Made by a program: the position numbers and the translations under genes | The notes under the pieces: model-generated | Told to the model about the DNA's origin: nothing | Databases searched by the model: none | Seen by the model: the letters and a program-made list of their open reading frames with translations, nothing else | Source of the DNA: Bacteroidota bacterium | GTDB lineage: Bacteria; Bacteroidota; Bacteroidia; Bacteroidales; FEN-979 | DNA length: 64,000 nucleotides | Direction: 5' to 3' | NCBI GenBank assembly: GCA_026391835.1 | Contig: JAPLDF010000071.1 | Span: 1 to 64,000 of the forward strand | In this document: positions 1-64,000 of the stretch, in pieces | How the letters are laid out: each line of letters starts with the position of its first letter | Position numbering within the stretch: the first letter of the stretch is position 1

Positions 1-90
1 ACACAGATTTGATCTGAAAGGAGACTCTTTAAGAAAGAAAAGAAATGAAAAAAATGACTAATATTGTTTAACAAATCCGCCATCCGATTA

Positions 91-137
91 GGTGGCGCCG
101 AATGCGTCGGAATGGGTGGCGCCGAATCGTCGGAATA
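91..137. repeat. Two-copy direct repeat, about 23 bp
   Basis: Two near-identical units lie head to tail at 91-114 and 115-137. Each begins GGTGGCGCCGAAT and ends CGTCGGAAT, differing by one inserted G. The core contains the palindrome GGCGCC. Repeated ends of this kind occur next to insertion sequences, but no transposase is visible here, so the link to a mobile element is only inference. Confidence 0.6.
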
Positions 138-210
138 ATCAGTTGTATGAACATTTGAATGAGAAAGGATAAATTGTTTGATGTTTTTTAGGAATTGGCA
201 GGGACGGAGG

Positions 211-369
211 CTAGTTTCTGGATGGCCAAGAGGAAAATGCCGTTGATTTACGTTTTTCGAAGCCTAATTTTTCAAGGGCTTTGCCGAGGCGGATGACGGC
301 ACCGGGAGAGGTGGAGATGGCTATACAGGCTCGTTCGGTGATGCAATTGAGGATTTGGGCATTTAGTGG
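211..369 (-). pseudogene. Remnant 3' end of a gene, possibly mobile-element primase-like
   Basis: Read on the minus strand, this is an open stretch of 52 codons ending in TAG at 211-213. It has no credible start, because upstream the frame runs through a terminator hairpin towards the tRNA gene. The peptide carries a segment reading RLGKALEKLGFEKRKS. That resembles the C-terminal helical tail of VirE/VapE-type primase-like proteins of Bacteroidetes mobile elements, where a '.lGkaL.klGFe' motif is common. The identification rests on a short motif and is weak. It lies directly downstream of a tRNA gene, a frequent integration site, which fits a decayed element. It could also be chance coding-like sequence. 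Confidence 0.3.
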
Positions 370-373
370 AAAT

Positions 374-414
374 AAAAAATCCCGAAAGCTCTTGTCAGAA
401 GTGCATTTCGGGAT
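374..414 (-). terminator. Rho-independent terminator of tRNA-Gly
   Basis: On the minus strand the perfect 9-bp arms ATCCCGAAA and TTTCGGGAT (plus-strand 406-414 and 379-387) enclose a short loop and are followed by six T residues (plus-strand A run 374-379). It begins 22 bp past the 3' end of the tRNA gene. Confidence 0.85.
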
Positions 415-435
415 ATTTTGGTGAATTTCGGGGTG

Positions 436-508
436 AGCGGTAAATGGGATTCGGACCCACGACCCTCAGCTTGGGAAGCTGATGCTCTACCAACTGAGCT
501 ACTACCGC
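436..508 (-). tRNA. tRNA-Gly (anticodon CCC)
   Basis: This is a 73-nt cloverleaf on the minus strand. The 7-bp acceptor stem (GCGGTAG with TTACCGC, one G-U pair) is intact. The D arm contains AGCTCAGTTGGTAGAGC. The anticodon stem TCAGC/GCTGA closes the loop TTCCCAA, so the anticodon is CCC and reads GGG. The T arm carries GGTCCGAATCC. The discriminator base is U73, as expected for bacterial glycine tRNA. CCA is not encoded, since the next bases are CAC. A TAnnTTTG promoter element lies 46 bp upstream and a terminator lies just downstream, so it is a single-gene unit. Confidence 0.96.
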
Positions 509-553
509 AAGTGTTGATACATCAGGATGTGTTCTTTCGAAACATTCAGTGTA

Positions 554-561
554 CAAATATA
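554..561 (-). promoter_or_regulatory. Promoter -7 element for tRNA-Gly
   Basis: Minus-strand TATATTTG is a perfect match to the Bacteroidetes -7 consensus TAnnTTTG. Transcription would start a few bases downstream, before the tRNA 5' end at 508. No clear -33 TTG is visible. Confidence 0.6.
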
Positions 562-627
562 GCAGTTTTTTAGATCGGCTGTAAAAGGATCAGGAAAAAT
601 GTTCAATAGATTTACTACATTTATGCC

Positions 628-1464
628 ATGGATGAAACCGGCTTCTATATCCCCTATCGTAACGGGCAATCCTTTTTTGCCTGCGAATGGTCCCCTCCCG
701 GGAAACCGAAAGCCGTAATACTCCTGGTCCATGGACTGAGCGACCATGCCGGCCGCTATTGCCATGCCGGGGCTTTTTTTACCGCTGCCGGCTATGCCAT
801 GATCATCGTTGATCTTCGCGGGAATGGGCGGTCCTTTGGAAAAAGAGGCCATTTCCCATCCTTTGACATCGTGATGGACGACATCAGCCTTTTCCTGGAA
901 GTTGTCAGCAAGCGGCACCCATCCCTGCCGGTGATATTATACGGTCACAGCATGGGCGGAAACCTGGTCCTGAACTACCTCATCAGGCATGCTCCGCCGG
1001 TGGTCTGCGCAGTGGCTACCAGCCCGTGGCTCCGGCTGAACGTCAAGCCTCCGCTTCTCAAGGCAGTCATGGCCACCCTGGCAAACAGGGTACTCCCCTC
1101 CCTCCCACGTCCCGATGAGATCATCCCCTCCTGGCTGAGCCATGATGAGGAAGTTGTGAGAAAATACATGGCCGATCCTCTTGTTCATCATCTAATTTCG
1201 GTGCGGACCTACTTCGAAATTTCCAATGCCGGTGAATATGCCATGGAACATGCCGGCAAAGTCCATTGCCCGATGCTGCTCATGCACGGCACTGACGACC
1301 ACCTTACCTCTTTTCGAGCCACCCTTGAATTGTCCACAAAACTGATCGTTCAAAATACCTTTAAACCATGGGAAGGAATGTACCACGAACTTCATAATGA
1401 ACCAGAAAAAAGAACTATCCTGGAATACACGAAGGATTGGATCGAAAAGGTGAATACCGGATAA
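628..1464 (+). CDS. Alpha/beta hydrolase, monoacylglycerol lipase-like (serine aminopeptidase S33 fold)
   Basis: This 278-residue cytosolic alpha/beta hydrolase has no signal peptide. The VHGLSDHAGR segment at about 34-43 is the oxyanion-hole signature of monoglyceride lipases. The nucleophile elbow GHSMG (106-110) places the catalytic Ser at 108, and the other triad members are probably Asp223 or Asp224 (HGTDD) and His253 (MYHEL). The family hydrolyses monoacylglycerols or lysophospholipid-type esters; the true substrate cannot be read from the sequence. Length and motif spacing are normal. The start at 628 is the first in-frame ATG. The gene stands alone, with a 148-bp gap before the OmpA-family gene. 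Confidence 0.88.
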   Translation: MDETGFYIPYRNGQSFFACEWSPPGKPKAVILLVHGLSDHAGRYCHAGAFFTAAGYAMIIVDLRGNGRSFGKRGHFPSFDIVMDDISLFLEVVSKRHPSLPVILYGHSMGGNLVLNYLIRHAPPVVCAVATSPWLRLNVKPPLLKAVMATLANRVLPSLPRPDEIIPSWLSHDEEVVRKYMADPLVHHLISVRTYFEISNAGEYAMEHAGKVHCPMLLMHGTDDHLTSFRATLELSTKLIVQNTFKPWEGMYHELHNEPEKRTILEYTKDWIEKVNTG

Positions 1465-1612
1465 AGATTATCGGATAATATGAGAGGTTGTTATGCTGAA
1501 TTTTATTGTAATTTTATAATGTTTCATCAAATAATTGACCGGCTGATGCAAGAGCAGGCTTTCAGCCAAAACTTACGAACCTTATCAGAGTACAATTCAA
1601 AATAATGACAAA

Positions 1613-2461
1613 ATGAAAAAGAAACACTTAATGTCAGCCATTTTCATGCTGGCAGGACTTTTTGTGCTGACAACTTTTAAGGCAATGGCGCAGAATGATG
1701 CAGAAGGCAGCAAGGACCCTGCCCTCTTCACAAGAATGCCCGGTTATCATATATACCGGTATGACGACCTTCAATTCGACCAGTATGAATTCAGGACAGG
1801 TCATGAAAAAACCCAGGTGGTACAGGGGCATTCACTGTTCATCATCTATGACGCCAACGATAATATACAAATTCCCAGCCCTTTGCAAATCGGCACCAAT
1901 TATATCAATGCAGCCAAATCGGTGGGAGGGCAGCTCGTCTATGAATTTCAGGATCCTGGCGAAGATGTAGTTGTCAAAGTGGTTAAAAACACCATGGAAA
2001 CCTGGGCTTACGTGAGCGCCAACGGCAATGGCTCGTACTCCGTTCGCCTTATCGAAAAGCAGGCAATGAAACAGGATGTAGTGGCTGATGCAAGTACCAT
2101 GAATAAAAGTATCAGGGAATCTGGGAAAGCCACGCTATATGGAATTTATTTCGATACCGGCAAGGCGGATGTAAAACCTGAATCAAAGGCAGCCCTGCAG
2201 GAAATTGCAAAATTACTGAAGGAGGATGCCAGTCTCAAACTCTTTGTAGTAGGACATACTGACAATGTCGGAACACTGGAAGCAAACATGAAGTTGTCGC
2301 AGGAAAGGGCTGCCGCCGTGGTGAATGCACTGGCAACCTCCTATGGTGCCGACGCCTCCAGGCTGAAGCCCTGCGGCGATGGGCCCACGGCTCCGGTGGC
2401 CAGCAATGACCATGAGGACGGGCGCAAACTAAACCGGCGCGTGGAACTGGTCAAGCAGTAA
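1613..2461 (+). CDS. OmpA-family outer-membrane protein
   Basis: This 282-residue exported protein has an N-terminal signal peptide of about 26 residues ending AMA-QND. Residues 35-160 form a domain of unknown function beginning DPALFTRMPGY, a layout seen in OmpA-family proteins whose N-terminal part is not a standard eight-stranded barrel. Residues 175-282 are an OmpA C-terminal peptidoglycan-binding domain, with HTDN at 215-218 (Asp217), LSQERA (Arg232) and the closing NRRVEL. Asp217 and Arg232 have the 15-residue spacing of the diaminopimelate-binding pair in OmpA domains. It probably anchors the outer membrane to peptidoglycan. It appears monocistronic. Confidence 0.88.
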   Translation: MKKKHLMSAIFMLAGLFVLTTFKAMAQNDAEGSKDPALFTRMPGYHIYRYDDLQFDQYEFRTGHEKTQVVQGHSLFIIYDANDNIQIPSPLQIGTNYINAAKSVGGQLVYEFQDPGEDVVVKVVKNTMETWAYVSANGNGSYSVRLIEKQAMKQDVVADASTMNKSIRESGKATLYGIYFDTGKADVKPESKAALQEIAKLLKEDASLKLFVVGHTDNVGTLEANMKLSQERAAAVVNALATSYGADASRLKPCGDGPTAPVASNDHEDGRKLNRRVELVKQ

Positions 2462-2531
2462 CCTGGCTTATTTTAAAACCGGCAATGTTCCACTATAGAA
2501 GTCATTCAGTAAATGGCAACGTGGTTTTGAA

Positions 2532-3917
2532 CTAGAGCTGGGCCCTGCAGGGTGTGTTCTCAATGGTCCGCTTTTTCAGCAGGTCCTTTTTCATCTGGTC
2601 ATGAAGGTGACTGATTACCACTTCATGGTTCTTCTTGACCTTCAGCAACAATACTTCGGTCTTGTACAGTTCCACAGGGATATCTCCGGCAGTTTCCCCT
2701 CCTGAAGAAGCGACCAGCCTGATCCTTGCAACAGGGTAATGACAGGATAGGCCGAGGGTGACATAGTTGCCGGGCAACATTTCACATTGACGCTCTCCGT
2801 TCACATAAACAGCCAGGCTTACCCCGGGATCTGACACTCTTGAAAGAAAAAGCACAACCCTCGAGGAGATCCGGGTATAATCTGCCTCATCATATGGCAA
2901 CAGTTTTCCAGCAAACAGATCGAGTTTGAATTTTGCAGCCAGGTCAGGGTCTGAACTTACGGCAGCAACTCCTCCCAACAGGGAAGCACCGATCACACCT
3001 CCGAATACACCTCCGAAAATTGCCGCGGAAACAACATCCCGTGTAAATTCAGAGGACCTGTTGAAGGTAACGAACAAATCTCCTTCCAGGGTTAACGCCG
3101 AGAAAGATCGGCCATTGTTGAAATAGACAGAATCACCTTCGCAAAAACCCCAGATTTCACCTGGTTTGTATCCTTTCGGGAATTTAAGGAAGGCTTTGGA
3201 CAGTAAAGGCTGGCCGGTGTTGTAGTCGTGGAGAATTTTAAAATCGACCGTTGAATCCGGCGTGTTATCCCTGAAATCAAAGAAGCTGTGATACAACCCC
3301 TTGCGTGGCTTTAGGGCTGAAAAACAATTGAGACACTCATGTTTATTGATCGGATTTTGCCCGAGTTGCTCCGTGGTGATGACCTTCGGCCTGGTCAAAC
3401 CCTGCTCCATCCGGTCCGCATACTGGCTGAAACACTGGTCAAACGCCATGGCCACAACCTGCCCGAAACCGGCCGGAATATTTTTCTGGAATATTTCCAG
3501 GGAGACCGCAGAGGTAAAGTCTTCCACCAGCCCGGAATCCCGGGGACAAATAAAACTCAGGCCCAGTTCAATGCCGGTATATTCATAGGTGCCTTTTGTA
3601 ACCTCATACATGTAAATACGATTAACCCTGACGATCAAAGGGTTGAGACCGGTCTGCACCGGCATTGAACCAAGGAGGAAATTTTTCACTTCTTCCCGGA
3701 TGTTCCTCTTGAAAAAGACCGGGTTGATCCTGTTTGGGCCGTAAGGATGGACATACCCCACGCAGGAGTCTTCTTTTTGACCAAGAAACACATCTGCAAT
3801 ATAATATCGTGACAGGGGACTTGAGAGTTTCCGACCGTCGAGGGTAATGGTGAAATCTTCGCAAAAGGCGGGAACAATGATTAAAATAAGAAACGCGGTA
3901 ATCAACAACGTCCTCAT
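2532..3917 (-). CDS. Exported protein of unknown function
   Basis: This 461-residue protein starts with a clear Sec signal peptide of about 19 residues ending VPAFC-ED, without a convincing lipobox. I do not recognise its family. Visible features are a Cys pair (CLNC) near residue 205 and a glycine-rich hydrophobic stretch near 300-325 (IFGGVFGGVIGASLLGG). That stretch could be a membrane-inserting hairpin or a glycine-zipper segment. The rest looks soluble and beta-rich. No T9SS sorting domain is present. It ends 70 bp from the convergent OmpA gene and follows the ABC-F gene on the same strand after 45 bp, so co-transcription is possible. Confidence 0.75.
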   Translation of the reverse strand: MRTLLITAFLILIIVPAFCEDFTITLDGRKLSSPLSRYYIADVFLGQKEDSCVGYVHPYGPNRINPVFFKRNIREEVKNFLLGSMPVQTGLNPLIVRVNRIYMYEVTKGTYEYTGIELGLSFICPRDSGLVEDFTSAVSLEIFQKNIPAGFGQVVAMAFDQCFSQYADRMEQGLTRPKVITTEQLGQNPINKHECLNCFSALKPRKGLYHSFFDFRDNTPDSTVDFKILHDYNTGQPLLSKAFLKFPKGYKPGEIWGFCEGDSVYFNNGRSFSALTLEGDLFVTFNRSSEFTRDVVSAAIFGGVFGGVIGASLLGGVAAVSSDPDLAAKFKLDLFAGKLLPYDEADYTRISSRVVLFLSRVSDPGVSLAVYVNGERQCEMLPGNYVTLGLSCHYPVARIRLVASSGGETAGDIPVELYKTEVLLLKVKKNHEVVISHLHDQMKKDLLKKRTIENTPCRAQL

Positions 3918-3962
3918 CTGTTCAACTATTTAAATGCCAGGCAATTTGATAAAAAACCTTGA

Positions 3963-5834
3963 CTATGAAGCCCGGTCGCTCAGTTCCATCCAGCGGTCGG
4001 TCTTTTGCTCAATCTCCGGCAGGATTGCCGCCCATCGCTCCGAGCGTTGCGTCAATGCTTCCGGCTTGAGATCTCCTGATTCAAGATCCGCTTCAATCGC
4101 CGATTTTTCGGCTTCCAGCATTGCGATCTCCTTTTCAAGATCTTCCAGTTCCCGTTTCTCCTTGAATGACAACTTATTGGATATAGCTGCCACCGGTTTT
4201 GCCGCCTCGGCGATCTTTATGGTGATGCGTTTTTGCAGTTGCTCCTTCTTCTTGCGGTCGTCGCTCCACGCCTTGTACTGTGTATAGTTCCCCGGGAAAT
4301 CCTTGATCACACCATCTCCCTCAAACACAAAAAGATGATCGACGATTTTGTCGAGGAAATAGCGGTCGTGGGTTACAACCACCACGCACCCGTTGAAGGA
4401 GGCGAGATACTCTTCAAGTACATTGAGGGTAAGGATGTCGAGATCGTTGGTGGGCTCATCAAGTATCAGGAAATTTGGGCTGCGCATAAGCACCGTGATA
4501 AGGTACAGCCTCCGCTTTTCGCCCCCGCTCAATTTGTAAACAGACTGAAAATGTGACGGATACGGGAACATAAAATAGTTCAGGAATGCGGCTGCCGTAA
4601 TTGTGTCGCCATTTCCCAGTTTAACGACTTCCGCAATTTCCTTCACCACATCGATCACCTTGGTGTCTTCGTTGAACACCAGCCCCTGCTGCTTGTAATA
4701 CCCATACTGGATCGTTTCACCGGTCTGAATATGCCCCTTTTGCGGCCTGATCCTTCCGGTGATGACATCGAGGAAGGTTGACTTGCCGGAGCCGTTTTTT
4801 CCGACGATCCCGACCTTTTCGCGGCGTTTGAAGGTATAGGTGAATCCTTTCAGGATGGCAAGTTCGCCCCATTTGAACGAAACATCGTTGATTTCCAGGA
4901 TCTTATTCCCCATCCGGACACCTTCAATGTTAAGGTTCATCCGCTCCTCATAAACTTTTCCGGATGCTTTCTCCTGCAACTCATAAAAACTGTCGATACG
5001 GGCCTTGGCCTTGGTGGTGCGCGCCTTGGGCATGCGGCGCATCCATTCCTGTTCGGTGCGCATGAGGTTTTGCGCCCTCTCCACCTCTTTATTCTGGTTA
5101 TCAATCCGTTCAGCCTGCTTTTCGAGGAAATAGGAGTAATTTCCCTTGTACTTGTACACCGCCGCATTTTCCATCTCGAGCACTTCATCGCACACCCGGT
5201 CGAGGAAGTACCGGTCGTGGGTCACCATGAGCAGGGTGATGCTGGCTTTCGACAGGTACTCTTCGAGCCATTCTATCATCTCCACATCAAGGTGGTTGGT
5301 CGGCTCATCCATGATTAGGAATGTGGGTTCGGTGATAAGGACTTTTGCGAGCGCCACACGTTTGCGCTGCCCGCCAGAGAGTTCGCCGATGCGCTGGTCA
5401 AGATCCGGCAACTTAAGCTGGGTTAGTATCTGCTTTACACGGGTTTCGTATTCCCAGCCCTGGATGGCGTCCATTTGCTCAATCGCATGCTGGATATCCT
5501 CCTTGTTCTCGCTTTTAATGACATGTTCATAATTCAGGATCGTTTTCTGAATGTCATTTGAATGGGAATATACCTCCTCAAACACTGTTTTGGATTCATC
5601 CAGGTCCGGCTCCTGCCTAAGATATTCGAACGAATCGCGGTTAAAAAGCGTTACGGTACCGGCATCGCAGGGTTCAAGCCCTGCGATGATGTTGAGCAGG
5701 CTGGTTTTCCCTGCGCCGTTTCGCGCAATAAGTGCTACTTTTTGAGATTGGCTCAGAACAAATGAGATATTTTCAAACAGGTTCTTTTCACCATAGGAAC
5801 GGGCCAGATTCTCAACTTGAAGGATTGTCGACAT
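3963..5834 (-). CDS. ABC-F family ATPase (Uup-like, translation-associated)
   Basis: This 623-residue protein has two ABC ATPase domains and no membrane segments. The first has Walker A near 37-45 (ARNGAGKTS, first Gly replaced by Ala) and signature LSGGQRKR. The second has GKNGSGKS and LSGGEKRR. Between them is the charged helical linker (PKARTTKAKAR) typical of the P-site tRNA-interaction motif of ABC-F factors. The C-terminal 75 residues form a predicted coiled coil rich in Glu and Lys, like the DNA- or ribosome-binding C-terminal domain of Uup. ABC-F proteins act on stalled ribosomes; the specific role cannot be assigned. A perfect -7 element lies 20 bp upstream. Confidence 0.92.
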   Translation of the reverse strand: MSTILQVENLARSYGEKNLFENISFVLSQSQKVALIARNGAGKTSLLNIIAGLEPCDAGTVTLFNRDSFEYLRQEPDLDESKTVFEEVYSHSNDIQKTILNYEHVIKSENKEDIQHAIEQMDAIQGWEYETRVKQILTQLKLPDLDQRIGELSGGQRKRVALAKVLITEPTFLIMDEPTNHLDVEMIEWLEEYLSKASITLLMVTHDRYFLDRVCDEVLEMENAAVYKYKGNYSYFLEKQAERIDNQNKEVERAQNLMRTEQEWMRRMPKARTTKAKARIDSFYELQEKASGKVYEERMNLNIEGVRMGNKILEINDVSFKWGELAILKGFTYTFKRREKVGIVGKNGSGKSTFLDVITGRIRPQKGHIQTGETIQYGYYKQQGLVFNEDTKVIDVVKEIAEVVKLGNGDTITAAAFLNYFMFPYPSHFQSVYKLSGGEKRRLYLITVLMRSPNFLILDEPTNDLDILTLNVLEEYLASFNGCVVVVTHDRYFLDKIVDHLFVFEGDGVIKDFPGNYTQYKAWSDDRKKKEQLQKRITIKIAEAAKPVAAISNKLSFKEKRELEDLEKEIAMLEAEKSAIEADLESGDLKPEALTQRSERWAAILPEIEQKTDRWMELSDRAS

Positions 5835-5853
5835 GCATGAAACGAATGAGTGG

Positions 5854-5861
5854 CAAAGGTA
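5854..5861 (-). promoter_or_regulatory. Promoter -7 element for the ABC-F gene
   Basis: Minus-strand TACCTTTG matches TAnnTTTG exactly and lies 20 bp upstream of the ATG at 5834, giving a very short leader. Confidence 0.6.
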
Positions 5862-5937
5862 GTCAATATCGTATTGAAAAATATGGTCTAACAGGTTCCG
5901 GGAAAAGAGAAATTTATCTAAATTTACAAAAAAAAAG

Positions 5938-6501
5938 ATGCCGGTCCACAGCTATTTTGTCCTGACAGCATTTACATTTCTTTTAATGGTTTTAACCACC
6001 CAATTGATCCGGCTTCGGAATTCCGGATCTGAGTTTTTCGGGAGGCCAACCATAGAAAAACTCTATTTTTATTCAGCTAAAATCGCAATTTTTACCACAT
6101 GGGCCCTATTCATATTGAAAGCGATCAACCCCATGGTCGGTTTTATTTATCTACCCGACTTCCTTTCCTGGACAGCTGTAGGCATTCTGTATGCCGGGGT
6201 GGTAATCGTTTCATTTTCAGTAGTAAACCTAGGTAAATCGTTAAAAATGGGTATCACCGACCAGGAAATCAAGTTGCAAACCCATGGCATTTACCGGTTG
6301 ACGCGAAACCCTATGTACGCAGGAGTTCACATGATCGCGATAGCATCCTGCATCTATTTTCCCGACCTGATCAATGTTTCATTCACCATCTTCAGTATTT
6401 ACATGCATCATAAAATAATCAGGCAGGAGGAGTCCTTTCTGGCGGAACGGTTCGGTAAAAGCTGGTTGGTTTACAGCACAAGGGTCAGCAGGTACATCTA
6501 A
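5938..6501 (+). CDS. ICMT/PEMT-like membrane methyltransferase
   Basis: This 187-residue integral membrane protein has about four or five hydrophobic segments. Its C-terminal half has the signature of the isoprenylcysteine carboxyl methyltransferase / phospholipid methyltransferase group: HGIYRLTRNPMYAG near 120-133, followed by EESFLAERFGKSW. These form the S-adenosylmethionine pocket in the family. Bacterial members methylate small lipids or unknown membrane substrates. The 9-bp spacing to dgkA suggests a two-gene membrane-lipid unit. Specificity is unknown. Confidence 0.82.
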   Translation: MPVHSYFVLTAFTFLLMVLTTQLIRLRNSGSEFFGRPTIEKLYFYSAKIAIFTTWALFILKAINPMVGFIYLPDFLSWTAVGILYAGVVIVSFSVVNLGKSLKMGITDQEIKLQTHGIYRLTRNPMYAGVHMIAIASCIYFPDLINVSFTIFSIYMHHKIIRQEESFLAERFGKSWLVYSTRVSRYI

Positions 6502-6510
6502 AAAAATTAC

Positions 6511-6894
6511 GTGACCAGAAATTTTTCACAGCCAGGGCGCGCAGGAGCGAAGAAAGTATTGAAAAGTTTTGGATTTGCATTCAATGGGCTGAGAATGGTG
6601 CTGAGCACCCAGCAAAATGTATGGATTCATATTGTTGTGTCCTGTCTTGTCATGGTGGCCGGCATATTTGCGAGGTTGACCGCCGTTGAATGGTGTATCA
6701 TCGTATTGACCATCTCCCTGGTACTGGCCATGGAAATTATGAATACGGCCATTGAAAAACTGGTTGATTTTGTATCACCCGGATTTCATGAGCAGGCCGG
6801 GCTGATCAAGGACATTTCGGCTGCAGCAGTGCTGCTGGCAGCGGCCGGGGCGGTAATTGCAGGACTTATTATATTTGTGCCAAAAGTATTTTAA
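6511..6894 (+). CDS. dgkA: Diacylglycerol kinase / undecaprenol kinase (DgkA family)
   Basis: This 127-residue protein has three transmembrane helices, the normal size for prokaryotic DgkA. The hallmark EIMNTAIEKLVD (about residues 75-86), with the metal-binding Glu and Asn, is present, followed by the amphipathic region before KDISAAAVLL. It phosphorylates diacylglycerol or undecaprenol in the inner membrane. The start is GTG at 6511, nine bases after the previous stop; no ATG in frame gives a complete first helix. It is presumably co-transcribed with the upstream methyltransferase. The promoter of the next gene overlaps its last codons. Confidence 0.9.
   Translation: MTRNFSQPGRAGAKKVLKSFGFAFNGLRMVLSTQQNVWIHIVVSCLVMVAGIFARLTAVEWCIIVLTISLVLAMEIMNTAIEKLVDFVSPGFHEQAGLIKDISAAAVLLAAAGAVIAGLIIFVPKVF
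6870..6877 (+). promoter_or_regulatory. Promoter -7 element for the S9 peptidase gene
   Basis: TATATTTG is a perfect -7 match inside the last codons of dgkA, 40 bp before the peptidase ATG. It would let the peptidase gene be expressed separately from dgkA. Confidence 0.5.
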
Positions 6895-6917
6895 ATCAAG
6901 TTAAATTAAAAATCAAC

Positions 6918-9008
6918 ATGAAAAAATTATCCCTTTTCTTACTCATGGCCTTGTTTGCAGGGCTCTATTCATGCAAACCGAAGGAGAAAAAAGCGGAAGA
7001 GGCACCGCTCATTGAAAAACAAGCCATTGCACTGAAGAGTGACCTGATGACACCCGAAGTGTTGTGGAGCTTTGGCCGGTTAAGCGAACCGGAACTTTCA
7101 CCCGACAAAAAAACGGTGCTGTACGGGGTAACCTACTACGATGTTGCCCAGAACAAGGGCAACCGTGAACTGTACACCATCGGAACCGACGGGCAGAATC
7201 TCAAACGGATCACCACCACTAAATTCAGCGAATACCAGGCCATGTGGACCCCTGACGGAAAAAAAGTTGTTTTCATGTCGGCAGAAAGCGGTTCGATGCA
7301 GGTCTGGGAAATGGATCCCGACGGGAACAGCCGGAAGCAGGTCACCAACATCGACAATGGGATCAACGGCTTCAAATATGCACCGGATATGAAAAAGATC
7401 CTTTATACAGCCGATGTTGTCCCTGAAAAACAACACCAGGATCTCTTTGCCGATCTTCCGAAGGCAAGTGGCAGGATCTACAATGACCTGATGTACCGGC
7501 ACTGGGATACCTGGGTGCAGGCATACAGTCACATCTTTGTTGCCGATATCACCTCCGCAAACATCACAAAGGGAACTGATATCATGCTGAATGAGCCATA
7601 CGAATCCCCGCTGATGCCCTTTGGCGGTATGGAACAGATCAACTGGAGTCCCGACAGCAAAGTGATCGCGTACACCTGCAGGAAGAAAAAGGGTGTTGAA
7701 TACGCCAAATCGACAAATTCAGATATTTACCTCTATGAACTGGACGGCGGAAAAACCAGCAACATCACCGAAGGCATGATGGGTTATGATGTTGCTCCCG
7801 TATTCTCGGGCGATGGTAAAAAGATCGCCTGGCAAAGTATGGAACGGGATGGCTACGAGTCGGATAAAAACCGCTTGTTTGTTTATGATGTTGATTCCAA
7901 AACTAAAGTTGATTTTACAAAGAGTTTTGATCAGAACGCCGAGAGCCTTGCATGGTCGGATGACAACAAATCGGTCTATTTCATCAGCGATTACCATGCC
8001 AACGACGATATCTACCGGCTTGACCTGGCAGATGGCAAGATCACAAAAATAACAGAAGGTATCCATGATTACACCGGTGTATTTCCAGCAGGCGATAAGC
8101 TGATAGCATCGCGCATGTCGATGTCGATGCCTGTTGAACTCTATTCGGTGGACCCCGCAACCGGGAAAGACACCCAGATCACCACCACCAGCAAGGATGT
8201 CCTCGACAAACTCGCCCTGGCACGTATCGAACAGCGGTGGATCAAGACAAGCGACAACAAGGACATGCATACCTGGATTATTTACCCCCCCCACTTTGAT
8301 TCAACAAAGAAATACCCGACGTTGCTTTATTGCGAAGGGGGACCGCAAAGCACTGTCAGCCAGTTCTGGTCATTCCGCTGGAATTTCCAGATGATGGCTG
8401 CCAACGGTTATATCATTGTGGCTCCAAACCGCAGGGGGTTGCCGGGGTTCGGACAGGCATGGAACGAACAGATCAGCGGTGACTACGGCGGGCAAAACAT
8501 GAAAGACTATTTAAGTGCCATCGACGCCATGACAAAGGAACCGTATGTGAACAAAGATAAACTGGGTTGCATCGGGGCCAGTTATGGCGGATTTTCGGTA
8601 TACTGGCTTGCCGGCAACCATAACAAGCGCTTCAAGGCATTTATTGCCCACGACGGCATGTTTAATCTTGAAGCCCAGTATCTTGAAACCGAGGAGATGT
8701 GGTTTGTCAACTGGGACCTTGGCGGGCCTTACTGGGATAAAAACAATAAAATCGCCCAGCGCTCCTTCGCCAACTCCCCCCACCGGTTTGTACAAAACTG
8801 GGACACCCCGATCCTTTGCATCCACGGCGAACTCGATTACCGAATCGTTGCTACACAGGGCATGCAAGCTTTCAACGCGGCTATTTTGCGCGGGATTCCT
8901 GCGGAGTTTCTCTATTTCCCCGATGAAAACCACTGGGTGCTGAAACCGCAGAACGGGATATTATGGCAACGTACATTTTATAACTGGCTTGACCGCTGGC
9001 TGAAATAA
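6918..9008 (+). CDS. S9 family peptidase (prolyl oligopeptidase / DPP-type), lipoprotein
   Basis: This 696-residue protein has a lipoprotein-type signal (hydrophobic segment then LYSC, Cys19), so it is probably membrane anchored on the periplasmic side. Residues of about 40-430 contain WD40-like/TolB-type beta-propeller repeats. The C-terminal alpha/beta hydrolase domain has the complete S9 triad: Ser555 in GASYGG, Asp640 in HGELDYR and His672 in DENHW. Family members cleave after proline or related residues in short peptides at the cell envelope. Length is normal for the DPP-IV/acylaminoacyl-peptidase branch. The sirtuin gene begins 12 bp downstream, suggesting co-transcription. Confidence 0.92.
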   Translation: MKKLSLFLLMALFAGLYSCKPKEKKAEEAPLIEKQAIALKSDLMTPEVLWSFGRLSEPELSPDKKTVLYGVTYYDVAQNKGNRELYTIGTDGQNLKRITTTKFSEYQAMWTPDGKKVVFMSAESGSMQVWEMDPDGNSRKQVTNIDNGINGFKYAPDMKKILYTADVVPEKQHQDLFADLPKASGRIYNDLMYRHWDTWVQAYSHIFVADITSANITKGTDIMLNEPYESPLMPFGGMEQINWSPDSKVIAYTCRKKKGVEYAKSTNSDIYLYELDGGKTSNITEGMMGYDVAPVFSGDGKKIAWQSMERDGYESDKNRLFVYDVDSKTKVDFTKSFDQNAESLAWSDDNKSVYFISDYHANDDIYRLDLADGKITKITEGIHDYTGVFPAGDKLIASRMSMSMPVELYSVDPATGKDTQITTTSKDVLDKLALARIEQRWIKTSDNKDMHTWIIYPPHFDSTKKYPTLLYCEGGPQSTVSQFWSFRWNFQMMAANGYIIVAPNRRGLPGFGQAWNEQISGDYGGQNMKDYLSAIDAMTKEPYVNKDKLGCIGASYGGFSVYWLAGNHNKRFKAFIAHDGMFNLEAQYLETEEMWFVNWDLGGPYWDKNNKIAQRSFANSPHRFVQNWDTPILCIHGELDYRIVATQGMQAFNAAILRGIPAEFLYFPDENHWVLKPQNGILWQRTFYNWLDRWLK

Positions 9009-9020
9009 GTACTTCTCAAG

Positions 9021-9794
9021 ATGACCGATAAGATCAAAGAAGCCACCCTCATCCTGAAACGTTCGCGGTTCACAACGGCATTTACGGGCGCAGGGATCTC
9101 CGTCGAAAGCGGGATCCCTTCTTTCCGTGGCAGCGGGGGGCTGTGGGAGAAATATGACCCCAAAGTGCTCGACCTGAACTATTTTCTCAAAGATCCTGCA
9201 GGGTCGTGGGTGGTGATCAAGGAGATATTTTATGATTTTTTCGGCATGGCCAAACCCAATGCGGCACACCTGGTCCTGGCCAGGATGGAGCGGGAGGGCC
9301 TGCTGGGCAGAACCATCACCCAGAACATCGACAACCTGCACCAGGAAGCGGGATCGGCCATCATATCCGAGTTTCACGGGAATTCAAAAACCCTCCTGTG
9401 CCTGCAATGTCACCGGAAATATCGTTCAGGCGAGATCAGCCTTGAACACGTTCCCCCCACCTGCCGGGAGTGTGGCGGTATCCTCAAGCCCGATTTTGTC
9501 TTTTTCGGGGAAGCCATTCCGCAGTTACCGCTGGCAGAAGCCTACGAAGCAGCCACACTCTCTGATGTGTTCCTGGTCATCGGGACTACAGGTGAAGTGA
9601 TGCCTGCCAACCAGATACCGTTTATGGCAAAGGAGTATGGGGCTACCATCATCGAGGTGAATCCTGAGCCATCAAATTTCACGGATAAAATCACGGATAT
9701 TTTCCTGCAGGGAAAGGCAACCGAAGTCATGAAAAAACTGGAGATCCTCTTATTTCCCGCGGCCCTGGATGATGATCAGGATGGTATAGATTAA
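9021..9794 (+). CDS. NAD-dependent protein deacylase, Sir2 family
   Basis: This 257-residue cytosolic sirtuin has GAGIS (23-27) and SGIPSFRG for NAD binding, TQNIDNLH (100-107), and the catalytic base His119 in the FHGN motif. A complete structural zinc site is present: Cys127, Cys130, Cys148 and Cys151. The Tyr/Arg pair that marks desuccinylases is not evident, so deacetylase activity is the simpler assumption. The C-terminal 15 codons overlap, antisense, the 3' end of the convergent sugar-transferase gene; this acidic tail (DDDQDGID) is beyond the usual sirtuin fold. Confidence 0.92.
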   Translation: MTDKIKEATLILKRSRFTTAFTGAGISVESGIPSFRGSGGLWEKYDPKVLDLNYFLKDPAGSWVVIKEIFYDFFGMAKPNAAHLVLARMEREGLLGRTITQNIDNLHQEAGSAIISEFHGNSKTLLCLQCHRKYRSGEISLEHVPPTCRECGGILKPDFVFFGEAIPQLPLAEAYEAATLSDVFLVIGTTGEVMPANQIPFMAKEYGATIIEVNPEPSNFTDKITDIFLQGKATEVMKKLEILLFPAALDDDQDGID

Positions 9795-11165
9795 GATCTT
9801 GAAGTCCATCGCAAGCGACATGTTCTCAATGTAGAGTATGTCAAACTTCAGCCGTTCAACCATTTGATCCAGGTTTTCGGCATAACCATATTTCACCTGC
9901 CCCCACGAAGTAATTCCGGGCTTAACCTTGTGGAGCAACCGGTAATGGGGTGCACGCTGTGTGATGAGGTCGATGTAGAACTGGCGTTCAGGCCGGGGGC
10001 CGACAAGGCTCATATCCCCTTTAAGCACCGTATAGAACTGGGGTATCTCATCCACCCTGAATTGCCTCAGGAACCGTCCGAACCGGGTGATCCGGGGATC
10101 ATTTTTTGAAGAGAGCTGCGGCCCGGTAACCTCAGCGTCGCGGTACATGGTCCTGAATTTATGCATTTTAAATGGTTTGCCCTTGATCCCGATCCGTTCC
10201 TGCGAAAAGAAAACCGGGCCGGGAGAGGTGACCTTGATGATAATAGCCGTGATGATCATCGCCGGGGAGAGAATGATCAGGCACAGGATTGAAATAACCA
10301 GGTCGAGGATCCGTTTCAGCGACATCTGCCAGTCGGGCATGAGGTCGGGATAAATTTGAATGAGCGGGGCGTGGAAAATAGATGTTGTTTTTACCGAACC
10401 CATGAGAATGTCCTGCATAGCCGGAATGATTTTAATCACCACATCCGTGTCTTCAAGCTGGGTGATGATGTTTTCGATCGTGTGGTTTTCGGAGTGTTCG
10501 ATGGCAATGATCACTTCCTCAATGTTCAGCTCTTTTACAAGCCTGTTGAGATCCTGCAATCCGCCCAGGTGAGGTATCGACTCGGCAAGTTTGTACCTGC
10601 TGTATCCTTCGACATTGATAAAGCCGACAAATTTGTTGCCGGATGATTTTTCCTGGTTTTCGATCTCTTCGTAAATTGAAACTGCATTGCCGTTGCTTCC
10701 GATGATGATGGTGTTGAACCCTATTATCTTGTGGTGAATTTTATTCGCAGCCGATGAAGTAAGCAGGAACCTGAACAGCCCGGTAAAAAACAGGTGTAGC
10801 GTGAACAGGATAAAAAAGAACTCCACATAGGTATGCTGGTTGATGATCACATCATCCAGGATCAGTGTAAAGAACAGGATAGTAACTCCAATGAATGTAA
10901 TCAGGATCGTCTGGGCAAATTCACGGAGCCTGGCTTTACGGAATATTTTGCGGTATGTACCGATCAGGGTATAGAGGATAAGCCAGAAGCACGGGATAAT
11001 GGTCACCCCGTAATAGAGTTTTTTATCAAGGATGATGTCGTTGAGATGGCTGAATACGTTATGGTCTACGGCATATTTCCTGTAGATAAAGAACAAAGTC
11101 CAGGCGATAAAAGCCGTAAAAAAATCGGCAGCAATATATTTTATAACCTGTAACCGTTTATTCAT
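9750..11165 (-). CDS. Undecaprenyl-phosphate sugar phosphotransferase (exopolysaccharide initiating enzyme)
   Basis: This 471-residue membrane protein has four or five N-terminal transmembrane helices and a central nucleotide-binding-like domain (about 150-270). Its C-terminal bacterial sugar transferase domain begins LKRILDLVIS. Family motifs SPGPVFFSQERIG, KFRTM, RFLRQFRVDEIPQ and DMSLVGPRPE are intact. The enzyme transfers a sugar-1-phosphate from a nucleotide sugar to undecaprenyl phosphate at the inner membrane, the first step of exopolysaccharide or O-unit synthesis. No glycosyltransferase, flippase or polymerase gene lies nearby, so it is an orphan here. Its 3' end overlaps the sirtuin gene by 45 bp. 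Confidence 0.92.
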   Translation of the reverse strand: MNKRLQVIKYIAADFFTAFIAWTLFFIYRKYAVDHNVFSHLNDIILDKKLYYGVTIIPCFWLILYTLIGTYRKIFRKARLREFAQTILITFIGVTILFFTLILDDVIINQHTYVEFFFILFTLHLFFTGLFRFLLTSSAANKIHHKIIGFNTIIIGSNGNAVSIYEEIENQEKSSGNKFVGFINVEGYSRYKLAESIPHLGGLQDLNRLVKELNIEEVIIAIEHSENHTIENIITQLEDTDVVIKIIPAMQDILMGSVKTTSIFHAPLIQIYPDLMPDWQMSLKRILDLVISILCLIILSPAMIITAIIIKVTSPGPVFFSQERIGIKGKPFKMHKFRTMYRDAEVTGPQLSSKNDPRITRFGRFLRQFRVDEIPQFYTVLKGDMSLVGPRPERQFYIDLITQRAPHYRLLHKVKPGITSWGQVKYGYAENLDQMVERLKFDILYIENMSLAMDFKILIYTILIIIQGRGK

Positions 11166-11199
11166 AATTCAGCTGTTCAGCCTTCAATCGGCCATATGT

Positions 11200-12081
11200 T
11201 CACTTTGAAGCGCGAGTTACTATCTTTAAATTATCCAGCAGGATGCCCGATTTGGTCATTCCCGCATCTTTGAACGCCCTGAAATACACCCGGAATGAGT
11301 ACATTGCCGTATACGCGTTCAGGGTTGTCGTTAAATCGATGTATATTTTCTTCCATTGCCCGTTTGTGGGGTTGAGCGTGATCACCGGGGTCTGGTAAAG
11401 AATGCTGGTCCCGTAAGTGAAAAGACCTACCACAAAAGGATTTGAACAATTAAAATTCATCTCAAGGAAAACCTGCTGATATGGAATGGGATATTCCGTA
11501 TGTGTCTGACATTCAAAATAATCATGGGTAGCATCCAAAACAACCATGCCTGAATGATACCCCTCGAAGGTAACTGCACTATCGGCCGGTGTCAGTTTTA
11601 TGGTTGCCAGGCTTCCGCTTGTGGTATCAAGGGATAACGACACACTTTCAAAATTTTCCATCCAGGTGAATGAAGTTTTGGCCTGGTAGGTTGTTGCCAT
11701 CACACCGGTTTTCAGGGTACTGTCAGGCACGAGATTGATCTCCCTGGAAATCGGATTATAAAACTCATAACTCACCCGCGTGGCTGCAATGCCGTTTTTC
11801 TTGACGCCTGACCATATTTTCAGCTGGTGTTTCCCCGATTTTAACACGGGAAACCGGGCAGGCAGTTCATATGCACCGAGAAACTCATCGTCAACATACA
11901 CCCAGGCATCTGTAATCCGCTGGGATGCAGTGCCCTGCGCTTCATTGGTGGTGATGTAGATTGAATCAATGGAAAGGTATGCCGGGATGGTTTGATCGCC
12001 CGAAAATTTTTCACAGGATGATACAGTGATAAACAGGATGCATAAAAAAAAGATATTGCGAAGGAGTCTCCTGTAAATCAT
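11200..12081 (-). CDS. Putative lipoprotein of unknown function
   Basis: From the ATG at 12081 the product is 293 residues; an upstream in-frame ATG at 12105 would add eight residues. I prefer the shorter form because it gives a compact signal peptide (MIYRRLLRNIFFLCILF) ending in the lipobox VSSC. The protein is beta-rich: the first part resembles a bacterial Ig-like or carbohydrate-binding sandwich (YELPARFPVLKSGKHQLKIW), and the second looks like a jelly-roll. No enzyme motif is visible. It lies 34 bp upstream of the sugar-transferase gene on the same strand, so the two may be an operon under the palindrome-bearing promoter at 12144-12166. Confidence 0.75.
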   Translation of the reverse strand: MIYRRLLRNIFFLCILFITVSSCEKFSGDQTIPAYLSIDSIYITTNEAQGTASQRITDAWVYVDDEFLGAYELPARFPVLKSGKHQLKIWSGVKKNGIAATRVSYEFYNPISREINLVPDSTLKTGVMATTYQAKTSFTWMENFESVSLSLDTTSGSLATIKLTPADSAVTFEGYHSGMVVLDATHDYFECQTHTEYPIPYQQVFLEMNFNCSNPFVVGLFTYGTSILYQTPVITLNPTNGQWKKIYIDLTTTLNAYTAMYSFRVYFRAFKDAGMTKSGILLDNLKIVTRASK

Positions 12082-12143
12082 ATCGTCATAATGGGTTGAA
12101 ATCAATGATTCCTGATATGGATAACGGCCGGTTATTGCTGATA

Positions 12144-12161
12144 TTGTTCACCTGTGAACAA
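12144..12161. promoter_or_regulatory. 18-bp perfect palindrome, candidate operator
   Basis: TTGTTCAC-CT-GTGAACAA has 8-bp perfect arms around a 2-bp centre. It overlaps the end of the minus-strand -7 element at 12159-12166 and covers the expected transcription start of the lipoprotein gene. That is the position of a repressor operator; the binding protein is unknown. Confidence 0.55.
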
Positions 12162-12166
12162 AAGTA
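12159..12166 (-). promoter_or_regulatory. Promoter -7 element for the lipoprotein gene
   Basis: Minus-strand TACTTTTG matches TAnnTTTG exactly, about 78 bp upstream of the ATG at 12081. A CTTG at 12183-12186 is a possible -33 part with a slightly short spacer of 16 bp. Confidence 0.6.
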
Positions 12167-12189
12167 ATGAACAGGCTGCAAACAAGTTC

Positions 12190-13176
12190 TCAGGCCATGT
12201 TTGCCGCGTTCAGATTGATCTTTTCAATGATTTTATAAGCGACTTCGAGGGCACTGTATCCGTCATTGATGGTGACCATCGGGATGGTGTTGTTGGTGAT
12301 AGCAGCATTGAAACTTTCAAGTTCTGCCTTAATCGCGTTCAGGGGTTTGATTTCGGGTTTATCAAAGTTGATCTGCTTGGTCCCGCGCCCAGGTCCGAGT
12401 TCCAGGATAAAACCCATGGGGGGGGTATCGATGTTTACATCATTGATCTTGACAACTTCAAGTTCCTTTTTCAGAAAATCAACCGAAATGTAGGCATCTC
12501 TCTGGAAGAATCTTGATTTCCGCATGTTTTTCAACGAAATACGGCTTGCGGTGAGGTTAGCCACACACCCGTTGTCGAATTCGATCCGTGCGTTGGCGAT
12601 ATCGGGCGTATCGCTGACGACAGCCACGCCACTGGCACTGATTTTCCTGATGTTGCTTTTTACAACACTCAGCACGATGTCGATGTCGTGAATCATCAGG
12701 TCAAGGATCACGGGAACATCCGTTCCGCGCGGGTTGAACTGGGCCAGCCGATGGCTTTCAATAAACATGGGGCGATCGAATGCTGCTTCTGCGGCAAGAA
12801 ACGCCGGGTTAAACCGCTCAACATGGCCAACCTGGACTTTTACATTGGCTTCCCGGGCAATTTTAATCAGCTCACGGGCCTCTTCCAGTGTTGTCACGAT
12901 CGGTTTCTCGATAAATACATGGCGACACTTTTTCAGGGCCTTTGCCGCGCATTCGAAATGTGAGATTGTAGGGGTGACAATGTCGACGACATCAACGGCA
13001 TCAATAAGATCATCGAGTGATCCCCATTTCCTAATGCCAAACTCCTGCGCTGTTTTTTCTGCATTGGCTTCATCCGGGTCGTAAAATCCGACAAGATCAA
13101 ATTCAGGAATTTCCTTGATGCATTTCAAGTGAATTTTGCCAAGATGCCCGGCTCCCAGTACTCCGATTTTCAGCAT
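12190..13176 (-). CDS. Gfo/Idh/MocA family oxidoreductase
   Basis: This 328-residue cytosolic dehydrogenase has an N-terminal Rossmann fold with GVLGAGHLG (about 5-13) for NAD(P). The family EKP motif is present (FIEKPIVTTLEEA, about 93-105), then a C-terminal alpha/beta substrate domain with MIHDIDI (about 162-168), the usual place of the catalytic histidine pair. Members oxidise or reduce sugars, inositols or biliverdin; the substrate cannot be inferred. A perfect -7 element lies 15 bp upstream, leaving almost no leader. It is divergent from pcm. Confidence 0.88.
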   Translation of the reverse strand: MLKIGVLGAGHLGKIHLKCIKEIPEFDLVGFYDPDEANAEKTAQEFGIRKWGSLDDLIDAVDVVDIVTPTISHFECAAKALKKCRHVFIEKPIVTTLEEARELIKIAREANVKVQVGHVERFNPAFLAAEAAFDRPMFIESHRLAQFNPRGTDVPVILDLMIHDIDIVLSVVKSNIRKISASGVAVVSDTPDIANARIEFDNGCVANLTASRISLKNMRKSRFFQRDAYISVDFLKKELEVVKINDVNIDTPPMGFILELGPGRGTKQINFDKPEIKPLNAIKAELESFNAAITNNTIPMVTINDGYSALEVAYKIIEKINLNAANMA

Positions 13177-13190
13177 TTTATTTTTTTTTG

Positions 13191-13198
13191 CAAAGGTA
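13191..13198 (-). promoter_or_regulatory. Promoter -7 element for the Gfo/Idh/MocA gene
   Basis: Minus-strand TACCTTTG is a perfect -7 match 15 bp before the ATG at 13176, implying a leaderless or nearly leaderless mRNA. Confidence 0.6.
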
Positions 13199-13255
13199 GG
13201 TTTTTACCCTTACTGAATTTAGTATTTTCGTGAAAATTTTAACAAACCAAATCAC

Positions 13256-13924
13256 ATGGCAATCGTTAAACCAGTCGACTCCTATCGGCACCAGGGATTG
13301 AGGAAGTTACTGGTACAAAATATCAGGCAAAAGGGAATTGCCGACCAGCAGGTTCTGAATGCATTGGAAACGGTGCCACGCCATTTCTTTTTTGACTCAT
13401 CCTTTTTGGAGTACGCATACGAGGACAAGCCTTTCCCGATCGGAGCCGGCCAGACAATATCGCAGCCGTTTACCGTAGCATTTCAGACCGAATTGCTGCT
13501 GATCAAAAAAAACGACAAGGTACTTGAAATCGGGACCGGTTCGGGATACCAGGCATGCATCCTCGCCGAACTGGGCGCAAAGGTTTTTTCCATTGAACGG
13601 CAGAAAACTCTTTTTGACAGAACCAGCAAGTTTTTACCGGTGGTGGGTTACCCTACCATCAAAACATTTTTCGGGGACGGGTACAAGGGATTGCCTACAT
13701 ATGCCCCTTTTGACAAAATGATTGTAACAGCTGCCGCACCTTATATCCCGGAGGCGCTGCTGGAGCAGCTCAAGCCCGGCGGGATCCTGGTGATCCCGGT
13801 CGGAGGCAACGACGTTCAAACCATGACGACCATCATCAAAAATGCCGACAACTCATTCACAAAGAAAGAGTATGGCGCATTCAGGTTTGTACCGATGCTG
13901 GAGGATAAGGCTAAAGAGGTCTGA
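13256..13924 (+). CDS. pcm: Protein-L-isoaspartate O-methyltransferase
   Basis: This 222-residue cytosolic methyltransferase has the PCMT-specific segment GAGQTISQPFTVA (about 62-74), which forms the isoaspartyl-peptide site. It also has the S-adenosylmethionine loop LEIGTGSGYQACILAELG (about 90-107). It methylates damaged isoaspartyl residues so they can revert to aspartate. Length and motif order are typical. It ends 7 bp from the convergent CcmF-like gene. A weak -7-like TATTTTCG lies at 13223-13230. Confidence 0.94.
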   Translation: MAIVKPVDSYRHQGLRKLLVQNIRQKGIADQQVLNALETVPRHFFFDSSFLEYAYEDKPFPIGAGQTISQPFTVAFQTELLLIKKNDKVLEIGTGSGYQACILAELGAKVFSIERQKTLFDRTSKFLPVVGYPTIKTFFGDGYKGLPTYAPFDKMIVTAAAPYIPEALLEQLKPGGILVIPVGGNDVQTMTTIIKNADNSFTKKEYGAFRFVPMLEDKAKEV

Positions 13925-13931
13925 GTCCGTA

Positions 13932-15989
13932 TCAGGAATTGCCCTGCCATCTCCTGCGGGCCCTCCGCACAAAAGCGATGGCAAAACCAAGGGTCATTAC
14001 AACCGAACCCAGCCATAAAATGTTGATATACGGGTTCATGATGGCCTTGATCACGATGTAATCGGGTTCCTTTGAGACAGTGGCAATATAGGTATAGTAG
14101 TCACGTCCCAGGAAGTGCCGTGTGTCGGGGTTATATACCGCTCCCATCTTTGGATGAACATTGACAGACGGATGGAGTGAGAATTCCAGGTGTGAGACTC
14201 CTTTTTTCCTGGTCAGAAAATCAACCCGGTAAACAGTGGTATTCCCCTGCACCCTGTTGCTTACATAGGATACATAAAAGCCATTCATGTAAAGGGTATC
14301 ATTCCGCATCAGCACAAGGTTTTCGGCATTGGCCTGCCTGTCGCCAAGGTCGAATTTCGAGGTATTGGTTGAAATAACCTTTGAGTTGGAAAATGTAAGT
14401 ACCGTTCCGAGGACAAAAATCACAAAACCTATGTGTGTCGTGATGGCACCGATATTTCTTGGTTTGGTAACCAGGAACAACATGTTGTAAATGGATGACA
14501 ATAATGCAAAAAGGGTAAAGACGACCAGTAAAATAAAGTTCAGCTGGGTGATTACCCCGGCAACTACCATGGGGATGCAGATGACGATGGCGGCAATGAG
14601 CGGAATTAATAATTTCTTTAAAAACTGGCCCGGTTCGTTGGAATTATAGGTTAAAAACTGGCTGAAAGCTATAAAACCGGCGATCAGCAATGCATATGGC
14701 ATTTGCCAGCGGTTGTAAAATCCAACCCGGTCGACAGGAGGGGCGATGCCGGTGTGGAACAGGCTGTTGAATACCGGGATCGAAGTTGTAAAAACGATCT
14801 GGAAGGCAGCCAGGACCATGATGATCGCGCCGATGAACATCCAAAACTCACGGGATAACAGTATGTCCTCCTTTGATGAATGGAACTTCCTGAAATTAAC
14901 TGCAATCATCACAACCATCATCCCGAAAAACACCAGCAGGTATACAAGCAGTTGCAGTGTCATGCCATTGTCGCCGAATGAATGGGCCGAGGTATCGGCC
15001 AGTACACCGCTGCGTGTCAGGAAACTTGCATACAATACCAGTACATACGACAGGGTTATTAAAATATAGGCTGCGAGCAATGCATAATTCTGCCTGCGTG
15101 ATATCAACATGAAATGCAACCCGGCAACGAGTGTCATCCATGGCACGAGTGATGAGTTTTCGACGGGATCCCACGACCAGAAACCGCCGAATGTAAGCGA
15201 AACATAAGCCCACGCACCACCCAGCAGGATGCCTGCGCCCAGCATCAGCAAGGCGAACAACGTCCATGGCAGCGCACGGCCGATCCAGGTATGGTAATCC
15301 TTTTTCATGAAGGAGGCGATGGCATAACTGAACGGAACGAGGGCAAGCGCATAGCCAAGAAACAGGATCGGCGGGTGGATGGTCATCCAGATGTTTTCGA
15401 GCAGGGGATTCAACCCGTTTCCGTCACCAACCATGGTGAGGTAGTTGGGCATTGCAAATATGGTGCCCTCTACGGTATCGATGGTGCTCCTCAGCAATTC
15501 AAACGGACTAGCCCCGATCTTCACACCAAACCATGTCACACCCAGGAGCATGGAGGTTACAAAAGCCTGTGAAATTGAAAAAATGAGCATTACCGGCGAT
15601 TCCCATTTGCGAGCCAGCCGCAGCAGGACCAACCCGATCAGTGCCTGCCAGAGTGCCCAAACCAGGAAACTTCCCTCCTGCCCTGCCCAGAAACAGGATA
15701 CAATGTACTTCATTGGCAACTCTTTCGACGAATATTGCCAGACATAGGAATACTCAAAATAATGTTTGAAAATGAGAAAATAGAGTACCACCGCAACAGA
15801 TATGATGGAGATTGCATGTACAACATACAGCGCACGTGCACTGTTCAGCCAGATCCTGCGGTTGTCTTTCCGGTAAAAGTCGAGGGAATAGAAAATGGCA
15901 GCCAGGATTGCTGTCCCAAATCCAAGCCATACAAAAAATTTCCCCATTTCTCCGGGGAGGAGGTGCTCACCGATATATTGAATGTTCAT
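13932..15989 (-). CDS. ccmF: Cytochrome c haem-lyase subunit, CcmF/CcsA type
   Basis: This 685-residue integral membrane protein has roughly 14-16 transmembrane segments. It carries the haem-handling WWD-type motif (WGAWA-like region then GGFWSWDPVENSSLVPW), and before it WAGQEGSFLVWALW, the conserved CcmF signature. CcmF presents haem for covalent attachment to apocytochrome c at the periplasmic face. It is divergent from dsbD, so haem ligation and thiol reduction are encoded back to back, fitting the many c-type haems encoded at 38-44 kb. Some annotators would name it CcsA. Confidence 0.88.
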   Translation of the reverse strand: MNIQYIGEHLLPGEMGKFFVWLGFGTAILAAIFYSLDFYRKDNRRIWLNSARALYVVHAISIISVAVVLYFLIFKHYFEYSYVWQYSSKELPMKYIVSCFWAGQEGSFLVWALWQALIGLVLLRLARKWESPVMLIFSISQAFVTSMLLGVTWFGVKIGASPFELLRSTIDTVEGTIFAMPNYLTMVGDGNGLNPLLENIWMTIHPPILFLGYALALVPFSYAIASFMKKDYHTWIGRALPWTLFALLMLGAGILLGGAWAYVSLTFGGFWSWDPVENSSLVPWMTLVAGLHFMLISRRQNYALLAAYILITLSYVLVLYASFLTRSGVLADTSAHSFGDNGMTLQLLVYLLVFFGMMVVMIAVNFRKFHSSKEDILLSREFWMFIGAIIMVLAAFQIVFTTSIPVFNSLFHTGIAPPVDRVGFYNRWQMPYALLIAGFIAFSQFLTYNSNEPGQFLKKLLIPLIAAIVICIPMVVAGVITQLNFILLVVFTLFALLSSIYNMLFLVTKPRNIGAITTHIGFVIFVLGTVLTFSNSKVISTNTSKFDLGDRQANAENLVLMRNDTLYMNGFYVSYVSNRVQGNTTVYRVDFLTRKKGVSHLEFSLHPSVNVHPKMGAVYNPDTRHFLGRDYYTYIATVSKEPDYIVIKAIMNPYINILWLGSVVMTLGFAIAFVRRARRRWQGNS

Positions 15990-16009
15990 GCCGAATTTTT
16001 AATTTGCCG

Positions 16010-16017
16010 CAAAATTA
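16010..16017 (-). promoter_or_regulatory. Promoter -7 element for the CcmF-like gene
   Basis: Minus-strand TAATTTTG is a perfect match 21 bp upstream of the ATG at 15989. Confidence 0.6.
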
Positions 16018-16088
16018 CGCATTTCAAACCATCCATAGCTACTTCCCGCGTTTTTTTAGGTATGTTAGGGTAGTACCATAATTTTCTC

Positions 16089-16096
16089 TAAATTTG
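16089..16096 (+). promoter_or_regulatory. Promoter -7 element for dsbD
   Basis: TAAATTTG is a perfect -7 match 20 bp upstream of the ATG at 16117. This position excludes the in-frame TTG at 16111 as a likely start. Confidence 0.65.
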
Positions 16097-16116
16097 CCAT
16101 TCAAAATCTTTTGCGA

Positions 16117-18210
16117 ATGAAAAAAGCTCTGATTGGCCTGATGGGGCTCTTGGTTTTACCATTATTCTCCATTTCACAAATCCTGGACCCTGTCAAATGG
16201 ACCTTTAAAGTTGAGCAGTCAAAACCTGAGGAGGCAACACTGTTGCTGATTGCCACAGCAGACAAAAACTGGCATGTTTATTCACAGGATATTCCGCCAA
16301 AAGGACCGATCCCAACCACCTTCTCCTTTACCAAAAGTGAAAAATATGCACTGTCGGGCAAGGTGCTCGAGCAAAAACCGATCCTTGACAATGATCCAAA
16401 CTTTAACATGGTCCTGAAGTATTTTGCCGACAAAGCCGTTTTCAGGCAAAAAATAAAAGTATTAAGCCGGAAGGATTTTGTGGTAAAGGGCGTTTTGAAT
16501 TTCATGTGCTGCGACGACAAACAATGCCTCCCGCCAACTGATGTGGAGTTTGAGTTTCATGTCAGGGGGAATCCCGACGCAGCAGTAACGGTTGCTATAA
16601 AACCTGCCGCAGACACCCCCACCGTCGCTGCTGCGGATTCAATAAAATCCTCTACTGCGATCACCGCCAGGGCAGACTCTACAGCCAAAAAAAATGAACA
16701 GGCCAGGCTTGGTGAAACATCGGCCGATAAAGCAGCCAACCAGTCACTTCTCTGGTTTTTCCTGATCTCATTCGTTGCCGGGCTGGCTGCGATCATCACA
16801 CCCTGCGTGTTCCCGATGATCCCCATGACGGTGACCTTTTTTATGCACGATAGTACCAGCAAACGAAAAGCCAGGCTGGAGGCCATCGTCTACGGGCTCT
16901 CCATCATTGTGATTTACACCGTCATCGGCACACTGGTTGCGGTTACCCTTGGCGCCAACTTTGCCAATTTTGTCAGCACCCACTGGATTCCAAATGTATT
17001 TTTCTTCCTGATTTTCATGGTCTTTGCCGCCTCTTTCCTGGGAATGTTCGAAATCACGCTGCCAAGCTGGATCGTCAACAAAGCCGACAAGCAGGCCGAC
17101 AAAGGCGGCTATTCCGGTGCTTTTTTCATGGCCTTTACCCTGGTGTTGGTTTCATTTTCCTGTACAGGCCCGATCGTTGGAGCCATCCTTGTAAAATCAG
17201 CCGGCGGCGCACTGGTGATGCCCATCATTGGCATGCTTGGATTCTCGCTTGCCTTTGCCCTGCCATTCGGATTGTTCGCCTTTTTCCCCTCCTGGCTTTC
17301 GGGCCTTCCAAAATCGGGCGGATGGCTGAATGCGGTGAAAGTTGTCCTGGGATTTCTTGAACTCGCCCTTGGACTAAAGTTCCTGAGTATTGCTGACCAA
17401 ACATACCACTGGCATATACTCGACCGTGAAGTGTACCTCGCCTTCTGGATCGTTATCTTCTTCCTGATGGGAATGTACCTGATCGGCAAATTAAAATTCA
17501 ACCATGATTCCGACCTGCCTTACATCAGCGTGCCAAGGATACTGATGGCCATCGTCGTATTCAGTTTCGTGGTGTACATGATCCCCGGGATGTGGGGTGC
17601 CCCGCTCAAGGCGCTTTCGGGATACCTCCCGCCGGCCACTTACCAGGATTTTGATCTCAATGCAATTGTACAAAAGGAGGTAGGAACAGTCAATGCCGCC
17701 GGTGGCGGATCACAACCTGCTAATACACTGTGCGACAAACCCAAATATGCCGATTTCCTCAAACTTCCGCACGGGCTCGACGGTTATTTTGATTACGCCC
17801 AGGCGCTGAGATGCGCCAAAAAGCAGAACAAGCCTATTTTCATTGATTTTACAGGCCATGGATGTGTGAATTGCCGCGAAATGGAGGCCAACGTATGGTC
17901 CGACCCAAAGGTGCTGAAACGCATGCGCGAGAATTTCATCGTCACGGCACTCTATGTCGACGACAAAACCGACCTCCCTGAAAATGAATGGATCACCTCG
18001 AAATATGACGGGAAAGTAAAAAAGACCATTGGGAAAATATTTGCTGACCTTCAGATCACCCGGTTCAATGTCAATTCGCAGCCGTACTATGTTTTGCTTG
18101 ATACAAGCGGCAACCTGCTGACCTCCCCACGTGCCTACGACCTTGACATTGATGCCTTTGTAAAGTTCCTCGATACCGGGTCCGAAAATTTTAAAAAGCA
18201 GCAAAAATAG
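16117..18210 (+). CDS. dsbD: Thiol:disulfide interchange protein DsbD
   Basis: This is a 697-residue protein from the ATG at 16117. A signal peptide (about 22 residues) leads into a periplasmic alpha-type domain with MCCDDKQCLPPT near 128-139. A Ser/Thr/Ala-rich linker follows, then about eight transmembrane helices starting LLWFFLISF, including ITPCVFPMIPMT and SFSCTGPIVGAIL with the two redox cysteines. The protein ends in a thioredoxin-like gamma domain with GCVNC (Cys583, Cys586). It carries electrons from cytoplasmic thioredoxin to the periplasm, needed for cytochrome c maturation, in line with the divergent ccmF. The next gene starts 7 bp later. Confidence 0.93.
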   Translation: MKKALIGLMGLLVLPLFSISQILDPVKWTFKVEQSKPEEATLLLIATADKNWHVYSQDIPPKGPIPTTFSFTKSEKYALSGKVLEQKPILDNDPNFNMVLKYFADKAVFRQKIKVLSRKDFVVKGVLNFMCCDDKQCLPPTDVEFEFHVRGNPDAAVTVAIKPAADTPTVAAADSIKSSTAITARADSTAKKNEQARLGETSADKAANQSLLWFFLISFVAGLAAIITPCVFPMIPMTVTFFMHDSTSKRKARLEAIVYGLSIIVIYTVIGTLVAVTLGANFANFVSTHWIPNVFFFLIFMVFAASFLGMFEITLPSWIVNKADKQADKGGYSGAFFMAFTLVLVSFSCTGPIVGAILVKSAGGALVMPIIGMLGFSLAFALPFGLFAFFPSWLSGLPKSGGWLNAVKVVLGFLELALGLKFLSIADQTYHWHILDREVYLAFWIVIFFLMGMYLIGKLKFNHDSDLPYISVPRILMAIVVFSFVVYMIPGMWGAPLKALSGYLPPATYQDFDLNAIVQKEVGTVNAAGGGSQPANTLCDKPKYADFLKLPHGLDGYFDYAQALRCAKKQNKPIFIDFTGHGCVNCREMEANVWSDPKVLKRMRENFIVTALYVDDKTDLPENEWITSKYDGKVKKTIGKIFADLQITRFNVNSQPYYVLLDTSGNLLTSPRAYDLDIDAFVKFLDTGSENFKKQQK

Positions 18211-18217
18211 TGGAGAT

Positions 18218-19972
18218 ATGAAGATATTTTCCTTCACGGCCCTGTTTCTGCTGGCATTTCAATTTCTGCTGTTCGCGCAGCAGCCTCCTTTTTCACAGGC
18301 GAATGTCACCCTCCCGCAGCTGGCATACAGCGCCTGTGCCTGGGGCGATTTTGACCATGACGGCGACCTCGACCTTGCCCTGACGGGTGCAGAGGGGAAT
18401 AACCCGCTCACAAAAATATTCCGTAACGACAACGGCGTTTTTACCGATATCCAGGCCAGCCTGCTGGCCTTGCACTTTGGTTCGGCGGAATGGGGTGATT
18501 ATGACAATGATGGCGACCTGGACCTGCTGGTCACCGGCATCGAAAGTCTTGGAAATCCCCACACCATTATTTTTAAAAACACAGGCGGAACATTTACCGA
18601 CTCCGGGATACTACTCCCTGGCGTCATGGACGGCCAGGCAACATGGGGTGACCTGGACAACGACGGTAACCTCGACATCCTGCTAGCAGGAAGTTCGATG
18701 GCCAGGATTTACCGGAACAATGGTAACGGGACTTTTACCGACATCAACGCTCCGCTTCCCAACGTCGAAACAGCCATGTGCTGCTGGAACGATTACAACA
18801 ACGACGGGCAGATGGATGTTCTTGTATGCGGTGACACAGGCGGAGGCATTGTTTCGGCACTTTTTAAAAACGACCATGGAATATTCACAGAGGTGACCAC
18901 CGGCCCCGAACCTTTTACCGGGCTCTATGGAGGGGAGGCAAAATGGGCTGATCTTGACAATGACGGCGACCAGGACCTGGTCATTGCCGGGATGGACCTC
19001 TATGTTGACGGTTATTTCCTCATTTACCGGAACGACGGCAACGGTCAATTTACAAAATTCGCAGAAAACTCTGCCAACCTGCTCAACCCGACGTTCGACC
19101 TTGGTGACTACGACGGGGATGGCCTGCCCGATATCGTGCTGATCGGTACAATTTCCGGCTGCGGAGGAAGTGCAATTACCATGCTCATGCAGAACCTGGG
19201 ATTTGTCAGTTTTTTAAATGTAAGTTCCCTGCTGCCCGGTTTTAAACTTGGTGACGCATCGTGGGGAGATTACAACAACGACGGTTACTCCGACCTGTTG
19301 TTTACCGGGCTGGATGCTTTTGAGTCTCCGAAAACTGCGCTATACCTCAACAACCTGGGCGACACCTCGGTTTTTGTTTCGAATACACCGCCAACAGTTC
19401 CCCAGGAACTGCATGCCACCATTGAACCCGGCAAGGCCATCCTGCACTGGGGCAGCGCCTCGGATGCCCAAACCCCAAAGGATGCCCTTTCATACAACAT
19501 CCGCATTGGAACGCTGCCCGATGCTTACGACATTTTTTCACCACTTGCATTGCTGTATACTGGTCAGCGGACAATCACAGCCCCGGGAAACGCGAGTGCC
19601 GACACAAACTGGATGATCTCGGGTATAGCTTCGGGGACTTACTATTTCAGTGTACAGGCTATTGACAATGGGTTCATGCCGGGCCCATTTTCAGCACCCT
19701 GTATGTTCAGCTTTGCACCCGTGGGAGTCGAACTGGTTCCGGCACAGGGTTTCGGCATATCACCAAATCCCTGTCGTGATGTCATGAAGATACATAATGG
19801 AGGGCAGGCAGGCCAGGATTTCAATGTCCGCATTAGTGACCGGGCAGGTCAGATGCGCTTTCAAGGTGTCAATCCCACGGAGGTGGATATTTCATCGTGG
19901 CCCAGCGGAATCTACTTCCTGCAAAAAACGGACAGTATGGAAACACTGTCCGTTAAATTTATTAAGAACTGA
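18218..19972 (+). CDS. VCBS/FG-GAP repeat protein with T9SS sorting domain
   Basis: This 584-residue secreted protein has a signal peptide ending LLFAQ-QPP. From about residue 40 to 375 it has seven FG-GAP/VCBS repeats, recognisable by calcium-binding DxDxDGxxD loops (for example DFDHDGDLDLALTG and DYDNDGDLDLLVTG), which should fold as an integrin-like beta-propeller. Residues of about 385-495 resemble a fibronectin III-like domain. The last 80 residues, beginning FGISPNPCRDVMKI, are a type A T9SS C-terminal sorting domain, so the protein is exported across the outer membrane and anchored at the surface. Its function is probably adhesion or binding. It follows dsbD by 7 bp. Confidence 0.88.
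   Translation: MKIFSFTALFLLAFQFLLFAQQPPFSQANVTLPQLAYSACAWGDFDHDGDLDLALTGAEGNNPLTKIFRNDNGVFTDIQASLLALHFGSAEWGDYDNDGDLDLLVTGIESLGNPHTIIFKNTGGTFTDSGILLPGVMDGQATWGDLDNDGNLDILLAGSSMARIYRNNGNGTFTDINAPLPNVETAMCCWNDYNNDGQMDVLVCGDTGGGIVSALFKNDHGIFTEVTTGPEPFTGLYGGEAKWADLDNDGDQDLVIAGMDLYVDGYFLIYRNDGNGQFTKFAENSANLLNPTFDLGDYDGDGLPDIVLIGTISGCGGSAITMLMQNLGFVSFLNVSSLLPGFKLGDASWGDYNNDGYSDLLFTGLDAFESPKTALYLNNLGDTSVFVSNTPPTVPQELHATIEPGKAILHWGSASDAQTPKDALSYNIRIGTLPDAYDIFSPLALLYTGQRTITAPGNASADTNWMISGIASGTYYFSVQAIDNGFMPGPFSAPCMFSFAPVGVELVPAQGFGISPNPCRDVMKIHNGGQAGQDFNVRISDRAGQMRFQGVNPTEVDISSWPSGIYFLQKTDSMETLSVKFIKN
19927..19954. terminator. Hairpin in the 3' coding end, possible terminator
   Basis: AACGGACAGT and ACTGTCCGTT are perfect 10-bp arms around an 8-base loop, flanked by A residues before and AT-rich sequence after. 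The hairpin lies inside the last codons of the T9SS sorting domain rather than after the stop. It may terminate transcription between the convergent genes, but the U run is weak. Confidence 0.4.
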
Positions 19973-20016
19973 TCCCCGTTGTCCAAATCAACAGGGATTG
20001 CTGCCTGACCATTTTA

Positions 20017-21393
20017 CTATTTCCTTTTCCACATCTCTGTAAAAAATTTGTAGAAATACGGGATTGTCTCAATCCCCTTATAGAAATTATCCAGCGGGTA
20101 GTTCTCATTTGGTGAATGGATGGCATCCGATTCAAGGCCGAATCCAAGCAATATGGTTTTTACTCCCAGGATCTCTTCGAATTGGGTAATGATGGGGATG
20201 CTCCCCCCGCTGCGCACCGGGATAGGCTTCTTACCAAGCACTGCCTCCACAGCTTTGCTGGCGGCCAAATACCCGATGGTATCGATGGGTGAAACGTATG
20301 CCTGTCCCCCGTGCAACGACAGCACCTTCACTTTCATCGATTTGGGTGCAACAGACATGAAATGCTTCTCAAAGAGCTCACCGATTTTAACAAAGTCCTG
20401 GTTTGGTACAAGCCTCATGGAAATTTTCGCATACGCTTTCGACGGCAGCACGGTCTTGGTTCCTTCGGCCGTATACCCGCCCCAGATGCCGTTCACATCC
20501 AGCGCCGGCCGGATACCGGTGCGTTCCTTGGTGGTATAACCTGCTTCGCCATAGAGTTCATCCACGTCGAGGCTCTTCATGTAATTTTCTTCGTCAAACG
20601 GTGCCTTGGCCATCTCATCGCGCTCCTGGCGCGTGATTTCGATCACATCATCATAAAATCCCGGGATGGCGATATGGCCGTTTTCATCTGTGAGGGATGC
20701 GATCATTTTTGCAAGAGCGTTGATCGGATTCGCCACAGCACCGCCAAAAATCCCTGAATGAAGGTCAACATTCGGGCCTGTCAGTTCAACCTGCATATAG
20801 GCGAGTCCGCGTAAACCAACTGTGATGGATGGGGTATCGAGGGCGATCATACCCGTATCGGATACCAAAATGATATCCGACTTCAGCATCTCCCGATGCT
20901 GTGTGCAGAAGGGAGCGATGTTCATCGAACCAACCTCCTCCTCCCCCTCGATCATGAATTTCACGTTGCACGGCAGCGTATGTGTGCGGACCATCAGCTC
21001 AAAAGCCTTTGCATGCATAAAGGCCTGACCTTTGTCATCATCGGCACCGCGGGCAAATATCTTACCTTCTCTTACTTCAGGCTTGAAAGGCTGGGATATC
21101 CATAGTTCAACCGGATCAACAGGCATGACGTCATAATGGCCGTAAACAAGGATGGTAGGCAATGCCGGGTCAATGATTTTCTCGCCGTAAACGATCGGGT
21201 TCCCGTTGGTGGAAAAAAGTTCACTTTTATCGCAGCCGGCCTCCCTTAGCGATTTTCGCCAGTATTCGGCAGCTTTGATCATATCTTCTTTGTGCTCCGC
21301 CACCGAACTCACCGACGGAATGCGGATCAATCCAAAAAGTTCCTGTAAGAACCGGTCTTTGTGCTCTTCGATGTACTGCTTAACGTGCTCCAT
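20017..21393 (-). CDS. M20 family dipeptidase
   Basis: From the ATG at 21393 the product is 458 residues. The frame is open further upstream to 21459, but a perfect -7 element at 21418-21425 lies inside that extension, so the shorter start is preferred. Metal-binding signatures of the M20 dipeptidase/carnosinase branch are present: VYGHYDVMPVDP, ARGADDDKGQ and EGEEEVGS (general base Glu followed by a metal-ligand Glu). The central dimerisation domain includes GPNVDLHSGIFGG. It is a cytosolic two-zinc aminoacyl-peptidase that hydrolyses dipeptides. Its 3' end is 44 bp from the convergent VCBS gene. Confidence 0.92.
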   Translation of the reverse strand: MEHVKQYIEEHKDRFLQELFGLIRIPSVSSVAEHKEDMIKAAEYWRKSLREAGCDKSELFSTNGNPIVYGEKIIDPALPTILVYGHYDVMPVDPVELWISQPFKPEVREGKIFARGADDDKGQAFMHAKAFELMVRTHTLPCNVKFMIEGEEEVGSMNIAPFCTQHREMLKSDIILVSDTGMIALDTPSITVGLRGLAYMQVELTGPNVDLHSGIFGGAVANPINALAKMIASLTDENGHIAIPGFYDDVIEITRQERDEMAKAPFDEENYMKSLDVDELYGEAGYTTKERTGIRPALDVNGIWGGYTAEGTKTVLPSKAYAKISMRLVPNQDFVKIGELFEKHFMSVAPKSMKVKVLSLHGGQAYVSPIDTIGYLAASKAVEAVLGKKPIPVRSGGSIPIITQFEEILGVKTILLGFGLESDAIHSPNENYPLDNFYKGIETIPYFYKFFTEMWKRK

Positions 21394-21417
21394 ATTCTTT
21401 ATCTGTATTTCCGGCTG

Positions 21418-21425
21418 CAAAGATA
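21418..21425 (-). promoter_or_regulatory. Promoter -7 element for the M20 dipeptidase gene
   Basis: Minus-strand TATCTTTG is a perfect -7 match 24 bp upstream of the ATG at 21393, and it decides between the possible starts. Confidence 0.65.
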
Positions 21426-21455
21426 AGGTTTTTCGCAGTTTAAACCGGATACAGA

Positions 21456-23504
21456 TCACTCAAGGATCATCTTAATAACGACAGGCGGCTCATCTTTCTT
21501 ACAGCTCACTTTCAGGATATAGATGCCGGGGGAGAGCGTTGCCCGGTCAAAACGATATATATCCGGTTGAAACGAATCCTTAAAAACCAATCGTCCTGTA
21601 AAATCGTACAAAGCCAATTGCTTTACCTGGTTTTTCGCAAGTCCCGAAAAACCCAGGGTTGCGGATGTTTGTACAGGGTTCGGAGACAAGCTAATCCTCA
21701 CCGGGCTGTTGGTTCCAACCCCTTCTGATTTGCCGCGTTGGACAACCACGATTTCGCGATTCCCGGCAGGGCTTTCGAGCACAAACGGCCAACTTCGTGA
21801 CACTGTGCCAAGGTTCTGATCTTCGGAGTGGAACCGGATGATGCCATTTCCACCTCCTGAAACATTGCTCCAGTTCAGCCAGGCCGGATAACCCGGTTCT
21901 GGTGACATCAGGTTCCAGCTTGTGTTCGAATGGATGAAAAGTGTATCCCAATTGTCGTATTCCCAGCCAAGAACCAGGGTGTCAGGATTGGATGATATTG
22001 TAACCACCGGGTTTGGCAACTGGGAAATAATTACAGTTTTATTCCCGCCGGAACAGGCAATGTAGAGCATGCAATTGTTTGCATAATAATTGGTGTCTTC
22101 CGTACTTGCAACCACCGTCACGGTTGCACCACCGTTGCCGCTTGCAGGCGCAAAGCCAAACCTTGTATCGCCGTATGCGTTTGTGATTGTCCAGCTTTTG
22201 TTTGAACTGATGTCAAATGTTCCTGAACTTCCGGCAAGGTAATCCAGGAACAGGGTATCTGTACTGACAGTTAAAAAGGGCGCCATTACAGAACAATTCG
22301 CGGCAACTGGGCTTCCCCATGTTTCATTACCCTTTTGGTAATAGACCATGTCCTCGTTGTCGTACCTGACCAGGTCGATATACCTCCAGCAATTTTTGAA
22401 ATGCACCTGGCCGAGGCCTTTTGTATATTCCCGGTCATCTTTGATATACATGTTGAAATAGGGGTTCACTCCCCAGCAGCAGTTGTAATAATTGCCGGAA
22501 TAGCCATATGCCGGCCGGCCCGGCACCCGGTGCTGAAGCGTGGAAAAATACCGGTAATCGGAATGGATAAACTGTTCGGGCAGCCAGTCGACAGAGGATC
22601 CTGACAGGGAAGAACTGTAGGGATACGACTGCGTGGTGGTATCATGTGAATAGGAAGTGGAAGGGCCGAGAATCGGGTTGAAGTCTGTTTCCTCCTTGCA
22701 GTATTCAAAGGTATAGGTAACGTTATCCTGCGCGGCACTTACCTGCTTTGTGAGTACCTTCCTGATGATTTTATAATCCTTTGTTGCCGGGTGGTTGCCC
22801 CATAGATAGTTCGTATGACCTACAACATGAAATTCATCCCCCACTTCAAAGTCATATAAATCGTGCCAGGTCATTCCATGGAAACCGACCGGCGGATCAT
22901 TTTTACCTTCGATCTTATACACAGCCGTTGTGTCGGGAAAATGATACAGATCAAAAACCTTTGTGAATCCATACAGCCGGCTTACCTGGATACTGGAGTC
23001 ATTATAATAGTTTGAAATGTTCACCCCGTTGGAATCCCGGGCCTGTAAAGTGATCTCCTTCACCATGTCGGTTGTGCCGGGGAGCGGCATCATTTGAATG
23101 GAGGTACAGGTAGCCTGGATCCGGCCTTTCAAAGGGAGGTCGCAGAACTTCCAGGAATCGTTCAGGGCTGCTCCGCTGTTAAGAAACATCGTATCGCCCG
23201 CAGCATTGAAAAACCAGAACCAGCCGTTGCTCTTTTTGATCACCGTTCGGCCAAATATGCCCCCGACAGTATCAAGCGGCAGGTTAGTGGCATACTGCCT
23301 GATGGTATTGGAAACAAGGAACAGGGTATCCCCGTTTCCAAGGGATGTTTTTGTTTCAGCCCTTATCCCCGAAAGGAATCCGGGTTCATTCGATGTGCCG
23401 GAATAAAATGCCGTACCGTTTGTGATAATGTTCCGGTAATCCTGGGCTGAAAGGACCATGCCTGTCAACACGAGAATCAATGTAAAAACCTGAAATTTTT
23501 TCAT
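21456..23504 (-). CDS. Secreted T9SS protein with BACON domains
   Basis: This 682-residue protein begins with a signal peptide ending MVLSAQ-DYR. The N-terminal 400 residues are aromatic- and Asn-rich and not recognised. Residues of about 410-500 and 505-590 look like two BACON-type beta-sandwiches, marked by 'SS(N/D)..W....' segments (ISSNKSWTI, IHSNTSWNL) and the ending TVVAS..N....NCMLYIACSGGNKTVIISQ. BACON domains are linked to carbohydrate or mucin binding. The last 75 residues (ISLSPNPVQTSATLGFS to the end) are a T9SS type A sorting domain. Likely surface-exposed. Confidence 0.82.
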   Translation of the reverse strand: MKKFQVFTLILVLTGMVLSAQDYRNIITNGTAFYSGTSNEPGFLSGIRAETKTSLGNGDTLFLVSNTIRQYATNLPLDTVGGIFGRTVIKKSNGWFWFFNAAGDTMFLNSGAALNDSWKFCDLPLKGRIQATCTSIQMMPLPGTTDMVKEITLQARDSNGVNISNYYNDSSIQVSRLYGFTKVFDLYHFPDTTAVYKIEGKNDPPVGFHGMTWHDLYDFEVGDEFHVVGHTNYLWGNHPATKDYKIIRKVLTKQVSAAQDNVTYTFEYCKEETDFNPILGPSTSYSHDTTTQSYPYSSSLSGSSVDWLPEQFIHSDYRYFSTLQHRVPGRPAYGYSGNYYNCCWGVNPYFNMYIKDDREYTKGLGQVHFKNCWRYIDLVRYDNEDMVYYQKGNETWGSPVAANCSVMAPFLTVSTDTLFLDYLAGSSGTFDISSNKSWTITNAYGDTRFGFAPASGNGGATVTVVASTEDTNYYANNCMLYIACSGGNKTVIISQLPNPVVTISSNPDTLVLGWEYDNWDTLFIHSNTSWNLMSPEPGYPAWLNWSNVSGGGNGIIRFHSEDQNLGTVSRSWPFVLESPAGNREIVVVQRGKSEGVGTNSPVRISLSPNPVQTSATLGFSGLAKNQVKQLALYDFTGRLVFKDSFQPDIYRFDRATLSPGIYILKVSCKKDEPPVVIKMILE

Positions 23505-23640
23505 AAATACAGATTTGGAACTATTATAAATTTCATTTACGATGTTTTGGACATTAAAGATAAGTCAATTATTTTTTTTTCAGGCATTTTTTTACACAAT
23601 TTACGGCGCCACCTGAAGTTTTGATTAATGCAATTATCTG

Positions 23641-23648
23641 TATATTTG
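23641..23648 (+). promoter_or_regulatory. Promoter of sucA
   Basis: TATATTTG is a perfect -7 match, with TTTG at 23620-23623 as the -33 element and a 17-bp spacer. The ATG of sucA is 25 bp downstream. Confidence 0.7.
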
Positions 23649-23672
23649 ACACGCAATTGATACGTACGTAAG

Positions 23673-26468
23673 ATGGATAAATTCAATTATTTGAATCAAC
23701 CGGACAATTCGGTAATCGACGGGTTGTACGAACAATATAAACAGGATCCGGGCTCTGTGGATGAGAGCTGGCGAAAGTTTTTTGAGGGGTTTGAATTTTG
23801 CCAGACCAATTTCAGGGCCGACCAGGGCAATGCATATGTGGTACCGAATGAATTTAAGGTGATCAACCTGATCAACGGGTACCGTTCGAGGGGCCATCTT
23901 TTTACAAAGACAAACCCTGTAAGGACCCGCCGGAAATATTCGCCGACACTGGACATTGAAAATTTCGGTCTCAAGGCGGAAGACCTCGATAAAACATTCC
24001 AGGCAGGAAAAGAACTCGGCCTCGGAAATGCAAAACTATCTGCGATCGTCACCCATTTGCAGAAAACCTATTGCCAGTCGGTCGGCGTGGAATACCACTA
24101 TATCCGCCGGCCCGAGGTGGTCGAATGGTTCAGGGAAAAGATGGAGCCCCGTCTCAACATGCCCGACTTTACCATCGATGATAAAACAATCATTCTCAGG
24201 AAACTGGCTGAAGGCGTGCTGTTTGAGAAATTCATCCATAAAAAATTTCCGGGGCAGAAAAGTTTCTCCCTTGAAGGGGTTGAATCCCTGATTCCCGCGC
24301 TGGAAGCAGTGATACAAAAAGGGGCCGATCTTGGCATTGCCGAATTTGTGCTTGGGATGGCACACCGTGGGCGGCTGAATGTGCTTGGGAACATCATGCA
24401 CAAACCATTCACCCAGATTTTCTCTGAATTCGAAGGCAAAGAGTATGCGGATGATGACCTGCTTGGTGATGTAAAATACCATCTTGGATATTCGAACGAG
24501 ATCATCGTAAACAACGGGAGCAAGGTACACCTGACCCTGGCACCGAATCCTTCGCATCTCGAAACCGTGGACGCCGTGGTTGAAGGCATTTCCCGGGCCA
24601 AGATCGACCACTCCCATGGCGGCGACAACGACCAGGTCGCAGCAATCCTCATTCATGGCGATGCCTCCATTTCGGGGCAGGGCATCATCTACGAACTCAT
24701 CCAGATGGCCGATCTTGACGGTTATAAAACGGGGGGCACCATTCACCTCGTGGTGAACAACCAGATCGGTTTTACCACCAATTACCTAGACGGCCGGTCG
24801 AGTGTTTACTGCACCGATGTGGCAAAGACCATCCAGTCGCCTATTTTTCATGTGAATGCCGACGATGTTGAGGCGGTGGTTTACACGGTGAGGCTGGCTA
24901 TGGAATTCAGGGCGAAATTTCACAAGGATATTTTCATCGACCTCCTCGGATACAGGAAATACGGCCACAACGAGAGCGATGAACCGCGTTTTACCCAGCC
25001 GGTCCTTTACAAGATCATTGAACAACACCCGGATCCCCTTGAAATCTACCTGAAGAAACTGGAGGAGGAAAACACGCTTCCCTCCATTGATCTGCCCGGG
25101 ATAAAAAACAGCATCAACGCCATGCTTGAAGAGGGGTTTGAAGGTGCAAAGACGATCATTAAAGGAGATATCGATCCCTTCCTCGGCGAACAGTGGGATG
25201 GCTTGCGAAAAGCCACTCCTGCCGATTTCAGGCACTCCCCCGTAACAGCGATTTCAGAAGCAACTTTATTCGAAATCGGTCAAAAACTCACTGCATTGCC
25301 CGACGGGAAGACCTTTTTCCGCAAGATCATCAAGATGCAGGAGGACCGGAAAGCCATGCTCGTGGCCGGTAAACTCGACTGGGCTATGGGGGAACTGATC
25401 GCCTACGGGTCTTTACTGGCCGAAGGGCACCCGGTGCGCCTCAGCGGCCAGGATTGCCAGCGGGGAACCTTCAGCCATCGCCATGCAGTGCTTACAGTCG
25501 AAGATTCAGAGGAAAAATTCACCCCGCTTGAACACATATCCCCGAACCAGGGAAAAGTCAGTATCATCAATTCACTGTTATCCGAGTATGGCGTGCTTGG
25601 TTTTGAATATGGCTATGCATTTGCAACCCCCAACGCCCTCACCATCTGGGAAGCGCAGTTTGGCGATTTCAACAATGGGGCGCAAATTGTCATAGACCAG
25701 TACATCAGCAGTGCAGAAGATAAATGGAAGGTGATGAACGGCGCGGTGCTGCTGCTCCCGCACGGGTATGAAGGCCAGGGGCCGGAACACTCCTCCGCCA
25801 GGATAGAACGGTTCCTTTCACTCTGCGGCCATCACAACATGCAGATTGTGAACTGCACCACGCCTGCGAACTTCTTTCATGTATTGCGCCGCCAGTTGTA
25901 CCGGCCTTTCCGCAAGCCGCTGGTTGTATTTACGCCCAAGAGTTTATTGAGGCACCCCCGTTGCGTTTCAACCATCGAAGACTTTACCACCGGCGGATTC
26001 CGTGAGGTCATCGACGATGCCACGGCTGATCCGGCAAAGATCCGGCGGGTGGTCCTTTGTTCAGGAAAAGTTTATTATGACATCCTCGAAGAGAAGGAGA
26101 AGCAGCAAAAAGATGATGTGGCACTCATCAGGCTTGAACAGCTTTACCCGCTGCCCCTGAAACAGCTGCAGGCCGTATTCGCCCGCTATGCACATGCAAA
26201 ACATTTTGAATGGGTGCAGGAAGAGCCGGTGAACATGGGCGCCTGGAAGTTTATTTCGCAGAACATGGTCTTCGAACCACATTCCGCCATGCCGGTCCTG
26301 CATCACACGGCCCGTCCCGCCAGTGGCAGCCCCGCAACAGGATCGTCGCGGCTGCATAAGATCCAGCAGAAGCTCATCGTTGAGAAAGCGCTTGGAAAAT
26401 GCACCTGCGAACATGCAAACGGCTCATGCAGACTCCATTGCGCCGAACACGAATTTCAAATTGTATAA
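23673..26468 (+). CDS. sucA: 2-oxoglutarate dehydrogenase E1 component
   Basis: This 931-residue thiamine-diphosphate enzyme of the TCA cycle decarboxylates 2-oxoglutarate and succinylates the lipoyl arm of SucB. The N-terminal segment YLNQPDNSVIDGLYEQYKQDP is the E1o-specific helix. Later landmarks are GMAHRGRLNVL, the thiamine diphosphate region GDASISGQGIIYE...NNQIGFTT, DIFIDLLGYRKYGHNESDEP, the SGQDCQRGTFSHRHA segment, and the C-terminal LPHGYEGQGPEHSSARIERFL. Length is normal. The C-terminal tail has an extra Cys/His-rich end (KCTCEHANGSCRLHCAEH), which is unusual for the family. sucB follows after 146 bp with its own promoter. Confidence 0.96.
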   Translation: MDKFNYLNQPDNSVIDGLYEQYKQDPGSVDESWRKFFEGFEFCQTNFRADQGNAYVVPNEFKVINLINGYRSRGHLFTKTNPVRTRRKYSPTLDIENFGLKAEDLDKTFQAGKELGLGNAKLSAIVTHLQKTYCQSVGVEYHYIRRPEVVEWFREKMEPRLNMPDFTIDDKTIILRKLAEGVLFEKFIHKKFPGQKSFSLEGVESLIPALEAVIQKGADLGIAEFVLGMAHRGRLNVLGNIMHKPFTQIFSEFEGKEYADDDLLGDVKYHLGYSNEIIVNNGSKVHLTLAPNPSHLETVDAVVEGISRAKIDHSHGGDNDQVAAILIHGDASISGQGIIYELIQMADLDGYKTGGTIHLVVNNQIGFTTNYLDGRSSVYCTDVAKTIQSPIFHVNADDVEAVVYTVRLAMEFRAKFHKDIFIDLLGYRKYGHNESDEPRFTQPVLYKIIEQHPDPLEIYLKKLEEENTLPSIDLPGIKNSINAMLEEGFEGAKTIIKGDIDPFLGEQWDGLRKATPADFRHSPVTAISEATLFEIGQKLTALPDGKTFFRKIIKMQEDRKAMLVAGKLDWAMGELIAYGSLLAEGHPVRLSGQDCQRGTFSHRHAVLTVEDSEEKFTPLEHISPNQGKVSIINSLLSEYGVLGFEYGYAFATPNALTIWEAQFGDFNNGAQIVIDQYISSAEDKWKVMNGAVLLLPHGYEGQGPEHSSARIERFLSLCGHHNMQIVNCTTPANFFHVLRRQLYRPFRKPLVVFTPKSLLRHPRCVSTIEDFTTGGFREVIDDATADPAKIRRVVLCSGKVYYDILEEKEKQQKDDVALIRLEQLYPLPLKQLQAVFARYAHAKHFEWVQEEPVNMGAWKFISQNMVFEPHSAMPVLHHTARPASGSPATGSSRLHKIQQKLIVEKALGKCTCEHANGSCRLHCAEHEFQIV

Positions 26469-26493
26469 CCATGGGTTTTTAACACATTCGTTG

Positions 26494-26501
26494 TAATTTT
26501 G
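26494..26501 (+). promoter_or_regulatory. Promoter -7 element for sucB
   Basis: TAATTTTG is a perfect -7 match 113 bp upstream of sucB. It suggests sucB can be transcribed apart from sucA; the resulting leader contains the 7-bp repeat array at 26530-26571. Confidence 0.5.
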
Positions 26502-26529
26502 CAGCAGATAACCATTCAACAAGAAACCT

Positions 26530-26571
26530 GTCACTTGTCATTTGTCACTTGTCATTTGTCACTTGTCACTT
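26530..26571. repeat. Heptamer tandem repeat, 6 copies of GTCAYTT
   Basis: Six uninterrupted 7-bp units alternate GTCACTT and GTCATTT, ending with two GTCACTT copies. They lie in the 146-bp spacer between sucA and sucB. They belong with the other 7-bp-period arrays in this window, each of which has a different word. Confidence 0.9.
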
Positions 26572-26614
26572 ATAATTGTAAACCCCTTTCAATTTTTCAC
26601 AAAGAACAAAGCCC

Positions 26615-27853
26615 ATGGCGATAGAGATAAAAGTTCCAAGTCCCGGTGAATCCATTACCCAGGTACAAGTGGCGAAATGGCTGGTATCCGACGGCGAAAT
26701 GGTTGAAAAAGACCAGGAGGTCGTTGAGATCGATTCAGACAAGGCCTCGTTCCCGGTTACCACGCCAGAAGACGGGGTGATCAAGCTCATGGCCGCCGAA
26801 GGAGAGACTGTGGCGGTTGGAGCGGTAATTGCGACAATAACGGCGCAGAGCGGACAATCCCCAAAATCCAAAATCGAAAATCCAAAATCGAAAATTGAAC
26901 AAGCTGTACCTTCACAGGTTCAAGCCCCTCCTCCTCCCCCGTCAGCCGGTTCACCTGTTAACCTGCACGCTTCGCCCCTGGCCCGCAAAATCATCGAGGA
27001 AAAACATGTGAATTCAGCCGACCTTACAAACGCATTCCCGGGGAAAAAGATCACCCGCAAGGATATCGAGTCATTCATCAACCGTAAAAAAGAGGGATCT
27101 GCGGCAGTGGCCTTTACAGGAACGAGGGAGGAAGACCGTAAAAAAATGACCACCCTGCGTCTGAAACTTGCAGAGCGGCTCGTGATGGTAAAGAACCAGA
27201 CAGCCATGCTGACCACCTTCAACGAGATCAACATGCAGGCGGCCCTGAAAATCAAGGAAAAATACAGCGAATCCTTTAAAGAGCGCTATGGCGTCGGGTT
27301 CGGTCTCATGTCAATTTTCACAAAAGCTGTTACCATTGCACTGAAGGAGTTTCCGCAGGTCAATTCAATGCTCGATGGAGAGGAGCTGGTAACCCCGCGC
27401 TACGTTGACATCGGCATTGCCGTGAGTGCTCCAAAAGGCCTGGTGGTGCCGGTTTTACGCAACGCCGAGATGATGAGCATCGCTGAAATTGAGTTAAAGA
27501 TCAAGGAGCTCGCCGGGAAGGCCCGCGACAGTAAAATTTCCATCGACGACATGAAGGGCGGTACATTCACAATTACCAACGGCGGTGTTTTCGGTTCCAT
27601 GATGTCCACGCCCATCCTGAATCCGCCGCAAAGCGCCATCCTTGGGATGCATAAAATCCAGGAAAGACCTATTGCAGTGAACGGGCAGGTGGTTATTGCC
27701 CCCATGATGTATGTAGCCTTATCCTACGACCACCGCGTGATCGACGGACGGGAATCGGTAAGTTTCCTGGTGAAAGTCAAGGAACTGGTTGAAGATCCTG
27801 CAAAAATGCTGACGGAAGGGCTGGATCCGGTTAAGTTGCTGCTTGATTTGTAA
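26615..27853 (+). CDS. sucB: Dihydrolipoyllysine-residue succinyltransferase (2-oxoglutarate dehydrogenase E2)
   Basis: This 412-residue protein has three parts. The N-terminal lipoyl domain has DSDKAS with lipoyl Lys43. The peripheral subunit-binding domain spans about 113-155 ([14 protein letters not shown]...[10 protein letters not shown]). The C-terminal acyltransferase core has the catalytic His373/Asp377 motif DHRVIDG. It transfers succinyl from the E1-charged lipoyl arm to CoA and forms the core of the complex. The flexible linker after the lipoyl domain contains a duplicated [14 protein letters not shown] unit (83-96) encoded by the 7-bp repeat at 26863-26897. No E3 gene is in the window. 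Confidence 0.95.
26863..26897 (+). repeat. In-frame heptamer repeat in the sucB linker, 5 copies of AAAATCS
   Basis: Five contiguous 7-bp units (AAAATCC, AAAATCG, AAAATCC, AAAATCG, AAAATTG) lie inside the coding sequence. Three units equal 21 bases, so the repeat reads as a seven-residue peptide unit, PKSKIEN then PKSKIEQ, in the flexible linker of SucB. Confidence 0.88.
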
Positions 27854-27862
27854 AAAACGGCC

Positions 27863-29434
27863 ATGAGAAAAAATGTAGATTTCCTGGTTATCGGGAGCGG
27901 AATTGCCGGGCTTACCTTCGCGATAAAGGTAGCAAAGCACGGGAAAGTGTGCATCGTCACCAAGTCAAGGATGGACGATACCGCCACGAGCTGGGCCCAG
28001 GGAGGCATTGCCGCGGTGATGTACACCCCCGATTCCTTTGAAAAGCATATCCAGGACACCATTATTGCCGGTGACGGCCTGTGCGATGAAAAGGTGGTGA
28101 GGTTCACCATCAATGAATCAACCGAACGCATCAGGGAACTCATCAAATGGGGAACCAAATTTGACAAAACCACCACCGGGAGATATGACCTGGCAAAGGA
28201 GGGCGGGCATTCCGAATACCGGGTATTGCACCACAAGGACAGTACCGGCAGGGAAATAGAAAACAAACTTCTTGAACAGGTTAAGAAGCACCCAAACATC
28301 GAGATCCTCGAGAATCATTTCACCATCGATATCATCACACAGCATCATCTCGGTGTGGAGGTAAACAGCCGGACCAGGGATCTTACCTGCTTTGGTGCCT
28401 TTGTGCTGAACCCAAGGACGCACCTTGTTGACACCATTCTGTCGAAAATCACCCTCATTGCCACTGGTGGAGCCGGGAACGTTTACAACAATACCACGAA
28501 CCCGCTTATTTCAACCGGCGATGGCATTGCCATGGTATACCGTGCCAAGGGAGCGGTTGAGAACATGGAATTCATCCAGTTTCACCCGACCGCGCTCTAT
28601 CATCCCGAGGAAAAACCGGCCTTCCTGATCACCGAAGCCATGCGCGGTTTTGGCGCGGTGCTGAAAACCCGCGACGGGAAAGAGTTCATGCATAAATACG
28701 ATGCAAGGCTTTCACTTGCCCCGCGTGACATCGTGGCCCGTGCCATCGACAACGAATTAAAATTAAGCGGCGAAGATTACCTCTATCTCGATTGCCGCCA
28801 CCTGAACAAAAACGAACTGATCAACCACTTCCCGACAATTTATGCCAAATGTCTCTCCATCGGCATTGATATCAGCAAGGATATGATCCCGGTTGTTCCT
28901 GCAGCCCATTACACATGCGGCGGCATCAAGGTAGACGAATACGGACGCAGTTCCATTGTCAACCTGTTTGCCTCGGGAGAGTGTGCCGCAACAGGGCTCC
29001 ATGGCGCCAATAGGCTGGCATCCAACTCATTGCTCGAATCGCTCGTGTTTTCTCACAGGGCAAGCACCATGGCCATCAGCCAGTTCCAGGATATCTCTTT
29101 TTGCCATGAAATCCCCGACTGGAATGCAGAGGGGATGGTACTCAATGAAGAGATGGTGCTCATCACACAGTCACTGAAGGAACTACAGGCGATCATGAGC
29201 AGTTATGTCGGGATCGTAAGATCAAACCTCCGCCTGCAACGTGCCTTCGACCGGCTCGAACTCCTTTACCGTGAATCAGAAGATCTTTACAGCAAGTCGA
29301 TTCTCACCCCAAAGCTTTGCGAACTCCGCAACCTCATCAACATCGGCTACCTGATCATCAAGGCTGCGAGCCGACGCCGTGAGAGCAGGGGGCTGCACTA
29401 TTCGCTTGATTACCCGAGGACAAGTCCAAGGTAA
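27863..29434 (+). CDS. nadB: L-aspartate oxidase
   Basis: This 523-residue flavoenzyme oxidises L-aspartate to iminoaspartate in de novo NAD synthesis. It has the FAD dinucleotide motif GSGIAGLTFA (about 12-21) and the NadB/succinate-dehydrogenase flavoprotein segment TATSWAQGGIAAV. The active-site region includes EFIQFHPTAL, LAPRDIVARAID and HYTCGGIKVDEYGRSS, and the FAD-binding end is SGECAATGLHGANRLASNSLLE. The C-terminal helical domain ends near 510. It starts 9 bp after sucB, so it is probably in the same transcript. nadA and nadC are not in the window. Confidence 0.95.
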   Translation: MRKNVDFLVIGSGIAGLTFAIKVAKHGKVCIVTKSRMDDTATSWAQGGIAAVMYTPDSFEKHIQDTIIAGDGLCDEKVVRFTINESTERIRELIKWGTKFDKTTTGRYDLAKEGGHSEYRVLHHKDSTGREIENKLLEQVKKHPNIEILENHFTIDIITQHHLGVEVNSRTRDLTCFGAFVLNPRTHLVDTILSKITLIATGGAGNVYNNTTNPLISTGDGIAMVYRAKGAVENMEFIQFHPTALYHPEEKPAFLITEAMRGFGAVLKTRDGKEFMHKYDARLSLAPRDIVARAIDNELKLSGEDYLYLDCRHLNKNELINHFPTIYAKCLSIGIDISKDMIPVVPAAHYTCGGIKVDEYGRSSIVNLFASGECAATGLHGANRLASNSLLESLVFSHRASTMAISQFQDISFCHEIPDWNAEGMVLNEEMVLITQSLKELQAIMSSYVGIVRSNLRLQRAFDRLELLYRESEDLYSKSILTPKLCELRNLINIGYLIIKAASRRRESRGLHYSLDYPRTSPR

Positions 29435-29499
29435 GCAACCAGACCGGCGTAACACCCTCTCCGGGTGGTCAACAATCAACCTGACAAATCAGAACCACC

Positions 29500-30024
29500 A
29501 TGGCATTAATAAAATCAGTAAAAGGCATCCTCCCGAAAGTTGGTAAAAATTGTTTCCTGGCCGACAATGCCACGCTCACAGGCGATGTGGTGATGGGCGA
29601 TGACTGCAGCGTTTGGTTCAATGCCGTGGTGCGCGGAGATGTTCACACCATCCGGGTAGGCAACAACGTCAACATCCAGGACGGGGCGATCATCCATTGT
29701 ACTTACCTGAAAGCACCGGTGAATATCGGGAATAATGTCTCCATCGCGCACAATGCAATCATCCACGGATGTACGATCCACGACAATGTACTGATCGGAA
29801 TGGGCGCCATCGTAATGGATGGCGCCGTGATCCACAGCAATTCAATCGTGGGAGCAGGCGCCCTGGTCACCGAGGGAACCATCGTGGAGTCGGGCTCCGT
29901 TTGGGCAGGGCTGCCTGCACGCAAGGTGAAAGACATTGACCAGTCGCTGCTCGAAGGCCAGGTGAACCGGATATCAGCCAATTACAACATGTACGCCAGC
30001 TGGTACAAAGAGGAGGATGTCTGA
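29500..30024 (+). CDS. Gamma-class carbonic anhydrase-like hexapeptide protein
   Basis: This 174-residue left-handed beta-helix protein is built from hexapeptide repeats. The three predicted zinc-ligand histidines of gamma-carbonic anhydrases are present at 66 (IIHC), 84 (AHN) and 89 (IIHG), as is the RGD segment at 45-47. It matches the short YrdA/PaaY-type branch, which lacks the acidic loop of archaeal Cam. Many such proteins hydrate CO2, but activity varies among homologues. It follows nadB after 65 bp. Confidence 0.88.
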   Translation: MALIKSVKGILPKVGKNCFLADNATLTGDVVMGDDCSVWFNAVVRGDVHTIRVGNNVNIQDGAIIHCTYLKAPVNIGNNVSIAHNAIIHGCTIHDNVLIGMGAIVMDGAVIHSNSIVGAGALVTEGTIVESGSVWAGLPARKVKDIDQSLLEGQVNRISANYNMYASWYKEEDV

Positions 30025-30042
30025 ATCCGTCAGAAATCCTGT

Positions 30043-32301
30043 CTAAGGTGCAACACTGTTGATGATTTTCACAGGGAAATCGTAGTGTGTGTGATGCACA
30101 TCGGTCGCATTGTTCAACGCGGTTTTATCCTGTACCCACAGTGAAAACACAAAAGCACATGATTCTCCGTCAAGGAGTTTATTGTCAGGTACGCCGGCAA
30201 CATGCGCCACGGTGTTTAACCATGAGAGGTCAAATGAAAACAGGTTGGTTGAGGCGGGCCCTGTTCTTCCGGGAACCGTGACCGATGATGTCTTGATCAC
30301 TTCAGGCGAAGACCCCTGCTTTTGGATGGTAATATTATAAAAATTAAAATTATCGCTCGGATTGGCCAGGTCGGAGGCGATGATCAGGGGATCGAATGCG
30401 ATCCCATTGATATCTACCTTCTTGAACTGTGACACTTTTTTGTCTGCATCCACCCACTCCTTTGTATACAGGTCAGCACAAGGCGGAAGGCTGCCGATAT
30501 TGAAGATATTTGCAACAGGGAGTTCATTGTCGACCCATACACGCTGAATGTCATAATAGCTGTAGCCATTGGTGTCGGTGACCTTAAGCATGACCGTGTA
30601 CCTGCCGCTTGGCCCTGTGTTCCAGCTCATGCCTGCAACCAGTCCTTCGGGAATTTGTATGGTAAAAGGGATCCCGCCGAAGTATAGTGTAATGACATCG
30701 ATATATGTATAAAACCCGTTATTTGAGATAAGCGCATTCGGGCCCTGGAGAACATTCCATTGCCTGAGCTGATCGGGCGTAAATGTACTGAACCCGGCGC
30801 CAAAGTCAACATTGCATATGGTCGTATACCCATGGGTCAATGGATCGTAAACGGTTCCATTTGCCGGCTGGGGTGAGGCAAAATCATCTTTTATAAAATA
30901 GATCCCGTAATCGTTGATCTTCTGATTGGTACATCCGAAGATCCTGGCCGCGCCCCAGATGCTGGCATTCAGGCCAATTGCCCCGATTTCGGCACCGGCA
31001 GCGTCGGCGATGCGCAACTGTTCATTTGGATCAAGTACATCATGGGCTACGCGTTCGCCAATGTTCTTGATATAAACTTCACTCGCCTTTATCCTGAAGG
31101 TAATCGATGCGGTACAAACACTTTTGTTTGAACTGTGCACCGTCAGCCTGATTTCGAATTGTGTGGAAGTGATCAGGTCACTCCCGGCATTTTCAACTGC
31201 TTTTTTCAACAGGATAAAACCAAGATTGCCGCTCATTACGCTATGCGTGCCATGGGAGAGCGACGGATCGGGATTGCCGCTGCCATCTGAATAAATTATG
31301 GCTCCGGCGGATACATCCTTTGTTCCGTTCCAAAGCAATTGCAGCTCATAATCCGCCATGCCGCATCCGCTGGCCGTTCCGATGACCGCAAGGAACTGGT
31401 TATTCACCAGCTTCGTCAAATCGTCAACGCAGCCTGTTGGTGCCGTGAGATCACAAACCAGTGAACCTTTCGGACAATCAACGCAGAAATTGATACAGAA
31501 ACAATTCGATGCATTGGTCCTGTCGCGGTCATGCCCTCGCTGGCGGTTTTCGTTCAGCAAAACCGTGCCGTCGGCTGCCTCGATCCTGAAATATAGATCC
31601 GGGCCTGCCGGCCATTCAACATTCAGCCAGCTTAAAATCGTTTTGCTGAAGGCCGCCTCCGTGTAATATATTTTAAAATTCCCGTTCACATCCGTAATTC
31701 CATATCCCAAAGGATCATCCTGGATTAGGTCCACATCGTAGGCAAACACTTTAACGCCCCCGACAGGAACCTCGTTTTTGCAATCCCTCACCTTTCCGCA
31801 TATGGCATACCATCTGAAAAGCCGTAGGATCCAGCACCAGAACTTATAGGGTATTGCATATTCCCAATAGGCAGCAAATTCCCGTTTGTTCTCATTTCCT
31901 GTAACCTCCTTCCAGAAGGGCTGAAGGGTGGTTATATGAAATTGGGCCGGTTTTTCGGGCTTCGCACGCTGCGCGTCTGGTGCATGTAAGGCAGGGATCC
32001 ATCCAACCCCGCATTCAAAGTCAATGTCAAAGGCACCTCCGTCGTATTTCACGTTTTCCGGAAATTCAATGGTAAAATTGCCCGCTTCATCGGTCATGGT
32101 TTCCACAAGCAACCTGCCTGAAAGCGATTTCAACTCCTCTTCCGAACGCTGATGGAATGACTCTTTCTCACGTGAGGCAGCCAGCGCTGCCAGGTTTACT
32201 TTTGGGTCTACCGAGTAAATACGGATTTTCGTGTTGCAGAGATAGTCAAAACACTCTCCGCAATAAAATCCCCTGAGATTTCCCTTTAATCTATAGCTCA
32301 T
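30043..32301 (-). CDS. Large protein with carboxypeptidase-regulatory-like and Ig-like domains, unknown function
   Basis: From the ATG at 32301 the product is 752 residues. The frame is open to 32385, but a strong Shine-Dalgarno (AGGAGG) lies 8-9 bases before 32301, which is unusual in Bacteroidota and fixes the start. The N-terminus (MSYRLKGNLRGFYCGECFDYL) is not a signal peptide. Residues of about 10-120 and 170-260 look like transthyretin-like/carboxypeptidase-regulatory domains (TDVNGNFKIYYTE). A Cys-rich link with CFCINFCVDC follows. Near 580-610 is a PKD-like strand pattern (GRYTVMLKVTDTNGYS). No T9SS sorting domain is present. A cell-internal or non-classically exported structural protein is possible; the function is unknown. 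Confidence 0.78.
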   Translation of the reverse strand: MSYRLKGNLRGFYCGECFDYLCNTKIRIYSVDPKVNLAALAASREKESFHQRSEEELKSLSGRLLVETMTDEAGNFTIEFPENVKYDGGAFDIDFECGVGWIPALHAPDAQRAKPEKPAQFHITTLQPFWKEVTGNENKREFAAYWEYAIPYKFWCWILRLFRWYAICGKVRDCKNEVPVGGVKVFAYDVDLIQDDPLGYGITDVNGNFKIYYTEAAFSKTILSWLNVEWPAGPDLYFRIEAADGTVLLNENRQRGHDRDRTNASNCFCINFCVDCPKGSLVCDLTAPTGCVDDLTKLVNNQFLAVIGTASGCGMADYELQLLWNGTKDVSAGAIIYSDGSGNPDPSLSHGTHSVMSGNLGFILLKKAVENAGSDLITSTQFEIRLTVHSSNKSVCTASITFRIKASEVYIKNIGERVAHDVLDPNEQLRIADAAGAEIGAIGLNASIWGAARIFGCTNQKINDYGIYFIKDDFASPQPANGTVYDPLTHGYTTICNVDFGAGFSTFTPDQLRQWNVLQGPNALISNNGFYTYIDVITLYFGGIPFTIQIPEGLVAGMSWNTGPSGRYTVMLKVTDTNGYSYYDIQRVWVDNELPVANIFNIGSLPPCADLYTKEWVDADKKVSQFKKVDINGIAFDPLIIASDLANPSDNFNFYNITIQKQGSSPEVIKTSSVTVPGRTGPASTNLFSFDLSWLNTVAHVAGVPDNKLLDGESCAFVFSLWVQDKTALNNATDVHHTHYDFPVKIINSVAP

Positions 32302-32459
32302 GTTTAACCTCCTTTTTTTGTGCCTACTCTGTTCGCTTTTCGGCAACCGCGTTTTTACTGCAACATACTTACAAACAGGACACAAACAGGATCATCCTGA
32401 AGAAATTCAACGCAATTCATTGTGAAATAATTAACTACTGTTTTTATTTAGATTAAATG

Positions 32460-32467
32460 CAAATATA
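32460..32467 (-). promoter_or_regulatory. Promoter of the 752-residue protein gene
   Basis: Minus-strand TATATTTG is a perfect -7 match, with TTG at 32488-32490 as -33 and a 20-bp spacer. It predicts a leader of about 150 nt. The non-coding stretch 32302-32695 holds this promoter and the plus-strand one at 32613; I see nothing else in it. Confidence 0.65.
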
Positions 32468-32612
32468 TATGATCGGTAAGGCAAAGTCAAGTTATTTATA
32501 CATTTATATATTAACATAACATTAATTTTTAAGTGCATTTTGTTTTCGCGAAGGAGACCTTCACGCTGTATCCCGTGCTGCTGATAAATGTCAATCATTG
32601 TTCAAAATTCCC

Positions 32613-32620
32613 TATATTTG
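32613..32620 (+). promoter_or_regulatory. Promoter -7 element for the acyltransferase-GH13 pair
   Basis: TATATTTG is a perfect -7 match. It lies downstream of an in-frame ATG at 32588, so the real start of the acyltransferase is likely to be the ATG at 32696. Confidence 0.6.
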
Positions 32621-32695
32621 ACTGTTAAAATTTCACCCGGTAATGGCCTTTATTCAGCGGCCTTTGCCAACCCGGAAATTGTAAACCATTCCCCA

Positions 32696-33490
32696 ATGCG
32701 CAAGGAAATTACCGCAAATAACGAATACCACACACCGGAGGATACACCGCATCTCCTTACCGACAGGCTGACATTCAATTCACGTTTTGTTTTCACAGGG
32801 CTGTTCCTGAGGACAGTTTTCAGATCACGCAAACTTGCACGGAAAGGTGTTTATGATACCAGGCAATGGATTGAATCATCGCATGATATCTTTACCGATG
32901 TGGAACGGTGTGGCGGACGCATCCATATTACAGGGCTTGACAACATCAGGAACTGCAAAGGCCCCGTATTGTTTCTGAGCAACCACATGAGCACCCTCGA
33001 AACCATGATCTTTCCCGGGATCATCCAGCCTTTGAAAGATGTCACCTTTGTGGTAAAGGATGCGCTGGTCAACCACTGGGCCTTCAAGGATGTGATGCGG
33101 TCGCGGAATCCCATCGTACTCAGCCGGGCAAATCCGCGTGAAGATTTCAGGGTTGTGATGGAACAGGGTCAGGAGCGGTTGCAAAATAACATTTCAATTA
33201 TCATTTTCCCGCAAAGCACGCGCAGGGTTGAGTTCAACCCCGCTGAATTCAATTCACTCGGTACAAAGCTGGCTGCAAAGGCAGGTGTACAGGTTATACC
33301 CGTAGCAATAAAAACCGATTTCTGGGGATTCGGAAAATTTTCGAGTTACCTTGGGCCGATCGACCGCAGTAAAAAAGTTCATATCGCCTTTGGAGAGCCA
33401 ATGGATGTGACCGGCTCGGGGAAAGAGGAACATCTGAAAATCATTGCGTATATTCAATCCCATCTGAAGGCCTGGCAAACCGAAAATTAA
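32696..33490 (+). CDS. Lysophospholipid acyltransferase-like protein (PlsC superfamily)
   Basis: From the ATG at 32696 the product is 264 residues; an in-frame ATG at 32588 would add 36 residues but precedes the predicted transcription start. The PlsC catalytic motif appears as NHMSTLE (His-x4-Glu instead of the usual His-x4-Asp), and the substrate motif as FPQSTRR instead of FPEGTR. Both substitutions are conservative but notable. A hydrophobic stretch precedes the catalytic motif. The family acylates lysophosphatidate or other lyso-lipids at the inner membrane; the acceptor here may differ. The GH13 gene starts 4 bp after the stop, so the two are certainly linked in transcription. Confidence 0.8.
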   Translation: MRKEITANNEYHTPEDTPHLLTDRLTFNSRFVFTGLFLRTVFRSRKLARKGVYDTRQWIESSHDIFTDVERCGGRIHITGLDNIRNCKGPVLFLSNHMSTLETMIFPGIIQPLKDVTFVVKDALVNHWAFKDVMRSRNPIVLSRANPREDFRVVMEQGQERLQNNISIIIFPQSTRRVEFNPAEFNSLGTKLAAKAGVQVIPVAIKTDFWGFGKFSSYLGPIDRSKKVHIAFGEPMDVTGSGKEEHLKIIAYIQSHLKAWQTEN

Positions 33491-33494
33491 TCCT

Positions 33495-34973
33495 ATGAAA
33501 CCCTTGAAAAACTACCCTGTCGTTTACGAAATAAATACATGGGTATGGCTTTACGAAATGGGACAGCAGATGCAATTCCCCATCAACCTGGCGAATGTGC
33601 CCGCCGAGAAGTGGGATGAACTTGAACATCTCAACATTGAAGCTGTATGGCTTATGGGCGTATGGGAACGAAGCCCGAGGGGTATCGCCATTTCAAACCT
33701 TCACCCCGGGAACCTTTCCGATTTCCGCAGGGCACTGCCCGATTTCACCTTTGCCGACAACGTCGGGTCGCCCTATTGCGTAAGACGATATTCCGTTGAT
33801 GCGCAGCTTGGCGGCGATGAAGGGCTAGCCATCGCCAGGGAAAACCTCGCCCGTCGCGGAATCAGGCTCATCCTCGATTTCGTACCCAACCACCTTGCGC
33901 ACGACCACCGCTGGGTGGATGAAACCCCTGATTACTTCATTTCAGGCAACAGGGAGGACCTTCGGGACGATCCGGTCACCTTTGTGCAGATAAATGAGAA
34001 CATATTTGCCTGCGGAAAGGATCCATTCTACCCGGCCTGGCAGGATGTGCTGCAGGTCAATGCATTTCACCCGGGACTGCGTGAAGCCGTGATCGAAACA
34101 GTTACCCGGATGGCCGGCCAGTGTGATGGCATACGATGCGACATGGCCATGCTGATGATCAACGATGTTTTTGAGCGTACCTGGGGCCGCAGGGCAGGTC
34201 CGAAACCTGAACTTGAATATTGGGAAGAGCTTATCCCTGCTGTAAAACGGAGCAGCAAAGATTTTATTTTCATTGCCGAAGCTTACTGGGATATGGAGTG
34301 GACGCTCCAGCAACAGGGATTCGATTTCTGCTATGACAAGCGTTTGTACGACAGGCTGGAACACGATATGGCCCCGGAAATCCGCCTTCATCTTCAGGCT
34401 GACCCGGTTTTCCAGTCAAAAATGATCCGGTTTATTGAAAACCACGACGAGCCCCGGCACGTAGTTGCTTTTCAGCCGGGCAAGAACCGCGCCGCCACGG
34501 TAATTTCCTCGACGCTGCCGGGAGCCAGGCTTTACCATGAAGGACAGTTTGATGGCCGAAAGGTCAAATTACCGGTATTCCTTCGCAGGCGTCCGGATGA
34601 ACTTGTCGACTTCGAATTGAGGGCTTTTTGCCAGCGGCTGCTCCTGGCAATCACCCACCCGGTTTTTCATGACGGGTACTGGCAACTCTGTGAATGCAAG
34701 GGCTGGCCAGATAATGACAGTTTTTTAAACCTGCTCGCCTGGTGCTGGTGTGACGGCGACGACCGTTTCCTGATTGTCGTCAACTATTCCCCTTCGACCG
34801 CCCAGGGTCATGTCAGGTTACCTGGCAATGATTTGCGAGGCCGGTACTGGCGGCTCAATGATGCCCTGAGCGAGGTTACTTTCGAACGCAATGGTGATGA
34901 AATGCATGACCCGGGACTGTATGTTTCCCTTGGCCCGTGGAACTACCATTTCCTGCGGTTCTACATGGTTTGA
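33495..34973 (+). CDS. GH13 alpha-amylase-family glycosidase
   Basis: This 492-residue protein has no signal peptide, so it is cytosolic. All four GH13 conserved regions are present: LDFVPNH, then GIRCDMAM with nucleophile Asp216, AEAYWDMEW with acid/base Glu262, and ENHDEP with Asp318. The N-terminal WLMGVWERSPRG and the reduced C-terminal beta domain are compact relative to secreted amylases. It should act on alpha-glucosidic bonds of intracellular glucans or maltosides, or transfer glucosyl units. Its tight coupling to an acyltransferase gene is unusual and could point to a glycolipid or glycogen link. Confidence 0.88.
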   Translation: MKPLKNYPVVYEINTWVWLYEMGQQMQFPINLANVPAEKWDELEHLNIEAVWLMGVWERSPRGIAISNLHPGNLSDFRRALPDFTFADNVGSPYCVRRYSVDAQLGGDEGLAIARENLARRGIRLILDFVPNHLAHDHRWVDETPDYFISGNREDLRDDPVTFVQINENIFACGKDPFYPAWQDVLQVNAFHPGLREAVIETVTRMAGQCDGIRCDMAMLMINDVFERTWGRRAGPKPELEYWEELIPAVKRSSKDFIFIAEAYWDMEWTLQQQGFDFCYDKRLYDRLEHDMAPEIRLHLQADPVFQSKMIRFIENHDEPRHVVAFQPGKNRAATVISSTLPGARLYHEGQFDGRKVKLPVFLRRRPDELVDFELRAFCQRLLLAITHPVFHDGYWQLCECKGWPDNDSFLNLLAWCWCDGDDRFLIVVNYSPSTAQGHVRLPGNDLRGRYWRLNDALSEVTFERNGDEMHDPGLYVSLGPWNYHFLRFYMV

Positions 34974-34975
34974 TC

Positions 34976-36622
34976 TTAATCCTTTCCGGGCGCGGGCTTT
35001 ACAATTTTATAATGTTTGCTTTCATTCGCCACTGTCCAGGCTGTCAGAAAAGCAAGCCTTGCCACCCGTGCGGCCTTATCGGTATTGATGCGATCGGGGC
35101 TGTCGGTTACCTGGTGGTAATCGGGATGAAACCCTGTGAAAAAAAAGATGACGGGCACCCCTTTTTCAAAAAAACTGGCGTGGTCGCTTCCGCCATCCAG
35201 TCGTTCGTCTTTGCTTTCCCGGAGTTTAAAGCCTGTCGCCTTGTTTTGCTTTCTGACAACCTTTACGAGCCCGGGATTTTGCCGTGCCCCGATAATTTCA
35301 AGCGAATCGGGATTGTTGCGCCCGATCATGTCGAGGTTAAGCATGGCCACAGTCTTTACGATTGGCCACAATGGGTTCCTTACATAGGTGGCGCTGCCCA
35401 GCAACCCTCTCTCCTCACCGGCAAATGCCATAAACATCACGCTGCGCCTGGGGGTTTCAACCAGGGAGGCAAAAGCTTTAGCAATTGCAAGCATCCCGCC
35501 GGTGCCTGAGGCGTTGTCGTCGGCGCCGTTGAATATATAGTCGGAATCAGCAGGATGTTCCTTTCGCATCCCGATGTGGTCATAATGCCCGCCAACGATT
35601 ACCACTTCATCCTTTAACCCGGGATCGGATCCTTCAAGCATGGCGATCACATTCCGGCCTCCCACCGGTTTGCTGGTGAGGGACACATTCATGGCCATTA
35701 TCTTTCCCGGGATGGGGAATGAAGCCGGCTGCATCGATTTTTCGATGCGTTGCTGGACCCGCTTCAGTGAATCAACATTTTCGAACAGCTCAACGATCAT
35801 CGACTCCCCCACATGCACCATGGGGATCTTTTCTTCCGACCTGGTACAATATTCCAAGGGAAGTGCGTCTTTGGGCAGGATTTTAGATAACGACGGCCAG
35901 GAATACCCCCTGGGCTTGAGGGAGGAATATTGCAACGGCCCTGAAATGACCAGCATCCCAATGGCGCCATGCTCCTGCGCCATCTTTTGCTTCTCCTTCA
36001 ATTCAGAATAACGGGTCATTTCCGGCCCGGCAAACAGTTTCCCGGCCGAATCGGTTTGCCCGGGCTCCTGCCGCAGGATTGCCACGATCTTGCCCCTCAC
36101 ATCCAGGTCCTTGTAATCATCGTAGTTGTACTCAGGGGCAGTGATTCCGTAGCCGGCAAAAACGATGTCGCCTTCGGCCGGCCGGCTTCCCGACATGTCG
36201 TACGGAACAAAATCGTCCTTCAATTTAAAGTTCTTCGTCTCAAGTCCATCCACAACGGATAAAAAATTATCAGCTCCAAGATCGAGAAAGCAAAAGCCCA
36301 GGTCCTGGAAGTAACTTCCATGCACAGGTTTCAGTCCAAACGACTTGAACTGCATGGCGATGTATTCACCGGCCACATCCAGTTCAGTACTGGGTGTAGC
36401 GCGTCCCTTCATCGAGTCGGAGGCCAGGTAGCTGATGGTTTGTTTCATCAGGAAGGGGGTGATGGTTGACTTTGCATGTTCCGAAACATTCCGCTGGGCC
36501 TTCGAAGAAAGTGTTAAGGAAAGCAGGAAGATAACAATGAAAAACAAATCAAAATGCAGGTTGCAACATGCAAAGTGCAAAGCGGTGGTTTTCTGAGGGC
36601 TGGAATTACTAATTATTTGCAT
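34976..36622 (-). CDS. M28 family zinc peptidase with PA domain
   Basis: This is a 548-residue protein as read from the ATG at 36622. The Sec signal core (LFFIVIFLLSLTLSS, cleavage near SKA-QRN) begins only at about residue 26. The preceding 25 codons lie within 7-bp-period repeat sequence, so a TTG at 36547 may be the real start. A PA (protease-associated) domain spans about 130-260. The M28 zinc ligands follow in order: GGHYDH, NGADDNASG, AGEERGLLG, NLDMIGRN and GGSDHASF. It is a periplasmic or secreted aminopeptidase. It starts 27 bp below the GH109-type gene's stop and ends 2 bp from the convergent GH13 gene. Confidence 0.88.
   Translation of the reverse strand: MQIISNSSPQKTTALHFACCNLHFDLFFIVIFLLSLTLSSKAQRNVSEHAKSTITPFLMKQTISYLASDSMKGRATPSTELDVAGEYIAMQFKSFGLKPVHGSYFQDLGFCFLDLGADNFLSVVDGLETKNFKLKDDFVPYDMSGSRPAEGDIVFAGYGITAPEYNYDDYKDLDVRGKIVAILRQEPGQTDSAGKLFAGPEMTRYSELKEKQKMAQEHGAIGMLVISGPLQYSSLKPRGYSWPSLSKILPKDALPLEYCTRSEEKIPMVHVGESMIVELFENVDSLKRVQQRIEKSMQPASFPIPGKIMAMNVSLTSKPVGGRNVIAMLEGSDPGLKDEVVIVGGHYDHIGMRKEHPADSDYIFNGADDNASGTGGMLAIAKAFASLVETPRRSVMFMAFAGEERGLLGSATYVRNPLWPIVKTVAMLNLDMIGRNNPDSLEIIGARQNPGLVKVVRKQNKATGFKLRESKDERLDGGSDHASFFEKGVPVIFFFTGFHPDYHQVTDSPDRINTDKAARVARLAFLTAWTVANESKHYKIVKPAPGKD
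36555..36582. repeat. Degenerate heptamer array, TGCARRN x4
   Basis: TGCAGGT, TGCAACA, TGCAAAG and TGCAAAG follow one another at 7-bp period, with weaker heptads (ATCAAAA) before. They overlap the first codons of the M28 peptidase reading frame. Confidence 0.7.
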
Positions 36623-36650
36623 TTTGAATTTTACAAGTTGACTTTTGAAT
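36616..36650. repeat. Degenerate heptamer array, TTTGMAT-type x5
   Basis: TTTGCAT, TTTGAAT, TTTACAA, GTTGACT and TTTGAAT run at a 7-bp period up to the stop codon of the GH109-type gene and across the ATG at 36622 of the peptidase frame. Confidence 0.65.
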
Positions 36651-38014
36651 TACCGGGAAATCTTCATAACCTGCAGTTCGCGCGGGTTCTTCCACATCCC
36701 CCGGGTAAAATCGGGAAATTTCAATGTCTTGTTTCCTTTGGCAATGGATTGCTCACTCAGCACCCTTACTGCACTCATGACAACTGCGTCATACACATCC
36801 ATATCGGGCTCCAGTCCTTTCAGCAGGGCATTCACAAGGCGATAATCCTCTATGTAATCCATCCCGCCGTGGCCGGCTCCCATGCTGGCGGTTTCCAGTT
36901 CCTCCCAGATCGGGTGCTGGTACTTTTTCAGGTAATCATTCACCGGCTCCCACTGGTCGTCGGTTTTGCTGACGCCCTCAATGTAAATTTTCGGCTCGGG
37001 GTATTTGCGTACAATCCCTTTTGTTCCCTGGATCAGGATGTTCCGGCTGTAGGGACGAGGCAGGCTGGTATCGTGCGTCACAACAATGGTCTCCCCGTTC
37101 ATGGTCTTTATCACCGTGGTAACCACATCGCTCAGGACAAAAGTTTCACGGGCCTGCGGACTATCCGGGCCGAATTTCGCAACGGCATATTCGTGAAGGC
37201 CCCTTGTTTTGGAGCCAAATGACGTTATCGTATCGAAATAGTTCCCGCGGTTGATATCGAGGCACTGCATGACAGGCCCCAGCCCGTGGGTGGGATAAAG
37301 GTCCCCGTTGTGGTGCCATGAGAAATCGCGCCGCCATACCCCTTCACCTTCCATATCGTGTTTTACTTCGCGGAGATCGTGCAGGTAGCCGCATTCGGCA
37401 TGTACCATCTCACCGAACAACCCTTTTTTCACCATGTTGAGGATCATCATCTCCACCTTGTCGTAGTTGCAGTTCTCCATCATGATGCAATACTTCCCTG
37501 TCTTCCCTGAGGTTTCAACCAAATCCCAGCACTCGTCCACCGAAAGGGCTGCAGGAACTTCGGTAGCAACATGCTTCCCATTGTTCATCGCAGCCAGGCA
37601 AATGGGCACATGCCATTGCCAGGGCGTTGCAGTATAAACAAGGTCGATGTCACTCCGTAAGCACAGATTCTTCCAGTCAAATTCATCTTTCGAATAACCT
37701 TCAGGCCGTTTGAACCCGGCCTTTTCAATCATATCCTGGGCACGAGTGACCCTGCCCGGAACAATGTCACACACTGCTACGATCTCGGCCCCTTCCACTT
37801 TTAAAAGATTTTCGACATGCGATGTTCCCTGGAGGCCGACACCGACATAACCTATACGGACTTTTTGCATCGGAGTGCCGATGGGAGCAGGCTGATAAGG
37901 GCTGCTCACCCGTTCAGGCTGAATGGATGCCAGCAGGTTGTCGCTCATGGCAAGCCCGACACCTGTAGCTGCTACTGTTTTGATGAAATCCCGGCGGTTC
38001 AGTTGCTTTTTCAT
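36650..38014 (-). CDS. GH109-type oxidoreductase-fold glycosidase, Tat-exported
   Basis: From the ATG at 38014 the product is 454 residues (the frame is open to 38041). The N-terminus KKQLNRRDFIKTVAATG is a twin-arginine signal, expected for a protein that folds around NAD in the cytosol before export. The Rossmann motif GYVGVGLQG follows. The segments ENCNYDKVEMMILNMVKKG, GYLHDLR, LYPTHGLGPV, LDINRGN, THDTSLPRPYS and GAGHGGMDY match the GH109 family (alpha-N-acetylgalactosaminidases using a tightly bound NAD). It probably removes N-acetylgalactosamine or a related sugar in the periplasm. It stands as a single gene, with a terminator of the neighbouring gene 47 bp upstream. Confidence 0.88.
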   Translation of the reverse strand: MKKQLNRRDFIKTVAATGVGLAMSDNLLASIQPERVSSPYQPAPIGTPMQKVRIGYVGVGLQGTSHVENLLKVEGAEIVAVCDIVPGRVTRAQDMIEKAGFKRPEGYSKDEFDWKNLCLRSDIDLVYTATPWQWHVPICLAAMNNGKHVATEVPAALSVDECWDLVETSGKTGKYCIMMENCNYDKVEMMILNMVKKGLFGEMVHAECGYLHDLREVKHDMEGEGVWRRDFSWHHNGDLYPTHGLGPVMQCLDINRGNYFDTITSFGSKTRGLHEYAVAKFGPDSPQARETFVLSDVVTTVIKTMNGETIVVTHDTSLPRPYSRNILIQGTKGIVRKYPEPKIYIEGVSKTDDQWEPVNDYLKKYQHPIWEELETASMGAGHGGMDYIEDYRLVNALLKGLEPDMDVYDAVVMSAVRVLSEQSIAKGNKTLKFPDFTRGMWKNPRELQVMKISR

Positions 38015-38060
38015 GGAGGTTATCTGAATAATTTTTGTCAAAGTTAGCCAAATCCAATAA

Positions 38061-38099
38061 AAAAGAGGCAGTCATGCAAAAAACGACTGCCTCTTTTTA
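38061..38099 (-). terminator. Rho-independent terminator of the cytochrome c gene
   Basis: AAAAAGAGGCAGTC and GACTGCCTCTTTTT are perfect 14-bp arms around an 11-base loop. It lies 16 bp past the cytochrome c stop and has T runs on both sides, so it could work in both directions. Confidence 0.92.
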
Positions 38100-38114
38100 C
38101 CAGAAGTTTAAACG

Positions 38115-38594
38115 CTATTTTTTTCTCGGCTTTATCTCAACACCCTGAACTTCAGCAAGGGTGACAAATCCGTCCTTATTGCCCAGGTTATTCAGAACAT
38201 AGTTGATAACCGCAACTGCGTCTTCCTTGGTATCCACCTGGGGAACCATCTCCTGGGTATATACTTTCCCGTTGACGGTCATGTCAAGTTTTGAACCATT
38301 CAGTGTTTGCGCAACAGCCCGTACTTTGTCGGCAAGGAGGTAATCGGCCTTCGACAACGGGGGGAATACGTTTTCGATGCCAAGACCGGTTGCCTGGTGG
38401 CATACAACGCATTTGGTTTTAAAAATCTCTTCGCCGCGCGGCATCATGGCCTGCACATCGGCGGGCAGATCAGCATAGGGGCCTGTTGCCTTCACGGCAG
38501 TTTGTTCACCTGCAGACTGGCTGCCTCCACCACAGGAGGTCATAAAAAGGGTGATTGCAAAGAGGGAAATCAGGATCAGGGAAATTTTTCGCAT
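38115..38594 (-). CDS. c-type cytochrome lipoprotein
   Basis: This 159-residue protein has a lipoprotein signal ending FMTSC (Cys21), a low-complexity Gly/Ser stretch, and then one class I cytochrome c domain. The haem-binding motif is CVVCH (Cys62, Cys65, His66), and the distal Met is probably in TQEMVPQ. It is likely an outer-leaflet or periplasm-facing electron carrier, plausibly a donor to the cbb3 oxidase encoded just upstream. It is separated from that operon by the 8-bp repeat array and followed by a strong terminator. Confidence 0.9.
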   Translation of the reverse strand: MRKISLILISLFAITLFMTSCGGGSQSAGEQTAVKATGPYADLPADVQAMMPRGEEIFKTKCVVCHQATGLGIENVFPPLSKADYLLADKVRAVAQTLNGSKLDMTVNGKVYTQEMVPQVDTKEDAVAVINYVLNNLGNKDGFVTLAEVQGVEIKPRKK

Positions 38595-38631
38595 ATTGTT
38601 TGGTTTTAGATGGTGTTATTAAATTTATGAC

Positions 38632-38767
38632 AGGTTAACGGGTAAACAGGTAAACGGGTAAACGGGTAAACGGGTAAACAGGTAAACGGGTAAACAGGTA
38701 AACGGGTAAACGGGTAAACGGGTAAACAGGTAAACGGGTAAACAGGTAAACAGGTGAATGGGTAAAA
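38632..38767. repeat. Octamer tandem repeat, 17 units of RGGTAAAC
   Basis: Seventeen contiguous 8-bp units run from 38632 to 38767. Fourteen are exactly GGGTAAAC or AGGTAAAC; the first unit and the last two are slightly altered. The two forms are intermixed without a simple order. The array fills most of the 216-bp spacer between the SafE-like gene and the cytochrome c gene. It has no spacer-like unique sequence, so it is not CRISPR. Confidence 0.95.
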
Positions 38768-38810
38768 TTGTTATTTTGTTGGTGCAAAATTATTCAAATT
38801 TTCGGGATTT

Positions 38811-39530
38811 TCAATGGCAGCATTTGGGTTTTTGCAGTTGTTCGGTGTTATGTTTTGACGATTGTTCCATTTTTGGGCTGATGTAAGGGATTCCAAGGTT
38901 CATACCCCGCAGGACAAACAACACGCCGATCATGATGATGAGAAACGGTATCAGTTTTTGTGCATTCCTGCGGAAGGTCATGGTGACGACATTCCCCAGA
39001 AGCGAAAGCGCAAGAAGGGCGGGTATAGTTCCCAGCCCGAAAGCCATCATGTAAAGCGCGCCATTGAGCGGACTGGTCGAAACCAAAGCCCCCGCAAGAG
39101 CGATGTATACCAATCCGCATGGAAGCAAACCGTTCAGCAACCCGATGACCAGGGTGGACAAATAGGTGCGAAAACCAAAAAACCGGCCAAAATATTTTTT
39201 GAACCCCGAGAAGAGATGATCCAGCCCGCCGGTTATCTTTCTTCCGTGAAAGAGGATGGGAAACCCCACACTCAATATCATCAGCGTGCCCACCCCGATG
39301 GAAACCCATTGCTGTATTCCCCAGATGTGGATCCCAAACCCCAGCATGCCAAAGACCAGGCCGAGGATGATGTAGGTTGTAACCCGACCGAGGTTGTACA
39401 ATACACCACTTAGAACCTTTGTATTCAGGGAATTTTCCTTTAATGGCAACGAAAGCGCGATCGGCCCGCACATGCCCATGCAGTGAAAACTGCCAAGTAA
39501 CCCAATAATCAACGGCTGCCAGAAATCCAT
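38811..39530 (-). CDS. SafE/TauE-like membrane protein of the cbb3 cluster
   Basis: From the ATG at 39530 the product is 239 residues; it follows the ccoH stop by one base. It has about six transmembrane helices. The first contains the HCMGMCG motif (Cys-x3-Cys after His), which marks the sub-branch of TauE/SafE proteins found beside cbb3 oxidase genes and suggests metal or thiol handling rather than sulfite export. A second motif, NGLLPCGLVYIALAGA, is also conserved in this branch. A role in copper supply or oxidase assembly is inferred from position. The C-terminus ends Lys-Cys-Cys-His. Confidence 0.85.
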   Translation of the reverse strand: MDFWQPLIIGLLGSFHCMGMCGPIALSLPLKENSLNTKVLSGVLYNLGRVTTYIILGLVFGMLGFGIHIWGIQQWVSIGVGTLMILSVGFPILFHGRKITGGLDHLFSGFKKYFGRFFGFRTYLSTLVIGLLNGLLPCGLVYIALAGALVSTSPLNGALYMMAFGLGTIPALLALSLLGNVVTMTFRRNAQKLIPFLIIMIGVLFVLRGMNLGIPYISPKMEQSSKHNTEQLQKPKCCH

Positions 39531-39531
39531 C

Positions 39532-39975
39532 TCAGGGAATAAAAATATCACGTTCCACGTAGTAATCCTTTCCGCCGGATGTCCAGTCAACCTTTACCAC
39601 ATAACGGCCCTTGGAGAGCCTTGTCATTGGAATAAGCTGGATTAAGGATGTATCCACGGCGACGGGCAAAATTACATCAAGGTTTTCATCCGATGGCCGG
39701 TAGATATGGATTGACCCTTTGAGCGTTTTCCCGCGAAAATCAGAGGGAAATTGCAAAGCCAGGTTCGATTTTCCGGGCATGACCTGAAGTTGTGCTGCGA
39801 GGGCGTTCGCATTGCGCATTTTGTTCAGTTTTTCTTCATGACGGAGTTCCTTTGGGTAATAATCCTCCTCTGTCAGGTTGAATTTCTGATGCTGGGCATA
39901 GATGATAAATGCAACGCACGCCCCCAGAAACAGCACAATGACGATAAAAATACCGGTTCCCCAGTTCCACTTCAT
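39532..39975 (-). CDS. ccoH: CcoH/FixH-family cbb3 oxidase assembly protein
   Basis: This 147-residue protein has one N-terminal transmembrane helix (GTGIFIVIVLFLGACVAFIIY) and a periplasmic beta-rich domain. It has the FixH layout, including the early YYPKELRHEEKLNKM segment. CcoH stabilises cbb3 oxidase assembly intermediates. It lies between ccoG (6-bp gap) and the SafE-like gene (1-bp gap), which strongly supports the assignment. Confidence 0.88.
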   Translation of the reverse strand: MKWNWGTGIFIVIVLFLGACVAFIIYAQHQKFNLTEEDYYPKELRHEEKLNKMRNANALAAQLQVMPGKSNLALQFPSDFRGKTLKGSIHIYRPSDENLDVILPVAVDTSLIQLIPMTRLSKGRYVVKVDWTSGGKDYYVERDIFIP

Positions 39976-39981
39976 GTTTCG

Positions 39982-41388
39982 CTATTTATCAGGACCAACA
40001 AAAGTAGCCCGGGTTTGATCAAGTTTTTTTCCACCGGAGAAGACGCCGATGTCAACTTCGGTTTTATTGCTTTTAATTTTGTTGCGGTCCATCACCAGGA
40101 AGAATACCACTTCACCCAGCGATTGTTTTGCAATCACAGGCGCATCGCCGATAATCTTCACCTCACCAAGGCCAGAAAGGTCGCGGATCTCCAGCTTCAG
40201 ATCGCGGGCAGTTTTATTCACAACCTTCACACTGTAAAGGTTGCTGATCTTCCCGCCCTCCTGTTCCTGGAACAACATGCCCGGCGACCGGAGAACGGTC
40301 GCTTCAACAGGGTTGCGTGAGATCAGGAAATAGGTGAGTGCGACAAGCAGTGCGGCCAGTACCAAGGTATAGGCGCCCGAACGAACCGTATAATGCCACG
40401 GTTTTTTGTCGGCAATCATCTTTTCGGATGCATACCGTATGAGGCCTGGCTTGAACCCCGCCCTGACCATTACCTGGTCGCAGGCATCGATGCAACAGGC
40501 ACAGTTGATGCATTCCAGTTGTGTACCGTTGCGGATGTCAATTCCAGTAGGACAAACCGATACACACTGGTGGCAATCGATGCAGTCGCCTTTTCTGGCT
40601 TCGCCCCGGTTTTCACCCTTCCTCAGCGCACCACGCTCCTCGCCCCTGTTGTAATCATAAGAAATGACGATGGTTTCGCGGTCGAGCAATACGCCCTGCA
40701 GCCGTCCGTAAGGGCAGACAATGGTGCATACCTGTTCGCGGAACCATGAGAAGATGAAGTAGAAGATAAATGAAAATATGGCCATGCCGGCCAACCCTGC
40801 AACGTGATTTGCAGGGCTTTCGGTAACCATCTTCAACCATGCGTCCGATCCCATGATGTACATCAGGAAATAGTTGCTGATGATGAAGGAGATGAGGTAA
40901 AACACGCCGTGTTTCAGCGTCCTGCGGAAGATCTTGTTCGCACTCCAGGGTGCTGCATCAAGTTCTTTCTGCTGATGGGTATCTCCGTCGATCCAGTATT
41001 CGATCCGGCGGAAAATCACCTCCATGAATATTGTCTGGGGGCAGGCCCATCCGCACCAGATCCGGCCATAGGTTACCGTAAAAAGGATGATGAAAACCAT
41101 CATGGCGATCATCCCGATGAAAAAGAGGTTGAAATCCTGGGGCCAGAACTGAACACCGAAGATCACAAATGTCCGGTGAAGGAAATCAAACAACAGCAGC
41201 TGCTGCCCGTTGATTTTGATAAAAGGGGCCGAAAAAAAGAATACCAGCAGCAAAATGCCGGTGATATTCCTTGCATTCGTCAGCAGCCCTTTTGGCTTTT
41301 TTGCAAAAACCCATAGTCGTTTGCCGCTTTCATCGATGGTGTAGAGCCTGTCGCGAAAGCTGCCTGAATCATCTTCCTGTTTTTGCAT
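39982..41388 (-). CDS. ccoG: Cytochrome c oxidase accessory protein CcoG (FixG/RdxA)
   Basis: This 468-residue membrane iron-sulfur protein has transmembrane helices with the CcoG motif GRIWCGWACPQTIFMEVIF. A cytoplasmic ferredoxin domain has two cysteine clusters (CIDCHQCVSVCP and CINCACCIDACD). A C-terminal helix and Ig-like periplasmic domain end the protein. CcoG reduces copper for delivery to the cbb3 active site. The stop-to-start distance to ccoP is one base, indicating translational coupling. Confidence 0.94.
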   Translation of the reverse strand: MQKQEDDSGSFRDRLYTIDESGKRLWVFAKKPKGLLTNARNITGILLLVFFFSAPFIKINGQQLLLFDFLHRTFVIFGVQFWPQDFNLFFIGMIAMMVFIILFTVTYGRIWCGWACPQTIFMEVIFRRIEYWIDGDTHQQKELDAAPWSANKIFRRTLKHGVFYLISFIISNYFLMYIMGSDAWLKMVTESPANHVAGLAGMAIFSFIFYFIFSWFREQVCTIVCPYGRLQGVLLDRETIVISYDYNRGEERGALRKGENRGEARKGDCIDCHQCVSVCPTGIDIRNGTQLECINCACCIDACDQVMVRAGFKPGLIRYASEKMIADKKPWHYTVRSGAYTLVLAALLVALTYFLISRNPVEATVLRSPGMLFQEQEGGKISNLYSVKVVNKTARDLKLEIRDLSGLGEVKIIGDAPVIAKQSLGEVVFFLVMDRNKIKSNKTEVDIGVFSGGKKLDQTRATFVGPDK

Positions 41389-41389
41389 A

Positions 41390-41977
41390 TCACTTACAAG
41401 GCTCGCCCTGCGGTGGTTTTGGATTTGGTGGCGTGGTACCCTTCAGGGTCATGACAAAACTGGCAACCTTCTTGATCTGGTCTTCAGAAAGCTGGGCTTT
41501 CCAGGAGATCATCCCCTTTTCGGGCGCACCAACCACGATGATGTTTACGACGTCACCATAAGTGCATCCATGAATTGAAAAATTGTCAGTGAGATTCGGA
41601 CCAACCAGTCCCTGGCCGCCTTCGAGATGGCAGATTTTGCATTGTTTCACCCAGATCTCCCTGCCTGCATCGAGGCTGGGTTTATCCGTCAGGGCAACCA
41701 GGTTGGCGGTAACGATCGGCGCTGACTGGCCCGGACCAACAACCCCTGCAGCAGCCATCTCGTTCTTCCATTCCTCCTGCTGGTAAGGCGCCACCTTTAT
41801 CACATCGAAAACAAAGATGTAAACCACCGACCATACGATGGTGATGATAAACAGCCATACCCACCACTTTGGAAGGTTGTTGTCCAATTCCCTGATGTTA
41901 TCATATTCGTGACCCGACAACAGCTTATCACCGGTCAGTTCATCTTTCTCAACAGTATTATGCTCGTTCATTGCCAT
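41390..41977 (-). CDS. ccoP: cbb3 oxidase subunit III, CcoP, single haem
   Basis: This 195-residue protein starts with the CcoP N-terminal domain. YDNIRELDNNLPKWW precedes one transmembrane helix and YQQEEWKNEMAAA. One cytochrome c domain follows with CKICH (Cys113, Cys116, His117); the axial Met is probably within KGMISW. Proteobacterial CcoP has two haem domains of this kind, so this is a mono-haem form. It passes electrons to CcoO or CcoN. ATG codons at 41977 and 41971 are both possible starts. Confidence 0.92.
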   Translation of the reverse strand: MAMNEHNTVEKDELTGDKLLSGHEYDNIRELDNNLPKWWVWLFIITIVWSVVYIFVFDVIKVAPYQQEEWKNEMAAAGVVGPGQSAPIVTANLVALTDKPSLDAGREIWVKQCKICHLEGGQGLVGPNLTDNFSIHGCTYGDVVNIIVVGAPEKGMISWKAQLSEDQIKKVASFVMTLKGTTPPNPKPPQGEPCK

Positions 41978-41988
41978 AGAAAATATTT

Positions 41989-42180
41989 TTAAATATCCTG
42001 AATTTCGTCTGATTCCTTAGAAAAATCGTCGAGGGGCATGCGGCTGAAATCCTCCACATCCTTCCGTTTCAGGGAGAAGGTGTGGAGAATCAGGAGGGCA
42101 AAGAAAACCACGAATATGATCATGGATATTAACCCGAAACTTTCAAAGCCCCCGATCGATTTAAATACATCACGCAGCAT
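41989..42180 (-). CDS. ccoQ: cbb3 oxidase small subunit CcoQ
   Basis: This 63-residue protein has one transmembrane helix (FGLISMIIFVVFFALLILHTF) followed by a charged cytoplasmic tail with KRKDVEDFSRMPLDD, the usual CcoQ pattern. It stabilises the oxidase complex. It sits between ccoNO (8-bp gap) and ccoP (11-bp gap) in the expected order. Confidence 0.85.
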   Translation of the reverse strand: MLRDVFKSIGGFESFGLISMIIFVVFFALLILHTFSLKRKDVEDFSRMPLDDFSKESDEIQDI

Positions 42181-42188
42181 GGCCGGAC

Positions 42189-44348
42189 TTATTTAGTGGT
42201 GACGGCTGCTGTTGGCATACCGGCTGCATGAACATCCTTGCCCAGCCTTTGCAGGTAGGCAATCATGGCGATGATCTCCTTGGTCGGTTCTACCTGGATG
42301 CCCTGGCTTTTCAGGTCATCGGCAATTCCCCTGGCCTGGATCATCAGGTCATCGTTGGCGATCTTGTCATATCCCTGCGGATAGGGAACACCAAGGAACT
42401 GCATCACGCGGATCTTCTTTGCCGTGGTTGATATATCCAGGTCATCGGTGATGAGCCACTTGTAAACCGGCATGATCGACTGTTCATTCAACCGCTGCGG
42501 GTTCAGCATATGGTTATAATGCCAGGAATTTGGCTTGTACTGGCGGCCGCTCACAACGCCTTCCCTCGAGAGATCAGGGCCGTTACGCTTGGAGCCCCAC
42601 TGGAACGGATGATCATACACATACTCCCCGGCTTTTGCATATTCACCGTAGCGTTCTGTTTCGGACCTGAACGGGCGGACCTGCTGCGAATGACAGGTAT
42701 AACAGCCTTCGCGCACATAGATGTCCCTGCCCTGCAATTCAAGCGGCGTGTATGGTTTTACACTCGCAATGGTGGGGATATTTGTTTTTACAAGGTATAA
42801 CGGAACAATTTCAATGAGTCCCCCGATGAGAATGGCAACCAGCGCCACCAGCATGAACTGGACCGGCCTGCGCTCAAGCCAGCGGTGCATGCCTTCGCCT
42901 GAACCACGTTTTCCTTCGGCCCTGACAAGTGCAGGGGCAGATGCGGCTTCCTCCGGTACGAATTTCCCGGCCCGGATGGTGAGAATGAGGTTATAGATGC
43001 CAAGCACGATGCCCACGATATATAAGCCTCCGCCGATGGCACGGGCAGCATACATGGGTTTCAGCTGGGTAACGGTTTCCAGGAAATTCGGATATTTCAG
43101 GAACCCGTCGGCTGTGAATTCTTTCCACATGGAAGCCTGGGTAATGGCGCCCCAATATAAAGGAACAGCGTAAAAGATGATGCCGAGTGTCCCGATCCAG
43201 AAATGCAGGTTTGCAATTTTCCTGGAATAGAGCTGTGTCTGGAACATCCTGGGAATCAAATAATAGAGTACGGCAAAGGTAAGAAAGCCATTCCATCCGA
43301 GGGCGCCGATATGGGCATGTCCCACAGTCCAGTCGGTAAAATGCGAGATGGCATTCACCGTTTTGGTCGACATCATCGGGCCTTCAAAGGTTGACATGCC
43401 ATAAGCTGTAACGGCAACAACCATGAATTTCAGCACAGGGTCCTCACGAACACGGTCCCAGGCGCCACGCAGGGTGAGCAGTCCGTTCACCATGCCGCCC
43501 CATGAAGGTGCAATCAACATCACGGAGAACACGACACCCAGCGACTGGGCCCATCCCGGCAATGCACTGTACAAAAGGTGATGCGGGCCCGCCCAGATAT
43601 ACAGGAATATCAGCGCCCAGAAGTGAACGATGGAGAGCCTGTAGGAATAGATCGGGCGATTGGCCGCTTTCGGGAGATAGTAATACATCAGGCCGAGAAA
43701 TGGCGTGGTGAGGAAAAAAGCAACAGCATTGTGGCCGTACCACCACTGGACCAGTGCATCCTGCACGCCGGCGTAGATCGGGTAACTTTTAAAAAGGTTT
43801 ACAGGTATTGCAAGGCTGTTGACAACATGCAATACCGTGATGGTTACGAAGGTGGCGATGTAAAACCAGATGGCCACATAGATGTGCTGCGTTCTGCGTT
43901 TAATGATCGTACCGATCATGTTGGCCCCAAAAACCAGCCAGATCACGGCTACAAGAAGATCAATCGGCCACTCCAGTTCAGCATACTCCTTGCCGGTCGT
44001 CATTCCGCCGGCAAATGACAGTGCTGCAAACACGATGATCAGCTGCCATCCCCAGAAGTTGATCTTGCTGAGAAGGTCGTTGAACATCCTTGCCTTACAG
44101 AGCCGCTGCAGGGAATAGTAGATCCCGGTGAACATCCCGTTGCCGACAAATGCGAAAATGACTGCATTTGTATGGATGGGCCGGATGCGGCCAAACGTGG
44201 TGTAAGGAATCCCGAACGTAAGTGCGGGCCAGATGAACTGCAAGGCCAGCAACAGTCCGACAACCATGCCGATCACACCCCAGAAGAGGGTTGCATAGGC
44301 AAAGTTTTTTACAATTTTGTTGTCATAGTAAAACGTCTGATTTTCCAT
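42189..44348 (-). CDS. ccoN: Fused cbb3 oxidase subunits I and II (CcoNO)
   Basis: This 719-residue fusion combines the catalytic subunit and the mono-haem subunit. Residues of about 1-475 form the haem-copper oxidase core with twelve helices, including HTNAVIF (low-spin haem ligand), VQWWYGHNAVAFF (copper-B ligand region), WAGPHHLLYSALP and VGHAHIGALGWNGF. After a linker and a further helix (about 490-515) comes the CcoO cytochrome c domain with CYTCH (Cys549, Cys552, His553) and QQVRPF. It reduces oxygen to water at high affinity and pumps protons. The fusion is known in Bacteroidota. Confidence 0.95.
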   Translation of the reverse strand: MENQTFYYDNKIVKNFAYATLFWGVIGMVVGLLLALQFIWPALTFGIPYTTFGRIRPIHTNAVIFAFVGNGMFTGIYYSLQRLCKARMFNDLLSKINFWGWQLIIVFAALSFAGGMTTGKEYAELEWPIDLLVAVIWLVFGANMIGTIIKRRTQHIYVAIWFYIATFVTITVLHVVNSLAIPVNLFKSYPIYAGVQDALVQWWYGHNAVAFFLTTPFLGLMYYYLPKAANRPIYSYRLSIVHFWALIFLYIWAGPHHLLYSALPGWAQSLGVVFSVMLIAPSWGGMVNGLLTLRGAWDRVREDPVLKFMVVAVTAYGMSTFEGPMMSTKTVNAISHFTDWTVGHAHIGALGWNGFLTFAVLYYLIPRMFQTQLYSRKIANLHFWIGTLGIIFYAVPLYWGAITQASMWKEFTADGFLKYPNFLETVTQLKPMYAARAIGGGLYIVGIVLGIYNLILTIRAGKFVPEEAASAPALVRAEGKRGSGEGMHRWLERRPVQFMLVALVAILIGGLIEIVPLYLVKTNIPTIASVKPYTPLELQGRDIYVREGCYTCHSQQVRPFRSETERYGEYAKAGEYVYDHPFQWGSKRNGPDLSREGVVSGRQYKPNSWHYNHMLNPQRLNEQSIMPVYKWLITDDLDISTTAKKIRVMQFLGVPYPQGYDKIANDDLMIQARGIADDLKSQGIQVEPTKEIIAMIAYLQRLGKDVHAAGMPTAAVTTK

Positions 44349-44351
44349 ATG

Positions 44352-44561
44352 TTATTGGTTTGGTGATTGTTCATTCATCAGCTTGACAGGCGCTGAGGGC
44401 GCCGCAGCCGGTTCGGCCGGTTTGTCATCATCAAAAAGAATTCTGACAGAAGAGCTGTAGGTATCATCATATTGACCGTTTCGCACCGACCAGAAAAATG
44501 CTGCCAGGAAACCACCGGCAAGCACCACACTAAAAGCTACGAGGACAAGTATAACGCTCAT
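44352..44561 (-). CDS. ccoS: cbb3 oxidase assembly protein CcoS
   Basis: This 69-residue protein has one N-terminal transmembrane helix followed by FFWSVRNGQYDDTYSSSVRILFDDD, the diagnostic CcoS sequence pattern. A short Ala/Pro-rich tail follows. CcoS is needed for cofactor insertion into CcoN. It lies 3 bp upstream of ccoNO and 102 bp after ccoI. Confidence 0.92.
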   Translation of the reverse strand: MSVILVLVAFSVVLAGGFLAAFFWSVRNGQYDDTYSSSVRILFDDDKPAEPAAAPSAPVKLMNEQSPNQ

Positions 44562-44663
44562 AAAAGTAATTATGGAACAAAATAAAGATTAAAGTATCTA
44601 ATTTCCAAAATACCTGTGTGAAAAATTAAACAAATGCAGATATTTATATTCAGTCTAAATCTG

Positions 44664-47093
44664 CTACTTTACCTCAAGCTTACTGAAACGGGCTGATATG
44701 AATATGGATAGCGTAACAAAGGCAACGATTGTTACGGAACTCAGCGGCATAAGAATGGCCGAAACAACCGGCGACAGATTGCCGGTGATGGCGAAGCTCA
44801 GTCCGACAACATTGTATAAAAATGAGAGGCCCATGCTGATAAAAACGATTCGCATGCTTGTGCGGCTGAACCCCAGGAAATCGGGAAGGTGCCTGAACTG
44901 ACCCGATTCCAGGATGGCATCGCAGGCCGGTGAAAAATGGTAGATATCATCGGCAATGGAGATCCCGCAGTCGCTTTCACGCAATGCCCCGGCATCATTC
45001 AATCCGTCGCCGATCATAAGTACTTTTTTACCGGTGGCTTTGAGTGCCCTGATATATTCGAGTTTATCTTTGGGTGACTGGTTGAAATGCAGATGGTTCC
45101 GGGAGGGGAAAAATGCAAGCAGGTTGGGCAATTCTGCGTCATTGTCGCCCGAGAGCAGGTGAAGTTCATACCGTTGGGCAAGTTCAGACAGTACCTCTTT
45201 CATCCCTTCCCGGTAATGGTTGCTGATCGCGATGAACCCTGCAGCCTCCCCGTCAACGGAGACAAATACCCTGCTGCCGCCGGCTGAACCCGCTGCGGAG
45301 CCGGTCACAAATTCCGCCGAACCTATTTTCAGAAAATGGCCCCGGACATGGCCTTCGATGCCCCTGGAGGGCACTTCGGCAAAACCGGTCACAGGCAGAG
45401 CTTCAAAACCCTGCAGCTGGCGGTAAATTGCAACGCTGGCAGGGTGCGTTGAATGCCTCACCAGGGATGAAATGTGCTGCAGGTGATCCTGCGAGATGAT
45501 TAGAGCGCTAAAATCGGCGCCGAGTCCGTCGTTGCGTGTAATGGTACCCGTTTTATCAAAAACGATGGTATCAATTTTTGACAGCGCTTCGACCACCCCC
45601 GTCCGCTTCAGGTAAAAACTGTTTCTGCCGAAAACCCGCATGGCGCCTCCCATCGAAAACGGGTAGGTCATGGCAAGTGCGCACGGACAGGCCACGATCA
45701 GGATGGCTGTGACAACCAGGAAAGCCATCGATGGTTGATAGAACCACCAGAATATTCCTGAAACTGTGGAAAGTACCAGGATCATGACTGTAAAATACCG
45801 GCTGATCACATCGAGGATTGAGTCCCACCTGGTTTGCTTCTCCCCCCCCGTCATGTCCTGGTTCCACAATTCGGTAAGGTGGCTTTGGGCTACTTCCCGC
45901 TCCACAATGAGTTCGATGGAGGCCCCGGCCTGTCGGCCGCCTGCAAAGATGCGCTCTCCTTCCTTTTTAGGTACCGGTGATGACTCCCCGCTCACGAAAC
46001 TGTAATCAATGGAGCCTATGCCCTTTACAAGCAGTGCGTCGGCAGGCACGAGTTCCTGGTTCCGTACCATGATCCGCATGCCGGTTTTCAGTTTTTTTAT
46101 GGGTATGATCGACTCAGCACCCAGGTCCGATATCACGGTGACCGCCACAGGAAAGTAGGAACGGTAATCCCGTTCAAATGACAATGCCTGGTATGTTTTA
46201 TCCTGGTACCACCGCCCGATGGAAAGGAAAAAAACCAGTCCTGCCAGCGAATCCATGAAACCGGGGCCTGTGCCGGAGATAATCTCATAGGCACTCCTGA
46301 AGAACAGTACCAGGATGCCGATGGCAATTGGCACATCGATGCTGATAAACCTCTTTTTCAATCCCTTCCAGGCCGAAATGATAAACACCGAACCCGAATA
46401 AAAGGCCACCGGGATGCCAAACAGGATGTTGAGTATCCCGAAATTCTGCCGCAACAAGTTTTCAACGGCATCATTCACACTGAGATAGGCCGGGAAACTG
46501 AAGAGCATGATATTTCCGAAGCAGAACCCGGCAACGCCAAGCCGGTAGTAAATGCCGCGGTTGATTTTGCGTTTGGCTCCCTTGCCGGCAGTTTCAAGGG
46601 TCAGCTGTGGAATGTAGTTGATGGAAACCAGCAGTTCAACCAACTGCCTCAGCGACAGGGTCGTGTCGTGAAAGGTGATGATCACCTCTTTTTTTACGAA
46701 GTTCACCGATGACTGCATCACCCCGTCGTGCAACCGCCTGAGGTTCTCCAGCAGCCAGATGCATGAACTGCAATGGATTGCAGGGATGAATAATTTGACC
46801 TTGCTTACCCCGTCTTCCGAAAACTCCAGCAATTCACGCCGGATCTCCTCATTGTCGAGGTATGCATAGCGGCTGCCAACTTCGGGGTTGACCGCTTTCA
46901 GCCCGGGGTGTACTTCATACCGGTAATAGTCGCAGGCATTGCTCTGGCTCAGGATCTCAAACACCGTCTTGCAACCGTTGCAGCAAAAACGCTTTTCGTC
47001 AAGTGTGATGGGTACTTTACCACAATCCTCGCCACAGTGGTAGCACGCATTTGAAATGGCAGCCGTTTCCGGGGCCGATGAATTATTTTGCAT
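44664..47093 (-). CDS. ccoI: Copper-exporting P1-type ATPase CcoI (FixI)
   Basis: This 809-residue membrane pump begins with a Cys-rich head (CYHCGEDC and FCCNGC within residues 18-41), typical of CcoI-type ATPases. A heavy-metal-associated domain has IHCSSC with Cys108 and Cys111. The core has the CPC metal site (469-471) and the phosphorylation motif DKTGT (513-517). The ATP-binding hinge GDGLNDAGAL is also present. It moves copper to the periplasm for the cbb3 oxidase. It is the first gene of the cco set and has its own promoter in the region shared with cydA. Confidence 0.95.
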   Translation of the reverse strand: MQNNSSAPETAAISNACYHCGEDCGKVPITLDEKRFCCNGCKTVFEILSQSNACDYYRYEVHPGLKAVNPEVGSRYAYLDNEEIRRELLEFSEDGVSKVKLFIPAIHCSSCIWLLENLRRLHDGVMQSSVNFVKKEVIITFHDTTLSLRQLVELLVSINYIPQLTLETAGKGAKRKINRGIYYRLGVAGFCFGNIMLFSFPAYLSVNDAVENLLRQNFGILNILFGIPVAFYSGSVFIISAWKGLKKRFISIDVPIAIGILVLFFRSAYEIISGTGPGFMDSLAGLVFFLSIGRWYQDKTYQALSFERDYRSYFPVAVTVISDLGAESIIPIKKLKTGMRIMVRNQELVPADALLVKGIGSIDYSFVSGESSPVPKKEGERIFAGGRQAGASIELIVEREVAQSHLTELWNQDMTGGEKQTRWDSILDVISRYFTVMILVLSTVSGIFWWFYQPSMAFLVVTAILIVACPCALAMTYPFSMGGAMRVFGRNSFYLKRTGVVEALSKIDTIVFDKTGTITRNDGLGADFSALIISQDHLQHISSLVRHSTHPASVAIYRQLQGFEALPVTGFAEVPSRGIEGHVRGHFLKIGSAEFVTGSAAGSAGGSRVFVSVDGEAAGFIAISNHYREGMKEVLSELAQRYELHLLSGDNDAELPNLLAFFPSRNHLHFNQSPKDKLEYIRALKATGKKVLMIGDGLNDAGALRESDCGISIADDIYHFSPACDAILESGQFRHLPDFLGFSRTSMRIVFISMGLSFLYNVVGLSFAITGNLSPVVSAILMPLSSVTIVAFVTLSIFISARFSKLEVK

Positions 47094-47157
47094 TATAATG
47101 TTTTACACCACTTTACTACGCTCATGGGTGGATGAAAGCGGCAGAATTAAACCCCGG

Positions 47158-47165
47158 CAAAAATA
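47158..47165 (-). promoter_or_regulatory. Promoter -7 element for the cco operon
   Basis: Minus-strand TATTTTTG is a perfect -7 match, 64 bp upstream of ccoI. It lies back to back with the cydA promoter. Confidence 0.55.
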
Positions 47166-47221
47166 AACAAAACAGTATTCCTTTATCGGAATTCAGCCTG
47201 AAATAAGAATATATATTTCGG

Positions 47222-47229
47222 TACCTTTG
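47222..47229 (+). promoter_or_regulatory. Promoter -7 element for cydAB
   Basis: TACCTTTG is a perfect -7 match 23 bp upstream of the cydA ATG. No clear FNR-type palindrome is visible in the shared 159-bp region. Confidence 0.6.
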
Positions 47230-47252
47230 CCTTCGTTATAAAATAAACAATA

Positions 47253-48830
47253 ATGGTTGAACATATAGATATCACGCTGATTGACTGGTCGAGGGCCCAA
47301 TTTGCGCTGACTGCCATATATCACTGGATTTTTGTTCCGCTCACCCTTGGACTGGCGTTTATTGTGGCCATCATGGAGACGATTTATGTTAAAACCGGCA
47401 ACCCGGAATGGAAGAAGGTTACCAAGTTCTGGATGACCTTGTTCGGGATCAATTTTGCCATCGGGGTTGCAACCGGCATCATTCTTGAGTTCCAGTTTGG
47501 CACCAACTGGTCGAACTATTCATGGTTTGTGGGCGACATCTTCGGGGCACCGCTTGCCATTGAAGGCATCATGGCATTTTTCCTCGAGTCGACCTTCATC
47601 GCCGTCATGTTTTTCGGGTGGAACAAGGTGAGCAAACAATTCCATCTTACCGCCTCATGGCTCACTGCCATCGGCGCCAACCTTTCAGCATTGTGGATAC
47701 TGGTTGCCAACGCATGGATGCAGTTCCCGGTTGGCATGCAGTTCAACCCCGATACAACCCGCAATGAGATGGTTGATTTCTGGGCGGTCCTTTTTTCTCC
47801 GGTGGCAGTGAACAAATTCCTTCACACCATTTCGTCGGGGTATGTAACCGCTTCGGTATTCGTTTTAGGCATCAGTGCCTGGTTCCTGCTGAAAAAAAGA
47901 CACACCCTGCTGGCACAACGCAGCATCCTGGTGGCCGGCATCTTCGGTCTTGCTTCCTCCCTTTTCCTGGCATTTACGGGCGATGGTTCGGCCTACCAGG
48001 TCTCACAAAAACAACCCATGAAACTTGCAGCGATGGAAGGATTGTACCAGGGCAGGCAGGGAGCCGGGCTGGTCGCCTTTGGCATCCTGGATCCATCCAA
48101 ACAACAGGGCGACGGCAAGGAGGCCTTCCTCTTCAAAGTTGAGTTCCCCAAGCTGCTCTCCTTCCTGGGTTACAGGAATCCTGATGCCTTCGTGCCCGGC
48201 GTGGACAACATCATATCCGGTGGCTACAAGCCACAGTTCGACCATGTCGACCCAATGGAGCAGGCACGCACATTTTCGGCCGAAGAGAAAATCATCCGCG
48301 GGAAAAAGGCAGTCGCAGCCCTTGGGGCATACCGTGAGGCGAAAGCCGCAGATGATCGTGCCACAATGGACCTCGCACTGCAGGAACTGAAGGCAAACTT
48401 TCCATGGTTCGGCTATGCCTACCTCAACGCTCCGCAAAGCATCATCCCGAATGTACCCCTTACTTTTTACAGTTTCCACATCATGGTCTACCTGGGATTC
48501 TACTTTATTCTCCTGTTCACGGTGGTGCTTTACCTGGCCGTCAAAGGCAAACTCGAACACCAGCGGTGGCTGCTCTGGCTCTCGCTCTGGACCATTCCAT
48601 TCGTTTACCTTGCATCTGAAGCCGGGTGGGTGGTGGCTGAAGTGGGCCGCCAGCCGTGGGTCATCCAGGACCTGATGCCTGTTATGGCGGCCGTTTCAAA
48701 GATCGATGCAACCTCGGTGATCATCACATTCTGGCTTTTTGCAGCCGTATTCACCGTGCTGCTCATTGCCGAAATGATGATCATGATCAAACAAATTAAA
48801 CTCGGACCAAAAGACGGAGGAACAAAGTGA
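47253..48830 (+). CDS. cydA: Cytochrome bd quinol oxidase subunit I
   Basis: This 525-residue membrane protein has nine predicted helices. The first carries RAQFALTAIYHWIFVPLTLGLA with the high-spin haem ligand His. The quinol-binding region begins KLAAMEG and the loop runs about 130 residues to PLTFYSFHIM, so this is the long-Q-loop type. The invariant GWVVAEVGRQPWVI follows. It oxidises quinol and reduces oxygen at high affinity. The stop overlaps the cydB start by one base (TGATG), so the two are translationally coupled. Confidence 0.96.
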   Translation: MVEHIDITLIDWSRAQFALTAIYHWIFVPLTLGLAFIVAIMETIYVKTGNPEWKKVTKFWMTLFGINFAIGVATGIILEFQFGTNWSNYSWFVGDIFGAPLAIEGIMAFFLESTFIAVMFFGWNKVSKQFHLTASWLTAIGANLSALWILVANAWMQFPVGMQFNPDTTRNEMVDFWAVLFSPVAVNKFLHTISSGYVTASVFVLGISAWFLLKKRHTLLAQRSILVAGIFGLASSLFLAFTGDGSAYQVSQKQPMKLAAMEGLYQGRQGAGLVAFGILDPSKQQGDGKEAFLFKVEFPKLLSFLGYRNPDAFVPGVDNIISGGYKPQFDHVDPMEQARTFSAEEKIIRGKKAVAALGAYREAKAADDRATMDLALQELKANFPWFGYAYLNAPQSIIPNVPLTFYSFHIMVYLGFYFILLFTVVLYLAVKGKLEHQRWLLWLSLWTIPFVYLASEAGWVVAEVGRQPWVIQDLMPVMAAVSKIDATSVIITFWLFAAVFTVLLIAEMMIMIKQIKLGPKDGGTK

Positions 48831-49993
48831 TGTTTGAAACCATGTCGATTGAAACACTGCAGGCCTACTGGTGGATCATCATCTCCATCCTCGGCAGCCT
48901 CCTGGTATTCCTGATGTTTGTCCAGGGCGGGCAAACCCTGATCTACACCATCGGCAAGACCGAACCTGAACGCAAGATGCTTGTAAATGCGCTTGGGCGC
49001 AAATGGGAGTTTACGTTCACTACGCTGGTAACCTTTGGCGGTGCATTTTTTGCATCCTTCCCCCTCTTTTACTCCACCAGTTTCGGCGGTGCCTACTGGG
49101 TGTGGATGGCCATCCTGTTCCCGTTCATTATCCAGGCAGTGGCCTATGAATTCAGAAGCAAGCCCAACAATTTCCTGGGACATAAAACCTATGAATGGTT
49201 CCTCATCATCAACGGGTTGCTTGGAACAGTGCTCATCGGGACAGCCGTGGCTACATTTTTCACGGGATCGGCCTTTTCGGTAAATAAATCGGCACTTACC
49301 AACCTCCTCGATCCGGCAATTTCAAGATGGCAGCACCCTGCCCACGGGCTTGAAGCAGTATTGAACTGGCGCAACGTGGCCCTCGGCCTGGCTGTATTTT
49401 TCCTGGCAAGGGTACTGGGTATCCTCTATTTCATGAACACCATCGATGATGAAAACATCCTCACACGTTCAAAAAAACAACTGGTCATCAACACAATTCC
49501 ATTCCTGGTTTTCTTTTTGGCCTTTACCGGGGCCCTGCTGACCATGCCTGGATTTGCAGTCCGCCCGCAAACCGGTGTTGTTTTCGGGGAGTCCCTGAAA
49601 TACTTCCACAACCTTGTCCAGATGCCCATGGTGATGCTGCTTTTTGCAGCCGGCGTGGTGTTTGTGCTTCTCGGTGTGGCGTTGCCGCTTATTTCCTTTG
49701 AGAAAAACGCCTCATCGGGCATCTGGTATGCAGGAGCCGGAACGATCCTCACGGTTTTCGCCCTCTTCTGCCTCGCCGGGTTCAACAATACCGCCTACTA
49801 CCCCTCAACCTATGATATCCAGAGTTCCCTCACCATCCACAACAGTTCTTCCAGCCATTACACCCTTACCGCAATGAGCTATGTTTCATTGCTGGTGCCA
49901 TTTGTCATCGCGTACATCTGGTATGCATGGAAGGCGATCAACAGTAAAAAAATCGATGCTGCGGAGATGGAGGAGGGAGGGCATGCTTACTAA
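48830..49993 (+). CDS. cydB: Cytochrome bd quinol oxidase subunit II
   Basis: From the ATG at 48830 (a GTG at 48827 also fits) the product is 387 residues with about eight or nine helices. It opens with TLQAYWWIIISILGSLLVFLMFVQGGQ, matching the CydB first helix. The later FFLAFTGALLTM and LVPFVIAYIWYAWKAI segments are usual. No CydX-like small ORF follows. It forms the bd oxidase with CydA. The transcript runs into the heptamer repeat at 50003 and faces the convergent kinase operon. Confidence 0.94.
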   Translation: MFETMSIETLQAYWWIIISILGSLLVFLMFVQGGQTLIYTIGKTEPERKMLVNALGRKWEFTFTTLVTFGGAFFASFPLFYSTSFGGAYWVWMAILFPFIIQAVAYEFRSKPNNFLGHKTYEWFLIINGLLGTVLIGTAVATFFTGSAFSVNKSALTNLLDPAISRWQHPAHGLEAVLNWRNVALGLAVFFLARVLGILYFMNTIDDENILTRSKKQLVINTIPFLVFFLAFTGALLTMPGFAVRPQTGVVFGESLKYFHNLVQMPMVMLLFAAGVVFVLLGVALPLISFEKNASSGIWYAGAGTILTVFALFCLAGFNNTAYYPSTYDIQSSLTIHNSSSSHYTLTAMSYVSLLVPFVIAYIWYAWKAINSKKIDAAEMEEGGHAY

Positions 49994-50002
49994 AAGGGAA
50001 AA

Positions 50003-50036
50003 TGCAAAATGCAAAATGCAAAATTAAAGTGCAAAA
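50003..50036. repeat. Heptamer repeat, TGCAAAA x4
   Basis: Three contiguous TGCAAAA units, a 6-bp TTAAAG unit, and one more TGCAAAA lie in the 74-bp gap between the convergent cydB and the hybrid kinase gene. The word is related to the repeats at 36555-36650. Confidence 0.88.
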
Positions 50037-50067
50037 TGGTAAAATTAGGGATGGGCGGTGATTAAAT

Positions 50068-51270
50068 TCAGGGGAGGTAAGGAATTGTGATACAGAATGT
50101 TGAGCCCTTTCCCTTTTCGGAATGAAAGCTGACCTGGCCTCCAATCAGCTCAACGCATTTTTTTGCAATGGTCAGCCCGAGCCCGCTTCCTTCGTATCCC
50201 CGGTTGTGGGAAAGGTTTTCCTGGATAAAAGGATTGAAGATCGTAGCCTGTGCTTCGTCATCGATCCCGATTCCTGTATCGCTGACATAAAATTCCAAAC
50301 CTGTTCCTTTTTGTTCGATCCCGACTGAAACGCCACCTTTCTCGGTAAATTTTACAGCATTATCAACAAGTTGCACCAGTGCCTTTCGCAAGGGTTCAGC
50401 TGATGAACAAATCTGAAAACCGATGTCGACATGCTGTGCCAGGAGATTAAAGGACAACTGTTTAAGCCTGCATGAGTTCCGGTAATGGTCGTAAATCTCT
50501 TCCAGCAAACCAACAGGAGAAAAGGTAGTCTCCTCTGCTGGCATATTCCCCGAAACAAGGAGTGATATATCGATTATATCCGTCACCGTTTTGATCAGGC
50601 GGTCGCTGCTGGATCTCAAATATGTGAAGTACTCCGCTTTTTCAGGCTGTGAAAGCCCGTCATCTGAGAGAACACGGTAAATTCCAAGGATGCCGTTCAG
50701 GGGTGTGCGTATTTCGTGTGAAATATTCCTCATGAATGCAGATTTCAGCCTGTCGCTTTCCTCGGCCTTATCCCTGGCTGCAATCAGGGCTATATTTGTT
50801 TTTTCAAGTTCGATGGTCCGTTCGCTAACCTTTTCCTCCAGGATCTCATTCTGGTTTTGCAATTGCAGATGCAAATATCGGGCAAACAATAAGTTTTCGA
50901 TGCGCAAACCCACCTCGATCAGATCAAACGGCTTTGCAAGAAAATCCTTGGCCCCGTGCGACAAAGCCCTTTGTTTTGCTTCCATGGTGATATCCGCAGT
51001 GAGAACCAGTATCGGCAAATAGGTGTTTTCGGGTATAAATTCTTTCAGCTGATTCATCACCCCGTATCCCGAGAGATGCGGCATCATCAGGTCGAGCAGG
51101 ATCAGGTCAGGGTGAAACGACTGGAAAATGCCCGCAACCAGGCGCGGATCGGTTGTGGATTTCACATGGGTATATCCCTGCATTTCCAGCAGCCCGGCCA
51201 GAACGTCAATGTTGGCCACCTTATCATCAACAATAAGGATATTTGCATCTTTAAACGAAGAATCGGTCAT
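50068..51270 (-). CDS. Response-regulator/histidine-kinase hybrid (REC-HisKA-HATPase)
   Basis: This 400-residue cytosolic protein has an N-terminal receiver domain (1-125) with acidic DD at 15-16, phosphoacceptor Asp60 (LILLDLMMPH) and Lys113 (AKPF). A short coiled-coil linker follows. The HisKA domain has His185 in MRNISHEIRTPL, and the HATPase domain has DNAVKFTEKGG, DTGIGI and GSGLGL. It has no membrane segment and no DNA-binding output, so it probably relays phosphate. The receiver and linker align without gaps with those of the neighbouring 425-residue kinase, while the kinase modules differ. It is the last gene of the three-kinase operon. Confidence 0.92.
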   Translation of the reverse strand: MTDSSFKDANILIVDDKVANIDVLAGLLEMQGYTHVKSTTDPRLVAGIFQSFHPDLILLDLMMPHLSGYGVMNQLKEFIPENTYLPILVLTADITMEAKQRALSHGAKDFLAKPFDLIEVGLRIENLLFARYLHLQLQNQNEILEEKVSERTIELEKTNIALIAARDKAEESDRLKSAFMRNISHEIRTPLNGILGIYRVLSDDGLSQPEKAEYFTYLRSSSDRLIKTVTDIIDISLLVSGNMPAEETTFSPVGLLEEIYDHYRNSCRLKQLSFNLLAQHVDIGFQICSSAEPLRKALVQLVDNAVKFTEKGGVSVGIEQKGTGLEFYVSDTGIGIDDEAQATIFNPFIQENLSHNRGYEGSGLGLTIAKKCVELIGGQVSFHSEKGKGSTFCITIPYLP

Positions 51271-51289
51271 GCTTTGGAATTGCCGGAGT

Positions 51290-52567
51290 TTATTCTGAAG
51301 TTGTCAATGAGTCTGGTAAACTGAAAAAGAAGGTTGCTCCCTCATCAGGTTTCCCGCGGGCGCTGCAGTGTCCGCCATGGCGGGTAACAATGCTGTTTAC
51401 ATTTGCAAGGCCGATACCGATGCCCTCGAAATCGCTGGATTTGTGCAACCGCTGGAAAACGCCGAATAATTTTTCGACATTGTTCATATTGAAGCCTGCC
51501 CCGTTGTCTTTTACGAAATAGGTGATGTAGCCGTCCTGGCTCGTACTGCCTATTTCGACGATGGCTTCAGCCTTTTTGCCTGTGTATTTGATCGCATTCG
51601 AAATAAGGTTGATCCATACCTGTTTCAGGAGTTGTTCATCCCCTTCACAATCGGGAATTTTCCCGATTTTAAAGGTCAGGTCCCGATTTTTAATTTCCGG
51701 TTCAAAAAAATTGACAACCTGTTTCACCATATAGGCAGAGCGGATTTTTGTTTTTCTCAGTTCTGTGCGGTTCAGACTTGAAAAAGAGAGCAACCCGGTG
51801 ATCAGCTTTCCCATCTCCGAAGCCCCGCCGGATATAATTTCCAGGTAGTGGAGTTCCTCTTCGGAGCGTTCCACGGTTTTCATATCAAGCAGGATATCTA
51901 TAAAACCGGTGATGTGACGCAGTGGTGCCCTTAAATCGTGCGATATGGAATAGGAAAATGCTTCCAGTTCCTTATTGGCCGTTTCGAACTGCAAAGTACG
52001 CTGCTCTACACGATGCTCCAGTTCGGCATTTAATTTTTGTAATTTCTTTTCTCTTTCCTCGATTATTTCATTGGCAACAATCAACTCATGGTTTGCAATT
52101 TCAAGTTCAAGGGTTCGCTCTTTTACTTTTTCCTCCAGGGCCTGGTTCCGGTTTTGGGATTCAAGGTGTAAAAATCTTGCGAACAACAGGTTATCAATCC
52201 TTAGCCCTACCTCGATCAAATCAAAAGGCTTTGAAAGAAAATCTTTTGCGCCGTTAAGCAATGCCCGTTGCCTGGTTTCGGTGGTTATATCGGCAGTCAG
52301 GACCAGGATGGGCAAATAGGTCGTTTCAGGAATCAAAGCCTTAAGCTGGTCCATCACTTCGAAACCAGAGAGGTGCGGCATCATTAAATCAAGCAGGATC
52401 AGGTCGGGGCCGAACGATTTGAACAGGCTCACTGCCGTACGGGAATCGCTGGTGGTAATGACATTTCTATAGCCCTGGATTTCAAGCAAACCTGCAAGGA
52501 CCTCAATGTTGGCTTCCTTATCGTCAATGACGAGGATGTTTGCATTTTTAAAGGTTGAATTGATCAT
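51290..52567 (-). CDS. Response-regulator/histidine-kinase hybrid (REC, coiled coil, phytochrome-type kinase)
   Basis: This 425-residue cytosolic protein has a receiver domain with Asp60 and Lys113. A longer coiled coil spans 140-205 (EKVKERTLELE and EHRVEQRTLQFE). The HisKA domain has His210 in SYSISHDLRAPLRHI, the type found in phytochrome-like kinases. HATPase motifs are NAIKYTGKKAE, DNGAGF and GIGIGLANV. It lies 39 bp after the large kinase and 19 bp before the 400-residue kinase. Its first 155 residues are largely identical to those of the latter, indicating tandem duplication followed by exchange of the kinase module. Confidence 0.92.
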   Translation of the reverse strand: MINSTFKNANILVIDDKEANIEVLAGLLEIQGYRNVITTSDSRTAVSLFKSFGPDLILLDLMMPHLSGFEVMDQLKALIPETTYLPILVLTADITTETRQRALLNGAKDFLSKPFDLIEVGLRIDNLLFARFLHLESQNRNQALEEKVKERTLELEIANHELIVANEIIEEREKKLQKLNAELEHRVEQRTLQFETANKELEAFSYSISHDLRAPLRHITGFIDILLDMKTVERSEEELHYLEIISGGASEMGKLITGLLSFSSLNRTELRKTKIRSAYMVKQVVNFFEPEIKNRDLTFKIGKIPDCEGDEQLLKQVWINLISNAIKYTGKKAEAIVEIGSTSQDGYITYFVKDNGAGFNMNNVEKLFGVFQRLHKSSDFEGIGIGLANVNSIVTRHGGHCSARGKPDEGATFFFSLPDSLTTSE

Positions 52568-52606
52568 GGGTATGGTGCTTTTTTTCTGAATTCCAGGTTT
52601 GATGCG

Positions 52607-55600
52607 TTATAAGTTGTCCTTATCGATCAGCCGATCGACCAAGTTTAAGAACACGGTGATGTCAATCGGTTTTGCCAGGTAGTCACGGGCGCCTGCATTT
52701 TTCAGCATCTCGATCTTCTCAGGAATGGCATCCGCACTGATAATGACCACCGGGATCGATCTCGTTAACGGTTCGGCCAGGAGGTTGGCCAGTACCTGCG
52801 TCCCGTGCAAATCGGGCAGGTCAAGGTCAAGCAGGATCAGGTCGGGCTGGTAGTCAATGGCAAAATCAAGCGCAAGTTCCCCGTACATGGTTGTAATCAA
52901 CCGAATTGAAGGGCGCTGGCTCCCGATGATTCCTTCAATCAATTCGGCATTCGGGATGTTGTCTTCGATGTGCAGAATGGTCCCGGTTTTTTCAATTGCT
53001 CCTGTTCCCGTTTTGGAGGCATCTTTGATTCCTTCGGCACCTGTTTGCTGACTTTCCGCCATGGGAAGTTCTACCCAGAACGTACTGCCTTCCCCTGGTA
53101 TACTTTCAACCCCGGTATGGCCGCCCATGGCTTCCATCAATTCCTTTACCAGTGTAAGTCCGAGCCCGGTACCCTCTGTCCCTGTTTTTTCTGCACCGAT
53201 CCGTTCAAACGGATGGAAAAGTTTTTCGATATCTTCCGGCTTGATTCCCAACCCGTTATCAATGATTGAAATTCTCACCATCGGTAGGCGCGGAGCAACA
53301 CCGGGGTTCAATGCAGTTTTTATGATGACCGATCCGCCTTCGCGGTTGTATTTTACTGCATTGTTGATCAGGTTGAGCAGTACCTGCCGCAGACGCTGCC
53401 GGTCGGCCATCACCGAAAATTCAATGGCTTGTGAATCATCAAATTCAAGTGTCTGAAGCCGCTGCATTGCATATGGATGAACAACATCAACCATCTCGGA
53501 AATAATCGCGTTGAGTTGTACATGTTCAAGTGCAAGTGTGAGCCGTCCCGCTTCGATTCGCGAAATATCGAGCACCTCATTGATCAGGTTGAGCAAATGT
53601 TTTCCGCTGTTTAAAATATGGTTCACCCCTTTCCTGTGCGACGGGATAAGTTCACCCATCCCCATCAGCTGGGCGAAGCCAAGAATTGAATTCATGGGCG
53701 TCCGCAACTCATGGCTCATGCGGGATATGAATTCGCTCTTTGCATGGTTTGCCTTTTCAGCTTCATTTCTCGCCCTGATAATTTCTGCTTCTGCCTGTTT
53801 ACGTTCAGTGATATCAACCATCATGGTAAGCAGGCAAAGATCTTTCCCAATGTAAACAGAATCAGCAGAAAACAGGCCGGTGATGTGCGAACCGTTTTTT
53901 TTCACAACCACTATTTCAATCTCCTTGACAGAGTTATTGCTTTTTAATTTTTCAATGATCATTTCTCTTGCACCTGTGTCGGCAAGTATTTCAAGTTCGG
54001 CAGAAGTTTTACTTAATACTTCGTTGCGGTTGTAGCCCAATGTTTTAAGAAATGTATCGTTTACATCAATATACCTGCCATCTTCGAAATCCGAAATGGC
54101 CATCAGGGCTGAATTAAAATGAAACGCTTTTGAAAATTTCTCTTCCGACAATTTGATCTTTGAGATATCCTTGCTCACACCAAAGATCACAGGTTTGCCA
54201 TCCCAGAACCCGGGTTTGACCCTGGTCTCAACAGGAATATGGCCACCCGATTTGTTCACCAGCGGCACTGGGCAAAAATCAGCAGTTCCTGCCAGCATCT
54301 CTCCCACGATCCTGCCGGCTTCATCCCTCCGTTCCGGGGGATGAACCATCAGCACCGACTGGCTCATCAGTTCATCCATCGAATACCCCAGCCTGCTCAA
54401 AACAGTCTCATTCGTATGAATTATATTTCCCTGCTCATCGAGGACAAACAGGAAATCATCAATGGTGTTGAAAAAAGTTTCGTAATTCCGCCGGGTCTGA
54501 TCCAGCAAAGTCTCCAGATCTTTCTGCCTGGTGATATCCCAGTTGGTACCGACCAGGTGCTCCGCCTTTCCTGAACTGTCGCGCTGGACGACGGCAAGCG
54601 CCCTGATATTGCGGACCGTACCATCGGGCCACAACACCCTGAATTCGGTATCAAACTCCTTTTCGCCCCGCAGGGCCATTTGAATTTCCAGGTCTCCCTG
54701 CACCCTGTCATCAGGGTGCAACCCTTCCTGCCACGCCTCGTAGGCACCACTGAATTTGTCCTTGGTCGTACCGTAAAGAGCAAACATCTGGTCGTCCCAT
54801 ATCAGGACATTATTTATCAGGTCAAAGTCCCATACCCCGACACCACCTATCCGTGCAGCCAATGCCAGCCGTGTAGAAACTTGTTTCAGGTCCTCCTCGG
54901 CCTGCTTGCGGTCGGTGATGTTGGTGATAAATCCATGCCAGAGCACAGAGCCGTCGGCTTCGCGCTGAGGCATCGCACTTCCCGATACCCAGTGCACCGT
55001 ACCGTCTTCAAATTTCACCCGGTATTCGTGCCGCCAGGGTGTCAGATCCAGTGCCGATGCACTGATAGAGGCCACAACACCATTGCGATCTTCAGGGTGA
55101 ATTTTGCTAAATACCGCAGACCCATCATTGGCAACAGTTTCAGGGCTCACCTGGTAAATTTCCCGGATACCTTCGCTGGCATATGGGAAACTGGAGGTGC
55201 CGTCGGGGCGCAGGCGGAACTGGTACACTACTCCAGGCACCTGGTCGGCAATTTTATGCAACCGGTCAAATGCCTCTGCCAGTGCATTCGCTGTCCTGCT
55301 GCTTTTTTTTATTTCATCCTGCAGCGTTTTGTTGGTTTCCGTAAGCTGGGCCGTCCGTTCATCAACCGTAAGGGCGAGGGTTGCATTCAGGTCGATAATC
55401 GCCTTCTCGGCCGCTTTGCGTTCGGTGATATCTTCTTCAATGGCAAGGAAATGAGAGATTTTTCCATTGGTGTCGATAATCGGGGAAATGGATGCGGAAA
55501 CCCAGTAGAATTCTCCATTTTTCTTTTTGTTGTGAAACTCCCCCTTCCACTCCTTTCCCGACTTGATGGTTTGATAGAGAATCGCATACTCTTCACTGGT

Positions 55601-58207
55601 TGTCTCGCCTGAACTAAAGATCCGGGGGTTGTTTTCCAGCAATTCTTCCTTTGTATAACCCGTCAGGGCCAGGACTTTATCATTGACATATTCGATTATT
55701 CCCGTAATTCCTGTTATATAGATCATGACAGGGCTTTGTTCAACAGCCCGGGAGAGTTTCCGCAGATTATCCTCTGCATTTTTAAGCCAGGTATAGTCTA
55801 CGTCCACGCCACGGTATCCGACCAGGTCGCCGTTTTCATCAAGGATGGGGATGCCATTGGTTTTAATGATCGCCTCTGAGCCATCCGGTTTGAGCATGTT
55901 GCCAACCAGGTTTGAAAAGTTCCCTTTTTTCCTGAACACTTCAAAGGCAGCTTCCCTGAATTGTTCCTGCTGATCCTTGGGATGCAGGTCATAAAAATGC
56001 AACTTGCCAATCATTTGTTCCGCCGTATATCCATACACCGAAAATGCCAGCGGGCTTACATAGGTATATAATCCAGCAGCATCGACTTCCCATACCACCT
56101 CCCGGCTTTGCTCCACCACCTGCCTGAAGCGCTCTTCACTTTTAACCAACTGGTTCTCGGCCAGTTTCCGGGCAGTAATGTCGATAAGCGTACCGGAGCC
56201 ACCCTCATAAATACCATTTTTGAACCTAGCCTTGGTTGATAACCTTACCCAGCGGGTTTCACCACTTTTTGCCTGGAGTTTATATTCATTCTCCAGCACC
56301 AGGTTTTCAGCAAGGTCCTCCAGCCTTTTTGAGAGAAAGTCAGCGGTCACCCCTACGAACTCAATGGAGTTTCTTCCGGTAATCTCGACGTCGGTATACC
56401 CCAGGATTCTTACGATGGTCGGGCTGATGTACTGTATAACACCCTGGTTATCTATTTCATAAATCACATCATTGATGTTTTCAACGAGATTCCTGTATTT
56501 CACTTCACTCTCGAACAGCGCTTTTTCTGCCAGCTTGCGCTTGGTGATGTCCCTGTATTTCCATAAATGACCATTGTAGGCATTGTCAAGATAAGTTGGT
56601 ATATAATCCCGTTCAAAATACCGTCCGTCGGCGAGTTCCAGTAAATCATTGAACACTGCTTTCTGATTGGTGAGAACTACATTGATGTCGGCAATGAACC
56701 GGTCAGGATTCTTAAAAAACATTTTACTTTGTTCCGCAGCACCTGAACAATCGGCACCGACCATCGTTTCAGGTGGTACCGGGATGCCAAACATATCGCA
56801 GAAAAGCTGGTTGGTCAATGCAATGTTGCGGTGTGCATCTTCGAGTAAAATCCCCTCATGCAAATTGATGATCAGGTTTGAAAGGATCGCTGTTTTATTC
56901 TTTAACCGCTCCTCTGTCCGACTGCGTTCTGTAACATCACGGACGACAAAGACCATGCCGGTGGGATTGCCCTCCGTGTCCCTGATAAGTTCCCCGTTTG
57001 CTTCAATGTCAATGATGCTTCCATCCCGTTGCAGTGCCTTGTACTCCGCCGGACCCGATAAAACCCCCTGGTGCATCCGGTTGATTTCAAATTCCGCCTT
57101 TTCCCTGTCGGAAGGAGCAATAAATTCAATTAAATTCCTGTTTACCAGTTGCTCATTTCGTTCATAACCAAACATGGAAACACCCACGGGTGAAGCCATG
57201 CGGATGGATCCGGCAAGATCAGTAATGGTGATATTATCGGGAGATGCATGTAAGATGGAACGATACAACGTCTCGCTCGTTTGCAGTTTGACCCCGGCTA
57301 TGATCTTTTCGGTAACGTCATTGATCAGGACATGCCGGGCACTCCTGCCATTAAAAACCAATGATTGCGAATTGATCTCAACAAATATGATATCCCCGTT
57401 TTTTTTTATATGCCGCCATTGACCTTTGGCATTGGGCATGTTCCGGGTTAGTTCAATGTCCTGCATCAGCGCAGGCAGGTCCTCCTCAGGCCGGATATCC
57501 CTGATGGTCATCGACAGGAATTCGTCTTTTGAGTAACCGTAGTGCTGTATGGCCGCCTCATTGACCTCGAGAAAAAACAAAGTTTCAAGATCATAAATGA
57601 CCATGGGCTGGGGATTATTTGTAAACAGCAGGTGATAGTTGTACCTGCTATCAGCCAGGGTTTCAGCTGCCAGTTTATCTGTGATATCATCCGCTGTGAG
57701 CAGGCAGCTCTCACCGTCCTTAGCAAGCGTTCCGGAAAGATGGACATTTACCTGCAGGTTTTGATTGACGCACAATGTCACTTCGCAGGTTTCCGTGCCA
57801 TGGCTGCTATATATGCGCGTAAGAAACTGATTAAAAATTGGTTTGGTCTCATTGGAAACAAAAAAGCCAAAGAGACTCCTTTTTAACTGGGCTTGTTTTT
57901 TACCAAGCATTTTCGCTCCGCAGTGGTTCAGCTCCATGATTTCACCATCACCGGAAAGTGTAAAATACCCTGACGGGGCAAAATCATACAATTCTGAATA
58001 TTTGTCGGCAGTCTCGCGGGCTTCAGCATGGGCATGAAGAAGTTCTTCGTGCTGCATTTCCAGTTCAATCTGGTGAATTTCAAGCTCATGAATGAGCTTG
58101 ATCGTTTCTGCTTTCGAATAAACGGTTTCCCTTGCAGGTCTCTCCTTAAATTGCTCCTCGGCCAATTGGCGCAATATAGCTGCGGAAGTTTGGTTACTCT
58201 TTTTCAT
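52607..58207 (-). CDS. Giant multi-PAS hybrid histidine kinase
   Basis: This 1866-residue cytosolic protein shows no transmembrane segments. After an N-terminal coiled coil (HELEIHQIELEMQHEELLHA), I count eleven PAS domains between about residues 70 and 1475, most ending in the PAC-type DITERK or DVTERS motif. A HisKA domain follows with His1499 in ISRMSHELRTPMNSI. The HATPase has NLINNAVKYN, DNGLGIKP and GTGLGLTLV. The C-terminal receiver has phosphoacceptor Asp1794 (LILLDLDLPD). PAS domains may bind haem, flavin or small ligands; none can be assigned by eye. It heads an operon with two smaller REC-kinases and is preceded by a 140-nt leader. Confidence 0.93.
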   Translation of the reverse strand: MKKSNQTSAAILRQLAEEQFKERPARETVYSKAETIKLIHELEIHQIELEMQHEELLHAHAEARETADKYSELYDFAPSGYFTLSGDGEIMELNHCGAKMLGKKQAQLKRSLFGFFVSNETKPIFNQFLTRIYSSHGTETCEVTLCVNQNLQVNVHLSGTLAKDGESCLLTADDITDKLAAETLADSRYNYHLLFTNNPQPMVIYDLETLFFLEVNEAAIQHYGYSKDEFLSMTIRDIRPEEDLPALMQDIELTRNMPNAKGQWRHIKKNGDIIFVEINSQSLVFNGRSARHVLINDVTEKIIAGVKLQTSETLYRSILHASPDNITITDLAGSIRMASPVGVSMFGYERNEQLVNRNLIEFIAPSDREKAEFEINRMHQGVLSGPAEYKALQRDGSIIDIEANGELIRDTEGNPTGMVFVVRDVTERSRTEERLKNKTAILSNLIINLHEGILLEDAHRNIALTNQLFCDMFGIPVPPETMVGADCSGAAEQSKMFFKNPDRFIADINVVLTNQKAVFNDLLELADGRYFERDYIPTYLDNAYNGHLWKYRDITKRKLAEKALFESEVKYRNLVENINDVIYEIDNQGVIQYISPTIVRILGYTDVEITGRNSIEFVGVTADFLSKRLEDLAENLVLENEYKLQAKSGETRWVRLSTKARFKNGIYEGGSGTLIDITARKLAENQLVKSEERFRQVVEQSREVVWEVDAAGLYTYVSPLAFSVYGYTAEQMIGKLHFYDLHPKDQQEQFREAAFEVFRKKGNFSNLVGNMLKPDGSEAIIKTNGIPILDENGDLVGYRGVDVDYTWLKNAEDNLRKLSRAVEQSPVMIYITGITGIIEYVNDKVLALTGYTKEELLENNPRIFSSGETTSEEYAILYQTIKSGKEWKGEFHNKKKNGEFYWVSASISPIIDTNGKISHFLAIEEDITERKAAEKAIIDLNATLALTVDERTAQLTETNKTLQDEIKKSSRTANALAEAFDRLHKIADQVPGVVYQFRLRPDGTSSFPYASEGIREIYQVSPETVANDGSAVFSKIHPEDRNGVVASISASALDLTPWRHEYRVKFEDGTVHWVSGSAMPQREADGSVLWHGFITNITDRKQAEEDLKQVSTRLALAARIGGVGVWDFDLINNVLIWDDQMFALYGTTKDKFSGAYEAWQEGLHPDDRVQGDLEIQMALRGEKEFDTEFRVLWPDGTVRNIRALAVVQRDSSGKAEHLVGTNWDITRQKDLETLLDQTRRNYETFFNTIDDFLFVLDEQGNIIHTNETVLSRLGYSMDELMSQSVLMVHPPERRDEAGRIVGEMLAGTADFCPVPLVNKSGGHIPVETRVKPGFWDGKPVIFGVSKDISKIKLSEEKFSKAFHFNSALMAISDFEDGRYIDVNDTFLKTLGYNRNEVLSKTSAELEILADTGAREMIIEKLKSNNSVKEIEIVVVKKNGSHITGLFSADSVYIGKDLCLLTMMVDITERKQAEAEIIRARNEAEKANHAKSEFISRMSHELRTPMNSILGFAQLMGMGELIPSHRKGVNHILNSGKHLLNLINEVLDISRIEAGRLTLALEHVQLNAIISEMVDVVHPYAMQRLQTLEFDDSQAIEFSVMADRQRLRQVLLNLINNAVKYNREGGSVIIKTALNPGVAPRLPMVRISIIDNGLGIKPEDIEKLFHPFERIGAEKTGTEGTGLGLTLVKELMEAMGGHTGVESIPGEGSTFWVELPMAESQQTGAEGIKDASKTGTGAIEKTGTILHIEDNIPNAELIEGIIGSQRPSIRLITTMYGELALDFAIDYQPDLILLDLDLPDLHGTQVLANLLAEPLTRSIPVVIISADAIPEKIEMLKNAGARDYLAKPIDITVFLNLVDRLIDKDNL

Positions 58208-58356
58208 TTGAAGATGATTATCGTTTCAAAAAATAAATGCCGAATCCATTCATGCCAGGGCAGACTTTTCCAAAAACAATGGACTCAGTCCCCGTTCCGG
58301 TTTGGGGATAGGTCGGGGGGATGAATTGAATTGAAGGACCAGATTTGCGTTCGCAG

Positions 58357-58364
58357 CAAAGATA
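58357..58364 (-). promoter_or_regulatory. Promoter -7 element for the kinase operon
   Basis: Minus-strand TATCTTTG is a perfect -7 match about 150 bp upstream of the ATG at 58207. The non-coding stretch 58208-58633 contains this promoter and the hairpin at 58524-58586; I see no gene in it. Confidence 0.55.
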
Positions 58365-58523
58365 TACCTGTTATTTCCACCAGTTGGCAGACATTTTTTG
58401 CCACCCGGGGAAAATCATTGTCATGATAAAACAAAAGTAACTATTATTCTGAAACAAAATAATATAGGACTTAAATTTCGTGCAAATAGTTTTCCATACG
58501 GATTCAGGTCTGAAAACAGAAAT

Positions 58524-58586
58524 CACCGCAGCCAGGGCAGTGATGAAGAGGTGATTTACACCTGATCCCTGCGCATCGCTGCGGTG
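58524..58586 (-). terminator. Long imperfect hairpin downstream of csbD
   Basis: Outer arms CACCGCAGC and GCTGCGGTG pair perfectly over 9 bp. Inside, CAGGG pairs with CCCTG and AGGTG with CACCT around a 5-base loop. On the minus strand it lies 47 bp after the csbD stop and is followed by a T-rich stretch, so a terminator is the simplest reading. A structured RNA is an alternative. Confidence 0.45.
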
Positions 58587-58633
58587 AAAGTGAAAAAGTA
58601 GTTATTACAAGTTCTTTTACATGCCCCTCAGGG

Positions 58634-58819
58634 TTAAAGTGACCCGATAATCTTGTGCAACTCGTCTTTTGTTTTCCCTAATTTGACTTGAAGTCTGCCA
58701 AACATTTCATCCTTTTTGCCTTCTTTGAACATCAGGTCATTGTCTGTCAAGACTGCGAATTTTTGCTTGAGTTTGCCTTTCTGCTCATTCCAGTTTCCTT
58801 TTACTTCGGTGGTATTCAT
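58634..58819 (-). CDS. CsbD-family stress protein
   Basis: This 61-residue hydrophilic protein matches the CsbD family. It begins [20 protein letters not shown] and continues with [19 protein letters not shown], the usual four-helix pattern. CsbD proteins are strongly induced by general or osmotic stress in many bacteria; their biochemical role is unknown. It is a single gene preceded by module A (58874-58948), which is shared with the operon upstream. Confidence 0.92.
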
Positions 58820-58873
58820 TTTGTTGGTTTTTTAAAATTCCCTCATCTGGGGGGGGACAGGTGTGAAAGTAAT

Positions 58874-58948
58874 TTCACCGTACAAAGGTCCGTCAACCCA
58901 TGGCAGAAAGCGTTACACAATTCCGTGGAATTGTTGCAACATTCACAC
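58874..58948 (-). promoter_or_regulatory. Conserved 75-bp upstream module A (csbD)
   Basis: Compared with module B (62429-62503), 52 of 75 bases are identical without any gap (counted by eye). Fixed blocks on the plus strand are TTCACCGTACAAAG, GTTACACAA (58912) and ATTCACAC (58941). A second repeat, GTTGCAAC (58933), is spaced exactly 21 bp from GTTACACA, two helical turns, suggesting a dimeric activator site. On the minus strand ACCTTTGTACGGTGAA is the probable promoter core. Confidence 0.75.
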
Positions 58949-58969
58949 CTTTTGAAATGTCCTGGGATT

Positions 58970-60232
58970 TTAAAAGTCGCTGATTTGCATATATACCATA
59001 ACCACAGCCGCAACTGTCATGAGAACAAGGGTGGCAAATCCAAGGATGTTCGATATTTTCCCGTTGGTATAATTGCCCATGATCTTCTTGTTGTTGGATA
59101 TATGCAGAATGATGGCGATCAGCACGGGGGCTGTGAGCCCATACAAAATGGCTGAATAGATCAGTGCCTTGATGGGCGAAAGGCCGATGTAATGCATCAG
59201 CAGCCCGAGTATCAGCGAAATGGCGATGATGACATAAAATGCCTTTGCCTTGTTGAATTTCTTGTCGAGCCCCTTCTCCCAGCCGAACGTTTCGGTGATG
59301 ATGTATGAGAGGGATCCACTCAAAACCGGGATGGCCAGGAAGCCGGTTCCGATCACACCCACAGCAAAAAGGAGGTACGCAAGATTGCCTGCCAAAGGTT
59401 TCAATGCCTGGGCGGCCTGTTCAACGGTATCGATCTGGTGAATCCCGCCATTAAACAGCACAGTCCCTGTGGTGAGGATGATAAAGAACATCACCAGGTT
59501 TGAAAACAGCATGCCGAAATCGACATCCTGCTTCATTTCGTGTATGATCCGCTTGTTCACGACGAGGTGCTTTTTCTTCAGCTTTATATCTTCGGAAACC
59601 ATGGTGGCCTGCCAGAAGAAAAGATAGGGCGAAATTGTTGTGCCAAGAATGGCTACCAGGATGCTGATAAAATTTTTGTCAAACCTGATTGTCGGAACAA
59701 ACGTGGCTTTTAATACCGCAAGCCAGTCCTGTTTGTATAAAAACGGGATGACCAGGTAAATTAACAGGAAGATGCAGAGGTATTTCAGGATGGAAGCAAT
59801 CCGCTGATACGGCAGGTAAATGATCAGCACCAGCAAAATCATGGTGAATGCAATGCTGAAATAGGTTGCGTGAATTGACGGGAACAGGAGATTCCCGACT
59901 GCGCCCATTCCTGCGATATCGGCGCCAATGTTCATGACGATGGCGGGGAAACTGAACAACAGCATCAGATACAGCACAGGTTTTGAATAATTTGTTTTCA
60001 GCGTACCTGCCAGTCCATGAGAAGTAACCAGACCTATTCTTGCACACATTTCCTGGATGGAGGCCATCAGCGGAAATGTGATCAGTGCCGTCCACAGCGT
60101 CGACAGTCCATATGCGGCGCCTGCCTGTGAATAGGTGGCAATTCCCGAAGGATCGTCATCGCTGGCGCCGGTTACCAATCCCGGCCCAAGTATTTTCCAG
60201 AATCGGAGAAGTTTGCCCGGATTTTTTTTCAT
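58970..60232 (-). CDS. Nramp-related metal transporter
   Basis: This 420-residue membrane protein has about eleven transmembrane helices of the Nramp fold. Helix 1 reads DDDPSGIATYSQAGA: the metal-ligand Asp27 of the family DPGN motif is kept, but the Asn position is changed (DPSG). Helix 6 reads TISPYLFFWQ, so the usual Met-Pro-His is Ser-Pro-Tyr (201-203). Loss of the Met ligand argues against typical manganese/iron selectivity and fits Nramp-related proteins with other ion preferences. Its ATG overlaps the stop of the preceding gene (ATGA), so it is translationally coupled. Confidence 0.88.
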   Translation of the reverse strand: MKKNPGKLLRFWKILGPGLVTGASDDDPSGIATYSQAGAAYGLSTLWTALITFPLMASIQEMCARIGLVTSHGLAGTLKTNYSKPVLYLMLLFSFPAIVMNIGADIAGMGAVGNLLFPSIHATYFSIAFTMILLVLIIYLPYQRIASILKYLCIFLLIYLVIPFLYKQDWLAVLKATFVPTIRFDKNFISILVAILGTTISPYLFFWQATMVSEDIKLKKKHLVVNKRIIHEMKQDVDFGMLFSNLVMFFIILTTGTVLFNGGIHQIDTVEQAAQALKPLAGNLAYLLFAVGVIGTGFLAIPVLSGSLSYIITETFGWEKGLDKKFNKAKAFYVIIAISLILGLLMHYIGLSPIKALIYSAILYGLTAPVLIAIILHISNNKKIMGNYTNGKISNILGFATLVLMTVAAVVMVYMQISDF

Positions 60233-60627
60233 GAAATTTGTATCCGGCCATTCGACTTGCCACGGATCATTTTCAGTAGCCTGTTTCCCAATGATTTGAC
60301 AGTCTCAGGGTTTTTGGCCACAAGGTCGACAATGCCAAACATCAATGCATTGCCGGCAAGTTTTTTAACCGGGTTCCTCGTTCCCCGTTCAAACACCAGT
60401 TTCGAGAGATAACCGGCAGCCAGGCCAACAGAGGTGTTGATGATGTTGTCTTTCAAATCGCGCGATGCCATGATTTCCCTGAATGTATTCAGGACCAGGT
60501 TCACCGGTTTTATGCTTTCGTATGCTATTAGAAAATGTTCTTTCAACACTTTTCCCTCTTCTGCCTGCCTGAACTCCAACCGCTCGATTGCGGCTCTCAG
60601 AGTGGTTTCTGAATTTATTTTTTCCAT
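60229..60627 (-). CDS. Small protein of unknown function in the stress operon
   Basis: From the ATG at 60627 (AAGGA Shine-Dalgarno just before) the product is 132 residues; an in-frame ATG at 60687 would overlap the upstream gene by 52 bp. The N-terminal half is helical and charged (EKINSETTLRAAIERLEFRQ). Around 60-85 there is a weakly hydrophobic segment (NIINTSVGLAAGYLSKLVFE). Its neighbours suggest a membrane-associated envelope-stress role; no family motif is recognised. Confidence 0.72.
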   Translation of the reverse strand: MEKINSETTLRAAIERLEFRQAEEGKVLKEHFLIAYESIKPVNLVLNTFREIMASRDLKDNIINTSVGLAAGYLSKLVFERGTRNPVKKLAGNALMFGIVDLVAKNPETVKSLGNRLLKMIRGKSNGRIQIS

Positions 60628-60635
60628 GATATCCT

Positions 60636-60977
60636 TTATTGAAGGGCCTGTGTAATGATTATGTCGCTCAATGGCTTCCTGATCCATTTATGAAGAAACA
60701 AATGCATCACGATCCCCGCAACCAGGTAAAATCCGGCCACAATAAAAAATCCGTAACAGGATTTTCCGAGCACCTCGCCGAGGTAAAGTGCGATGCCAAT
60801 GTTCAGAACAAGCGCGAACATGGCAAGCACAAGGATGACACTCAGCCGCGACACCAATGAGGTCAAAACAATGGAAGCCGTTTCCAGGGCTTTAAGTTTT
60901 GAAAGTTCGTAGGTTGTCAGGCCGTACAATTCAATTTTCTCAAACAATGTTTCAATATGGCTTGCCGTGGTTTCCAT
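60636..60977 (-). CDS. Holin-superfamily-like two-helix membrane protein
   Basis: From the ATG at 60977 the product is 113 residues. An N-terminal amphipathic helix (HIETLFEKIELYGLTTYELSKLKA) precedes two transmembrane hairpin helices separated by LGEVLGKSCYG and a short charged tail. This is the layout of phage-holin-superfamily / Actino_Holin-X proteins, which in chromosomes are stress-linked rather than lytic. It lies between the YtxH gene and the 132-residue protein. Confidence 0.78.
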   Translation of the reverse strand: METTASHIETLFEKIELYGLTTYELSKLKALETASIVLTSLVSRLSVILVLAMFALVLNIGIALYLGEVLGKSCYGFFIVAGFYLVAGIVMHLFLHKWIRKPLSDIIITQALQ

Positions 60978-61084
60978 GCTCTGTATTTTGAAATTAATAA
61001 TCGTGGTTTCAGCAAGAAGCAATATCCGTCGGAGGTTTCTCTTCGGGATATTGCCTGTTGTCTGCCTTGCAAATGTCAGTCCTG

Positions 61085-61372
61085 TTAAATCTTTCCTTTT
61101 GCGGAAGAGACAACTTCAGCTTCCATCTCTTCAATCTTGTGTTTCCCGTTTTTGACCATATGGCTGGCTTCGCCTCTCAGGCCATTAAATTTCTCAGTGA
61201 TGCTGCCGATCAAATCATTGTATTTATCTTCCAATTCATCAACATATGCATCTTTTTTCTGAGTGATTCTTCTCCGTGTTTTAGAACCTTTGGCGGGGGC
61301 AAATAAAATTCCCAACGCGGCTCCTGCGGCAACACCTGCCAGAACGCCTAAAAATACTTTTCCTGAACTCAT
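61085..61372 (-). CDS. YtxH-domain stress protein
   Basis: This 95-residue protein has an N-terminal glycine-rich transmembrane segment (FLGVLAGVAAGAALGILFAPAKGSKTRR), the YtxH hallmark, followed by a long amphipathic helix. YtxH proteins are general-stress membrane proteins of unknown function. It lies 33 bp downstream of the exported protein gene and shares the operon promoter at module B. Confidence 0.9.
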   Translation of the reverse strand: MSSGKVFLGVLAGVAAGAALGILFAPAKGSKTRRRITQKKDAYVDELEDKYNDLIGSITEKFNGLRGEASHMVKNGKHKIEEMEAEVVSSAKGKI

Positions 61373-61405
61373 GATTTTCGTTTTTAATTGTGATTATTAT
61401 AATTG

Positions 61406-61936
61406 CTATTTCCTCTTCTCTTTACCACCGCCTTTGTCGTGACCATGGCCCGAATTGTTCCCTTTAACATGGTCATCTCCGCGGTTTTCATAATTGCCAT
61501 GGTTTCCCGGGTTGTTTCCATGCGCATCATGACCTCCCTGGCCGCCGCTTCCCGGCCGCTCACCAATGGTCCGCTGCTTTGGTCCACGGTAACCTTTTCC
61601 ATATTTCATTTTGTGATCCTTGAAATGGATATAGGGAGCATTTCCATGGTAGTCGGGCATCACTACTTTATATCCGCCATACAGATCATAGTTACGGTAA
61701 CGGGATGGAAGTGAAGTCCTGTGTATCCATGCGGTTCCGTTAAAGTAAATAAACATCGACGAATGGACATCATAATAAGCCTCCACATCGGGCAGGTAAT
61801 AATAACTGACTCCCGAAAATCCGACCGGTCCCCACATGGGCGGTGATCCGATGTTGATGCTCATCGAAAACTGGGCATGCACTGCCCCGGCAAGGATCAA
61901 CATTATTCCTAACACGAATATTCTAAAAGCTTTCAT
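61406..61936 (-). CDS. Exported Tyr/Gly/His-rich protein of unknown function
   Basis: This 176-residue protein has a Sec signal ending GAVHAQ. Residues 30-110 are aromatic-rich (SYYYLPDVEAYYDVHSSMF and YRNYDLYGGYKVV). The last 55 residues form a low-complexity Gly/His/Asn/Asp/Lys-rich tail (GGHDAHGNNPGNHGNYENRG) that is probably disordered and could bind metal. No T9SS sorting domain. It is the second gene of the operon, 24 bp after the lipoprotein. Confidence 0.78.
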   Translation of the reverse strand: MKAFRIFVLGIMLILAGAVHAQFSMSINIGSPPMWGPVGFSGVSYYYLPDVEAYYDVHSSMFIYFNGTAWIHRTSLPSRYRNYDLYGGYKVVMPDYHGNAPYIHFKDHKMKYGKGYRGPKQRTIGERPGSGGQGGHDAHGNNPGNHGNYENRGDDHVKGNNSGHGHDKGGGKEKRK

Positions 61937-61960
61937 TTTGTTGTATTTATACCGTTCAGA

Positions 61961-62401
61961 CTATTTGACATTTTTCACAGTCAGATCTTTGAAGGCCTTG
62001 CCCATCTCGTCCATGTCGTGGCTAAATTCAACTTTGAAGACCAGCCATTTGTCTTTGCCTTCCTCTTTATAGTTTTCCATCTTCATTTTCATGTCGCTGT
62101 TCTTCTGTTCCAGTTCAGCGATCCTTTTATTGTAATCGGCCCTGGCTGCTCTTTTTTCATGGGCTATCCTGGCTTTAAATTCGGCAATGCTGGCTTCGTT
62201 GGCAGCAACCCTGCTGGCCGTTTCAGTCTTGTAACTGGCTATATCAGCCAGGTATTCCTTATTTGCCTGGGCCAGGTCCTTATTGGCCTCCACAACATTT
62301 TCCTGGGCGTTTTCCACCTTCTGGGATGGGGTATTGCAACCGGTCAAAATTGCACCGGCAATAAAGGTGCCTGCTGCAAGTGCCAAGATCGTTTTTTTCA
62401 T
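61961..62401 (-). CDS. Helical lipoprotein of unknown function
   Basis: From the ATG at 62401 the product is 146 residues. A lipoprotein signal ends ILTGC (Cys22). The mature part is almost entirely alpha-helical, with heptad-like Ala/Glu/Lys-rich segments (VVEANKDLAQANKEYLADI and RAARADYNKRIAELEQKNS), predicted as a coiled coil. This resembles small periplasmic coiled-coil lipoproteins. It is the first gene of the operon controlled by module B. Confidence 0.82.
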   Translation of the reverse strand: MKKTILALAAGTFIAGAILTGCNTPSQKVENAQENVVEANKDLAQANKEYLADIASYKTETASRVAANEASIAEFKARIAHEKRAARADYNKRIAELEQKNSDMKMKMENYKEEGKDKWLVFKVEFSHDMDEMGKAFKDLTVKNVK

Positions 62402-62428
62402 TTTATAAAATTTACCTGTGAATGAATT

Positions 62429-62503
62429 TTCACCATACAAAGTTGAGCCAATCCACACCCGGAAGTGTTACACAACTTTTGGAATATGTTACATGATTCA
62501 CAC
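62429..62503 (-). promoter_or_regulatory. Conserved 75-bp upstream module B (stress operon)
   Basis: Collinear with module A (58874-58948). Blocks on the plus strand are TTCACCATACAAAG, GTTACACAA (62467), GTTACATG (62488, 21 bp later) and ATTCACAC (62496). It lies 28 bp before the lipoprotein start. Equal spacing at all three blocks in both copies argues for a shared regulator and promoter. Confidence 0.75.
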
Positions 62504-62506
62504 ATT

Positions 62507-62543
62507 CCAAAAAAGGAGCCGCCCTTGCGGTACGGCCTCTTTC
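62507..62543 (-). terminator. Terminator of the DUF3494-type gene
   Basis: On the minus strand AAAGAGGCCG pairs with CGGCTCCTTT through one mismatch and one G-U pair and is followed by a T run, 29 bp past the stop at 62572. Confidence 0.65.
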
Positions 62544-62571
62544 AATGATTTGTGAATTAAAAGGTGAACTG

Positions 62572-64000
62572 CTACTTGCTGACATAAAACTTCCTGACTA
62601 CTTTGTCCTGGTCGTTCATGAAGAGTACAAAGTACATTCCGGCGTTTGCAGTACGAAGGTCAACCTGGGTGCTGTATTTCCTGCCAATTGTCTTCACATC
62701 GCGCAGTTCGAACAACTTTTCACCAAGCTGGTTATAAATCATGATGGTGAAGATGTCATCCACAGTTGAATGAATTGATATTGCGAACTGCCCGTTGTTT
62801 GGCACAGGATAGATGTTAAACGATGATACCGACACCGGTTCAGGAGTACCAACCATTTCGATCCAGACCTTGTTGGAGATCTCCGATGAACAGCCGTTTG
62901 CAGAAACCATACACCAGTAACTTCCGGTATTATTTGTAACTGTATAGGTCGGGCCGGTTGCCCCGGCAATGAGATTGTCATTGTAAAACCACTGGTTGCC
63001 CGCAGATGAACTGCTGGTAAGCACATTGCCATACGCCGTGATGGCAGGGGCAGCAGGAATTGCATGTATCGTTACGGCCAAAGTTGCCCGGGGACCGTTT
63101 CCGCACTGGTTGAAACCTGCAACGGTAATATTCCCCGATACCGCTGAAACTCCAAAATCAACGATGATATTGGTGGTTCCTGCACCTGAAACAATAACCA
63201 CTCCTGATGGAACTACCCATGAATAAGATTCTGCTCCTGCAACAGGGGTTGTTGAATAAGCAACATCGCTGGTTCCGGCACAAACCGCTGAGGTTCCTGC
63301 AACAGCACCAGCACCGTCTGGAGCCTGGTTGACAAATAAGGTATATGTGAAGGGCAACAGTGCCGGACACCCTGAAACATTGGCATAGTTCACACTTACT
63401 GTCTGTGTTCCCGGCTGGGTCCAGGTGACATTGAGTGTACTGGTACCCTGACCTGAAGCAATCGTTCCTCCTGGTGAAACTGTCCACACGTAACCACTCA
63501 TTCCGCTTTCGGTGTAATAAATGTTGTTTGCTGATCCAAGGCAGGGATTGTTTGTACTTCCGATGGTGGGAGCAGGCAAAGTACTTACAGTGAGCGAAAC
63601 TGTCGCGGAGATTACAACTGGTAAAAAAGTCCCGGTAACAACAACATTATAGTTTGATCCGGCATCAGGGATGCCAACAGGATTGATGGTAAGTGTCGCG
63701 GAATTTGCGCCTGAAATATTTCCACCGTTGGAAATGTTTAAAATCCCCCTTCTCCATCTGTAGGAAACACCTGTTCCCGTTGCCGCAACGGTAAAACTGG
63801 CTGAGCTGCCTGTACATACTGCCTGACTTGATGGCTGTGAATTAATAGATGGCGATGAAGTACCTCCGCAGCCTGCAGGCATGTTGGCAGTTATTGCAGT
63901 CGTACCTAAGGCGCCAGTGGTTGTGAAAGCCCTTCCCTCCAAAACAACACCTGTTTTTAAAAGGACCGCACCATTGTTGCATACAATCGTTCCCCTGAAA
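62572..64000 (-). CDS. Partial gene: DUF3494 (ice-binding-like) protein with Ig/PKD-like domains and T9SS sorting domain
   Basis: The frame is open to the right edge, so the 5' end is outside the window; 475 codons are visible. The first visible residues (FRGTIVCNNGAVLLKTG followed by LEGRAFTTTGAL) match the C-terminal end of the DUF3494 beta-helix found in ice-binding proteins. Next come about four Ig- or PKD-like domains (about 45-390), rich in Ser/Thr/Gly with conserved Trp and Tyr. The final 80 residues, FNIYPVPNNGQFAISI to the end, are a T9SS type A sorting domain. It is a secreted, probably surface-bound or adhesive protein. True ice-binding activity cannot be judged without the missing part. 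Confidence 0.85.
   Translation of the reverse strand, partial: FRGTIVCNNGAVLLKTGVVLEGRAFTTTGALGTTAITANMPAGCGGTSSPSINSQPSSQAVCTGSSASFTVAATGTGVSYRWRRGILNISNGGNISGANSATLTINPVGIPDAGSNYNVVVTGTFLPVVISATVSLTVSTLPAPTIGSTNNPCLGSANNIYYTESGMSGYVWTVSPGGTIASGQGTSTLNVTWTQPGTQTVSVNYANVSGCPALLPFTYTLFVNQAPDGAGAVAGTSAVCAGTSDVAYSTTPVAGAESYSWVVPSGVVIVSGAGTTNIIVDFGVSAVSGNITVAGFNQCGNGPRATLAVTIHAIPAAPAITAYGNVLTSSSSAGNQWFYNDNLIAGATGPTYTVTNNTGSYWCMVSANGCSSEISNKVWIEMVGTPEPVSVSSFNIYPVPNNGQFAISIHSTVDDIFTIMIYNQLGEKLFELRDVKTIGRKYSTQVDLRTANAGMYFVLFMNDQDKVVRKFYVSK

Follow-up and report, generated by a model that had tools for sequence, protein, structure and literature searches.

Results

Two minus-strand promoter modules in the window

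The window, the whole 64,000-nucleotide stretch of Bacteroidota DNA analysed here, holds two related 75-bp modules, A before csbD and B before a presumed operon. The preliminary description had counted 52 identical positions out of 75 between them with no gap, a figure that was exact on recount. The conserved blocks start at 58874, 58912 and 58941 in module A and at 62429, 62467 and 62496 in module B, so the reported spacings of 38 and 29 bp hold for both, as does the placement of a GTTRCA word 21 bp from the GTTACACA block (58933 and 62488). When the best ungapped 75-bp pair was ranked for each shift over the whole window (same-strand pairs only, shifts of at least 75), just two shifts scored higher than the A/B pair, with 58 and 56. 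To this earlier picture we add that both modules read on the minus strand and that the elements are longer than noted, extending over about 58863-58951 (A) and 62418-62506 (B); the extra length is taken up by a dyad, situated beyond the -7 box, and by a few additional operator positions. Directly beyond the window end lie four more copies, three on the minus strand of contig C4 (65265, 67328 and 70872) and one on the plus strand (70982), the first of which (E=8.9e-9) is the ice-binding-like gene's own module. The features, all on the minus strand, are as follows.

58634..58819, minus: csbD, presumed target of module A (PF05532, E=1.8e-14)
58863..58878, minus: module A dyad GTGAAATTACTTTCAC, predicted transcript start at about 58878 (dyad count; -7 position as in the main text of PMC9723704)
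58883..58890, minus: module A -7-like box GACCTTTG (sequence; fixed TTTG offset)
58905..58951, minus: module A operator, 47 bp, predicted -73 to -27 (profile R1, E=2.2e-8 at C4:58906-58950; site in the R1 training set)
58970..60232, minus: metal transporter of the Nramp family, closing the presumed operon (PF01566, E=6.7e-76)
60229..60687, minus: 152-aa protein (cluster in 9 of 20 loci; no Pfam match)
60636..60992, minus: small holin-like membrane protein (likeness judged by eye; no Pfam match; its cluster occurs in 9 of 20 loci)
61085..61372, minus: ytxH (PF12732, E=1.8e-16)
61406..61936, minus: secreted protein, presumed operon gene 2 (no Pfam or NCBIfam match)
61961..62401, minus: sll1863 stress-response family lipoprotein, presumed operon gene 1 (NF052504, 43.1 bits, cut-off 35)
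62418..62433, minus: module B dyad GTGAAAATTCATTCAC, predicted transcript start at about 62433 (sequence; dyad count)
62438..62445, minus: module B -7-like box CAACTTTG (sequence; fixed offset)
62460..62506, minus: module B operator, structured as in module A (profile R1, E=3.3e-12 at C4:62461-62506; site in the R1 training set)
62572..64000, minus: surface protein gene, ice-binding-like (DUF3494), 3' part only (PF11999, E=2.3e-69; whole gene L051:11379-14000)

The operator is dispersed in the genome and recurs in the order

The 47-bp profile (R1, built from 62 training sites, four of them from the window genome) has 35 matches, spread over 11 contigs, in the window genome, and the regulon can no longer be called local, as had been proposed. 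A sequence pattern allowing up to three mismatches recovers only modules A and B in the same genome; this is a matter of threshold, since the profile finds 35 sites, and the pattern alone would suggest a local pair. Across the order this pattern is noisy (65 genomes versus about 30 for its reversed control), and counts were therefore taken from the profile, which has matches in 109 of 393 genomes. These order-wide scans scored at most 15 or at most 8 candidates per genome, so that site numbers per genome are at least those found and weak matches may drop out. The preliminary description had made its shared-regulon idea depend in part on conservation of the blocks and their spacing in related genomes, and both are conserved there. 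In 72 loci (1.06 Mb), chosen mainly for holding site clusters, the profile identifies 243 sites and its reversed version none; 70 of these loci hold a site, and the set includes one of 100 bases (L152). The operator is laid out as two half-sites of about 18 bp, distal and proximal, with the consensus AATGATGTAACTTTTTTC and AATTGTGTAACACTTTCC, which form a direct repeat 21 bp apart; the direct-repeat autocorrelation peaks at 21 bp.

At 231 of the 243 sites (raw count) an open reading frame of at least 50 aa begins no more than about 260 bp from the -7 region. The first gene is a csbD homologue at 29 of these 231 sites, the AraC gene discussed below at 15 and, elsewhere, a look-alike (by eye) of operon gene 2 at four; an sll1863-family gene is the target at 11. 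The targets resemble genes for stress and envelope functions, among them CsbD, ice-binding-like, sll1863-family, OsmY-like, OmpA-like and other proteins, and they also include YtxH, Dps-like, UspA-like and small membrane proteins (several of these labels were given by eye). Many dispersed stress-protection genes thus lie behind one control sequence, as is characteristic of a general stress regulon, with many labels again assigned by eye.

A small AraC-type protein is the best candidate regulator

The best candidate for a protein that reads the operator is a 178-aa member of the AraC/XylS family, with an N-domain of about 85 aa of alpha/beta type and an AraC domain with two HTH motifs. The window genome's own protein (L085) matches HTH_18 at E=1.2e-15, and the assignment of the AraC domain is backed by Pfam, by PDB sequence matches, which are confined to residues 70-169, and by fold. 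A Foldseek search with the model of a relative from Emticicia sp. C21 (L187) matched AraC, MarA and Rob chains, the best hits being AraC DNA-binding domains, and the N-region of about 85 residues was modelled as helix-strand-strand-helix with block pLDDT values of 71-91. A direct-repeat geometry of 21 bp near -35 suits AraC/XylS regulators, and the two half-sites described here, direct and about 21 bp apart, adjoin or overlap the -35 region.

The protein and the motif occur together. Within the order the motif is present in 71 of 73 genomes with a close member of the AraC subfamily (E<=1e-70) versus 38 of 320 others (Fisher p=3e-47), in 21 of 100 with weak homologues only and in 17 of 220 without AraC at E<=1e-30. 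In a sample of the phylum the corresponding numbers are 13 of 23 versus 10 of 273 at about E<=2e-80 (p=6e-11), 12 of 22 versus 10 of 273 when the window genome is removed (p=4e-10) and 15 of 47 versus 8 of 249 at E<=1e-60 (p=2e-8); all of these p-values overstate independence because the genomes are related, and the cut-offs of 1e-70 and 2e-80 were chosen after the lists were seen. The association has exceptions in both directions. Two AraC-positive genomes of the order (G085 and G308) had no motif, and 10 of the 23 strong-AraC genomes in the phylum sample gave no match at E<=1e-4. Conversely, a close AraC protein (E<=1e-70) was not found in nine genomes with at least three sites, all of them draft genomes split into 30 to 660 contigs; a second search returned weaker homologues only (9e-22 to 8e-66) in five of the nine, and no homologue at E<=1e-20 in G004 (98% complete), G046, G150 and G382, each with at least three sites.

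Gene neighbourhoods point the same way. The AraC subfamily is encoded in 30 of the 72 site loci; its absence from the other 42 is expected if the targets are scattered, yet gives no support. In a separate count on 30 AraC loci, which include some training sites (for example L065, L066 and L079), the operator was found in 26, versus 0 of 150 shuffles. Among 80 loci fetched by AraC protein sequence, of which at least six are contigs of genomes already used, 66 contain the operator (reversed control 0) and 56 have it flanking the AraC gene. It lies upstream only in 22, with a kinase following in 21 of them, at the AraC stop codon only in 33, with a kinase following in one, and in both places in one; no operator was found beside the AraC gene in 24, six of them followed by a kinase. 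In the upstream class AraC is the first gene of an operon that also encodes a PAS histidine kinase and, in the five mapped cases, a stand-alone receiver protein, whereas in the other class the operator at the gene's own stop codon is placed to drive the next gene. These arrangements suggest that the regulator probably controls itself, and we propose that the switch is probably worked by this small AraC-type activator.

Another DNA-binding protein might instead read the operator, the AraC gene being merely one of its targets. AraC genes are indeed themselves found behind the operator, and sites are present in some genomes without a close AraC. However, AraC stands alone in being recognised (by eye) as DNA-binding among the gene clusters that 5 or more of 20 loci share, its co-occurrence with the motif is strong at the genome level, and repeats of this period near -35 suit AraC proteins. 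We regard a different reader as unlikely, though worth keeping in mind.

The -7 region and the dyad

Over the 243 sites the -7 region reads (T/C)A(C/T)CTTTG, with A at 95% and TTT at 92-99%, and TTTG occupies a single fixed offset in 179. The pattern that first recruited sites contains CTTTGTA and GTGAA but not the right arm TTCAC, so that the -7 box and the left dyad arm are enriched by selection; for this reason a separate count was made on the 139 sites that the training definition did not cover, where TTTG occurs in 81 and A..TTT in 115. The box is close to, and a variant of, the sigma-A motif TAnnTTTG, which the main text of PMC9723704 describes for the promoter classes SM1-3 of Flavobacterium psychrophilum and places at -12 to -5. 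The box type is shared with those promoters; the passages on those promoters describe sigma motifs rather than an AraC operator, and neither AraC nor CsbD is mentioned anywhere in that main text.

The preliminary description had offered a dedicated regulator or an alternative sigma factor as the basis of a shared regulon. The conserved blocks and spacing strongly support the former; the latter is not needed, because the -7 region is close to TAnnTTTG at one fixed offset. The two boxes in the window, GACCTTTG and CAACTTTG, do deviate from a perfect TAnnTTTG, as promoters of another sigma factor might, but the box over all 243 sites is a sigma-A variant, these sites gave no sign of a -10/-12 element other than the primary sigma box, and the conserved upstream words are direct repeats. 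We consider alternative-sigma promoters very improbable. Slightly less credible still is binding by a LytTR response regulator, whose geometry the modules had been said to recall. Regulators of this kind use direct repeats about 21 bp apart, as here, and the window genome contains 13 LytTR matches, but a profile of 12 LytTR domains from that genome, which recovered 12 of 12 in leave-one-out trials, found the domain in none of the 72 fetched loci (linked genes only; 70 loci with sites), and linkage of LytTR to the sites was rejected. That A and B are copies of a dispersed repeat or a recent duplication without regulatory role, as their separation of 3.6 kb and 69% identity might suggest, is scarcely credible, since operator, -7 box and often dyad keep fixed spacing before unrelated genes and reading frames follow at nearly all sites.

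The dyad is present at 73 of 243 sites versus 1 of 243 in a control stretch. That of module B folds into a 5-bp stem-loop at the predicted 5' end, and single-sequence folds are weak (z-score -0.99 for both modules). The GTGAA..TTCAC element shows compensatory pairs (GTGAG/CTCAC, CTGAA/TTCAG and ATGAA/TTCAT), with only mild asymmetry among one-sided changes, and may be an RNA stem-loop or a DNA dyad.

Discussion

Altogether, we think it likely that modules A and B are activator-dependent sigma-A promoters bound by a small AraC/XylS-family protein that acts at about 35 places in this genome and at similar genes elsewhere. Each module has the look of an activator-type promoter on the minus strand. 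We envision that the AraC protein would bind the two direct half-sites, covering roughly -65 to -27, the place of a -33 element, and from there bring RNA polymerase to a -7 box that is weak by itself. One type of operator could in this way govern some 35 places here and, in many other members of the Bacteroidota, comparable genes for stress and the envelope, with an autoregulated AraC class heading the kinase operon and the stop-codon class driving the next gene. The motif, its spacing and distribution, the neighbouring genes and the association with AraC are observed; we infer that AraC is the binder and an activator, that stress is the signal and that the kinase feeds into AraC.

At araBAD (araI1-I2) and Pm, AraC/XylS proteins activate transcription through two direct half-sites 21 bp apart. 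The promoters described here resemble these in the period of the repeat, in the position of the proximal half-site by the -35 region and in the C-terminal two-HTH domain of the candidate protein. They differ in the half-site words, in a short alpha/beta N-domain instead of a sugar-binding cupin, in the Bacteroidota -7 box, in having about 35 sites rather than a few and, in one AraC gene class, in a kinase encoded in the same operon.

General stress regulons are run by sigma-B in Bacillus and sigma-S in E. coli. Neither is known from Bacteroidota, for which the coordination of a general stress response is, to our knowledge, still an open question. The target content here (CsbD, YtxH, OsmY-like, Dps-like, UspA-like, OmpA-like and small membrane proteins) is reminiscent of those regulons; in place of a dedicated sigma factor there is apparently a sigma-A promoter with a candidate AraC-type activator. 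It is conceivable, and we put it forward tentatively, that in much of the free-living Bacteroidota the part played elsewhere by sigma-B and sigma-S falls to a transcription factor: a small activator of the AraC type, working with a PAS histidine kinase and a receiver protein, would serve as the switch for general stress, and many of the transcripts under its control would begin with the same short stem-loop. A literature search aimed at such a regulon, covering listings and the openings of abstracts, returned no description of it. Our analysis supplies a concrete operator, a candidate regulator with its kinase and, for a single genome, about 35 sites of control, makes the question testable in cultivated relatives with the operator in their AraC loci (such as Emticicia, Niastella, Terrimonas or Arcicella), and provides a regulatory context for ice-binding-like (DUF3494), CsbD, YtxH and sll1863-family genes.

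Two further observations concern the presumed operon. The holin-like membrane protein and the 152-aa protein recur in the islands, and relatives at the DNA level were found in plasmids, in five records that match the Nramp part.

A conserved operator defines a dispersed regulon

The regulon that includes csbD and the six-gene operon is beyond reasonable doubt. The 75-bp modules that precede them share 52 of 75 positions without a gap, exactly as had been counted, and sequence comparison bears out both the spacing of the three blocks (38 and 29 bp) and the GTTRCA word 21 bp from the GTTACACA block.

58874-58948, minus strand: module A; presumed downstream target csbD
62429-62503, minus strand: module B; presumed downstream target a presumed operon of sll1863-family lipoprotein, unknown secreted protein, YtxH, two small proteins of unknown family and Nramp transporter

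Since the genes behind both modules lie on the minus strand, the element is best read on that strand, as GTGTGAATnnTGYAACA... and then TTGTGTAACRCTT, with 24 bp between TTGTGTAAC and CTTTGTAYGGTGAAA. Elsewhere in the window, two same-strand pairs of 75-bp segments match each other more strongly, at 38619/38699 and 50882/52179 (56 and 58 of 75); these are possibly coding repeats.

The preliminary description held this regulon to be local, a view that did not survive a genome-wide search. With a simple pattern and at most 3 mismatches, modules A and B are the sole copies in their own genome, and across the order the pattern hits 65 of 393 genomes. For the profile, 62 training sites from relatives and the window's own contig (up to 5 mismatches on a 34-position pattern) aligned without gaps and yielded a 47-bp operator profile. 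The profile finds 35 matches (E<=0.003), including 4 training sites, on 11 contigs of the genome: 14 on C12, 6 on C4 (the window's own contig), 4 on C84, 3 on C41, 2 on C43 and 1 on each of six others. Four of the six on C4 lie just beyond the window end, before ice-binding-like and DUF6600 genes.

C4:65265, operator
C4:67328, operator
C4:70872, operator
C4:70982, operator; strand opposite to the other three, 35 of 47 positions matched

The operator is also kept in related genomes, with profile matches in 109 of 393 genomes of the order (E<=0.001) and in 23 of 296 in a phylum sample (E<=1e-4).

Promoter architecture

A matrix of the operator detects 243 sites in 72 loci (1.06 Mb in total); reversed, it detects none in the same sequence. 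The conserved letters of the aligned sites are AATGTGTGAATgATGTAAcTttTttcnaaAaTTgTGTAAcactTt, and autocorrelation peaks when they are displaced by 21 bp, which sets AATGATGTAACTTTTTTC against AATTGTGTAACACTTTCC. Downstream, TTTG occurs at a single exact offset in 179 of the 243 sites, compared with about 2 at other offsets, within a box of consensus (T/C)A(C/T)CTTTG. Among the 139 sites outside the training definition, TTTG stands at this offset in 81 and A..TTT in 115, and of the 33 matrix sites in the own genome, 28 carry A and TTT at the box positions. In Flavobacterium psychrophilum the sigma-A box is TAnnTTTG at -12 to -5 (PMC9723704). With the box here numbered in the same way, transcription would begin at the G of GTGAA, and the half-sites would cover about -65 to -27, the place of a -33 element. 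A sigma-A-like box with half-sites over the -33 region is most simply read as a promoter for sigma-A at which transcription needs an activator bound upstream.

Directly at the predicted start lies a GTGAA-N6-TTCAC dyad (at most 2 mismatches), found at 73 of 243 sites, against 1 of 243 in a control stretch 50 bp further along, the left arm being enriched by the manner in which sites were first found.

58863-58878: dyad at module A
62418-62433: dyad at module B

Its presence is linked to target class: it is commoner at ice-binding (30/40), CsbD (12/29) and sll1863-type (5/11) sites and rare or absent at OmpA-like (0/12), AraC (1/15) and lmo0937 (1/10) sites. Of the 33 sites in the own genome, 5 have it, and C4 holds four of these. 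Pairing is retained through two-sided changes at several sites, and the dyad may form a stem-loop at the 5' end or serve as a second site for a protein.

Target genes

An ORF of at least 50 aa begins shortly downstream of 231 of the 243 sites. The most frequent first genes encode ice-binding-like proteins (40), CsbD (29), the candidate AraC activator itself (15), OmpA-like proteins (12, labelled by eye), lipoproteins of the sll1863 family (11) and small membrane proteins of the lmo0937 family (10); the remainder form 68 smaller clusters, by eye including Mla-transporter, BON/OsmY, YihY, UspA, Dps, YtxH and cupin. When 10 proteins were run against NCBIfam, the sll1863 and lmo0937 families alone reached a curated cut-off. 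The gene set is like one for general stress and envelope protection; that the operator governs a true general stress response is a tentative reading, possible rather than probable. In several of the fetched loci the gene directly behind the operator encodes a short acidic protein (about 60-120 aa) of unknown function, as at L037:11971, L044:8977 and L125:8707.

A candidate activator of the AraC family

The likeness to LytTR-type repeats seen earlier finds no support among linked genes, a profile search having found a LytTR domain in 0 of the 72 loci, versus an AraC subfamily in 30. We propose that the regulon's direct activator is probably this 178-aa AraC/XylS-family protein, a candidate drawn from sequence comparisons and encoded by 8 of the 20 loci retrieved first. 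Its C-terminal half is assigned to the AraC family by Pfam, PDB-sequence and fold matches; the N-terminal ~85 residues gave no clear match of their own in the same comparisons.

The close subfamily, at a cut-off chosen once the list had been seen (E<=1e-70), occurs in 73 of 393 genomes of the order. The motif is present in 71 of these 73 versus 38 of the 320 others, in 21 of 100 with weaker homologues only and in 17 of 220 without a homologue at E<=1e-30; in the phylum sample the figures are 13/23 versus 10/273 for the strong class and 15/47 versus 8/249 for a wider one (E<=1e-60), kinship among genomes inflating the p-values of all such co-occurrence. Approached from the protein side, 26 of 30 AraC loci carry the operator (0 matches in 150 shuffles), as do 66 of 80 loci from named records (reversed control, 0). 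Counter to an AraC activator are nine genomes with at least three sites and no close AraC protein, four of which yielded no homologue at E<=1e-20, together with two AraC-positive genomes of the order that lack the motif and 10 of the 23 strong-class genomes of the phylum sample, the last possibly reflecting the training of the profile on a single order.

Operator placement beside AraC genes

Placement is bimodal across the 80 named-record loci (score limit 10). The operator lies only upstream of the AraC gene in 22, with a PAS histidine kinase next in 21, and only at its stop codon in 33, with a kinase next in 1; one locus has both placements and 24 have neither (kinase next in 6). The two classes were noted across L085 (an own-genome AraC protein), L124 and L176-L255 (the 80 loci). 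The own genome holds two close copies:

C12:14067-14600: copy 1; weak operator upstream (C12:13854, E=0.002), then the gene, then kinase and receiver protein
C12:42906-43439: copy 2; overlaps the genome's best operator (C12:42863, E=1.7e-13)

The bimodal placement is consistent with two classes of AraC gene. In the upstream class the AraC protein would autoregulate its operon with the PAS histidine kinase; in the stop-codon class the AraC gene would pass control to the next gene.

PAS kinases recur near operator islands, one cluster in 10 of 20 loci, and a large one adjoins csbD.

52607-58207, minus strand: hybrid protein of 1866 aa in which many PAS domains are combined with HisKA, HATPase and, at the C terminus, a receiver

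Distribution

We found no description of this system in the open-access papers searched. Named records with the AraC protein include Emticicia, Terrimonas, Niastella, Dyadobacter, Arcicella, Runella, Aquimarina, Flavobacterium and Fulvivirga, some of the records being MAGs, and they place the protein in several orders. Operator matches occur in the AraC loci of all these genera but Dyadobacter, weakly in Fulvivirga and in 2 of 3 Aquimarina loci. One further locus, L224, on a contig labelled as an uncultured Legionella MAG, encodes a Bacteroidota-type AraC protein and is probably mis-binned.
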